A stretch of DNA of 34,192 nt, taken from positions 1 through 34,192 of the IMG/VR virus record IMGVR_UViG_3300025112_000079. One strand, 5' to 3'. A program made the translations under genes and the position numbers. This DNA comes from a virus. This document shows positions 1 through 34,192 of this stretch, in pieces; the stretch's first letter is position 1, and every line of letters starts with the position of its first letter. The notes beneath the pieces are model-generated. The model worked only from the letters and a program-made list of their open reading frames with translations. It had not been told where the DNA came from and did no database searches.

Positions 1-3
1 AAA

Positions 4-23
4 CCCCCGTCCATCCACGGGGG
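4..23. other. GC-rich hairpin in terminal repeat
   Basis: CCCCCGT (4-10) pairs with ACGGGGG (17-23) across a 6-base loop. On the minus strand it is followed by TTTCG (read in the right copy at 34044-34063), so it could be a weak leftward terminator. On the plus strand no T tract follows. It could also mark a replication or packaging signal. Confidence 0.5.
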
Positions 24-81
24 CATCAAAAGCTCCTGGATGCTTGTGTTATGTGCTGACGTGGGCTAGGGTGTGGTTATT

Positions 82-103
82 GAGGCTAATCACAGAGAGG
101 CTA
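82..103 (+). promoter_or_regulatory. GAGGCTA leader (double copy) before first gene
   Basis: GAGGCTAA at 82-89 is followed by CACA and GAGAGGCTA at 95-103, five bases before the ATG at 109. The second copy gives a Shine-Dalgarno match. The same two-copy arrangement precedes leftward genes starting at 31997 and 33115, so this rightward gene shares the early-gene leader. Confidence 0.75.
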
Positions 104-108
104 TAGAT

Positions 109-372
109 ATGACGTACATATGCGAGCATTTTCAAAACATCCGCCACAACCGGGAGGACGTTGACGATATCGACGACGCTGCCGTTATTTTCGCGGGTCG
201 CATGGCGCGGCGCGACTACGGCCGGTCCGGCCTCGTGGCACACTGCAACAGAGAAGGGTGGTCCGAGGATTTCACCTCGGTGCATTATTCCGCGTTTGTG
301 GGTTTCACAGGTGAGCCGGGCCAAATCTCGTTCTGCGGCCACAATGTGAATTTCACTGTAGTTCAGGCATAG
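109..372 (+). CDS. Small hypothetical early protein (87 aa)
   Basis: I do not recognise this 87-residue protein. It begins MTYICEHFQN and is acidic around residues 17-24. A GTG at 73 could extend it by 12 residues, but the ATG at 109 is preceded by a strong Shine-Dalgarno (GAGAGG) inside the leader motif shared with the small leftward early genes, so it is preferred. It is the only gene between the terminal repeat and the non-coding region before the terminase. Although it lies next to late genes, its leader groups it with the early set. A truncated second copy starts at 34149 because of the terminal repeat. Function unknown. Confidence 0.65.
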   Translation: MTYICEHFQNIRHNREDVDDIDDAAVIFAGRMARRDYGRSGLVAHCNREGWSEDFTSVHYSAFVGFTGEPGQISFCGHNVNFTVVQA

Positions 373-381
373 GCCGGCCCA
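370..381. repeat. 12-bp direct repeat, copy 1 (TAGGCCGGCCCA)
   Basis: Identical to 476-487. It contains the 8-bp palindrome GGCCGGCC and overlaps the stop codon of the first gene. Confidence 0.85.
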
Positions 382-475
382 TCTTATAACTGCCCTTACG
401 CTAGACCGTCTTCTGGCTGCTCGGAAGGGCCAGGATGCCGACGACGACGGCGCGGCGTGAGGGCCTAGCCTAGCC

Positions 476-487
476 TAGGCCGGCCCA
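476..487. repeat. 12-bp direct repeat, copy 2 (TAGGCCGGCCCA)
   Basis: Second copy, 106 bases from the first. It is preceded by tandem GCCTA units (463-477) and followed by tandem CCAGGA (485-496). Confidence 0.85.
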
Positions 488-493
488 GGACCA

Positions 494-515
494 GGACCGG
501 GCGCGGACCGGGCGC
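494..515. repeat. Tandem 11-bp repeat (GGACCGGGCGC x2)
   Basis: Two perfect head-to-tail copies at 494-504 and 505-515. Candidate terminase small subunit binding repeats by position only. Confidence 0.8.
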
Positions 516-569
516 GTAGCGCGGCGCCGGCCGGCTCGGCTCGGTATGGGGCCCCGACGGCAGTTTCCG

Positions 570-586
570 GCTCGGCTTCGCCGAGC
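570..586. other. Hairpin in terminase upstream region
   Basis: GCTCGGC (570-576) pairs with GCCGAGC (580-586) over a TTC loop. No T tract follows on either strand, so it is not a typical terminator. Confidence 0.6.
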
Positions 587-682
587 GGACTCGACGCCGG
601 GGGTCGGTGTCGTTGACGTTTACAGGCCTATTACACCCACACACAACCACCCCCTCCTCACCTCATTCCATCTGATTGCCCC

Positions 683-712
683 TAGACAGCTTTATGATGC
701 TTGGGCTATTAA
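683..712 (+). promoter_or_regulatory. Possible sigma-70-like promoter for late operon
   Basis: TAGACA (683-688, one mismatch to the -35 consensus), an 18-base spacer and TATTAA (707-712). The predicted transcript start would fall at about 718-720, directly at the ATG at 722, giving a leaderless message. There is no Shine-Dalgarno before that ATG. Weak, unverified. Confidence 0.3.
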
Positions 713-721
713 GTTTTACTT

Positions 722-1171
722 ATGGATGAGCCGTTTACTGATGGTCTCCCTGATTTGGGGGAAATTGTAAAAAAGCCTCGCGGTGCGCCTCGCCCGTATC
801 ACAAGCCATCGGAGGTAACCCGCAAGACGGTGATGGCTGCGGTTGGCATGGGCTTGGATCAGAACTCTATCTGCGCCTTGTTGGATATAGCGCCCAAGAC
901 GCTGCGGAAGTTCTACCGCCGTGAGCTAGATACGGGTGCGGCCAGGGCTAATATGAGTGTGGCGAAGAGCCTCTATGGCAGGGCCAGCGGCGGCAAGGAC
1001 ACCATCGCAAGTATATTTTGGTTGAAGGCACGGGCTGGTTGGCAAGATACGACCAAGACGGTGCATGAGGGATTGCCGGAGAGTATTACGGTGACGTTTG
1101 CGCTGGAGCCTCCCAAGGAAGAGGCGAAGATGATTGATATTACTCCAACGGAGAGTGGTAAGGGGGACTGA
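722..1171 (+). CDS. terS: Terminase small subunit
   Basis: A 149-residue protein that should recognise phage DNA and hand it to the large terminase subunit during packaging. Residues about 34-66 form a helix-turn-helix-like segment (RKTVMAAVGMGLDQ followed by ICALLDIAPKTLRKFY), as in many small terminases of this gene order. The C-terminal part (KDTIASIFWLKARAGWQ) is also typical of the family. It overlaps the large subunit by one base (TGATG), so translation is probably coupled. No Shine-Dalgarno precedes the ATG, and a possible promoter lies immediately upstream. Identification rests on the motif and on position directly before the large subunit. Confidence 0.85.
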   Translation: MDEPFTDGLPDLGEIVKKPRGAPRPYHKPSEVTRKTVMAAVGMGLDQNSICALLDIAPKTLRKFYRRELDTGAARANMSVAKSLYGRASGGKDTIASIFWLKARAGWQDTTKTVHEGLPESITVTFALEPPKEEAKMIDITPTESGKGD

Positions 1172-2502
1172 TGGAGATACAGATTCCCTATACGCCACGG
1201 CCCCAGCAGCTTGATCTGCACCGGAATGACAGGCGGTTCAAGATTTGTGTGAGCCACCGGCGGTGGGGGAAGAGTGTTTATGCGGTAACGGAGTTGCTGG
1301 CCAAGGCGCTGGAGTTGAAGACCGAGCGCCGTGACGGCAGGTTCATGTATCTTGCGCCGTATTATCGTCAGGCCAAGCAAGTGGCGTGGGATTATTTGTG
1401 TTATTACGCCAAGGACTTGCCGGGCACCAAGATCAATCAGTCGGAACTCAGGGTTGATTTGATTAACGGCAGCCGTATCCGGCTGGCGGGTGCGGGGGAT
1501 GATCCCGATGCGTTGAGGGGGATTTTCCTGGACGGGGTGATTTTGGACGAATATGCCGATATGTCGCCCCGTGTGTGGTCGGAGATCATCCGGCCGAGTT
1601 TGGTTGATCGTAAGGGCTGGGCGATATTCATCGGGACGCCGAAGGGAAGAAACCATTTCTGGCGTCTTTATGAGGATGTCGGCGATGACGGTGAGTGGCA
1701 CCGGGCAATATATCGGGCGTCCGAGACGGAAGTAATCGAGCCCGACGAGCTTGCGGCTGCCAAGCGCGAGATGGGCGAGGACGAATATCTACAGGAATTT
1801 GAATGCTCGTGGACGGCTGCGATCAAGGGCAGCTACTACGGAGGGATCATAGATGACGCTGATAAGGAAGGCCGGATTTGCCGTGTGGAGTACGATGAGG
1901 AGCTGCCTGTCCATGTTGCGTGGGATTTGGGGATCAGCGATTCATGCGCTCTGTGGTTTTTTCAGGTCACTATGGGCGAAGTGCGCGTCATTGATTACTA
2001 CGAACACAACAACGTAGGGCTCGAACACTACGTCAGGATCATGCAGGAGAAGGGCTATCGGTACGGTGATGACTGGTTGCCCCACGATGCCAAGGTTCGT
2101 GAGCTTGGCACCGGCAGAACCCGCGCCGAGACGCTGATAAATATGGGCCGAAAGCCCAAGATCGTGCCCAGCCAGAAGATCGCGGATGGCATCAACGCAG
2201 CTCGGCTGTTGCTTCACCACTGTTACTTCGATGAGCTAAATTGTGAGCAAGGACTCAATGCACTCCGTTCCTATCAGAGGGAATGGGATGACGTGAAGCG
2301 CGTGTTCCGCAAGACGCCGCTCCATAATTGGGCGTCACATGCCGCTGATTCCTTTAGATATTTGGCGATTGCCTACCGTAATCTGAAGCCCAAGGAGCCG
2401 GAGTCTGACTGGCAAGAAGAAATGTTGAAGAAGCCCAGTCTTGACGACTTGTGGGGAATACACGATCTTGAGGAGCGAAATCACATGGAGCCGCGTATCT
2501 GA
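1171..2502 (+). CDS. terL: Terminase large subunit (ATPase and nuclease)
   Basis: A 443-residue packaging motor protein that hydrolyses ATP to pump DNA into the prohead and cuts it with its nuclease domain. Walker A is SHRRWGKS at residues 28-35 and Walker B is VILDEYAD at 123-130. The RNase H-like nuclease shows an Asp in AWDLGIS (D252), DYYEH (about 275-279), an Asp in LPHDAK (D305) and AADSFRY (D393). Length and motif order are normal for the family. It starts at an ATG that overlaps the small-subunit stop by one base and ends overlapping the next start by one base. Confidence 0.95.
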   Translation: MEIQIPYTPRPQQLDLHRNDRRFKICVSHRRWGKSVYAVTELLAKALELKTERRDGRFMYLAPYYRQAKQVAWDYLCYYAKDLPGTKINQSELRVDLINGSRIRLAGAGDDPDALRGIFLDGVILDEYADMSPRVWSEIIRPSLVDRKGWAIFIGTPKGRNHFWRLYEDVGDDGEWHRAIYRASETEVIEPDELAAAKREMGEDEYLQEFECSWTAAIKGSYYGGIIDDADKEGRICRVEYDEELPVHVAWDLGISDSCALWFFQVTMGEVRVIDYYEHNNVGLEHYVRIMQEKGYRYGDDWLPHDAKVRELGTGRTRAETLINMGRKPKIVPSQKIADGINAARLLLHHCYFDELNCEQGLNALRSYQREWDDVKRVFRKTPLHNWASHAADSFRYLAIAYRNLKPKEPESDWQEEMLKKPSLDDLWGIHDLEERNHMEPRI

Positions 2503-2879
2503 TGGCGATTGATTACGGCTTTGCTTCGGAAGACGCTGCCCAGATGGGCGGTGTGCTTATGGCGAAGATAACGGTGAAGACCACTGAATCGCCCGGCGAC
2601 TATAGTGGTGTTCCGGTTACCACCGAGACCGTCGAGGAAATTCCGCTGATTCCTCCAATGCAGGGGCCAGCGCCCATGATGATGCCGATGCCCCCGCCGG
2701 ATATCGGGGCCATGCCAAATCCTGGTATGCCTCCCGGTATGGCTCCTGGCGCACAAATGATGCCGCCACAGCCTGGAGCGCCGATGCCTGGGATGCCTGG
2801 GATGCCGCCCACACCGGGGGCTGGGTCAATGGGCGCGCAAGCTGCCCAGCAAGTCATGCAGCAATTTGGAACGGCGTGA
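2502..2879 (+). CDS. Pro/Met/Gly-rich small protein
   Basis: A 125-residue protein of unknown role. The first 50 residues look ordinary. Residues about 50-112 are a low-complexity run of Pro, Met, Gly and Ala with many PMPG-like units, and the end is Gln/Ala-rich. Such a region is likely disordered. It overlaps the large terminase stop by one base and is itself overlapped by the next gene through GTGA, so it belongs to the late operon and may be a minor structural or packaging-associated protein. No family recognised. Confidence 0.7.
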   Translation: MAIDYGFASEDAAQMGGVLMAKITVKTTESPGDYSGVPVTTETVEEIPLIPPMQGPAPMMMPMPPPDIGAMPNPGMPPGMAPGAQMMPPQPGAPMPGMPGMPPTPGAGSMGAQAAQQVMQQFGTA

Positions 2880-3274
2880 ATTATTGGGAAACCAAATCTC
2901 TGGAGGAGATGTCCGTCAGTGAATGGGAGTCCCTATGTGATGGATGCGGCAAATGCTGTGCGGTCAAAATCAGAAGCGCGGAAACGGAAGAGGTCTTCTA
3001 TACCGATCTTGCTTGTCATTTGCTTGATACCACTGAAATACGCTGTACCGATTATGGGCATCGCTCACAGCGCGTTCCGAATTGCGTCATATTGTCGCCG
3101 CAGTCCGTTCGTGAGTGCGATTGGCTCCCTGATCCTTGCGCGTATGCGAAATTGGCACGGGGCGAGCCGCTGGAATGGTGGCACCCCCTGGTCTCCGGTA
3201 GCGCCGACACCGTGCAGGGCGCCGGAATCTCTGTCCGTGGCAAGATAAGCGGAGCGAGCATTAGCGATGGCTGA
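2876..3274 (+). CDS. UPF0260 / YcgN-family cysteine-cluster protein
   Basis: A 132-residue protein closely matching the bacterial UPF0260 (YcgN, YkgJ-like) family. Recognisable blocks are the N-terminal YWETKSLEEMS then EWESLCDGCGKCC (Cys 21, 24, 27, 28), Cys 47, 57 and 70, DWLPDPCAY (Cys 88), and the hallmark WWHPLVSG followed by AGISVRG (residues 101-121). The family is predicted to bind zinc or iron; its biochemical role is unknown to me. Compared with cellular copies it lacks part of the usual C-terminal tail. It starts with GTG overlapping the previous stop and runs 8 bases into the portal gene, so it is fully built into the packaging/head operon, an unusual place for a cellular gene. 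Confidence 0.88.
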   Translation: MNYWETKSLEEMSVSEWESLCDGCGKCCAVKIRSAETEEVFYTDLACHLLDTTEIRCTDYGHRSQRVPNCVILSPQSVRECDWLPDPCAYAKLARGEPLEWWHPLVSGSADTVQGAGISVRGKISGASISDG

Positions 3275-5201
3275 TAAAGACGACACACGCGCTGAACAGG
3301 AAAAGCTCCTCGGCCCGTCACGCTACTGGCAGAACGAGTTAGAGCAAGCCAGCCAGTTCGAGCGCGATTGGCGTGAGCGCGGCAACCGTGTGGTGGAACG
3401 CTACCGCGACGAGCGCGGTGGGAATGCGGTTATCGGCCCGATTGCCAGCCGATTCAATATCTTGTGGGCCAATACGGAAACGCTGAAGGGCGCGCTGTTT
3501 GCTCGTATGGCGAAGCCCGATGTGCGGCGGCGGTTCCCCGATCCCAATCCCGCAGCCCGACAGGTGGCTATTCTGTTGGAGCGCACCCTTTCATACGATC
3601 TCGATACCTATGATGCCAGCAGGCCACTGAAATCGGCATTGGAAGATTACCTGTTGCCAGGACGCGGTGTGGTCTGGGTCGTTTATGAGCCGATCATCAT
3701 CAAGGAAAAGATCAAGGTCGAGGTCAAGGACGACGGTATTGATATCGTCGAGGAAGAGGAAGTAGAACACGTCGGCGATCAGCGGTGCCGTTTTGAATAC
3801 GTCCACTGGCAGGATTATCGCGAGAGCCCCAGCCGCAGACCTGAAGACGCGACATGGCGGGCGCGGCGACATCTGTTTACACGGGATGAGCTGGTAGGGC
3901 GTGGATTTGCCCATGCCTATGAGGTGCCGCTGACGTGGATGCCTGATACGGACAGCAATGAACAGTTGGACGAAATCTATAATCGGGCGGAAGTCTGGGA
4001 GATTTGGGACAAGGTCCAGCGCAAGCGTCTGTTTGTAGCGTCAGGATACAAGGATTTGCTGGCGGAGGACGATGATCCATACCAGTTGGAGGATTTCTTC
4101 CCCACTCCTGTTCCGCTGATCGCGGTGCGGACTAACAATACCTCTGTTCCTGTTCCCGAGTTTACGTTGTACCAGGATCAGGCCGATGAGCTGGACCGGG
4201 TGACAAGTCGGATCACGCATCTGATCGAGGGATTGAAGCGGCGGGGCGTCTACGATTCTTCGGTGCCGGAACTCGCTAACCTAGCAACCGCAGGAGATAA
4301 CGATTTTGTGCCGTCGGAGAATTTTTCCTCGTTAGCCCAAAAGGGTGGTCTGTCGGTTGTGTTCCAGACCGAGGATATTTCCCAGATTTCTACCGTGCTT
4401 CAGGGTCTCTATACGCAACGCGCCCAGGTTCTTCAGATCATCTACGAGGTGACGGGCATCTCGGACATCATTCGGGGTGGTGGAACCAAAGCCAGCGAGA
4501 GTGCGACCGCGCAGCAACTGAAGGCGCAATACGGATCGATGCGGCTGCGCTTACGCCAGGACGCGATTCAGAAATATATCCGTGATCTGTTCCGCATCAA
4601 GGCTGAGTTGATCGCCGAGAACTACGAGCCGGAGATTCTTGAGCGTATTACGGGGATGGAAGTCACCGATGAGATGCTTCAGATCATGCGGAACGACAAG
4701 ACCCGTCACTATCAGATAGATGTTGAGACCGACAGCACCGTATTCGCGGACGAAGAAGAGATGAAGCGGACGCGGGTGGAATTTGCCAACGTCATGGGCG
4801 GCTACCTCGTTCAGGCAATAGAGGCAACGCGGAACGCCCCAGAGCTGACGCCCATCGCATTTGAGATTCTCAAGTTTGTCTCAGGGGCATGGAAGATCGG
4901 GCGTAATTTCGAGGATGTCATAGATCAAACCGAATCCCAGGTGATGCAGCAGCTTCAGGCCATGCAGCAGCAGCCACCGCAGCCTGATCCTGAAGAACGC
5001 ATTGCCCAGCAGCGTATTGCCGCCGAGCTGGAGCGTGAGAAGCTGAAGCAAGAGGGTAAGCTGGCAGATATCACCTCACGGGAGCGCAGCAAGACTGCTG
5101 AAATCCAAGAAGAATCCCGCGCTTCGTCTGAGCGCGTCCGTTCCAAGGAAGATCTGGCAATACTTGACGCTGAGATGAAAATGATGACGGAGGGGCGATG
5201 A
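3267..5201 (+). CDS. Portal protein
   Basis: A 644-residue protein expected to form the dodecameric ring at the capsid vertex through which DNA enters and leaves. Support: position between terminase and scaffold, size, an N-terminal segment with NRVVERYRDERG and FNILWANTETLKGALFAR (about 40-80), a central region with a run of Asp/Glu (about 150-170), the VTGISDIIRGGGTKASESATAQQLKAQYG block (about 395-420) characteristic of podovirus portals, and a long Gln/Glu/Lys-rich coiled-coil C-terminus (about 550-640) like the barrel of large P22-type portals. The ATG lies inside the end of the previous gene. Confidence 0.9.
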   Translation: MADKDDTRAEQEKLLGPSRYWQNELEQASQFERDWRERGNRVVERYRDERGGNAVIGPIASRFNILWANTETLKGALFARMAKPDVRRRFPDPNPAARQVAILLERTLSYDLDTYDASRPLKSALEDYLLPGRGVVWVVYEPIIIKEKIKVEVKDDGIDIVEEEEVEHVGDQRCRFEYVHWQDYRESPSRRPEDATWRARRHLFTRDELVGRGFAHAYEVPLTWMPDTDSNEQLDEIYNRAEVWEIWDKVQRKRLFVASGYKDLLAEDDDPYQLEDFFPTPVPLIAVRTNNTSVPVPEFTLYQDQADELDRVTSRITHLIEGLKRRGVYDSSVPELANLATAGDNDFVPSENFSSLAQKGGLSVVFQTEDISQISTVLQGLYTQRAQVLQIIYEVTGISDIIRGGGTKASESATAQQLKAQYGSMRLRLRQDAIQKYIRDLFRIKAELIAENYEPEILERITGMEVTDEMLQIMRNDKTRHYQIDVETDSTVFADEEEMKRTRVEFANVMGGYLVQAIEATRNAPELTPIAFEILKFVSGAWKIGRNFEDVIDQTESQVMQQLQAMQQQPPQPDPEERIAQQRIAAELEREKLKQEGKLADITSRERSKTAEIQEESRASSERVRSKEDLAILDAEMKMMTEGR

Positions 5202-5470
5202 CCCCCGGTCACTACACTAAGAATTACGGCGACATCAAATGGTCGCGCAGGACGCGGCTGCGCCGCGTGGATGACGTGCGCCCCCAGCAGACTTTTGTCG
5301 TGATGAAGGACATAGAGCCGTTCGTCTCGCCTGTTGACGGAAAGGTTGTTGGCAGTCGTTCGTCATTGCGCGAACATGAGCGACGGCATAATGTGCGCCA
5401 GATTGGCAATGATTGGTCGGGAACGGAGCGGCCGAATAATTGGGACCAGATAAGAAATGACCGATACTGA
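5198..5470 (+). CDS. Conserved small phage protein after portal
   Basis: A 90-residue protein overlapping the portal stop by ATGA and the scaffold start by 14 bases. The segment with VVMKDIEPFVSPVDGKVVGSR, then LREHERRHNVRQIGND (about residues 34-72), follows a pattern I recall in small proteins encoded next to portals in many phages, but I know no assigned function. The histidines HERRH could bind metal. No signal peptide or membrane segment. A role in head assembly is inferred only from position. Confidence 0.7.
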   Translation: MTPGHYTKNYGDIKWSRRTRLRRVDDVRPQQTFVVMKDIEPFVSPVDGKVVGSRSSLREHERRHNVRQIGNDWSGTERPNNWDQIRNDRY

Positions 5471-6530
5471 GACTAGCACCCCGGAGTCGGGGCCAGCGTC
5501 AGAGCCAATAACTCTTGACGGTGTTTTAGAGAGTGTGATTAGCGGAGAGTTCACGGACGGCAAGCCGGAACCCACTCCCAGTGAGCCCCAACCCCTTGCC
5601 GGAGAAACAAGTGCGGAAGAAGTCGAAGTCCAGTCGGACCCATCAGACGATGCCGCCGAGGGCCATGAGGGCGCAGATGTGGAGGCCACTCCCGATAGGG
5701 AGCCAGAGCCGGATGCACTTTCTGCACCCAAGACATGGCCCGCTGAACACCGTGAGGCGTTTGAGCATCTTCCCGAAGATCAGCGGAGCTTTATGCTCCA
5801 ACGGGAGCAAGAGCGTGATGCGGCGTTCACTCGCAAGACAACTGACCTCGCAGAGCAGCGGAGACAGATAGAGAGCCTTCAAGGCGTTCTGGCACCTTAC
5901 AAGCAGCAGATGCAAGCTCACGGGATTAGCGAAGCTGAGTATGTTTCGCGTCTTATGACCTATGATAATGCGCTAAGGCAGAACCCCAAATTGGCTCTCC
6001 AAAATCTCGCCCAGCATTACGGGATTAGATTGTCTGGTGATTCGGGTGTGGATTATGTGGAGGAGACTCCAAGCGATCCGCAAATTCTTCAACTGCAACA
6101 GCAACTGAACCAGACTCAGGCTCATATCCAGACGATGCAGCAGTCGCAAGTCATGGCTCAACAGCAACAGCTTGTGGATCAGGTTGAGAGCTTCTCTACG
6201 GCAAAAGATGCCAAGGGGAATCTCAAGCATCCGCATTTTGAAAAGCTGCGTGAGCGCATGGGGCGGCTGGTAAATGCCGGAGAGACCACGGATTTGGACG
6301 AAGCCTACGGGATGGCGCTCCGCTTGGACAATGATCTCTACAATGAGGCCATTACCAATGAGCGCAATGCTGTATCCAAAAAGGAAGACGACAGGCGCAA
6401 GGCGGCTGTCCAGAAAGCCAAGAAGATACAGCCTACGCGCGGACATGGCGCACTGCCCGGTGGCTCCGTCAAGCCATCTGATCTTGATGACATTTTACGC
6501 ACTTCGATTGGATCGACTGTTTCTGGCTGA
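5457..6530 (+). CDS. Scaffold protein
   Basis: A 357-residue, very acidic protein that should guide major capsid assembly and then leave the prohead. The first 95 residues are rich in Glu, Asp, Pro and Ser and look disordered. KTWPAEHREAFEHLPEDQRSFML (about 92-114) is a block common in podovirus scaffolds. Residues about 125-260 form Gln-rich coiled coil. The C-terminus is basic (KKEDDRRKAAVQKAKK), as expected for a capsid-binding tail. The location between portal and major capsid protein fits. Confidence 0.85.
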   Translation: MTDTETSTPESGPASEPITLDGVLESVISGEFTDGKPEPTPSEPQPLAGETSAEEVEVQSDPSDDAAEGHEGADVEATPDREPEPDALSAPKTWPAEHREAFEHLPEDQRSFMLQREQERDAAFTRKTTDLAEQRRQIESLQGVLAPYKQQMQAHGISEAEYVSRLMTYDNALRQNPKLALQNLAQHYGIRLSGDSGVDYVEETPSDPQILQLQQQLNQTQAHIQTMQQSQVMAQQQQLVDQVESFSTAKDAKGNLKHPHFEKLRERMGRLVNAGETTDLDEAYGMALRLDNDLYNEAITNERNAVSKKEDDRRKAAVQKAKKIQPTRGHGALPGGSVKPSDLDDILRTSIGSTVSG

Positions 6531-6564
6531 CGTTGTGTTGCTCTTATGATGGGAGCAAGCACAG

Positions 6565-7521
6565 ATGGCTACTTCTCCAAATAGTACCTATACGGAGATC
6601 GTGACCACGACGCTTGCTGGTTACTCCAAAAAGATGGCCGACAACGTGACCAACAACAACGCGTTGTTGCGTCACATTGACCAGAACGGGAACAAGTCTC
6701 CCGCGACGGGTCGGACCATTGTCCAGGAGCTTGAGTATGCTACGAACTCGACTACCAAGTGGTATTCGGGTTACGAGGTACTTGATACTTCGACCAGCAA
6801 CGTCTTTACCGCTGCCGAGTTCAACTACAAGCAGTTGGCGGGCAACGTGGTTATCTCCGGTCTTGAGCAGGTCGAGAATTCCGGCCCCGAGCAGATATTC
6901 AATCTGCTCAAAAGCCGTATTCGGAACCTTGAGAAATCGCTCAAGAATACGATGGCGGCTGCGCTTTATGCAGACGGCACCGGCACTGATTCCAAGGAAT
7001 TGGGTGGGTTGCAGCTATTGGTTCCAGGCACCGTGGGTAACACGGTCGGTGGGATCAACAGCACGACCTATTCGTTCTGGCAGAATCAGGTCTATGACTT
7101 CTCGACGGAAAGCGTCGCCGCTTCCGCAACCACGATCCAGACGGCCATGAACACTCTGTGGCTGGCTTGTATCCGTGGCGCGGATCGGCCAGATGTGATC
7201 GTCGGGGATACGACTTATTTCGGGTACTACTGGGCGTCTCTTCAGACGAACCAGCGGTTTACGAGCGATGAGTCGGCAGCGGCTGGATTCATGAATCTTA
7301 TGTTCATGGACGCTCCGGTGTACTACGACGATCAGTGCCCGACGACCAAGATGTACTTCCTCAACACGGACTATCTGTTCCTCAGATATGCCGATGGGCG
7401 GGAGTTCGTGCCTCTTGGTGAGAAGGCTTCTGTTAACCAGGATGCTCTTGTCATGCCTGTTGCTTGGGCCGGAAATATGGCTGTAAGCAACCGCGCACGG
7501 CAGGGTGTCATCCAAGCCTAG
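6565..7521 (+). CDS. Major capsid protein
   Basis: A 318-residue protein placed directly after the scaffold with its own 34-base leader. It starts MATSPNSTYTEIVTTTLAGY and continues with motifs seen in this capsid family (NNALLRHIDQNGN, SGYEVLDTSTSN, LKSRIRNLEKSLKNTMAAALY). Size and composition suit an HK97-fold coat protein, but the fold is inferred, not shown. The Shine-Dalgarno GGGAG (6551-6555) partly lies in the 3' arm of a small hairpin (TTGCTC 6538-6543 with GAGCAA 6553-6558), which might tune expression. Confidence 0.88.
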   Translation: MATSPNSTYTEIVTTTLAGYSKKMADNVTNNNALLRHIDQNGNKSPATGRTIVQELEYATNSTTKWYSGYEVLDTSTSNVFTAAEFNYKQLAGNVVISGLEQVENSGPEQIFNLLKSRIRNLEKSLKNTMAAALYADGTGTDSKELGGLQLLVPGTVGNTVGGINSTTYSFWQNQVYDFSTESVAASATTIQTAMNTLWLACIRGADRPDVIVGDTTYFGYYWASLQTNQRFTSDESAAAGFMNLMFMDAPVYYDDQCPTTKMYFLNTDYLFLRYADGREFVPLGEKASVNQDALVMPVAWAGNMAVSNRARQGVIQA

Positions 7522-7532
7522 AGGAGGAGCGA

Positions 7533-8003
7533 ATGGCATACACAACTCAGAGTGCCGTTGGCATCGACTTTGATGGCGGGACTGAGTCAACTGCGTCCCA
7601 GGCTATCGGGACTCGGATGATAGGTACGGACAGCTCGACTTGGCTGTATATCACCGCTGGTTCTGCCGTCGCGCAGTACGATGTGGTGGCAATCACCGAG
7701 GCTTATTCGGGGGTTCCTTGTACCAAAGCGCTCATTGACGATGGGCATATCATCGGGGTCTCTCCAGAGGCCATCAGTTCTGGCGAATATGGTTGGGTTC
7801 AGCTTACGGGAGTTGTCACGATGAACGTGCTGGCTTCTGCTGCGGCTGATGTCACCCTGTATTCATCGGCAACTGCGGGTTCGCTGGATGACGATTCGTC
7901 AGCCCAGACTGCCGTGAATGGCTTGTTCCTGACGACTGCCCGTGGCGGCAGCGATGGTGAAGCTGCTGGTTTGGGGACGTGGCCGATGTCGGCTGCTATC
8001 TAA
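7533..8003 (+). CDS. Capsid decoration-like protein
   Basis: A 156-residue protein immediately after the capsid gene. It is rich in Ala, Ser, Thr and Gly with short beta-like stretches, for example VAQYDVVAITEAYSGVP then IIGVSPEAISSGEYGWVQLTGVV. This resembles capsid cement/decoration proteins of the DUF2190 type in overall pattern. The ATG at 7533 is chosen because GAGGAGGAG lies 3 bases upstream; an upstream in-frame start at 7464 would lie inside the capsid gene and add an atypical stretch. The next gene is separated by a strong hairpin. Confidence 0.65.
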   Translation: MAYTTQSAVGIDFDGGTESTASQAIGTRMIGTDSSTWLYITAGSAVAQYDVVAITEAYSGVPCTKALIDDGHIIGVSPEAISSGEYGWVQLTGVVTMNVLASAAADVTLYSSATAGSLDDDSSAQTAVNGLFLTTARGGSDGEAAGLGTWPMSAAI

Positions 8004-8008
8004 CCGAG

Positions 8009-8040
8009 AAGGGAGTGCGGGGGTGGAAACATCCCCGCAC
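8009..8040 (+). promoter_or_regulatory. Folded-spacer ribosome binding site
   Basis: AAGGGA (8009-8014) is a good Shine-Dalgarno but lies 34 bases before the ATG at 8049. Between them, 8015-8025 pairs with 8030-8040 (11 bp, one G-U) under a GAAA tetraloop. Folding removes 26 bases and leaves 8 bases between the Shine-Dalgarno and ATG, an ideal distance. No T tract follows, so it is not a standard terminator. Confidence 0.7.
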
Positions 8041-8048
8041 AACTGCTT

Positions 8049-8444
8049 ATGAGCAACATCCGCATAGAGATATTTGCTGGAGAGAACGGATCGCCTGATC
8101 TGGTGGAAATTCGTCGGGTGGGTGATTTCAACACTGTCCTCTACAAAGTTTCTGAGAAAGAGGACTTTCTGAAAGAGAACTTCCCTGTCGAATATCAGGC
8201 TTACACCAAAGGCACTGTGGGCAAGGTGCGTCCCAAGGGAACTCCCCTGACGGAATTGAAGGGTGTGGGTACGCGGAAAGAAAATGCACTCGTTCAACAG
8301 GACGTGAATACTGTCGAGGAGCTGGCTGATCTCTCGGACGCCTCGGTGGGCGCACTGGGCGCGGGAACTGTCGATCTCCGCAAGAAGGCGCGTGACTACA
8401 TCGCGAATCGAGAGGGCATGAAGCCCGTGCAGGCAGTTGGATGA
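8049..8444 (+). CDS. Helix-hairpin-helix protein
   Basis: A 131-residue protein. The N-terminal half (about 1-58) includes an FNTVLYKVSEKEDFLKENFP stretch. Residues about 65-115 contain LTELKGVGTRKENALVQQ followed by VNTVEELADLSD, a helix-hairpin-helix repeat that usually binds DNA non-specifically. Small proteins with this motif occur beside capsid genes of tailed phages and may act at the head-tail connector. The start is the only ATG near the gap and has no adjacent Shine-Dalgarno, unless the upstream hairpin brings one into range. It overlaps the next gene by ATGA. Confidence 0.78.
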   Translation: MSNIRIEIFAGENGSPDLVEIRRVGDFNTVLYKVSEKEDFLKENFPVEYQAYTKGTVGKVRPKGTPLTELKGVGTRKENALVQQDVNTVEELADLSDASVGALGAGTVDLRKKARDYIANREGMKPVQAVG

Positions 8445-9151
8445 CGCTCCTCACCATTTGTCAGGATGCGGCCAATTTGATTGGCATCACTGCGCCTGAC
8501 GCAGTTACGGCCTCGACGGATACATCGACGATCCAGCTAGAGGCTTGTGCCAATCAAGAGGGTCGCTCCCAGGTCCAGAAATATGCGTGGGAAGTGCTGA
8601 CCCAAGAGGGCAGCCACACGACAGTCAACTCAGAGAGCCAGGGGGCGATGACAACCATCGCTACGGATTTCGGGCGCTTCAGCAATCAAACGCTGTGGAA
8701 CAGAACTACGGATCGACGCTACTACGGGCCGATCACGGCAGCCAAATGGCAGCAGATACTGGCCGTGGTCAGCGGTGGCATCACCAACTATTTCAGGATA
8801 CGGGGCGGCAATCTTTTGATGCACCCCACCCCGACAGCGGGAGAGTCAGTCAAGTTCGAGTATGTATCGAAAAACTGGGTCGATACATCGGGCGGGACAT
8901 CTGCCAATGCGGACAAATTCAGCGGTGATTCCCAGACCACGGTGCTGGAGGAGGAGTTGGTGGTTTTGGGGGTTGTATGGCGCTTTCTCAAGCTCAAGGG
9001 GCTGCCGTATGACCAACAGTTTGTTGATTATCAAAACAGCATGGCGGAATACAGCAACCATGATGGAGCCAGTCCTATCTTACGCATGGCTGGCCCAAGC
9101 AGAGTCATTCTTGCGCTCAACGAGCCCGAGGGTAACTACGGCGGCGTTTAA
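8441..9151 (+). CDS. Head-tail adaptor protein
   Basis: A 236-residue protein like the P22 gp4 / T7 gp11-type adaptors that sit under the portal ring. Helpful segments are ICQDAANLIGITAP near the N-terminus, LWNRTTDRRYYGPITAAKWQQI (about 86-107), and YFRIRGGNLLMHPTPTAGESVKFEYVSKNW (about 117-147), which match the usual pattern of this family. It overlaps the helix-hairpin-helix gene by ATGA and lies upstream of the tail-hub gene, as in other podoviruses. Confidence 0.8.
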   Translation: MTLLTICQDAANLIGITAPDAVTASTDTSTIQLEACANQEGRSQVQKYAWEVLTQEGSHTTVNSESQGAMTTIATDFGRFSNQTLWNRTTDRRYYGPITAAKWQQILAVVSGGITNYFRIRGGNLLMHPTPTAGESVKFEYVSKNWVDTSGGTSANADKFSGDSQTTVLEEELVVLGVVWRFLKLKGLPYDQQFVDYQNSMAEYSNHDGASPILRMAGPSRVILALNEPEGNYGGV

Positions 9152-9166
9152 CCAGAGGAGAAGATC

Positions 9167-9279
9167 ATGCCGAATTTTGGTGGTAAACGAATGCGGGAAC
9201 CTTCAACGCGGCATCGGCCACTGATAATTACGCGGCCACGGGCAGCGCCGCTCTTCCTGGCGGGGCGAAAACGGCCTGA
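9167..9279 (+). pseudogene. Tiny gene with apparent one-base frameshift
   Basis: A good Shine-Dalgarno (AGAGGAG, 9154-9160) precedes ATG at 9167. The starting frame runs 41 codons to 9292 but becomes Arg/Pro-rich after the eighth codon. Adding one A at GGTAAACGA (about 9182-9190), or slipping back one base, gives a more natural 37-residue product that ends at 9279 in the style DNYAATGSAALPGGAKTA, two bases before the next ATG. That spacing matches the tight packing of the operon. It could be a sequencing error, a real mutation or recoding. Confidence 0.45.
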
Positions 9280-9281
9280 CA

Positions 9282-10544
9282 ATGGAGCGTGACCTCTACG
9301 GAGTGATGCTCTCGCGGGCGCTCAATCGGGGCGCTCCGCCGGGGCATTTTGCCGCCTACATACAACCTGACGAAGCCGCGCTGCTGCGGTCTCAAGGCGG
9401 GGGCGTGGCCCCTGGCGGCGGTCAGTATATGGCTAACGGATTGCCTTCTTATCGGTTTGGCCCAGGGCAGGGAGTATCGGGGCCGGGCGGGTTGGGCTTT
9501 CTGGGAGGCGGAGGCCGTTCGGCAATCAATGTTGCTGCTATACCAGATGCTCGACGAGCTGGTGGCGCTATTGCTCCATCAGGAATAGCGGCTGCGCCTC
9601 CATATGCTCAGGGTGCTGCCCTTGCAGCAGTCCTTGATGCGCATATCGCAGCCAGTGCTTTAGCAGAACCCGATCAAAATGCTGCCGCTGCTTTAACAGC
9701 ATTTAATGCACAGCAAGCACAGCAAGCACAGGCACAGCAGGTCGATCAAGCGCCGCTTACTCAGGAAGGCAACTTAGCTCTAATTGCCAGCAATCCTGAT
9801 AATGTAAATTCTAATGGCACATTGACTGATGCGGGGAGAGAAGCTGTATCAGGAAATATAAGTGATGGGGGATTGGGGTGGCTGTCGCCTGGTTCCAGTC
9901 TCGCCCAAAACAACGCAGACGCTACTGTGGCACAGATAGGCCATGTTAATCAGGGAGATGCCAGCACTGGCGGATATGCGATATTCAACCCGCATCCGCA
10001 GCTTGGTCAGCCGGTGGTGTCAGTTCCTGAAGGCATGAGCATGGGGATGTTCGGGGGGCTCATTCCCGCTGCCATAAACACGGCAATAGGATGGGGTGTT
10101 CCTGGGGTTATTGGGGGACTCATAAATGCGGGAAATTTATTATCGGGAAACCAAACTTTAGCAAAAGTGGCTAGGGATGCCCTAGCGCCAGAGGGAACTG
10201 CTTTAGGAGACCTCCTGGCGATCCCTGGAGATATAAGGGGGAGGATTGGTCAAGCGCTATCACCCATCACAGAGGGGATTGGTGGTGAGCTGTCTGGTGC
10301 GGCCACAGGGCTTTCCGGTCTTCTCCCTGATGTCGCCCCTCCAACAAGCGTCCCGCAAGCGCCACCAGGAGTGCAGCCTCCGGCACCAGAGGTAGTGGTC
10401 GATGAGGAGCAGATTGTACCTGGATCGGAAGCCGAGCCATTTGTCCGTAGATATGATGATATACCCCCAGAGATTGCGCAACGGTTGGCGGCAAATGTTT
10501 TGTATGGTGAGGAACGGCTTAGAGAGTTGGAGGAGTTGGCCTGA
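9282..10544 (+). CDS. Ala/Gly/Gln-rich virion-associated protein
   Basis: A 420-residue protein that I do not recognise by family. Residues 35-80 are Gly-rich, 130-155 contain AQQAQQAQAQQ, and about 253-290 is a glycine-rich hydrophobic stretch (MFGGLIPAAINTAIGWG onwards) that could insert in a membrane. The C-terminus is acidic and helical. Its place between adaptor and tail hub suggests a structural or ejected protein. From about base 9540 the gene becomes clearly more AT-rich than its start and neighbours. It overlaps the next gene by one base. Confidence 0.7.
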   Translation: MERDLYGVMLSRALNRGAPPGHFAAYIQPDEAALLRSQGGGVAPGGGQYMANGLPSYRFGPGQGVSGPGGLGFLGGGGRSAINVAAIPDARRAGGAIAPSGIAAAPPYAQGAALAAVLDAHIAASALAEPDQNAAAALTAFNAQQAQQAQAQQVDQAPLTQEGNLALIASNPDNVNSNGTLTDAGREAVSGNISDGGLGWLSPGSSLAQNNADATVAQIGHVNQGDASTGGYAIFNPHPQLGQPVVSVPEGMSMGMFGGLIPAAINTAIGWGVPGVIGGLINAGNLLSGNQTLAKVARDALAPEGTALGDLLAIPGDIRGRIGQALSPITEGIGGELSGAATGLSGLLPDVAPPTSVPQAPPGVQPPAPEVVVDEEQIVPGSEAEPFVRRYDDIPPEIAQRLAANVLYGEERLRELEELA

Positions 10545-12070
10545 TGGCAACATCTCCTCTCCGCATCACGGGCACGAACGCTACAATTCCGGCTCCTATC
10601 GGGGGTCTGAATACTCGTGATTCTGTTGATTTGCTGCCGCCTACGGATGCGATCCGATTGGATAATTTCTTCCCGGCCCGCTCCCATGTGCAAGTTCGCA
10701 ACGGCTATGACGATCATGTGACGGGACTGCCCAGTACCGTTCAGAGCTTGATGATCTACAATTCCGGCACCGCTAACACGATGTTCGCGGCCTCGGGCAC
10801 CGCAGTGTACGACGTGACATCCGCAGGGGCGGTGGGAGCAGCGGTTATCACCAGTCTGAGCAATGCCAAGTTTCAGTGGACCAACATCACCACTGCTGGG
10901 GGATCGTTCCTGTGGATTTGCAACGGCGAAGACGCGCCGCGTCACTGGAACGGCTCGGCTTGGGCTACGCCATCGCTCACAGGTGTCACCGCTGCCAACA
11001 TCATCAACGTGGCGCTGTTTAAGGAACGCCTGTTCTTCGTTTTCATAAATTCCCTGACCTTCGGGTTTATCGCCGTCAACGCTGTCGCTGGGGCTGTCAG
11101 CGAGTTCGATTTGGGCAGCGTGTTTGGCCGAGGCGGTCAGCTCCAGGCCATCGCCACATGGACACGAGACGGCGGTGCGGGGCCGGAGGATAATGCCCTG
11201 TTCTGGACCGACGAGGGCGAGATCGCGATGTACGCCGGGACCGACCCATCGGATGCAACCAAATGGTCGTTGGTGGGCGTCTACAATGTTGGTCGCCCCA
11301 TTGGCCGGCGGTGCATCTTAAACGTAGGTAGCGATTGCTACCTCATCACGGAAAACGGCGTGTTGCCGATGACCCAGGTTCTGGGCACTGGCGAGGCCGC
11401 GCCAAATCGAGCGATTACCGACAAAATCAGCGCCACATATAACAACGCGGTCGTGAATTTCGCCTCTACTTTTGGCTGGGAAGGCCAACTATATCCACGC
11501 GGGGGATATGGGCTGATAAACGTCCCGGCCAGTACGAGTGGCGATTTCAATCAATATGTTGTGAATCTCGAAACGGGTTCCTGGGCTCGGTTCACAGATC
11601 AGAACGCCTACACCTGGGCGCTCTTCAACAGCGACCTCTATTTCGGGGGCAACACCAAGGTCCACAAGGCGGATTCGGGACCGGATGATGGTGGCTCGGC
11701 TATCTCGGCAACGGCCAAGACGGCATTCATCTATTTCGGAGGCCGCACTGGGCCTAACCGCTACACCGCGATTCGTCCTGTGATGGCTTCCGATGCAGCA
11801 CTTACCGTAAGCATCGGGTTCGACGTTGACTATAACGATGGCACTTCGACGCTCACGCCTTCGACTGGTGTATCGGATGCAGCGACATGGGACGTGGCGA
11901 CATGGGGCGTATCGGCATGGGCCGCGCCCATCAACACTAAACTTGAGTGGCTGTCGGTGGCAGAAATTGGCTGGAACGCTGCTGTGCGTCTCCGCACCCA
12001 GACTTCCGCGCAGTCGGTACGCTGGCTGGCTACGGATGTTCGATTTGAGCAGGGGGCCGGCGGATTTTGA
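10544..12070 (+). CDS. Tail hub / packaged-DNA stabilisation protein
   Basis: A 508-residue, beta-rich protein resembling podovirus tail hub proteins of the P22 gp10 kind, which plug the portal and connect to the fibres. The start ITGTNATIPAPIGGLNTRDS and the PTDAIRLDNFFPARSHVQVRNG block (about 31-52) are typical. Later repeats with W, NG and TGT patterns suggest a beta-propeller (LFWTDEGEIAMYAG, about 220-233). It follows the adaptor region and precedes a GNAT-like gene, a common order in this type of tail module. Confidence 0.8.
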   Translation: MATSPLRITGTNATIPAPIGGLNTRDSVDLLPPTDAIRLDNFFPARSHVQVRNGYDDHVTGLPSTVQSLMIYNSGTANTMFAASGTAVYDVTSAGAVGAAVITSLSNAKFQWTNITTAGGSFLWICNGEDAPRHWNGSAWATPSLTGVTAANIINVALFKERLFFVFINSLTFGFIAVNAVAGAVSEFDLGSVFGRGGQLQAIATWTRDGGAGPEDNALFWTDEGEIAMYAGTDPSDATKWSLVGVYNVGRPIGRRCILNVGSDCYLITENGVLPMTQVLGTGEAAPNRAITDKISATYNNAVVNFASTFGWEGQLYPRGGYGLINVPASTSGDFNQYVVNLETGSWARFTDQNAYTWALFNSDLYFGGNTKVHKADSGPDDGGSAISATAKTAFIYFGGRTGPNRYTAIRPVMASDAALTVSIGFDVDYNDGTSTLTPSTGVSDAATWDVATWGVSAWAAPINTKLEWLSVAEIGWNAAVRLRTQTSAQSVRWLATDVRFEQGAGGF

Positions 12071-12417
12071 TTATCTCGGATGAAATGTGGAACATCCTGG
12101 CCCCCTCGACTGAACCCTACGAGGATATCAGCCGCGAGGACGTGGAAAGCGGGTTGCTGAGTGGTGAGTTCATTCTGTTCAAGACGCCAAATTCAGTCGC
12201 CGTGACTTGCGCTTATGGCAAATCGCTCAGGATCGGTCTTGCCGGTGGCGATCTGCAAGAATTGCTGGATATAGAGAAGGACATTTGCTCCCATGCTCGC
12301 ACGAATGGATTTACCAGTGTGGAGATCATCGGCCGTCCCGGCTGGGAGAGAATGCTTGATGGCTATCGACGCACGGCGGTTCTTATGCGGAAGGAGTTAG
12401 TTCATGGCCTTCATTAG
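12067..12417 (+). CDS. GNAT-like small tail-module protein
   Basis: A 116-residue protein. Its C-terminal segment VEIIGRPGWERMLDGYRRTAVLMRKEL (about 84-110, in parts) matches small acetyltransferase-like proteins often encoded next to podovirus tail hubs. No acetyl-CoA loop is clear to me, so catalysis is doubtful. I use the TTG at 12067, which overlaps the previous stop (TTGA); an ATG at 12085 would remove six residues. It overlaps the following gene by 14 bases. Confidence 0.65.
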   Translation: MIISDEMWNILAPSTEPYEDISREDVESGLLSGEFILFKTPNSVAVTCAYGKSLRIGLAGGDLQELLDIEKDICSHARTNGFTSVEIIGRPGWERMLDGYRRTAVLMRKELVHGLH

Positions 12418-13465
12418 AGATATGTTCTCCAGCCCTGATCCACCACCGCCTGTGGATTATGCTGCTATCGGACAGCAGCAAGAGGCAGCCAATCTTGAGG
12501 CAGCTCGGGTAGGCGCACGGTTAGCGCGTCCCGATCTTGTTACGCCGTATAGCACAACGACGTTCCGTGAATACGAGCCGGACCAATACCTTGGGACCAC
12601 GACTCTCACGCCGGAATATGAGCGGCTCAGGGGTGGGGAAGCCTCTATCCAGCAAGGATTGATGGGTCTCGCGGCCCAGCGATTATCGGATGTTCCAACC
12701 TCACCGTTTTCAACGGCAGGGATGACGGGCGAACCGGCTCGGTTCCGGTATTCTTCTGTGGGGGCGCAGCCGGAGTATTCAACTGAAGCGGCAACATATC
12801 AGCTTCCTGGGTATAGCGATCTCAATACCTATACGACCAATGCGGCGGATGAGTTCTTCAACAGGGCTATGGCCCGGCTGAATCCGCAATTCGACCGGGC
12901 GCAGCGGGGATTACGCACCCAGCTCATCAATTCTGGCATCCCTGAAGGCTCCGATGCCTATAACGAGGAAATGCGTCTGTTCAACCAGGGGAGGACAGAC
13001 GCGCAAGCTGACCTTGCCAGTCAGGCGGTATTCCAGGGCCAAACCCTGCAAAGCAACATGATGGCGAACATCCTGACGGGGCGTGGACAGCAGCTCGGAG
13101 AGATTGCTACGGACTATGATGTTGCCCAGCGTAGGCGCGCTCAGGGCATAGCAGAGGGCCAACAGCAAGTCGCCTTGGATAGAGAGGCGCGGGATCGGCA
13201 GATTGCTGAGGCGCTCCGTTTGCGCCAGCAGCCTATGAGCGAGCTGTCTGCATTGATAACGGGGACGACCCCGTTTACACAGGTCGCTGCTCAAGGGCCG
13301 CCAGGAGTGGCCCCTGTGACCGGGCCGTCACCCGTTGACCTTGGCAACATCGCAGCTATGCAGCAGCAAGACGCGCTTGCCCGATTCCAAGGCCAGCAAC
13401 AGCAGCAAGCTACGGCTCTGGGTGTTCCCACAACGCTGTTGGCATCGTATTTGGGAAGGTCGTAG
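12404..13465 (+). CDS. Virion structural protein (possible ejection protein)
   Basis: A 353-residue protein starting MAFIRDMFSSPDPPPPVDYA, a beginning I associate with phage tail-module proteins of unknown detailed role. It is rich in Gln, Ala and Arg. Residues about 150-290 look helical with FFNRAMARLNPQFDRAQRGL and AQRRRAQGIAEGQQQVALDRE. The C-terminus has QGQQQQQAT. Position after the hub and before two large helical proteins suggests the internal/ejection group. It is separated from the next gene by one base. Confidence 0.65.
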   Translation: MAFIRDMFSSPDPPPPVDYAAIGQQQEAANLEAARVGARLARPDLVTPYSTTTFREYEPDQYLGTTTLTPEYERLRGGEASIQQGLMGLAAQRLSDVPTSPFSTAGMTGEPARFRYSSVGAQPEYSTEAATYQLPGYSDLNTYTTNAADEFFNRAMARLNPQFDRAQRGLRTQLINSGIPEGSDAYNEEMRLFNQGRTDAQADLASQAVFQGQTLQSNMMANILTGRGQQLGEIATDYDVAQRRRAQGIAEGQQQVALDREARDRQIAEALRLRQQPMSELSALITGTTPFTQVAAQGPPGVAPVTGPSPVDLGNIAAMQQQDALARFQGQQQQQATALGVPTTLLASYLGRS

Positions 13466-13466
13466 C

Positions 13467-15041
13467 ATGATTTCCTTCATTGCCGATCCGCGCATCGCAC
13501 AGTCCCAAGCACAGCGCCGGGACATGATGGCGCAGGCTTTGACGCCTTATCAGTTGCCCCGCAACCCTTATGGCGGGAGTCCGGTGGCGGGGAATCTCCA
13601 AAGGCTGGCCGCTGCACTGGGCGCACGATGGGCGGGCCAGGACGCTAGTAGGCTTCAAGCGCAACAACAGAAAGCGCAAGCTAAGGTTTTAAGCGGCGTT
13701 TATGGGGCGGCCCTCCCTAAATCAGGGCCGTTTTATGAAACAGTCGATACCATGAGTCTTGGGACTTTTCCTGGGACTAGAGAGGCTCAGACTCAGATTC
13801 AGCGGATAGCTGATGACGGGAGCGTTCTTCCTCCAGAGATTAGCGCGGAAACCGCCCGCACCGCAGGAATCGATCCTTTGACGCTGAAGACTCTTATGGA
13901 CGATGCAAAGCGGACGGGCAAGGTGGCTACCCAAGAGGCTATTAAGAGAGAAGCCCTGAAGGGGTTTCGACAGGCGGTTAGCGATCTTACGAGGGCTAAT
14001 GAGAGGGGAACTCTTGAAGAGCAAGCTGCTGCTCGGAATATAGTGGCTCAGTGGCAAGCAATAACCGATCCTTCGGCAGCTTATGGGGATATACAAGCAC
14101 AGGATCAATTACAAGCTAGAATAGAGCGAGATCGTGAGAAAGAAGAGCGAGAGGAAATAAAGAGGTGGACGACAGCGGGCCAACAGATATGGATACCTAA
14201 AGGAGTATGGCGAGAGGATCAGAATCGTCCTGAATCTGAACAGCTATATACTAACGAACCGCCAGAGAAACCAGACAAACCGATGAGTGTGCGGCTTGTC
14301 AATCCCGTCAATGGCATCACGCATACATATGTTATGCCAAAACAATTGGCGGAAGATATGCTACTGCCTCTGGAAAAACGACAATTCACGCCCCCACAAG
14401 GGGTTTCAATTGGCCCAGATGGTAATCTTATATTTACAGGAGTGTCCAAGGCAGCGCGTGAAGAAGCGGTAGAGTATTCGATTGACCTTGGCTTTAAGTC
14501 AGCAGCAGCTTCGCAATTATTAAAGAATGTAATGGATAATCCTGGCCTTGCAGGATTAAGAGGTAGGTTCGCAGATTATGTCGGTGGTTGGTTGGGCCTA
14601 GCAAGTCCAAAAATGGGAGAGGTTTTCACGGAGTTTGTAGCGGGGGCTTCTCCTGAGGAATTAGCTGCCTTTAAGGTTGAGGGGAACGCATTGATAGCTG
14701 GTTTAATAACAGAAATGGCTGGGGAGGAAAGTGGGAGATTTTCTGGGCCAGAAAGAGATATTACTAAAGAGGCTCTAAGAGTTTTTCAGGTGGAAACTTC
14801 TCCTGCATTACTAGAAGGCGCGCTTAGAAGCGCACTGAAGTCTTATGCTGTTCATGCGGCAAAGGCCAGTTATATAGCGCGTAGGAGATATAGGATAGAT
14901 GATAAAGAATGGCTTGTTCCATATGTAAAAAGTCTATTTGGTATGGGGCTAAATGAAGAAAATGTTAAGAGTGTTCTTGCCTCTATAAAACTTGCTCATC
15001 AGATTATGGATACAGCTCCCCAAGCTGTAACAAAGCAATAA
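13467..15041 (+). CDS. Candidate ejection (internal virion) protein, 524 aa
   Basis: A largely helical 524-residue protein, start MISFIADPRI. The ATG at 13467 is preferred to earlier in-frame starts because those lie inside the previous gene. A charged coiled-coil stretch (LQARIERDREKEEREEIKRW) lies mid-protein. No enzyme motif is visible. In podoviruses two or three large helical proteins between tail hub and fibre form the DNA-ejection channel, and position and composition fit that. From about base 13690 the sequence is markedly AT-richer than the earlier operon. Confidence 0.6.
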   Translation: MISFIADPRIAQSQAQRRDMMAQALTPYQLPRNPYGGSPVAGNLQRLAAALGARWAGQDASRLQAQQQKAQAKVLSGVYGAALPKSGPFYETVDTMSLGTFPGTREAQTQIQRIADDGSVLPPEISAETARTAGIDPLTLKTLMDDAKRTGKVATQEAIKREALKGFRQAVSDLTRANERGTLEEQAAARNIVAQWQAITDPSAAYGDIQAQDQLQARIERDREKEEREEIKRWTTAGQQIWIPKGVWREDQNRPESEQLYTNEPPEKPDKPMSVRLVNPVNGITHTYVMPKQLAEDMLLPLEKRQFTPPQGVSIGPDGNLIFTGVSKAAREEAVEYSIDLGFKSAAASQLLKNVMDNPGLAGLRGRFADYVGGWLGLASPKMGEVFTEFVAGASPEELAAFKVEGNALIAGLITEMAGEESGRFSGPERDITKEALRVFQVETSPALLEGALRSALKSYAVHAAKASYIARRRYRIDDKEWLVPYVKSLFGMGLNEENVKSVLASIKLAHQIMDTAPQAVTKQ

Positions 15042-15042
15042 A

Positions 15043-17577
15043 ATGGCCGAACTTCAAACCTCTGCTGAGAGCATTGTCGATGACTTCTTGAATCCAGAGA
15101 ATAATGATTCTAATGATAGTGATGCTGCGCGAAGAGTAGTTGATGAATTTCTAACAGGGCAATCAGGCGGTGCTTCAGAGCAAGAATTTATTTTAGGAGA
15201 AAAGCTGGGAGGGGGTATTCGTGCCGGATTAGCCTTTTGGGGTGATACCGCTGCGGAGAAGTATCGTCATTTTAAGGAATCATATCCCCAAGGCGAAATC
15301 GCCCGCAATCCAGACGACGGCGAACTTTATTACCGTAAAACACCTGAAGGGCCGTTCAATAAAATTGATCCCAATATGTTTACTGATCCTGGGGGATGGA
15401 GTGATCTCCCTTCGGATGTACTGGAATTTGGCGCACAGGAAGGTCCGACACTTCTTGGAGAGGCAGCGGCATTTCTTGCAGTTAGGAGGCCGCCTGTAGC
15501 TGCTGCTGATATGGCACGAACTCTTTTAGGCAGGGTATTGGGGGGTATAAGAACGCGCCCATCTGCCTTTGGAGAAAGGGCTTCTTGGTTGGAGAATACA
15601 GGCAGGGCCGCTCTTGGGGCGGGAGCGGGGGAGATGTCCCGACAGCTTGCTCAAACTCTTGGAGGAACCCAGCGGGAAACAACTGGTCAGCAGCTTGGCC
15701 GTGCGGGGGAAATGAGTGTTTATGCCGGTCTTGGAGAACTTGCTGCTAAACCAATTATTAAGGGCATTGGGGCAATTAGAGGTATTCCATTAGCGAGACT
15801 CAGAGAGGGTGTTGATCCAGCTCTCGCGGTAGCAAAACGATTTCGGCTTCCCCATCTCACACCTGGGCAAACAGTGGTAAATCCCATTTTGGCCCGTTTG
15901 GAAAGAATGGGCAGAACCATGTCCACCAAAATGATTACTCATTTTGAGGATCAGATAGAGAGCGCACGCAAGGTGTGGGGCTCTCTTGTTAATTCTGGTG
16001 CCAATCCAAATACTATTACCGCCAATATAAAGCGGGCGGTGGATAACGCCGAGTCTGCTATTTATAGACGGGCGAATGTGCGATGGAAAAGTCTTGATTC
16101 AGCCAGAACTGGTGAAGCAATCGTAGCTGGAGTTATGAAGTGGGATGAGTTAGCTAGGAAATCAATAAACAGGCTTTACAGCCGCGCCCGATCAGCGGAA
16201 ACCCCCACTTATGATATTTCAAATCTGAAAACCCTTGCTAATGATGTTCGTGAGGGAGTGCGGTACAGCGCACCTCCAGAAGAGATTGCTACCGGATTAC
16301 TCGATGTCTCGGGGGCTCCAATTACGAGAGAAGTGGCGCGAGATAGACGTTTAGGGCAACAGCTTAATCAGGCAGTCAGAGAAGTTGTCGAGACTGTAAA
16401 AAACTTAAATCCAGATTTACCGAGTGTCACCCATGCGGGTGGCCGCATTGATGATGCGACGGAACAGCTAAAGGAGCTTCGCCAGCAACTCTGGGATATT
16501 AAAACACCCGCTCCAGGGGATGTGCTACGCCAAGAGCATAGGGATGCGGCGCGTCTGTATGGCGCAATAAGCAAGGTGATGAACAATCCTATTCTTGATA
16601 CAGAGGATGGGGCAAAGCTATGGCAAGAGGCGGCTCAAGAAGCATCAGATCGGTTTATGAAGCTGGATAAAGCAATACTGATGCAAGTGCTTAAAACGGA
16701 TGTGAGAGGAGGGGCCAGCGACCTGGCTCGTTCAATTATAGCTAGGGGGAATCAAAGTGATTTAGAGGATTTGAAGGATGTTCTGCCGGGAATCCGATTC
16801 ATGGACATCTCTAACTTCGCGGCTAGAGAGATTTTTGACAATCCCGCTCTTCTCAAAACGATGGACAGAGATGTTCTAAAAACTCTTTTCCGCCAATCAG
16901 ACTTGGATAACATCAGGGGAATTGTTGACGATTTTGAGAGAATCAGAACAGTAGGCGCGGACCTCTCCAAGAGGTTTGCTGATAATACCAACCAACGAAA
17001 AGGGCTAACACAGTTCTTGTTAGGGGCAACTCCCCGTCAAACAGAAGATTTTATCGAGACAATTAGCTCGCACCCAGAATCAATAGATTTAATCAGGCAA
17101 ACAGTTTTAGATGGGATGGCGGAATCAGCTATAGTCAGAGATAGCTTTGATCCCGCAACATTTCTTAGTAATTATTATAAAATGGATGATTCCGGCCTTT
17201 TCCGTGAAGGGGCATTATGGACAAGCGATCAACTGCAAAATATCAAGGACTTGAGTCGATATATAGAAGTATCTTCTGGACTCAGTAAGTCTCAGATACA
17301 GGATGCGGGCACAAGTCTTATGGCAGCGGAGGCGGTATCGCCAACGGCTTTGGCTACTCAGGGATTGAGTGCGCTTCCTGGGATGCTCCACAAAGTATTG
17401 TTAATCGGTGGGTTTGGTAGATTATTAACAAGCCCTGCATTTTCAAGAATTGTTAGAGGGCGGCATAGGCGCTCTCCTGGCCCTGGAAGAGCGAGATGGG
17501 ATTCCGATTTCTTACGCGGAATTAGTGCTGCTCTTGCCGCTGATATAGGGCGATCATCTGAAGAGGAGACTGAATAA
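15043..17577 (+). CDS. Candidate large ejection (internal virion) protein, 844 aa
   Basis: The largest protein in the window. The N-terminus is acidic (residues 1-50). Residues about 65-115 hold DTAAEKYRHFKESYPQGEIA and YYRKTPEGPFNKIDPNMF, a block I associate with large phage internal proteins. Two Ala/Gly-rich hydrophobic stretches at about 130-165 and 185-240 could help membrane insertion. The rest is long helical sequence, ending with a hydrophobic patch and a basic tail (RGRHRRS). No lytic transglycosylase motif was found. AT-rich codon use contrasts with the tail fibre gene that begins at its stop. Confidence 0.65.
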   Translation: MAELQTSAESIVDDFLNPENNDSNDSDAARRVVDEFLTGQSGGASEQEFILGEKLGGGIRAGLAFWGDTAAEKYRHFKESYPQGEIARNPDDGELYYRKTPEGPFNKIDPNMFTDPGGWSDLPSDVLEFGAQEGPTLLGEAAAFLAVRRPPVAAADMARTLLGRVLGGIRTRPSAFGERASWLENTGRAALGAGAGEMSRQLAQTLGGTQRETTGQQLGRAGEMSVYAGLGELAAKPIIKGIGAIRGIPLARLREGVDPALAVAKRFRLPHLTPGQTVVNPILARLERMGRTMSTKMITHFEDQIESARKVWGSLVNSGANPNTITANIKRAVDNAESAIYRRANVRWKSLDSARTGEAIVAGVMKWDELARKSINRLYSRARSAETPTYDISNLKTLANDVREGVRYSAPPEEIATGLLDVSGAPITREVARDRRLGQQLNQAVREVVETVKNLNPDLPSVTHAGGRIDDATEQLKELRQQLWDIKTPAPGDVLRQEHRDAARLYGAISKVMNNPILDTEDGAKLWQEAAQEASDRFMKLDKAILMQVLKTDVRGGASDLARSIIARGNQSDLEDLKDVLPGIRFMDISNFAAREIFDNPALLKTMDRDVLKTLFRQSDLDNIRGIVDDFERIRTVGADLSKRFADNTNQRKGLTQFLLGATPRQTEDFIETISSHPESIDLIRQTVLDGMAESAIVRDSFDPATFLSNYYKMDDSGLFREGALWTSDQLQNIKDLSRYIEVSSGLSKSQIQDAGTSLMAAEAVSPTALATQGLSALPGMLHKVLLIGGFGRLLTSPAFSRIVRGRHRRSPGPGRARWDSDFLRGISAALAADIGRSSEEETE

Positions 17578-19391
17578 TGCCCTGGAGTGGTGGAACTTTC
17601 ACGCGGACCAATGGGGTCCACACGGGGTCAACCCTGTGGGTGCAGGACCGCGATGCTGGGACCAAAATCCTCGCCACGCGCCATGACACCCATGATCAGG
17701 ACTTGGCCGATGGGATCAACGCTACCCTGGAAAAGAGTGGTAGCAACGCTGCGACTGGCAATCTCGACATTGGCAGCAACCGCCTGACGCTTGTCGCGGA
17801 CGGCACGGCCAAGACCGACGCCGCCACCGTTAACCAGATTCAGAGCAACGGCCCGGCCTTCCAGGCGACGGATACCGGCACCGCGAACGTCTATGTCATC
17901 GCGTTGTCCCCGGCCATAACGGCCTATGCTGCTGGCCAGACCATCACGTTCAAGGCGGCGAACGCCTCGACCACGGCTTCCACGCTGAACGTCAATACGC
18001 TCGGCGCCAAGGCGCTGAAGAAGAAGAACGACCAGGACATCGCTTCGGGCGATATCGAGGCCAGCCAGATCATCACCGCCGTATACGACGGGACATCCTT
18101 TCAGGTCACGAGTCAGCTTGGATCGGAAGTCAGTGCTGGCGGCAGCAATACGCAGGTTCAATACAATTCGTCGGGTAGCCTTGCGGGGAGTGCCCATTTC
18201 ACCTTCGACGGCACCAGCGCGACGGTTGCTAATCCGCTGTTTCTTCCTGACGGCAGCGCCGCCGCGCCAGCCCTTTCCAACACCGGCGACACCAATACCG
18301 GAATTGCCTTCATTGCGGCAGATACCGTGGGCGTGGTTACCGGCGGTACGGAGCAGTTCCGGTTCGGCTCTAATCCAATTCCCGGTGGATCGAAGAATTT
18401 AGTCATCAATGGGGGAATGACAGTAGCCCAAAGGGGAAGCACGGCCATTACTGCTAGTGCCTATGGGGCGGTAGATCAGTGGCCTATCCATCTGGCCGCT
18501 TCTGCTGGCCGACTTACTATAACCCAGGATGGCACTGTTGGCCCTGGAGGGCAGGGCTTCGCCATCAAGATGGACTGTACAACAGCGGAAAGTTCTCTAG
18601 CTGCTGCTGATGTGATTTGTCTAAGACATCACATAGAGGCACAGAATGTGCAGCTTTTAGAATGGGGGGCTGCATCAGCTAAGACCGTAACGCTGTCTTT
18701 CTGGATGCGCTCGCCCAAATCGGGGATACATTGCGTCACACTAAATCAACCCGACAGCAGTTCCCGTCATTACATATCCGAATTTACAGTGGCTTCAGCG
18801 GATACATTTGAACACTTCAAAGTTACCATACCTGGAGACGCTAGTGGCACCATAGACAACAACAATGGCGCAGGCTTAGATATCAACTTTCCGCTTGTTT
18901 GTGGTTCGACATTCCAGAATACAAAAGACACATGGGCGGCTGGTGAAGACTATGGAACCTCAAGTGTTCAAAACCTTTTGGATAATACCGCCAACAATGT
19001 GTACATAACGGGGGTGCAACTGGAACTCGGTTCGGTAGCTACAGATTTTGCACATGAGGATATCTCGACGACCTTGCGGAAGTGCCAACGCTATTTCCAG
19101 TCAACTACCGGTGCAGGGTTAGCATTCGCTGGCGTTTGTAGGTCTTCATCTGGTGGGTACTGTGGCGGGTGGAATTTTCCAGAAATGCGAGCTGCCCCCA
19201 CTATCACTATTGGCACTGTCAATTGCATTGATAGCTCGGCTGCGGGCGTTAACGGTAGTGCGGCCGGTTCGTCAATTCAAGCGAACGGTGCTTCCGTGAG
19301 TATTTCAGGGGCATCGGGGTTTACGGATGGAAATGGCCTGATTGCCGAATTGAAATCCGGTGAAAGTGCAACGCTCACTGCTGAATTATAA
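17577..19391 (+). CDS. Tail fibre protein
   Basis: A 604-residue host-recognition protein. The N-terminal part (WSGGTFTRTNGVHTGSTLW, then HDTHDQDLADGINA) is a recurring virion-attachment module. Residues about 55-270 are Gly/Ser/Thr/Asn-rich beta repeats. From about residue 274 a second module begins (NLVINGGMTVAQRGS) that ends in ITGVQLELGSVATDF, the jelly-roll-like domain common in phage fibres, followed by a Ser/Gly-rich tip. Base composition drops in GC near 18400, at the module boundary, suggesting exchange of the receptor-binding end. The gene overlaps the previous stop by one base. Confidence 0.85.
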   Translation: MPWSGGTFTRTNGVHTGSTLWVQDRDAGTKILATRHDTHDQDLADGINATLEKSGSNAATGNLDIGSNRLTLVADGTAKTDAATVNQIQSNGPAFQATDTGTANVYVIALSPAITAYAAGQTITFKAANASTTASTLNVNTLGAKALKKKNDQDIASGDIEASQIITAVYDGTSFQVTSQLGSEVSAGGSNTQVQYNSSGSLAGSAHFTFDGTSATVANPLFLPDGSAAAPALSNTGDTNTGIAFIAADTVGVVTGGTEQFRFGSNPIPGGSKNLVINGGMTVAQRGSTAITASAYGAVDQWPIHLAASAGRLTITQDGTVGPGGQGFAIKMDCTTAESSLAAADVICLRHHIEAQNVQLLEWGAASAKTVTLSFWMRSPKSGIHCVTLNQPDSSSRHYISEFTVASADTFEHFKVTIPGDASGTIDNNNGAGLDINFPLVCGSTFQNTKDTWAAGEDYGTSSVQNLLDNTANNVYITGVQLELGSVATDFAHEDISTTLRKCQRYFQSTTGAGLAFAGVCRSSSGGYCGGWNFPEMRAAPTITIGTVNCIDSSAAGVNGSAAGSSIQANGASVSISGASGFTDGNGLIAELKSGESATLTAEL

Positions 19392-19402
19392 AGGAGAAAA
19401 AG

Positions 19403-19567
19403 ATGGATGTTTCCGCTCTTACAGATGTCCGATGGTCAGATTCAAACAAGGATACTGTCTGGGCAACGATGCCGGGAGGCGGCACTGTCGCGATCCCCAA
19501 GGATACAGACAACAGAGATTATGCCGGGTTGATCGATCAAGGCATCACCATTGCGGACCCGGAATAG
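19403..19567 (+). CDS. Small fibre-adjacent protein (54 aa)
   Basis: A short gene with a strong Shine-Dalgarno (AAGGAG, 19391-19396) before ATG 19403. The product begins MDVSALTDVRWSDSNKDTVW and ends GITIADPE. It is acidic, with no membrane segment. It fills the 12-base-leader gap between the fibre and the next small gene, which starts 3 bases after its stop. Function unknown; possibly a fibre-associated or assembly protein. Confidence 0.65.
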   Translation: MDVSALTDVRWSDSNKDTVWATMPGGGTVAIPKDTDNRDYAGLIDQGITIADPE

Positions 19568-19570
19568 CCA

Positions 19571-19768
19571 ATGCCCAGCGCCGGAAATCGCAGCACCTCA
19601 GATGCTCACAACAGGATAGACGACTTGCTATTAGAGGTGCGCCAGCATGTGGTTTCGTGTTCAGCAGAGACACGCCAGCAGAACGCCCGGCTGCGCCGCC
19701 TTGAGGCGATTTTGATTACCTCGGCAGGGGCGACGATCATCTTACTTATTTCTCTCGTGACGCAATGA
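19571..19768 (+). CDS. Small protein with one C-terminal membrane segment
   Basis: A 65-residue protein: an amphipathic/coiled-coil segment (RIDDLLLEVRQHVVSCSAETRQQNARLRRLEA, about 15-46 in parts) followed by one transmembrane helix (ILITSAGATIILLISLVTQ, 47-65). This layout resembles XhlA-type hemolysin/holin-associated proteins, and it lies upstream of other lysis genes. Holin accessory or membrane anchor are both possible. The start has only a weak ribosome site, so coupling with the preceding gene is likely. Confidence 0.6.
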   Translation: MPSAGNRSTSDAHNRIDDLLLEVRQHVVSCSAETRQQNARLRRLEAILITSAGATIILLISLVTQ

Positions 19769-19777
19769 CATTGGCGA

Positions 19778-20464
19778 ATGATTGATTTAGAGCATCTGGT
19801 CTATCACGAGACTCCGATTGTCGTGTCATCCGATGATCTGGTATGCCTGCGGCCATTCGGCCCTGCCGTAGGCCATGCGACAATGCCCGATGAAGTCGTC
19901 AGGGCGTTTAATGACGATATCGACGGCGGGACGGCTGACCCAGACTGGCCGGGCCATCTGGTGGGCAACATGAATGAGGAGCGCCTGATCCCCACCGATG
20001 TGCTGGAACCGCACAAGGTGTTCTTCACCAACGCGGCGCTGCGATATGTCTCGAACTATGCGTCTCGGTACTGTCGTCCGATTGCGGACGATATCAGGCC
20101 ACAGGTGACCATCCAGAGCGCATGGTATGTGCGGCAGGGGCCAGGAGACGTGACCACAGGTAAAGGAGCGTCCTACAACGCGGAGCTGTCATGCATTGGT
20201 TACCTTCAGATGCCGGATGGGATCGAGGAGGAGTGGAGCCGAGACGACCAAGATCATTACCCGGCGCAGGGCCATATCGAGTTCATGCACGGGAGCCCGA
20301 CGTTTCTGAACCGCGCCAGCTTCATGGTGAGACCCAAGCCGGGCGATTTCTTCATCTTCCCCGCCGATATGTACCACACCGTTTATCCCTTCAAGTCGGA
20401 GGGCGAGAGGCGCAGCTTTTCCATGAATATAATTCTGTCCGAGAAGGAGGACGACGATGGCTAA
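19778..20464 (+). CDS. 2OG-Fe(II) oxygenase-like protein
   Basis: A 228-residue protein with the C-terminal signature of the 2-oxoglutarate/Fe(II) oxygenase family common in marine phages: LSCIGYLQMPDGIEEEW (137-153), GHIEFMHGSP (165-174), VRPKPGDFFIFPADMYHTVYPF (184-205, His200 as the distal iron ligand) and GERRSFSMN (Arg211/212 for 2OG binding). The usual upstream His-x-Asp/His should lie near residues 120-136, but there is no His between 110 and 140. It may therefore be a non-catalytic derivative or use other ligands. Substrate unknown. Confidence 0.75.
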   Translation: MIDLEHLVYHETPIVVSSDDLVCLRPFGPAVGHATMPDEVVRAFNDDIDGGTADPDWPGHLVGNMNEERLIPTDVLEPHKVFFTNAALRYVSNYASRYCRPIADDIRPQVTIQSAWYVRQGPGDVTTGKGASYNAELSCIGYLQMPDGIEEEWSRDDQDHYPAQGHIEFMHGSPTFLNRASFMVRPKPGDFFIFPADMYHTVYPFKSEGERRSFSMNIILSEKEDDDG

Positions 20465-20660
20465 GAACGGCAAGGGCTTCCCTGGCCCGATGACGCCGGC
20501 GCAAATGGGCGCGTACAGGGGCATCCAGAAGGCTGAGACAGACCCTGGCGGGTTGGATATTCGCGCGGGTAACGAGATGGGATTCCGCTCGAAGGACTGG
20601 CGCGTGAAGAGTGGCGCAGATAAACCCGACACCTTCGGCATGAAGATCCGCAAGGGGTAG
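20457..20660 (+). CDS. Small conserved-looking protein (67 aa)
   Basis: A basic 67-residue protein, MAKNGKGFPGPMTPAQMGAY at the start and GMKIRKG at the end, overlapping the oxygenase-like gene by 8 bases. It contains many Gly and Lys residues and no membrane segment. Shine-Dalgarno GAGAAGGAGG (20442-20451) lies just upstream of the ATG. I know no function. It begins a run of four very small late genes. Confidence 0.6.
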   Translation: MAKNGKGFPGPMTPAQMGAYRGIQKAETDPGGLDIRAGNEMGFRSKDWRVKSGADKPDTFGMKIRKG

Positions 20661-20664
20661 CGCG

Positions 20665-20916
20665 ATGGCAACGACGCAAGAAGAGCGGCAAGCGGCGATC
20701 CGAGCGGTCACATCGACCACCGGGACGCACAACGAGGACTGGCTTGCGCTGTTCACGACCCGATCCGCTCCGGCCGGTGAGTACAACGAGCGAATGTTGA
20801 GCTACATCAACACCCTCCTGTCCGCCTCCTACACCAATATCAACGATGCCATGCAAGCGCTGGCGGCCAACCAGAGCGCGGACAACTTCAGCTCGATGGG
20901 TACGTTTACACCGTGA
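20665..20916 (+). CDS. Small late protein A, paralogue of the next gene
   Basis: An 83-residue protein with HNEDWLALF, EYNERMLSYINTLLSA and YTNINDAMQALA segments. The following gene encodes the same pattern (GDWLAIAS, FNERLLNYYNATLGA, HTNINEAAAAFG), so the two are tandem paralogues. Its end overlaps the GTG of the next gene by four bases (GTGA). No catalytic motif. By position it could be a fibre-related or virion decoration protein, which is speculative. Confidence 0.65.
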   Translation: MATTQEERQAAIRAVTSTTGTHNEDWLALFTTRSAPAGEYNERMLSYINTLLSASYTNINDAMQALAANQSADNFSSMGTFTP

Positions 20917-21221
20917 GTACCAACCAGGAGCTGCGTCAAAAAACGTGTCGTGATTCTGCGGGGACGAGCTACAACGTCAACGGGGACTGGCTGGCGATAG
21001 CTTCTGATGCGGGATTTTCCACCGGCACGTTCAACGAGCGGCTGCTCAACTATTACAACGCCACTCTGGGCGCGACGTGGGGCGTTGCCGCCTGGGACGA
21101 AGTGGCTTGGGACGGCACGGACGGCAATCACACAAACATCAACGAGGCGGCAGCGGCATTCGGGGAATCCAATGGAATCGCCGGCCCCGGCTCGCTGTTC
21201 TCCCAGCTAGGATCGTTCTGA
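20913..21221 (+). CDS. Small late protein B, paralogue of the previous gene
   Basis: A 102-residue protein with GTG start overlapping the previous stop. It shares the DWLA, NER-L-YYN and TNIN motifs with its upstream neighbour but has an insert rich in Trp, Ala and Asp (WGVAAWDEVAWDG, about 56-68). It overlaps the following ATG by one base (TGATG). Function unknown; the duplication indicates a role where two diverged copies are kept. Confidence 0.65.
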   Translation: MSTNQELRQKTCRDSAGTSYNVNGDWLAIASDAGFSTGTFNERLLNYYNATLGATWGVAAWDEVAWDGTDGNHTNINEAAAAFGESNGIAGPGSLFSQLGSF

Positions 21222-21424
21222 TGGCAAAGAAGAATTGGATCAAGGGCGCGATCAAGAAGCCGGGCGCCTTCACCGCCCAGCGGGATCGCTACAATCGGAC
21301 GCACAAGGGCAAGGACTTGACGACCAATCAATTCGCCAATCTAGTCCGCAAGCCAGGGTCCAAGTTCAGCGCGACCACCAAGCGGCGAGCGAATCTGGCC
21401 AAGACGCTACGAAAGTTGGGGTGA
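21221..21424 (+). CDS. Small basic protein (67 aa)
   Basis: A strongly basic protein (MAKKNWIKGAIKKPGAF at the start, ATTKRRANLAKTLRKLG at the end). The pattern, a Trp-Ile-Lys-Gly-Ala-Ile start and a Lys/Arg-rich helix at the end, is common among small phage proteins of unknown function. The ATG at 21221 is chosen because it is coupled to the previous stop (TGATG); longer in-frame starts lie inside the previous gene. It could bind nucleic acid. The stop codon overlaps a perfect palindrome. Confidence 0.65.
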   Translation: MAKKNWIKGAIKKPGAFTAQRDRYNRTHKGKDLTTNQFANLVRKPGSKFSATTKRRANLAKTLRKLG

Positions 21425-21445
21425 TTTAGTTTACGTCAACTAAAT
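21424..21445. promoter_or_regulatory. Perfect 8-bp-arm palindrome before lysis block
   Basis: ATTTAGTT (21424-21431) and AACTAAAT (21438-21445) are exact inverted repeats with a 6-base TACGTC spacer. AT-rich arms without a T tract are more like an operator or RNA-processing hairpin than a terminator. It sits in the only sizeable gap (21425-21523) inside the 3' part of the late operon. Confidence 0.6.
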
Positions 21446-21497
21446 TACGGGCGTGGACTAAAATGACGCAAAAACCGCTGTTTTCCAATGGGTTACG

Positions 21498-21517
21498 CGG
21501 TAGGTGACGGTAGGTGA
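21498..21517 (+). repeat. Tandem CGGTAGGTGA repeat over the holin ribosome site
   Basis: Two exact 10-bp copies, 21498-21507 and 21508-21517. The second GGTGA lies 6 bases before ATG 21524 and probably acts as the Shine-Dalgarno. The duplicate gives a standby copy upstream. Confidence 0.7.
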
Positions 21518-21523
21518 TCAACT

Positions 21524-21751
21524 ATGAGTAACGACATCGGAGTCCCAGACAAACTGGCGTGGCAGCAGAATCGGAGACGGCTGGCCTACATCGCCATGCT
21601 GGCCATCTTGGCAACGATTGTTTCGAGCTTCGTCTGGCCAGAACGGGCAGCCCAGGTGCCCGCTGCCGAGATGATCTACATCGCACTCGCCGGCATCATC
21701 ATGGCTTTCTTCGGCGCAGACGCCGTCGTGTCGCGCAAGAAGGGCAAGTGA
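21524..21751 (+). CDS. Two-transmembrane holin candidate
   Basis: A 75-residue protein with two hydrophobic helices (about LAYIAMLAILATIVSSFVW, 20-38, and MIYIALAGIIMAFFGADAV, 50-68), a charged N-terminus and a basic C-terminus (SRKKGK). Size and topology suit a class II-type holin. It directly precedes a second holin-like gene and the endolysin, with its stop adjacent to the next ATG. Which of the membrane proteins here times lysis cannot be told from sequence. Confidence 0.65.
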   Translation: MSNDIGVPDKLAWQQNRRRLAYIAMLAILATIVSSFVWPERAAQVPAAEMIYIALAGIIMAFFGADAVVSRKKGK

Positions 21752-22222
21752 ATGTTGACCCTGCTAGGCAGCTTGCTCGGGTTCGGGACCAGCATCGTTC
21801 CTGAGATCCTCGGCTATTTCAAACAGAACCAGGCCAACAAACAAGAACTGAAAATGCTGGAGGCGAAGGCCCAGTATGCGGCCCAGCTCTCGACCCTCAA
21901 GCTGCAAGAACTCGACGCCGAGGCGGACATTGCCGAGACCAAGGGGCTCTATGCCCACGACACCGAGCTTGCCCGTCGCGGTGGCTGGGTAGTCGGGCTC
22001 CAGGCCAGCGTCCGGCCTGTAATCACATACCTGTTTATGCTGGCGTTTTTAGCCGTCAAGGCCGGCATGGTCTACTCGCTGATTGCCAACCAAAGTGTAG
22101 ATTGGCCGACTGCCCTTGAAAGCGCGTTTGGCGACGAGGAAATGGCGCTTCTGAGCTGTATTCTCAGCTTCTGGTTTGGCAACCGAGCGATGAGTAAGGC
22201 AAGAGCGGTTCTAAAGAAATGA
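21752..22222 (+). CDS. Holin-like protein resembling the 3TM gene-transfer-agent type
   Basis: A 156-residue protein: hydrophobic N-terminus (MLTLLGSLLGFGTSIVPEIL), a long charged helix (about 25-75) and hydrophobic segments about 87-110 (VRPVITYLFMLAFLAVKAGM) and 131-145. The layout resembles the 3TM holin family described for gene transfer agents. It overlaps the endolysin by ATGA, so translation is coupled. It could alternatively act as an antiholin to the preceding gene. Confidence 0.65.
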   Translation: MLTLLGSLLGFGTSIVPEILGYFKQNQANKQELKMLEAKAQYAAQLSTLKLQELDAEADIAETKGLYAHDTELARRGGWVVGLQASVRPVITYLFMLAFLAVKAGMVYSLIANQSVDWPTALESAFGDEEMALLSCILSFWFGNRAMSKARAVLKK

Positions 22223-22683
22223 GACTGTCGCCTCATTTTACCCTGGAGGAGATGGTTAAAAGCCAGACGGCCCTACGCATGGGCCTGGGTAATGATCCTG
22301 GGCCAGACCAGCTTGAGGCGTTAGTTGACCTGTGTGAGCTTATGCTGGAGCCGATCCGCAATCATTACGAGCGTCCGGTGATCGTCAGCAGCGGGTTCCG
22401 AGCGTTGGCGGTGAATAAGGCTATCGGCAGCAAGGACACGAGCCAGCACACCAAGGGTCAGGCGGCTGATATTGAAATCCCCGGCTTCGACAACCTGGAG
22501 CTGTACTACTGGATCGCTGAGAATCTGGATTTCGATCAGTTGATATTAGAGTACTACAGCGGCGAGCCGTCGAGCGGCTGGGTCCACGTCAGCTACGTCG
22601 GGTCCGAGAATCGAGGCCAGACGCTGCGGATAGACAAGAGTGGCGTGACCCGCGAAACAGTGCCCAAGACGAAAGCCGCTTGA
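22219..22683 (+). CDS. Endolysin, peptidase M15A family
   Basis: A 154-residue cell-wall peptidase, probably cutting peptidoglycan cross-bridges or D-Ala peptides at lysis. The zinc site is visible: SSGFRALAVNKAIGS (57-71), then SQHTKGQAADIEI with His77 and Asp84, and WVHVSYV with His123. Length is normal for a single-domain M15A endolysin. There is no signal peptide, so export depends on a holin, consistent with the preceding membrane proteins. Confidence 0.9.
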   Translation: MRLSPHFTLEEMVKSQTALRMGLGNDPGPDQLEALVDLCELMLEPIRNHYERPVIVSSGFRALAVNKAIGSKDTSQHTKGQAADIEIPGFDNLELYYWIAENLDFDQLILEYYSGEPSSGWVHVSYVGSENRGQTLRIDKSGVTRETVPKTKAA

Positions 22684-22704
22684 ACTCGGAGGATTGAAAA
22701 GGCA

Positions 22705-22818
22705 ATGAAGAAGTCACTGATTATAAAGGTATCTATCGTCATAGTGCTGGTGGTCATCGTAGTAGCCGGAATTATCCTGATGACAAATAACGTCCGGTGC
22801 GTCCCACCTTGTATCTAG
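22705..22818 (+). CDS. Tiny single-span membrane peptide (37 aa)
   Basis: A 37-residue product MKKSLIIKVSIVIVLVVIVV followed by AGIILMTNNVRCVPPCI. It has two N-terminal lysines, one strongly hydrophobic span (about 5-26) and a short tail with two cysteines. A Shine-Dalgarno (AAAAGG) lies 3-9 bases before the ATG. Position after the endolysin suggests a spanin or regulator of lysis, but no lipobox is evident and it is too short for a full spanin. Its stop is adjacent to the next ATG. Confidence 0.55.
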   Translation: MKKSLIIKVSIVIVLVVIVVAGIILMTNNVRCVPPCI

Positions 22819-23127
22819 ATGAGAGAAGGACTGACCGCCCATGAAAAAGCCACGATGACGTGGCGGTGGACGGCGCTAATAATATATCTGCTGATATGCT
22901 TTTATGACTTCATGTTCGTGCCGGTATGGTACGGCCTTAACAGACCCGACATAAGCCTGTTCATGGACATCATCAACAGCACTGAAGAACCGATGGTGCA
23001 GATGGAACTGATGAAGAAGCTCACCGGTCAGCACAGCCCGTTCACCCTCCAAGGGGGCGGACTCTTTCACCTCGCCTTTGGGGCCATCCTCACCGGCTCC
23101 GCGTTTGCTTCCAAGAAATCCGCTTGA
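22819..23127 (+). CDS. Two-span membrane protein, holin-like
   Basis: A 102-residue protein. TM1 is about 16-36 (WTALIIYLLICFYDFMFVPVW). The second hydrophobic part is about 78-96 in a FTLQGGGLFHLAFGAILTGSA block. The pattern of an aromatic TM1 followed by a L-GGGLFH-A-GAIL end recurs in phage proteins usually annotated as holins. It is the last gene of the rightward late operon, 76 bases before the terminator. It might be the true holin or an additional one. Confidence 0.65.
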   Translation: MREGLTAHEKATMTWRWTALIIYLLICFYDFMFVPVWYGLNRPDISLFMDIINSTEEPMVQMELMKKLTGQHSPFTLQGGGLFHLAFGAILTGSAFASKKSA

Positions 23128-23203
23128 ACGCACGATCTGATTGGAGTATGGATTCGACGCGCTAGATTTGTCCCCAGCGCACAACATCTCCCTGATGTGA
23201 TCT

Positions 23204-23233
23204 GAGCCCGCCCCACCCGGCGGGCTCTTTTTT
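23204..23233 (+). terminator. Rho-independent terminator of late operon
   Basis: GAGCCCGCC (23204-23212) pairs with GGCGGGCTC (23219-23227) over a 6-base loop and is followed by six T (23228-23233). It faces rightward transcription and lies between convergent operons. Confidence 0.95.
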
Positions 23234-23312
23234 GGCGTGTGCTACTACTGGCATCGGATCAGGCTAGACTCTCGCTAGGTACATTGAATTATGAAAGGAT
23301 CGCTGTTTTGGC
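23234..23312. other. Convergent intergenic gap
   Basis: Seventy-nine bases between the late terminator and the stop of the leftward protease-like gene. I see no convincing terminator for leftward transcripts here and no gene. Confidence 0.5.
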
Positions 23313-24002
23313 TTAATTGCGTTCGGCGACTATCTTCTCATACTCTTTTAATATTTCTAGAGCTTCGCCCCATGTGTGGGCGTGATGATCGCCATCGTAT
23401 GGATCATCGTTAGCCCTAATGGAGTTTGGCGGGTACACCCACATATCCTTGTATTCCCTGTGGCAGACCCCGAGATCAATTTCCGCACCGATTTGCTTTT
23501 CGATGCGCCGCGCTTTCGCACGGTCACTCGAATTTGGGTCTTTCGGCTGCGATACATCGATCTTTGGCTTGGTCACGTTGTCCGAAAACAGTTCGTAAAC
23601 CTCTTCGACCCGCGCCCGACGCTTCACCCTCTTGTCTCTAATCGATACGATTTCCCGTATGCGACCACAGGTGTAGCGGCGTCCGCTGACCAGTTGCCAA
23701 TGATCTCCTGCTGCGATTAGAAATACTCGTCCCGGCGTCCGGTCCTCTTTCGATTGCCGGAGCCATCCGACCAGAGTAGGCTTTTTGTAAACTTCATACC
23801 CTGCACTTCTTATGCCACAGGCTGCGAGAGCTTGCCGCACTTCTGAAGTAGAGGTGCCCATCACACAGGCCCTACTGGTCTGCTTTCGGATTAGCCTCGC
23901 GGCCTCTCCCGTCGTCAGCTTTGTAAGAGCCGAGATTACGGAGGGACCGCAATATCCGTTCTTGTCTTTGCCATCCTTGATGGCTCGTAACTTTAGCCTC
24001 AT
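23313..24002 (-). CDS. Candidate papain/C39-like cysteine protease
   Basis: A 229-residue protein at the end of the leftward operon. NGYCGPSVISALTKLTTGEAARLI (about residues 16-39) has the Cys-Gly-Pro start of papain-like and C39 peptidase folds. GTSTSEVRQALAACG (about 49-63) is a block I associate with related phage proteins, and AAGDHWQLVSGRRY (about 97-110) supplies a possible catalytic His. The C-terminal half (about 140-229) is charged and unplaced. The ATG at 24002 is chosen over the GTG at 24005, with GGGAG a few bases upstream. Protease activity is inferred from motifs only. Confidence 0.6.
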   Translation of the reverse strand: MRLKLRAIKDGKDKNGYCGPSVISALTKLTTGEAARLIRKQTSRACVMGTSTSEVRQALAACGIRSAGYEVYKKPTLVGWLRQSKEDRTPGRVFLIAAGDHWQLVSGRRYTCGRIREIVSIRDKRVKRRARVEEVYELFSDNVTKPKIDVSQPKDPNSSDRAKARRIEKQIGAEIDLGVCHREYKDMWVYPPNSIRANDDPYDGDHHAHTWGEALEILKEYEKIVAERN

Positions 24003-24079
24003 CACATACTCCCTTGTGCGCGAGAGAACTAGCCTGATTCACGATGTCAAAGAGCAATTACCACCACTAGGATACCATG

Positions 24080-24098
24080 GCCGATTCTGAGAATCGGC
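24080..24098. repeat. Inverted repeat 1 of candidate origin
   Basis: GCCGATTC and GAATCGGC with a TGA loop; a perfect 8-bp stem. Confidence 0.8.
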
Positions 24099-24107
24099 TG
24101 AACCGCC

Positions 24108-24126
24108 CGGAATCCGGGGGATTCCG
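24108..24126. repeat. Inverted repeat 2 of candidate origin
   Basis: CGGAATCC and GGATTCCG with a GGG loop; a perfect 8-bp stem, nine bases after repeat 1. The two stems share the ATTCCG/GATTC theme. Confidence 0.8.
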
Positions 24127-24169
24127 AGGGGCCGAAAAACTAAGTCATTGATTCGGCTAGCGTCTTATC

Positions 24170-24178
24170 TGTGGATAA
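24170..24178 (-). promoter_or_regulatory. DnaA box (TTATCCACA)
   Basis: Perfect match to the consensus on the minus strand. A single 9-mer can occur by chance, but its position in the gap beside two hairpins makes it notable. Confidence 0.5.
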
Positions 24179-24209
24179 CTCGAAGAAAACGCTTTTTCTG
24201 GATTTGCCC

Positions 24210-24467
24210 CTATCGAGCCAAACGGTCTAGCAGCGCCGCGTAGCCAGCCATATCGGTCGCATGATCGGGGTCAGCCTCATTGCCCTCCTGGGATCGCGCG
24301 ACCTTCAACAGAATCATCATCCGCACGACATCCGTTGAGGACAGACACTGCCCCAGATACGCTGACCACAGATCAGCAATCCGTTGATGGGTGAGATAGG
24401 AATCGCCGTGACGGCTGGCTCGATCCTTGATCGCCTGGGCAGCATCGCCGAGGATGTCCGATGCCAT
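24210..24467 (-). CDS. DUF6378-type phage protein
   Basis: An 85-residue helical protein. The pattern ILGDAAQAIKDRASRHGD, then IADLWSAYLG, VVRMMILLKVARS and DHATDMAGYAALLDRL follows the DUF6378 family found in many phages, whose function is not known to me. The ATG at 24467, 4 bases after the helicase stop, is preferred. A GTG at 24494 would add nine residues and overlap the helicase end. It sits between the helicase gene and the candidate origin. Confidence 0.75.
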   Translation of the reverse strand: MASDILGDAAQAIKDRASRHGDSYLTHQRIADLWSAYLGQCLSSTDVVRMMILLKVARSQEGNEADPDHATDMAGYAALLDRLAR

Positions 24468-24471
24468 GCGG

Positions 24472-25953
24472 CTACGCGCGCCCTTTCCAGCCACCCGCGT
24501 CGTATTCGGTACACCTGAAACAGCCAGTATCCAGCGCGAGTTTCATGGCGATGGAGCAGGGATATCCAAGCTCCTCGTAGCGAGATTTGTGGACGATCAG
24601 CCGGGCTTCGCTGTTGCGCGCCCCGTCGTCGTCTTGAAACCTGTCGCGGTGGATCGACAGAACCTGATCGCTCTTGTTGGCCCAGTGCTGCGAGCCAGCG
24701 ATGCTCGAGTAGGTGATCGGGTCTCTCACACCAGCGCCGAACGGCTTGGCCGGATGGGCGACGATCTGGAGATGTAAATTGCAAGCCTTGGCGATGTAGG
24801 AGCAGTCATCCAGGCATGTGCCGATCCACTCGGTCTCGGTCTGGCGTCGTCTATCGAACGTCGGAATGACCATGTTGAAGGGATCGATGCTCACGGCGGA
24901 AATGCCGAACCGTGCGTGACAATCATTAACAGTGTCCGCGATCCATGCCCATTCTGGGCTGTTGCGTGGGTGATGGATAAACAGGAAATGCTCCTCGATC
25001 CAGGTGTCGGCCTCGTCTTTCTCTGCATCGGTCATCTCCAGCTCCAGCTTGCCCCAATAAGCGGATCGGAGATTACGGCGGACGAACGGCTTTTCCCGAG
25101 TCTCCATGCTCATTATCGCTACGCGGATATCGTATTGGCGAGAGATCTGCGCCCATAGTTGCTGGCTCAGGTGACTTTTGCCATGTCCCGGCCAGCCTGA
25201 CATCACCGACAGACACGTTGGCGAGAGGTGCATGCGGCTCTCGAACTCGGCCCACCCTGGACGCCACAGGATCAGGGCCGGCGGCTCGGGGATTTCAGAC
25301 AGCCGATAGACGCCCTCGATGGGAAACGGGTTCGCTGACTCGCTTATGTAGGCGCGGGTCTTTTCTACGCCCCACGCAATCAGCAGATCATTAACGTCCT
25401 TGATGCCTTCTGGCAGATCGATCCAGTGGCAACGGGCAGCCCCCAGCAGAACGGCCAAATCAGCTCGCAAGTGCCGTCCAGGGCTATCGCTATCCGATAT
25501 GATGATGAAGCGGTGACAGCGGTCCAGGCCGGCGTCCTTGGCCGCTCCCACATAGGCATATCGTTTGGCATCTGGGGCGTTTTCTGTTCTGGCGGCGGGG
25601 GCGCCCCCGATCACGCTGAGAACGGAATGCACGGGGACTCCCGCCTCGACGAGCGCGAGGGCGTCCATCTCACCCTCGGTGATGTAAACCTCGTCAAGCG
25701 GTCCAGATAATACGGCTGCCTGATTGTAGAACTGCTGGGTGCCGTTGGACTGCTGGCGGTAATCTTTTTCGTTAAGCGGGCGGGCTTTCCAGTTGACGGT
25801 CTGTCCTGCGGCATCCGTGTAGTTAAAGACGATTGCGGGGAGATTGCGCTCACCAAACCGGACCTGTTCTGCGCCAACGCTCATTGCCCGGAGTGTCTCG
25901 GCGCTGATTTTTCTTCGTGCGGCCCACCCAATCGTCCTGGCGTCTAGCCTCAT
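24472..25953 (-). CDS. Toprim primase-helicase (lacks its own zinc domain)
   Basis: A 493-residue T7 gp4-like protein combining RNA primer synthesis and DNA unwinding. The N-terminus has the GWAARRKISAETLRAM block that follows the zinc finger in intact relatives. Toprim motifs are VYITEGEMDAL (89-99) and IISDSDSPGR (151-160). The helicase has Walker A GWPGHGKS (253-260), Walker B VSIDPFN (354-360) and a C-terminal RecA-like core. The ATG at 25953 has GGGAGG 5 bases upstream, inside a GAGGCTA motif; a GTG at 25974 is possible. The zinc-binding domain is encoded upstream in another frame, overlapping by about 100 bases. Confidence 0.88.
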   Translation of the reverse strand: MRLDARTIGWAARRKISAETLRAMSVGAEQVRFGERNLPAIVFNYTDAAGQTVNWKARPLNEKDYRQQSNGTQQFYNQAAVLSGPLDEVYITEGEMDALALVEAGVPVHSVLSVIGGAPAARTENAPDAKRYAYVGAAKDAGLDRCHRFIIISDSDSPGRHLRADLAVLLGAARCHWIDLPEGIKDVNDLLIAWGVEKTRAYISESANPFPIEGVYRLSEIPEPPALILWRPGWAEFESRMHLSPTCLSVMSGWPGHGKSHLSQQLWAQISRQYDIRVAIMSMETREKPFVRRNLRSAYWGKLELEMTDAEKDEADTWIEEHFLFIHHPRNSPEWAWIADTVNDCHARFGISAVSIDPFNMVIPTFDRRRQTETEWIGTCLDDCSYIAKACNLHLQIVAHPAKPFGAGVRDPITYSSIAGSQHWANKSDQVLSIHRDRFQDDDGARNSEARLIVHKSRYEELGYPCSIAMKLALDTGCFRCTEYDAGGWKGRA

Positions 25954-26140
25954 CGTAGCCTCCCTTCCACCCACAATGGTGGCAGTACCACAAAACCTCG
26001 GTGCGTTTTCGCGTGATCGATAATGGCCGGTCCCCTTTTTTGCGCCGCGTGTCGGAGCAGCGCGGGCATCTCGACTTCCGCGTACCGTCTGCTCCCGCTA
26101 CCAGATTGGCTATCTCCGCGTTATCGTCTCGCCACCCCAT
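25850..26140 (-). CDS. Separate primase zinc-binding domain protein
   Basis: A 96-residue product with a T7-type primase zinc site: CPRCSDTRRKKGDRPLSI then WYCHHCGWKGG, i.e. CxxC and CxxC about 27 residues apart. In relatives this is the N-terminus of the primase-helicase; here it is in a different frame and its last 35 residues (after GWKGG) are read over the start of the helicase gene. The ATG at 26140 overlaps the previous stop (TAATG) and is preferred to ATG 26167. It may act in trans, be fused by +1 frameshifting, or reflect a sequence error. Confidence 0.75.
   Translation of the reverse strand: MGWRDDNAEIANLVAGADGTRKSRCPRCSDTRRKKGDRPLSITRKRTEVLWYCHHCGWKGGYDEARRQDDWVGRTKKNQRRDTPGNERWRRTGPVW
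25956..25964 (-). promoter_or_regulatory. GAGGCTA ribosome site of primase-helicase
   Basis: GGGAGGCTA ends two bases before the ATG at 25953. It decides the internal start and belongs to the leader family seen before the early genes. Confidence 0.55.
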
Positions 26141-26424
26141 TATGTACGCGCCTGACACGCGCGGCATATCCGGTTACCGATATGAGATGAGCAGAATTGT
26201 CTGCCGCAACACAGGCACGAGCGAGTGGCTGGAACTTGCCGGTCGGACACGGGCCGCGCGGTGCTTCGTTTGCTGGGAGCGGCGAGTCCGATGATGCGGG
26301 CCTTCTTAGATATGATGTGCGGCCGGCGATCAATCTTGGCTGCGATCTTCTCGACAGAATGCGTTGGCCACAGCGCCATCAGCAGCTCGACCTCGGCCTC
26401 GGTCCAGGGGCGGCGCGAGGTCAC
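26140..26424 (-). CDS. GcrA-like HTH and zinc-ribbon regulator
   Basis: A 94-residue putative DNA-binding protein. RPWTEAEVELLMALWPTHSV, then EKIAAKI, IISKKARIIGL (residues 5-47) is a Myb/GcrA-like helix-turn-helix. The C-terminus CLCCGRQF followed by ICRAC (Cys 70, 72, 73, 87, 90) forms a small zinc ribbon, as in GcrA-type proteins. GcrA controls methylation-linked transcription in alphaproteobacteria, and here the gene lies directly after an adenine methyltransferase gene. The GTG start overlaps that gene's stop (GTGA). Function as regulator is inferred. Confidence 0.65.
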   Translation of the reverse strand: MTSRRPWTEAEVELLMALWPTHSVEKIAAKIDRRPHIISKKARIIGLAAPSKRSTARPVSDRQVPATRSCLCCGRQFCSSHIGNRICRACQART

Positions 26425-26437
26425 TTCGGGCTCGCCC
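26421..26437. repeat. 17-bp direct repeat, copy 1, at methyltransferase 3' end
   Basis: TCACTTCGGGCTCGCCC is identical to 26951-26967. It covers the stop codon of the MT-A70 gene. Confidence 0.9.
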
Positions 26438-26969
26438 CAGGCTTAGAGGTTACCTCGAACTGATCGACTTGGTCGCCATACGCATCCCATCCCGGCCACC
26501 GCTGTCGCGCAAACATCTCCAAATACGGCCCTGCAACTAGACGCTCGACACGAGAGTAGATTTCATCGGGCTTACGGGAGTGCTGCCTCCGCTTGGCCTG
26601 AATCACCTGACGCACGTCGGCGTTTACACGTTTCGGCTTACCCCGCGTTGCCAACAGGCATATCTCTGATTCCTTTCGGCTCCAATAGCCCATGCCAATC
26701 GACGGCTTGACCCACACGAAAGCTATGGTTTTGTATGTGAACCCCCAAGCGTCGATCAGCGTCAGTGCTGTCTGGAGATGGGAATCGACTACCCAAACGA
26801 ATAGAGCAGCATCCGAGGCCGCTTTATCCGCAACGGGAAGCGAGAACAGGTCGTCAGGCGACATCGTAGAGTAGGTTGGGGAGCGCCCCGCGCCCTTATC
26901 AGACCAGACCCGAAAATCCCACGGCGGGTCGGCTAGAATGGCCTTGTATTTCACTTCGGGCTCGCCCAT
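26421..26969 (-). CDS. MT-A70 family adenine methyltransferase
   Basis: A 182-residue enzyme expected to methylate adenine N6, most likely in DNA. ILADPPWDF (11-19) has the catalytic DPPW motif. Further family marks are DAALFVWVVDSHL, TYKTIAFVWVKPS and the C-terminal EMFARQRWPGWDAYGDQV. No specificity domain is visible. It may protect phage DNA or modulate host regulation together with the adjacent GcrA-like gene. The gene is bounded exactly by a 17-bp direct repeat and overlaps the RusA gene by 19 bases at its start, suggesting a cassette insertion. Confidence 0.88.
   Translation of the reverse strand: MGEPEVKYKAILADPPWDFRVWSDKGAGRSPTYSTMSPDDLFSLPVADKAASDAALFVWVVDSHLQTALTLIDAWGFTYKTIAFVWVKPSIGMGYWSRKESEICLLATRGKPKRVNADVRQVIQAKRRQHSRKPDEIYSRVERLVAGPYLEMFARQRWPGWDAYGDQVDQFEVTSKPGASPK
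26951..26967. repeat. 17-bp direct repeat, copy 2, at methyltransferase 5' end
   Basis: Second copy of TCACTTCGGGCTCGCCC, covering the RusA stop and the start of the MT-A70 gene. Both copies encode the end of a protein finishing in ASPK. Confidence 0.9.
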
Positions 26970-27454
26970 CCGGGCCGCTCCCAGGCCCGCCAGCGCTGGC
27001 TGAAGCGGTCCACGGTGCTGCTGCCGATTTCAAACACGTCGATCATCAGGCGGGCATGTGGGCCGTAGTGCTTGAATGCACATAGCTCGACGATCTGCTT
27101 ATCGTCCCGAACCGCTCCGTTCTCGAAGCAGATTCCGTCCAGCGCCGCCTTTACGACATTATCGATGTCGGGTTTCACTGCGTGAGATAAGGCGCCCTGT
27201 AGCAGGGCGAGCCGTTTGGTTCTGGACCAGCTCGGCGGCGACTCGAACACCGCCGCAACGTGGACTATGACCGGGCTCTCGGTCGCTGGCCTCCCGACCA
27301 TCTCAATCGCTGTTAGCTGACGAATGCGCTCCTCGTAGGCGCGAGTCTTCGCCGGCGTGTAAACGCGGCCAGTCTTGGTCATGCGGGGGCGACCCTTGGC
27401 GACCGGCGCGCCCTCAACGGTGAGACGAAAGAATGGATTCCTGTTGTCATCCAT
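26951..27454 (-). CDS. rusA: RusA-family Holliday junction resolvase
   Basis: A 167-residue nuclease that cuts four-way junctions during phage recombination or before packaging. KGRPRMTKTGRVYTPAKT (20-37) and KPDIDNVVKAALDGI (94-108) with RDDKQI (116-121) carry the conserved acidic residues (Asp 96, 98, 117/118). About 25 extra residues follow the core and end in ASPK, encoded by the repeat shared with the methyltransferase gene. The ATG at 27454 begins the gene, 70 bases after the previous one. Confidence 0.9.
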   Translation of the reverse strand: MDDNRNPFFRLTVEGAPVAKGRPRMTKTGRVYTPAKTRAYEERIRQLTAIEMVGRPATESPVIVHVAAVFESPPSWSRTKRLALLQGALSHAVKPDIDNVVKAALDGICFENGAVRDDKQIVELCAFKHYGPHARLMIDVFEIGSSTVDRFSQRWRAWERPGWASPK

Positions 27455-27524
27455 GATTGGACCACCCTGTATTGGGCGGAAACACCCGAGTTCGCGACCA
27501 AGAAACGGTAAAGAACTCTCCCAC

Positions 27525-28016
27525 TCAGTCCACGCGCTTCCCGGCGACGATGGCGTCGTGAACGTCGACCCATTTCTGAACGTCGGCGGGCGTACCGACG
27601 ACGCCGATCACTGACTTTATTATGGCTTGCGCCACTATTGACCGCTCGCGGGTGCCCTGTGCCGCGCCCATCACGCCTTGAGGTGTGTTCCGAGGGGGCG
27701 GGGGCACCTCTGCGGCCGGCTTGCGCGCTGGCGGTGCCTGTATGGGGCTCTGGATGCCGTTGCCGGCGGCACTTGGCACCTCGCTGACATCCCCGTGCTT
27801 CGAGACGCACATATCTTGGATGCCCTTATATTCCTTGCCGAGATACCACTCGAACTTGAATGATTTGCCGATCGTAAACTGCGAGAGCATTTCTCCCCAT
27901 GCTTTGAATCTGAGTTCCTGGCCAGAATCGACATCGATCCCGGTCAATGTTCCGGGGGCGCTACCCTCGCCCGGCGAGATTCCCTGCACGTCCAGCGTCA
28001 CAATGTTTTTCGCCAT
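27525..28016 (-). CDS. Possible ssDNA-binding (OB-fold-like) protein
   Basis: A 163-residue protein. Residues 1-75 (TLDVQGIS, GTLTGIDVDSGQELRFKAWG, KFEWYLGKEYKG) look like a small beta-barrel. Residues 80-118 are Pro/Ala-rich linker. The C-terminal helix RERSIVAQAIIKSVIGVVG resembles the ends of phage proteins acting in replication or recombination. Position between resolvase and nuclease genes supports a single-strand DNA role, but no definite SSB motif is present. GGGAG precedes ATG 28016, and a strong hairpin lies 30 bases upstream. Confidence 0.5.
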   Translation of the reverse strand: MAKNIVTLDVQGISPGEGSAPGTLTGIDVDSGQELRFKAWGEMLSQFTIGKSFKFEWYLGKEYKGIQDMCVSKHGDVSEVPSAAGNGIQSPIQAPPARKPAAEVPPPPRNTPQGVMGAAQGTRERSIVAQAIIKSVIGVVGTPADVQKWVDVHDAIVAGKRVD

Positions 28017-28045
28017 GTCGCATCTCCCGTGGCCGTGAAGAAGGT

Positions 28046-28074
28046 GGCGTGGGGGTTGGCCAGTCCCCCACGCC
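28046..28074 (-). other. Strong intergenic hairpin
   Basis: GGCGTGGGGG (28046-28055) pairs with CCCCCACGCC (28065-28074), a perfect 10-bp stem with a 9-base loop, upstream of the gene at 28016. No T tract follows in the leftward direction, so it may be an RNA processing or stability element. Confidence 0.75.
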
Positions 28075-28106
28075 TAAGCGCGGTCGGAGGCTAAATTACG
28101 ACCACG

Positions 28107-28325
28107 CTATTCGCTGTCGCCGCGATCAGACACCACAAGAATCGGACCTCCCAGATACTCGGTGGCCGCACCATCAAACTGACCCGTTTCCCGCACGAAA
28201 TAGTACGTTCGGCGATTAACTGAAATTTTAGAGTAATACGGCGAGACGGCGATCTCGATTCGGTCCCCGGTTTCGGGATCGTCGTAGATGCAGGGCTGCA
28301 TAACGGCGTATTGACACTCTGCCAT
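28107..28325 (-). CDS. Small hypothetical protein (72 aa)
   Basis: Seventy-two residues, MAECQYAVMQPCIYDDPETG at the start, with a YYSKISVNRRTYYFVRETGQFDG core that looks beta-rich. ATG 28325 is used, and GTG 28328 would add one residue. It lies 10 bases after the nuclease gene in the same operon. No family recognised; perhaps a small accessory protein of the recombination set. Confidence 0.6.
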   Translation of the reverse strand: MAECQYAVMQPCIYDDPETGDRIEIAVSPYYSKISVNRRTYYFVRETGQFDGAATEYLGGPILVVSDRGDSE

Positions 28326-28335
28326 CACGACGCGC

Positions 28336-29106
28336 CTATCTCACAACAATCTGAGGCTCGTACCGCGCGAGGCATAGCGCTGCCTCGAACGCCGCGAGGT
28401 TCTCTGGGTGGTTCTTCAGCGTGTCGGCCTCCACCTTGCCGGTCGCTCGGGAAAATCTGACCAGCGTACAACCGTCGATCTGTTCTCCGGCCTCCTCCAG
28501 CATCGAGCGATAGGCTGTGAGCTGGCCGATATGACCATTTTTCAGACTCGCGCTGAGGTCAGTCACGCCCTTCCAGTCGAGAACCTGCACGGTGCCGTCC
28601 CATAAACGGGCGATCATGTCGCACGTCCCAGCGATCCTCCAGCGTCTGCTGTAAAGCCGTCGTTCGATGTCGATCACCTCTTTGATGTTCTTCTGGAACC
28701 ACTCCCCAAGGCCGCGCTGGCATTTCGCCACGTCCTCGTCGTCCGAGAGATCGGGTTCCAGGCCGTGGGCCAAGTCCTCGATGAAACGGTGAACCTGCGT
28801 GCCGATGTCAGCGGCGCGTTTGGTCTCGCGCCAGGGCGCTTTGCAAATCTCTTTGGCCCAGTCGAGCCGGCCGTCGTCGCCGGCGGTCGGAATCTCGACA
28901 TCGGATTTCAGCAGTTCCTGGCGAATGACCTTCGCCGCCCATCCCGAGGCAGCGCCGAATGGCACCGCGTAGGCCGCCGACGCCACCGAGCTGACGCTGA
29001 GGTCGACTTTGCCCCCGTTGCCGTCGGCATCGTGCCACTGATAGCGATGGTTGCCCGGCGAATAGGTCAAAGTGCCGCCCCCGAGCATCTTGATGATTTC
29101 GGTCAT
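28336..29106 (-). CDS. RecB/Cas4-like PD-(D/E)XK nuclease
   Basis: A 256-residue exonuclease-type protein. The motif set is complete: GTQVHRFIE (His106), IERRLYS (Glu148), AGTCDMIA (Asp163), VLDWKG (Asp177, Lys179) and GQLTAY (Gln195). This order is that of RecB-family nucleases used in phage recombination and end processing. It overlaps the preceding gene by ATGA. With RusA and the candidate ssDNA-binding protein it could form a recombination module. Confidence 0.85.
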   Translation of the reverse strand: MTEIIKMLGGGTLTYSPGNHRYQWHDADGNGGKVDLSVSSVASAAYAVPFGAASGWAAKVIRQELLKSDVEIPTAGDDGRLDWAKEICKAPWRETKRAADIGTQVHRFIEDLAHGLEPDLSDDEDVAKCQRGLGEWFQKNIKEVIDIERRLYSRRWRIAGTCDMIARLWDGTVQVLDWKGVTDLSASLKNGHIGQLTAYRSMLEEAGEQIDGCTLVRFSRATGKVEADTLKNHPENLAAFEAALCLARYEPQIVVR

Positions 29107-29579
29107 ATTGTCCTCTCTCCATGCTGCTCGACCAATTCTCGCGGGACGAAGAAAGCTGAACGCCCCCCAACGGTGCGCCAGTACGCTTGCAGCTTGCCGT
29201 AGCGCGCCTGGATTGGGCCGTGAACATCAAAGACCTTTGGGTCCGGGGTTGGGATGACGAGGAAAAATAGTTTGTCGTCGCCATCGGGCGGGTGCAAAAG
29301 CAACGACGTATTCGTCGGTTTGGATGTCGCCCGCACCTCGTAGTCGCCAACGTCCCCAGGGGTGTAGGTGCCGATGGCACCGGACCAGAACTTGTCGAGC
29401 ATTTTTGCAACAACCAGCTCGCCAACGCAGCCGACGATGTCGGCTTGCCAGCGCCCGTCCATGCTCTCGGTCGCGCCGTACCGTCCCTGCGCATTACGCT
29501 TGAGCGACGTGACCACGCGCATGCACCCGGCGTAGCTGGCTTGGAGCAGCTCGGGGCTTGTAACCCTGACCGCCGTCAC
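29103..29579 (-). CDS. Conserved phage protein, possible nuclease fold
   Basis: A 158-residue protein. ADIVGCVGELVVAKML (Glu54) followed by PGDVGDYEVRATS (Asp76, Asp79, Glu81, Arg83) and LLHPPDGDDKLFFLV recalls a phage family with a DVG-Y-VR pattern that could be a divergent restriction-nuclease fold. The C-terminus (YWRTVGGRSAFFVPRELV) also fits that family. Catalysis is unproven: the usual Lys is Arg here. It overlaps both neighbours by four bases. Confidence 0.6.
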   Translation of the reverse strand: MTAVRVTSPELLQASYAGCMRVVTSLKRNAQGRYGATESMDGRWQADIVGCVGELVVAKMLDKFWSGAIGTYTPGDVGDYEVRATSKPTNTSLLLHPPDGDDKLFFLVIPTPDPKVFDVHGPIQARYGKLQAYWRTVGGRSAFFVPRELVEQHGERTI

Positions 29580-29824
29580 CCCCTGTTCTCCCTAAGTTCC
29601 TCATCGCAATACCACTCGTCGAAGCGTTCCAGCATCTGATTGATTGCGTCCTTGGCGATTTTGCGACGCTCGGCCGTCTCAAGTTCGATCAAATCCTGCT
29701 CTTGCTGTTTTTCTAGCTCAACAGAATCTGCACTACGAACCAGAGAATCGCCCATTCGAGGGGAGTCATGTTCGCCTCCTGGAAAGTGGACCGCACCGCG
29801 CCCGTCCATGTACGGCGTTCTCAT
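29576..29824 (-). CDS. Small charged helical protein (82 aa)
   Basis: Eighty-two residues. The second half (ELEKQQEQDLIELETAERRK to the end) is strongly charged and likely coiled coil. A beginning MRTPYMDGRGAVHFPGGEHD gives no clue. It overlaps the previous gene's stop by ATGA and the following ATG likewise, so it is co-translated. Function unknown. Confidence 0.6.
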   Translation of the reverse strand: MRTPYMDGRGAVHFPGGEHDSPRMGDSLVRSADSVELEKQQEQDLIELETAERRKIAKDAINQMLERFDEWYCDEELRENRG

Positions 29825-30006
29825 GGCAGCAGCACCCAGGCCCCGACCATAGTCGCGAAGATGGTCAAGGCTGCCAGCACCTCGCCGAGGCTCGGCCGCG
29901 TTCGAGGCGGCTGCGACGGCTCCAAATCGTGCCGTAGCGTGCCCCCGGCGACCGAGACCATCAGAAGCCTCTGGAGCCTAGTTCCTCTCGCTGGCGTGAA
30001 TTTCAT
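29821..30006 (-). CDS. Small protein with C-terminal membrane segment
   Basis: Sixty-one residues: basic N-terminus, then a single hydrophobic helix at the end (LGEVLAALTIFATMVGAWVLLP, 40-61). Early phage membrane peptides may modify host envelope functions, but nothing specific is visible. Start ATG 30006 has AGAGAGGCTA a few bases upstream, the shared leader motif. Confidence 0.6.
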   Translation of the reverse strand: MKFTPARGTRLQRLLMVSVAGGTLRHDLEPSQPPRTRPSLGEVLAALTIFATMVGAWVLLP

Positions 30007-30254
30007 TGTCCTAGCCTCTCTATTCCGGTGAAGGTGTAGTTCATCATCAAATCTTCGTGTAGATCGTCTTCGCTCAACGCAACTAAGTCTGTGTCGCCTA
30101 TCGCAACATATTCAAATTCAGTGCGCTGACGTGTCTCGTTTTTGATCTTCGTTGTGACAGTGGCAACCTCACGACGTGCCACAATCTGAATCTTTTCCCA
30201 TCCAAGGTGCGTGTCTTGTGGCCGCCTGACTTCGTATTTTGCTCCGACGATCAT
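30003..30254 (-). CDS. Small hypothetical early protein (83 aa)
   Basis: Eighty-three residues beginning MIVGAKYEVRRPQDTHLGWE, with a VATVTTKIKNETRQRTEFEYVAIG middle that looks like beta strands and an acidic C-terminal part. It overlaps the next gene by ATGA. The leader has the shared AATCACAGAGGCTA element. Unknown function. Confidence 0.6.
   Translation of the reverse strand: MIVGAKYEVRRPQDTHLGWEKIQIVARREVATVTTKIKNETRQRTEFEYVAIGDTDLVALSEDDLHEDLMMNYTFTGIERLGQ
30012..30021 (-). promoter_or_regulatory. GAGGCTA leader of gene starting at 30006
   Basis: On the coding strand AGAGAGGCTA ends five bases before the ATG. Confidence 0.7.
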
Positions 30255-30258
30255 TTTC

Positions 30259-30272
30259 TAGCCTCTGTGATT
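30259..30272 (-). promoter_or_regulatory. Leader AATCACAGAGGCTA of gene starting at 30254
   Basis: This 14-base element is identical to that at 30565-30578 and is close to 89-103 on the other strand (AATCACAGAGAGGCTA). Confidence 0.8.
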
Positions 30273-30295
30273 AGGGAGGGGGCTCGCGTGGCCGG

Positions 30296-30559
30296 TCAGT
30301 AGTAAACAGGCCGGAACAGGTAACCATCGCCATCGGCGGTCAGGTAACCCTTTACGCGGCACCCTGCGATAGAACACGACGCGGGAATTGAAAAGCAGGT
30401 GTCAGCCTCGCCATCGACTGAAACAGAACGCCTCATATCCCCGGCAAGGTGAAGGCGGCAATTCTGGACTTTGGAAAGCGTAGGGCCGCCCATCCACTTA
30501 GAAAACCAAGCGATAGCGCCGTCATCTTGTTTCGTTGAGAAGTCGCTGCGGTACTTCAT
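30296..30559 (-). CDS. Small hypothetical early protein with Cys residues (87 aa)
   Basis: Eighty-seven residues, MKYRSDFSTKQDDGAIAWFS at the start. Four cysteines (in NCRLHL, DTCFSI, SCSIAGCRV) are spread over the second half without a clear zinc pattern. The first three residues MKY match the start of the protein at 33115, probably by chance. It has the shared leader and overlaps none of its neighbours. Confidence 0.55.
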   Translation of the reverse strand: MKYRSDFSTKQDDGAIAWFSKWMGGPTLSKVQNCRLHLAGDMRRSVSVDGEADTCFSIPASCSIAGCRVKGYLTADGDGYLFRPVYY

Positions 30560-30563
30560 GGCT

Positions 30564-30728
30564 CTAGCCTCTGTGATTGTGGGTTGTTGGTGTGGTCGGT
30601 GCCGGCTCCAGCTCCAGCGTGAGGAGCGATCCGCGCCCCTCGCAGACCCGGCACGGTTGCTGGCCGCTGCGGCCGCTCCCGCCGCAGCCGATGCACGGTC
30701 TCGGGGTTACTACCCCGCGTTCGCTCAT
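30564..30728 (-). CDS. DnaJ-type zinc-finger micro-protein (54 aa)
   Basis: Fifty-four residues: MSERGVVTPRPCIGCGGSGR, SGQQPCRVCEGRGSL and a Pro/Thr-rich tail. The two CxxCxGxG units are those of DnaJ zinc fingers, which bind unfolded proteins or other partners. The ATG overlaps the previous stop (ATGA), which supports this start over a much longer open frame reading through the upstream gene. Could be a chaperone-binding or host-modifying factor. Confidence 0.65.
   Translation of the reverse strand: MSERGVVTPRPCIGCGGSGRSGQQPCRVCEGRGSLLTLELEPAPTTPTTHNHRG
30565..30578 (-). promoter_or_regulatory. Leader AATCACAGAGGCTA of gene starting at 30559
   Basis: Exact copy of 30259-30272. The stop codon of the upstream gene (TAG, 30564-30566) uses the last bases of this motif. 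Confidence 0.8.
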
Positions 30729-31057
30729 GCCGCACCTGGGCCGGTGTGGCGCATGGCCCAGTAGATCGCACGGCCCTTCCGCAAGCTGTCCTGCGCGTTC
30801 AGCGCGTAGATCATGCGGCGACCGTCGCTGGCATCGCCGATGAAGTACGGCTTGGGGTTGCCGAGCTTCGCGACACTCGACAGCGCCCGACGGGCTGCGC
30901 CGTGGGCCCACCGCCCGTCGCTGTAGTAGCTGAAATGTTTGCGGGCGGTTTTGTACCCGCCCGAGCGAATCGAGCGAATTGTGCGGGCGGATTGTTTGCC
31001 GGCCCTGATCGCCCAGCCGACGGACCCGAAATCGGGTGATGGTTTTCTGTTGTGCAT
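30725..31057 (-). CDS. Basic hypothetical early protein (110 aa)
   Basis: One hundred and ten residues, MHNRKPSPDFGSVGWAIRAG at the start; rich in Arg, Lys, Gly and Ser. The middle has ARKHFSYYSDGRWAHGAARRAL and the end RKGRAIYWAMRHTGPG. High positive charge suggests nucleic-acid contact. It has the GAGAGAGGCTA leader. No family recognised. Confidence 0.6.
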   Translation of the reverse strand: MHNRKPSPDFGSVGWAIRAGKQSARTIRSIRSGGYKTARKHFSYYSDGRWAHGAARRALSSVAKLGNPKPYFIGDASDGRRMIYALNAQDSLRKGRAIYWAMRHTGPGAA

Positions 31058-31060
31058 TAT

Positions 31061-31123
31061 TTAGCCTCTCTCTGTTGTCGTCAGAACTGCCACCCATACG
31101 GGGCGCGTGTAAACGCCCCGCAT
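31061..31123 (-). CDS. Possible 20-residue leader peptide
   Basis: In the 79-base gap between two early genes an ATG at 31123 opens a 20-codon frame (MRGVYTRPVWVAVLTTTERG) that stops in the GAGGCTAA motif. A 7-bp hairpin (31099-31105 with 31114-31120) lies within it. The Shine-Dalgarno is weak and the frame may be chance. Confidence 0.2.
   Translation of the reverse strand: MRGVYTRPVWVAVLTTTERG
31062..31077 (-). promoter_or_regulatory. GAGGCTA leader of gene starting at 31057
   Basis: CAACAGAGAGAGGCTA on the coding strand, ending four bases before the ATG. Confidence 0.75.
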
Positions 31124-31136
31124 GAGAAGCGATTCC

Positions 31137-31412
31137 CTATGCCGCACCTCGGTCAGTCCAAGTGTGATAATAGTCGCCAGCAAACACCAGCGCCGTGTCC
31201 GTGAGGACGACTTGGCGCAGCCCATGAAACTTATCCAGCCACGCCTGGGCGGCAGCGGCATGGTTCGCATCGATATCGAGCGCGTAGTTGCAGCCAACGG
31301 TCACGCGCTGCCGGTCCCTGGTATCGTCAGCCGTCGCGGTGAATCGGGAGCCGCGATGGTCGGTCGGGCCGTGGTATCGGGTACGGATCGATGCCAGTGG
31401 GTAGTGGTCCAT
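31137..31412 (-). CDS. Small hypothetical early protein (91 aa)
   Basis: Ninety-one residues, MDHYPLASIRTRYHGPTDHR at the start, with a VTVGCNYALDIDANHAAAAQAWL core and a beta-like QVVLTDTALVFAGDYYHTW end. The ATG at 31412 is chosen because GGAGGCTA is five bases upstream; a TTG at 31424 would include that leader in the coding region. No family recognised. Confidence 0.6.
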   Translation of the reverse strand: MDHYPLASIRTRYHGPTDHRGSRFTATADDTRDRQRVTVGCNYALDIDANHAAAAQAWLDKFHGLRQVVLTDTALVFAGDYYHTWTDRGAA

Positions 31413-31413
31413 T

Positions 31414-31701
31414 TTAGCCTCCAAAGTATTCGTTGAGGTCGGGAAAAGATTCGCCGGCGTGTTCGCGAATATGCTCGCCGGCCTCGCGTATGAAAGAGAC
31501 GGCCGTCAACCCGCACTCTGGGCAGTCAATGGTCCCGTCGGTCTCGCGGTGGCAAGGTGACCATCCCATGCAACTAGCCACGCCGGGATGATCCCAATCC
31601 GTTTGAATCAACACTGAATCGGATTCGCTTTGCGGGTTGCCACCGTCGCGCACGATTACAAACGCGCACGGCGTGAAGTCCGAAAAATGTATGAACGCCA
31701 T
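31414..31701 (-). CDS. Small protein with Cys-rich centre (95 aa)
   Basis: Ninety-five residues starting MAFIHFSDFTPCAFVIVRDG. Residues about 43-62 have SCMGWSPCHRE and IDCPECGL, a possible zinc site (Cys/His). The C-terminus is acidic. ATG 31701 overlaps the upstream stop (TGATG) and lies after GAGGCTA. A longer upstream reading would duplicate the previous gene's region in another frame and is rejected. Confidence 0.6.
   Translation of the reverse strand: MAFIHFSDFTPCAFVIVRDGGNPQSESDSVLIQTDWDHPGVASCMGWSPCHRETDGTIDCPECGLTAVSFIREAGEHIREHAGESFPDLNEYFGG
31415..31422 (-). promoter_or_regulatory. GGAGGCTA leader of gene starting at 31412
   Basis: Short form of the leader; it overlaps the stop codon region of the upstream gene and decides the start. 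Confidence 0.65.
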
Positions 31702-31997
31702 CACATAGCCTCGTCGTAGTCTGGGGACCATTCGTCGGCGTCTTCGTGCGCCTGTTGCGAGTAGGCGAACGGCCCGGCGGGCTCGCCGCATGGCATACAG
31801 CCAGGAAAACAGGCCCACCAGTACCAGCCGGGTTGTACGCCGACACAATAGTCAAGGAAGATCGGGCGCTCCCCATCGTGCCAGAACACCTCAAACGAGC
31901 CATAAGGCTCTTGAGTGTCCTCGGCGTGAAATTGGTGATAGCCAGCGTGGGAGTCGTAGGCTCTCGCCTCTTCGGTTCGTACTGTTCCGATTTTCAT
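31701..31997 (-). CDS. Small acidic, aromatic-rich early protein (98 aa)
   Basis: Ninety-eight residues, with GSFEVFWHDGERP, QPGWYWWACFPGCMP and GEPAGPFAYSQQAHEDADE. I have seen this pattern of a FEVFW strand, a GWYWWACFPGC block and an acidic end in many small phage proteins with no assigned function. It carries a double leader motif. Confidence 0.65.
   Translation of the reverse strand: MKIGTVRTEEARAYDSHAGYHQFHAEDTQEPYGSFEVFWHDGERPIFLDYCVGVQPGWYWWACFPGCMPCGEPAGPFAYSQQAHEDADEWSPDYDEAM
31706..31712 (-). promoter_or_regulatory. GAGGCTA site before gene starting at 31701
   Basis: GAGGCTA lies within the last codons of the upstream gene, four bases before the ATG. Confidence 0.55.
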
Positions 31998-32001
31998 GGT
32001 C

Positions 32002-32029
32002 TAGCCTCTCTCTGTTAGCCTCAGCGCCC
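32002..32029 (-). promoter_or_regulatory. Double GAGGCTA leader of gene starting at 31997
   Basis: On the coding strand GGGCGCTGAGGCTAAC is followed by AGAGAGAGGCTA. The first part is repeated exactly before the gene starting at 33115. Confidence 0.8.
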
Positions 32030-32044
32030 TTTCTAGAGCATCCC

Positions 32045-32251
32045 TTAAGCAACGGTCATCAACAGCAGCATCTCGGCGCCATGCACCGCGCGCTGGCCGC
32101 ACGCGTCGCATTCTATTCGCGTCGCGTCGGGTTCGACGCCTTCCTGTTCCTCGCCGCACGCGGTACAGAATCCCGGATTATCAGCCCCGAACATGCTGCG
32201 CTCGGCGGCGTCAACGATGCGGTCTTGCGTGATTGTTGTGTGGATTGTCAT
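32045..32251 (-). CDS. Small zinc-ribbon protein (68 aa)
   Basis: Sixty-eight residues: MTIHTTITQDRIVDAAERSM then FCTACGEEQEGV and IECDACGQRAVHGAE. Two CxxCG pairs form a zinc ribbon of the type common in small phage proteins. Start ATG 32251 overlaps the preceding stop by ATGA; GGGGGG precedes it instead of the GAGGCTA motif. Unknown target. Confidence 0.7.
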   Translation of the reverse strand: MTIHTTITQDRIVDAAERSMFGADNPGFCTACGEEQEGVEPDATRIECDACGQRAVHGAEMLLLMTVA

Positions 32252-32421
32252 GCCGGCCCCCCCTCCCGAGCGACTCGCTCGCCCATTTCTTGAATGATCG
32301 CGCGATAAAGTAGCGAATCCTTGTTCGTTCGCGCGGCCAGCATTCCGCTCAATTCTGCGTCGGAATAATTGGGCAGAATATGCTCGACGATGTACTCGAT
32401 AGGCGCTGATAGCATAGACAT
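32248..32421 (-). CDS. Small hypothetical protein (57 aa)
   Basis: Fifty-seven residues, MSMLSAPIEYIVEHILPNYS at the start and helical to the end (LLYRAIIQEMGERVAREGG). ATG 32421 with AAGGA upstream is preferred; longer starts run into the previous gene in another frame. It lies 13 bases after the DUF7227-like gene. Confidence 0.6.
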   Translation of the reverse strand: MSMLSAPIEYIVEHILPNYSDAELSGMLAARTNKDSLLYRAIIQEMGERVAREGGPA

Positions 32422-32434
32422 TTTGAAATCCTTC

Positions 32435-33115
32435 CTATGCCGCGATCGCGTTAGCTTTACGATGAGCCGCGCCGTGGGCCGGAAATCCAACGATAACGTC
32501 GCGCTGGCGCTGGCATAACTGGCAAGTCTTGCAGCTGACTCCGCCGTGTAAGTAATCATGCTGCGCCGCGTGTGATGTTGCAGGACATTGCACAACCTTG
32601 CGGCCTTTGGGCGTCGTGGTGCTGGCGCCGTCGCTAGGTAGCACCGTAACCACTGGCGCGATATCCAGGTCCGCCAGCTGGTCGGCGTGGTCTAGATTGT
32701 TGCCGCTTAGGTTAATCGTGAAGCCGTCGCGGTTCGCCTTTGCTATCGCGGCGGCGTTACGCTTGGTGGCCGGATTTTTGTGGGTATAGGTGAAGCCACG
32801 CTTGCCACGGTTCGCCTTCACGATAGCGCCGAGCGCTTTGGTATCGATTGTCTCGCCGACGCCGGGAAGATCACCCGCTTGGTTCATACGCCACAATTGC
32901 CCCGGCGCGAAGTCCGCGATCTTAGCGCAGAACGTCGCCAGATCCGTTCCGACGTCGTCCACTTGTTTCCATACAATAGCCAGTGGCCCACCTTTGGCGT
33001 AGCAACCGCCGCGCATAAACGGACAGGATGGCGGACAAGAGTCCGCACTCGATGTGCTGACCGGGATTGGCCCGGTCTTCTTGTTTCGCGATTTAAGCGT
33101 GAGCCGGTACTTCAT
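32435..33115 (-). CDS. DUF7227-type conserved phage protein
   Basis: A 226-residue protein and the first gene of the leftward operon. Marks of the family: MKYRLTLKSRNKKTGPIPVS, SCPPSCPFMRGGCYAKGGPLA, LWRMNQAGDLPG, GFTYTHKNP, GFTINLSGNNLDHAD, and a Cys-rich end VSCKTCQLCQRQRDVIVGFPAHG. The ordered cysteines suggest bound metal, and the layout is reminiscent of a small TIM-barrel-like enzyme, but function is unknown. The ATG at 33115 is chosen because the double leader is directly upstream; an in-frame ATG at 33154 lies before the leader. Confidence 0.75.
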   Translation of the reverse strand: MKYRLTLKSRNKKTGPIPVSTSSADSCPPSCPFMRGGCYAKGGPLAIVWKQVDDVGTDLATFCAKIADFAPGQLWRMNQAGDLPGVGETIDTKALGAIVKANRGKRGFTYTHKNPATKRNAAAIAKANRDGFTINLSGNNLDHADQLADLDIAPVVTVLPSDGASTTTPKGRKVVQCPATSHAAQHDYLHGGVSCKTCQLCQRQRDVIVGFPAHGAAHRKANAIAA

Positions 33116-33120
33116 TTTTA

Positions 33121-33145
33121 TAGCCTCCGTTAGCCTCAGCGCCCC
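33121..33145 (-). promoter_or_regulatory. Double GAGGCTA leader of gene starting at 33115
   Basis: GGGGCGCTGAGGCTAAC then GGAGGCTA on the coding strand, just downstream of the predicted -10 of the leftward promoter, so it lies at the 5' end of the operon message. Confidence 0.8.
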
Positions 33146-33173
33146 TTTTATCATCCGCCCACTGCGCCGTCAA
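33145..33173 (-). promoter_or_regulatory. Leftward early promoter
   Basis: On the minus strand TTGACG (33173-33168), a 17-base spacer and TAAAAG (33150-33145). The -35 matches the consensus in five of six positions, the -10 in four. It would drive the leftward operon. Confidence 0.6.
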
Positions 33174-33191
33174 GCGTTATCGAGCGCTTGA
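33170..33191. promoter_or_regulatory. Shared operator palindrome
   Basis: TCAAGCG (33170-33176) and CGCTTGA (33185-33191) with 8 bases between. Each arm overlaps the -35 box of one of the two divergent promoters, so one bound dimer could repress both. Confidence 0.6.
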
Positions 33192-33214
33192 TCGCGCCGA
33201 CGCGTCTCTATAGT
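33188..33214 (+). promoter_or_regulatory. Rightward promoter of HTH gene
   Basis: TTGATC (33188-33193) with TATAGT (33209-33214, spacer 15) or TAGTAT (33211-33216, spacer 17). It would start transcripts near 33222, upstream of the ATG at 33253. Confidence 0.5.
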
Positions 33215-33252
33215 ATATGCATGACTGCCGCCGCGAACGAAGGGACTCCCGC

Positions 33253-33444
33253 ATGGACCATAGCGACCTGCTTGCCGAGCTTGATGCATTTCTCGAGCGT
33301 CACGGCCTAAGCGATAGCACCTTCGGATTACGCGCGACCGGGGACGGTCACCTCGTGTCACGCATCCGCGCCGGCCGGCCGGTGCGCCGATCGACGGTGC
33401 TGCGGGTCAGGCGCTGGATGGCACGCGAGGATATCGCGCCGTGA
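33253..33444 (+). CDS. Small Cro/C1-like HTH regulator
   Basis: A 63-residue protein: MDHSDLLAELDAFLERHGLS, DSTFGLRATGDGHLVSRIRAG and a basic end TVLRVRRWMARE. The FLERHGLSDSTFG-L...LVSRIRAGR pattern is a short helix-turn-helix seen in small alphaproteobacterial and phage repressors. The ATG at 33253 has AAGGGA upstream; an ATG at 33217 would lie in the promoter. It is the natural candidate to bind the palindrome just upstream and control both divergent promoters. Confidence 0.7.
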   Translation: MDHSDLLAELDAFLERHGLSDSTFGLRATGDGHLVSRIRAGRPVRRSTVLRVRRWMAREDIAP

Positions 33445-33950
33445 CGACACGATTCAGCATCCTTCGGGATATACTCGCGCTCCAGGACATCAGCGCTCAA
33501 CAGAAGCTGGTGCTTATCGCCCTGAATCAGTATGGCGACGATGACGGCCGGAATATCTATCCAGCCATCGAGACAATCGCCCGGCTGGCCAGTCTGTCCA
33601 CTCGCCAAACCAAACGCCACGTCCGGGTGCTGCGCGAGCGTTCCTACCTGACGCCCCACGGCAATAAGACGCGCAACAATACCGTGAGGTATGCCCTCAA
33701 CGTCCCAACCAAAGGGACGCCAGTGTCACGGCCAACGGGCCATCGGCGTCCTACAACAACCCCCCTATATAATCCCTCTATTATCCCTGAACTAGCACGG
33801 GATTCTATTTCTGATTTTAATCAGGACAGACAGGCGGTCCCAGATAGACGGGCGGTCCACCCGATATCAGAGAAAGTTAGGCGATTGATTGATGCTGAAG
33901 ATCGAGAGCAAGCGGAGCGTAAGGCGCGACTCGCGTCGAGGCCGCAATGA
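33441..33950 (+). CDS. Winged-helix HTH protein (replication initiator- or regulator-like)
   Basis: A 169-residue protein, GTG start overlapping the previous stop (GTGA). Residues about 10-90 form an HTH_36-type winged helix: DISAQQKLVLIALNQYGDDDGRNIYPAIETIARLASLSTR in sections, then RHVRVLRERSYL and a wing. The rest is polar and probably disordered, ending in a charged helix. Proteins of this type include phage replication initiators and regulators; which it is cannot be told. It is cotranscribed with the Cro-like gene. Confidence 0.7.
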   Translation: MTTRFSILRDILALQDISAQQKLVLIALNQYGDDDGRNIYPAIETIARLASLSTRQTKRHVRVLRERSYLTPHGNKTRNNTVRYALNVPTKGTPVSRPTGHRRPTTTPLYNPSIIPELARDSISDFNQDRQAVPDRRAVHPISEKVRRLIDAEDREQAERKARLASRPQ

Positions 33951-34003
33951 TAGCGGTAACGTGGTACCGCGATGGGAATTGGCCGAGGCGCATAAACCTA
34001 GGC

Positions 34004-34025
34004 GGGGCGCGGGATAGGGGCGGGG
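34004..34025 (+). other. G-quadruplex motif before terminal repeat
   Basis: GGGG, CGC, GGG, ATA, GGGG, C, GGGG: four G runs with loops of 3, 3 and 1. It lies 15 bases before the right terminal repeat. A nearby inverted repeat (GCGGTA and TACCGC, about 33955-33972) is also in this non-coding stretch (33951-34040). Confidence 0.65.
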
Positions 34026-34040
34026 TGATAGTGCTGGGCG

Positions 34041-34192
34041 AAACCCCCGTCCATCCACGGGGGCATCAAAAGCCTCTGGATGCTTGTGTTATGTGCTGAC
34101 GTGGGCTAGGGTGTGGTTATTGAGGCTAATCACAGAGAGGCTATAGATATGACGTACATATGCGAGCATTTTCAAAACATCCGCCACAACCG
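34041..34192. repeat. Right copy of 152-bp terminal direct repeat
   Basis: Matches bases 1-152 with two adjacent differences at 34074-34075. It contains the same hairpin (34044-34063) and the double leader (34122-34143). Confidence 0.95.
34149..34192 (+). CDS. Truncated copy of first small gene
   Basis: First 14 codons (MTYICEHFQNIRHN) plus two bases of the gene at 109-372, cut by the window end. On a circular map it is the same gene. Confidence 0.85.
   Translation, partial: MTYICEHFQNIRHN

Follow-up and report, generated by a model that had tools for sequence, protein, structure and literature searches.

Proteins of the YcgN/UPF0260 family (NF003501, COG2983) are widespread but little understood, and no functional or biochemical study of YcgN, UPF0260 or COG2983 was found in a literature search. 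A functional lead is provided by FliB (NF038110), in which a CX4CX3CC motif holds a [4Fe-4S] cluster that is needed for lysine methylation of flagellin, and for which the domain PF03692 has been cited (PMC8598068). FliB and YcgN have PF03692 in common, together with a total of eight conserved cysteines that start with a C-C-CC pattern, but FliB comprises about 400 amino acids and contains an extra region. Phage proteins of the YkgJ type, or annotated as "zinc- or iron-chelating domain" proteins (ORF 123 of vibriophage R21Y; uncultured Caudovirales), carry the same broad Pfam-type domain annotation, but are linked to YcgN by weak structural matches only.

The window analyzed here is a stretch of 34,192 nucleotides that spans the IMG/VR virus record IMGVR_UViG_3300025112_000079. 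It resembles the Mx8-like phages (Mx8, Mx9, BUCT555 and ppBjS10J-1), with which it shares 28–30% identity in the portal protein and 42–48% in the capsid protein. In the three of these that were inspected (Mx8, BUCT555 and ppBjS10J-1) terL abuts the portal gene directly and ycgN is absent, whereas the window harbors a ycgN gene between these two positions. A phage copy of this kind may offer an entry to the function of the family.

The ycgN gene within the head operon

Profile searches confirmed that the predicted product of positions 2876–3274 (plus strand, GTG start, 132 amino acids) is a true YcgN/UPF0260 protein. Its match to NF003501 (E = 6.9e-56, 188.2 bits) exceeds the curated cut-off of 167 and lies far above chance, so that the family assignment made in the preliminary description was upheld. 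PF03692, the CxxCxxCC domain, is placed at 2936–3142 on the plus strand with 32.7 bits (1.3e-7; gathering cut-off 23), and PHROG 33999, an entry without an attached function, covers nearly all of the protein (1.8e-38). Cysteines 21, 24, 27, 28, 47, 57, 70 and 88 are invariant among 38 aligned phage and bacterial sequences. The phage and the cellular proteins share the core fold, these eight cysteines and the motifs CDGCGKCC, DWLP-CAY and WWHPL. They differ in that the phage gene is part of a head operon and that its product lacks an ordered C-terminal helix and strand.

All genes of this operon are located on the plus strand, in the order terS, terL, a Pro/Met-rich ORF, ycgN, portal, two more ORFs and major capsid protein. 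The terminase small subunit is encoded at 722–1171 (phrog_309, 1.4e-12) and the large subunit at 1171–2502 (PF03237, 2e-8; phrog_2, 1.7e-45). The Pro/Met-rich ORF at 2502–2879, which has no family match in Pfam or PHROG, overlaps the end of terL and is also retained in relatives that lack ycgN. A portal protein of the P22 type follows ycgN at 3267–5201 (PF16510, 3e-7; phrog_12082, 4.1e-149). The ORF at 5457–6530 is without a significant match in Pfam or PHROG and occupies the usual place of a scaffold gene, an assignment by position in an order that is conserved in relatives. The major capsid protein is encoded at 6565–7521 (phrog_9953, 2.5e-95).

The start of ycgN overlaps the stop of the Pro/Met-rich ORF by the four bases GTGA (2876–2879), and its stop overlaps the portal start by the eight bases ATGGCTGA (3267–3274), which code for the C-terminal Asp-Gly. 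Thus, the overlaps on both sides that were described before are present, but the gene does not adjoin the terminase directly, as the Pro/Met-rich ORF intervenes. In all 26 readable loci of the lineage, ycgN overlaps the following gene by 8 bases, both where the portal gene comes next and where an ORF has been inserted. Together with the family match, the conserved gene order bears out the view that a gene of a cellular family has been built into the terminase–portal operon.

About 40 IMG/VR contigs show the arrangement terS–terL–(Pro/Met-rich ORF)–ycgN–portal, in some cases with one or two additional ORFs ahead of the portal. Three of them (L006, L007 and L008), each from another metagenome, show an order identical to that of the window at 99–100% identity, and about 37 further contigs carry the same order in a diverged form. 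GC content is even across the ycgN region of the window. The recurrence in independent metagenomes and the even GC content rule out a chimeric assembly, which the preliminary description had named as a possible objection. No tRNA that could serve as a clue to the host was found in the window.

Accessory status and descent of phage ycgN

In scans run with baits other than ycgN, 14 contigs had a readable slot and a portal of 68% identity or more; nine of these harbor ycgN and five do not. The relatives without the gene have portals that are 68–76% identical and an otherwise unchanged operon, and presence and absence of ycgN on the portal tree require four changes. More distant relatives contain other small ORFs, or nothing, in the slot. 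Hence ycgN is an accessory gene in this lineage. Since five of the 14 close relatives and the cultured relatives do without the gene, its product cannot form a core part of the head.

The gene occupies the same slot in all lineage contigs, which agrees in part with the idea that it always sits beside the portal; in eight contigs, however, one or two additional ORFs separate the two genes. The first inserted ORF begins at a ATGGCTGA-type overlap wherever it could be read. The inserts (L010 3585–3980, L011 5814–6239, L021 2893–3369, L190 3197–3895, L184 2117–2542, L231 191–1156 and L100 105–494) are different ORFs that all start with MAD or MAE and all keep the 8-base overlap, as though recombination took place at the start site. 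Variable ORFs also occur between terS and terL in relatives (L014 6988–8346, L015 1614–3732, L189 2538–3731 and L010 604–1440); judged by eye, some resemble fusions of ParB and a DNA methylase and one a trypsin-like protease.

The lowest identity among representatives is 51% for ycgN, 66% for the portal and 90% for the capsid protein. Median dN/dS is 0.21 for ycgN (48 pairs), 0.05 for the portal, 0.05 for the major capsid protein and 0.07 for terL. Phage ycgN is under purifying selection. Its distances correlate with those of the portal (Mantel r 0.81), and none of 2000 permutations reached an equally high value.

The relationship to cellular copies was analyzed in unrooted trees, with bacterial YcgN sequences taken from class samples; a scan of genome contigs yielded three relatives. 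In a careful tree of 124 rows, the 23 phage rows grouped together (support 93/85) with one long-branched bacterial row inside (L273), which is flanked by ordinary bacterial genes. In a quick tree of 96 rows, a branch with an SH-aLRT value of 88 separated the phage copies from the other rows. The phage clade considered in the preliminary description is therefore seen in that the phage copies cluster, but the tree is weakly resolved and the larger one admits a bacterial row. A single capture of ycgN from a bacterium would be the simplest reading of these weakly supported, unrooted trees.

Copies of ycgN beside RcGTA-type clusters and in other records

A wider scan identified 80 viral relatives. 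These comprise 39 members of the lineage, 20 contigs assigned to the RcGTA type because they matched RcGTA-type genes (L233 only through a weak partial terL match), 13 contigs that start no more than 17 bases before the ycgN match, and eight that were left unsorted. In 18 IMG/VR contigs ycgN is located directly upstream, on the same strand, of a terS-like ORF (in most of them), terL, portal and head genes; two of the RcGTA-type contigs were read further and continue with connector and tail genes in RcGTA order. These loci encode a phrog_12 portal and a phrog_10 capsid protein, in contrast to the P22-type phrog_12082 portal and phrog_9953 capsid protein of the window. An assignment of the window itself to the RcGTA clusters was rejected on account of these different portal and capsid families.

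The same neighborhood exists in bacterial chromosomes. A sample of 240 alphaproteobacterial genomes included 24 with both ycgN and an RcGTA-type terL. In eight of them the genes are adjacent (within 0.8 kb, same strand), in one more they are 3 kb apart, and in about 15 they are unlinked. The L330 chromosome harbors a full RcGTA cluster with GTA_TIM and Rcc01698_C and with ycgN just upstream (ycgN 16681–17145, terL 14740–16059, ORF with GTA_TIM 1558–5541, all on the minus strand). Further loci of this type were seen in L194, L195, L198–L200, L205–L207, L209–L214, L216, L221, L223, L227, L292, L293, L295 and L306. The adjacency is far more frequent than random placement would give, but as the genomes are related to each other it may represent one inherited location. 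Due to a gap before the terS-like ORF, which is present in most loci and often measures 110–190 bases, ycgN probably lies outside the GTA transcript. In the parts of the GTA literature that were searched, no mention of ycgN beside the cluster was found. Several GTA-flanking genes are among the bacterial and contig copies closest to phage YcgN. An RcGTA-adjacent gene may have been the route of capture by the phage, a point that the tree does not settle.

Several other viral records were not accepted as phage examples. The 13 contigs that start 10–17 bases before the ycgN match (L215, L219, L222, L226, L228, L230, L232, L234, L236–L239 and L241) are likely provirus edges in host DNA and not phage genes, which suggests that provirus boundaries had been called at ycgN. 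In the 133-kb record of Acinetobacter phage MD-2021a (L004, CAKLQH020000008.1) the gene lies in a stretch that reads as bacterial chromosome, as indicated by mutY, purC and dapA. OR845894, an unverified contig of 1.5 kb, was excluded as evidence. Vibrio phage 10N.222.45.E8_PE001 (L002, 5618–6568) was set aside, as ycgN occurs there beside a UPF0153 gene of host type; the integrase of a P2-like element is close by, and the two genes are probably host flank or an acquired host pair.

C-terminal tail and candidate role of phage YcgN

The short C-terminus noted in the preliminary description was borne out. By a simple motif search, in which 10 phage rows received no score and seven others a value of 1, phage copies contain 10 residues after SVRG (26 loci) compared to 20–41 in bacteria. 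The full-length segment is typical of cellular YcgN and is not required by the NF003501 cut-off. The reduced length is likely due to the overlap of 8 bases with the following gene, which fixes the end of the protein. AlphaFold models show an identical order of core secondary-structure elements in phage and bacterial YcgN. The window protein was predicted with a mean pLDDT of 88.9 and a low-confidence tail. The model of bacterial YcgN L246 (pLDDT 91.1) displays an ordered strand and helix (132–138, pLDDT about 95) in the part that the phage copy lacks. To judge from these models, loss of the ordered helix could have changed the function of the protein. Neither a sequence search nor a search with the predicted fold returned a solved structure significantly similar to YcgN, and a viral fold library gave only weak matches to the model.

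A link to FliB is seen in the domain and the cysteines. PF03692 matched three of five scanned FliB homologs, two of them above the cut-off (best 2.7e-7), and eight cysteines are invariant in ten aligned FliB proteins. The FliB family NF038110 gave no hit to the window and did not come up in the NCBIfam scan, and a direct profile comparison by hhalign was not significant (probability 0.9%), although both proteins match PF03692; YcgN was accordingly not classified as a FliB. From the cysteine pattern of the family, and from the PF03692 domain and cysteine count shared with FliB, we infer that YcgN may bind a metal or an Fe-S cluster.

In the explanation that we propose, ycgN would have been captured once from a bacterium into the slot between the pair of terL and Pro/Met-rich ORF and the portal. 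The phage protein lacks at least the final 10 residues of its cellular counterpart, and its gene, which is coupled to the next one by the 8-base overlap, would be translated late, along with the head genes. Phage YcgN is envisaged as a small, soluble, cytoplasmic protein and not as a structural part of the virion, with eight cysteines that might bind an Fe-S cluster or another metal as in FliB. It would carry out the chemistry of host YcgN, or add to it, late in infection after the shutdown of host genes; the leading guess is that it modifies some protein produced in large amounts at this stage or gives it redox protection. We see an even chance that this account of a trimmed, late-expressed, host-derived cysteine-cluster protein, which performs or supplements host chemistry as a cytoplasmic accessory, is correct as a whole.

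Position and overlap could also mean that YcgN serves the portal, terminase or capsid as a FliB-like modification factor or chaperone, and that its translation is coupled to the portal for this reason. The gene keeps its slot in all lineage contigs, and FliB, also a PF03692 protein, modifies a protein that assembles into filaments (PMC8598068). However, relatives with 68–76% identical portals manage without ycgN, the overlap is equally kept with unrelated ORFs that part ycgN from the portal, and, measured against synonymous change, ycgN evolves about fourfold faster than the portal and capsid genes. We therefore consider such a head factor unlikely. A role in head assembly, as suggested in the preliminary description, is possible but disfavored relative to a cytoplasmic accessory role because ycgN is absent in close relatives. 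The host takeover proposed there could take the form of a dominant-negative decoy, a trimmed YcgN that would bind the partner of the host protein without the C-terminal element. This would fit the tail of 10 residues versus 20–41 and the missing segment, which in the bacterial model is ordered and includes a helix, whereas the phage tail is of low confidence. Yet the phage protein retains the core motifs along with the eight cysteines, which points to preserved active chemistry, and the trimming may simply follow because ycgN overlaps the start codon of the next gene; a decoy thus appears quite unlikely.

The RcGTA-type loci raise the idea of an older tie of YcgN to DNA packaging or gene transfer, seen twice, in the phage operon and beside the RcGTA-type terS–terL cluster. 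It draws on the 18 contigs and eight of 24 genomes with ycgN upstream on the same strand, on the full cluster in the L330 chromosome and on the GTA-flanking position of several nearest copies. On the other hand, about 15 of the 24 genomes show no linkage, the gap in most loci makes it probable that the GTA transcript does not include ycgN, the repetition is explained by shared vertical inheritance of a single locus, and the gene is common in Gammaproteobacteria. We judge such a tie improbable. The more specific proposal of an Fe-S protein for phage-type head assembly or DNA loading, present in the lineage by capture and in alphaproteobacterial GTAs via the neighboring copy, seems very improbable. 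That ycgN is a chance passenger, finally, would agree with the variable slot and its absence from some branches, but the reading frame and all eight cysteines have been maintained, with dN/dS close to 0.2, while identity dropped to 51%; neutral cargo is a far-fetched reading of these data. A trimmed copy kept under selection suggests that the essential part of YcgN is the eight-cysteine core and that it is probably used late in infection. The link to RcGTA clusters in cells provides a second, simple genetic handle on the function.

In the genomes sampled, ycgN was present in 126 of 274 Gammaproteobacteria and 98 of 240 Alphaproteobacteria. A search for conserved neighbors as a clue to function revealed none that recur often in Gammaproteobacteria; in Alphaproteobacteria a transglycosylase, YgjP and a PHB depolymerase recur beside a minority of the copies.
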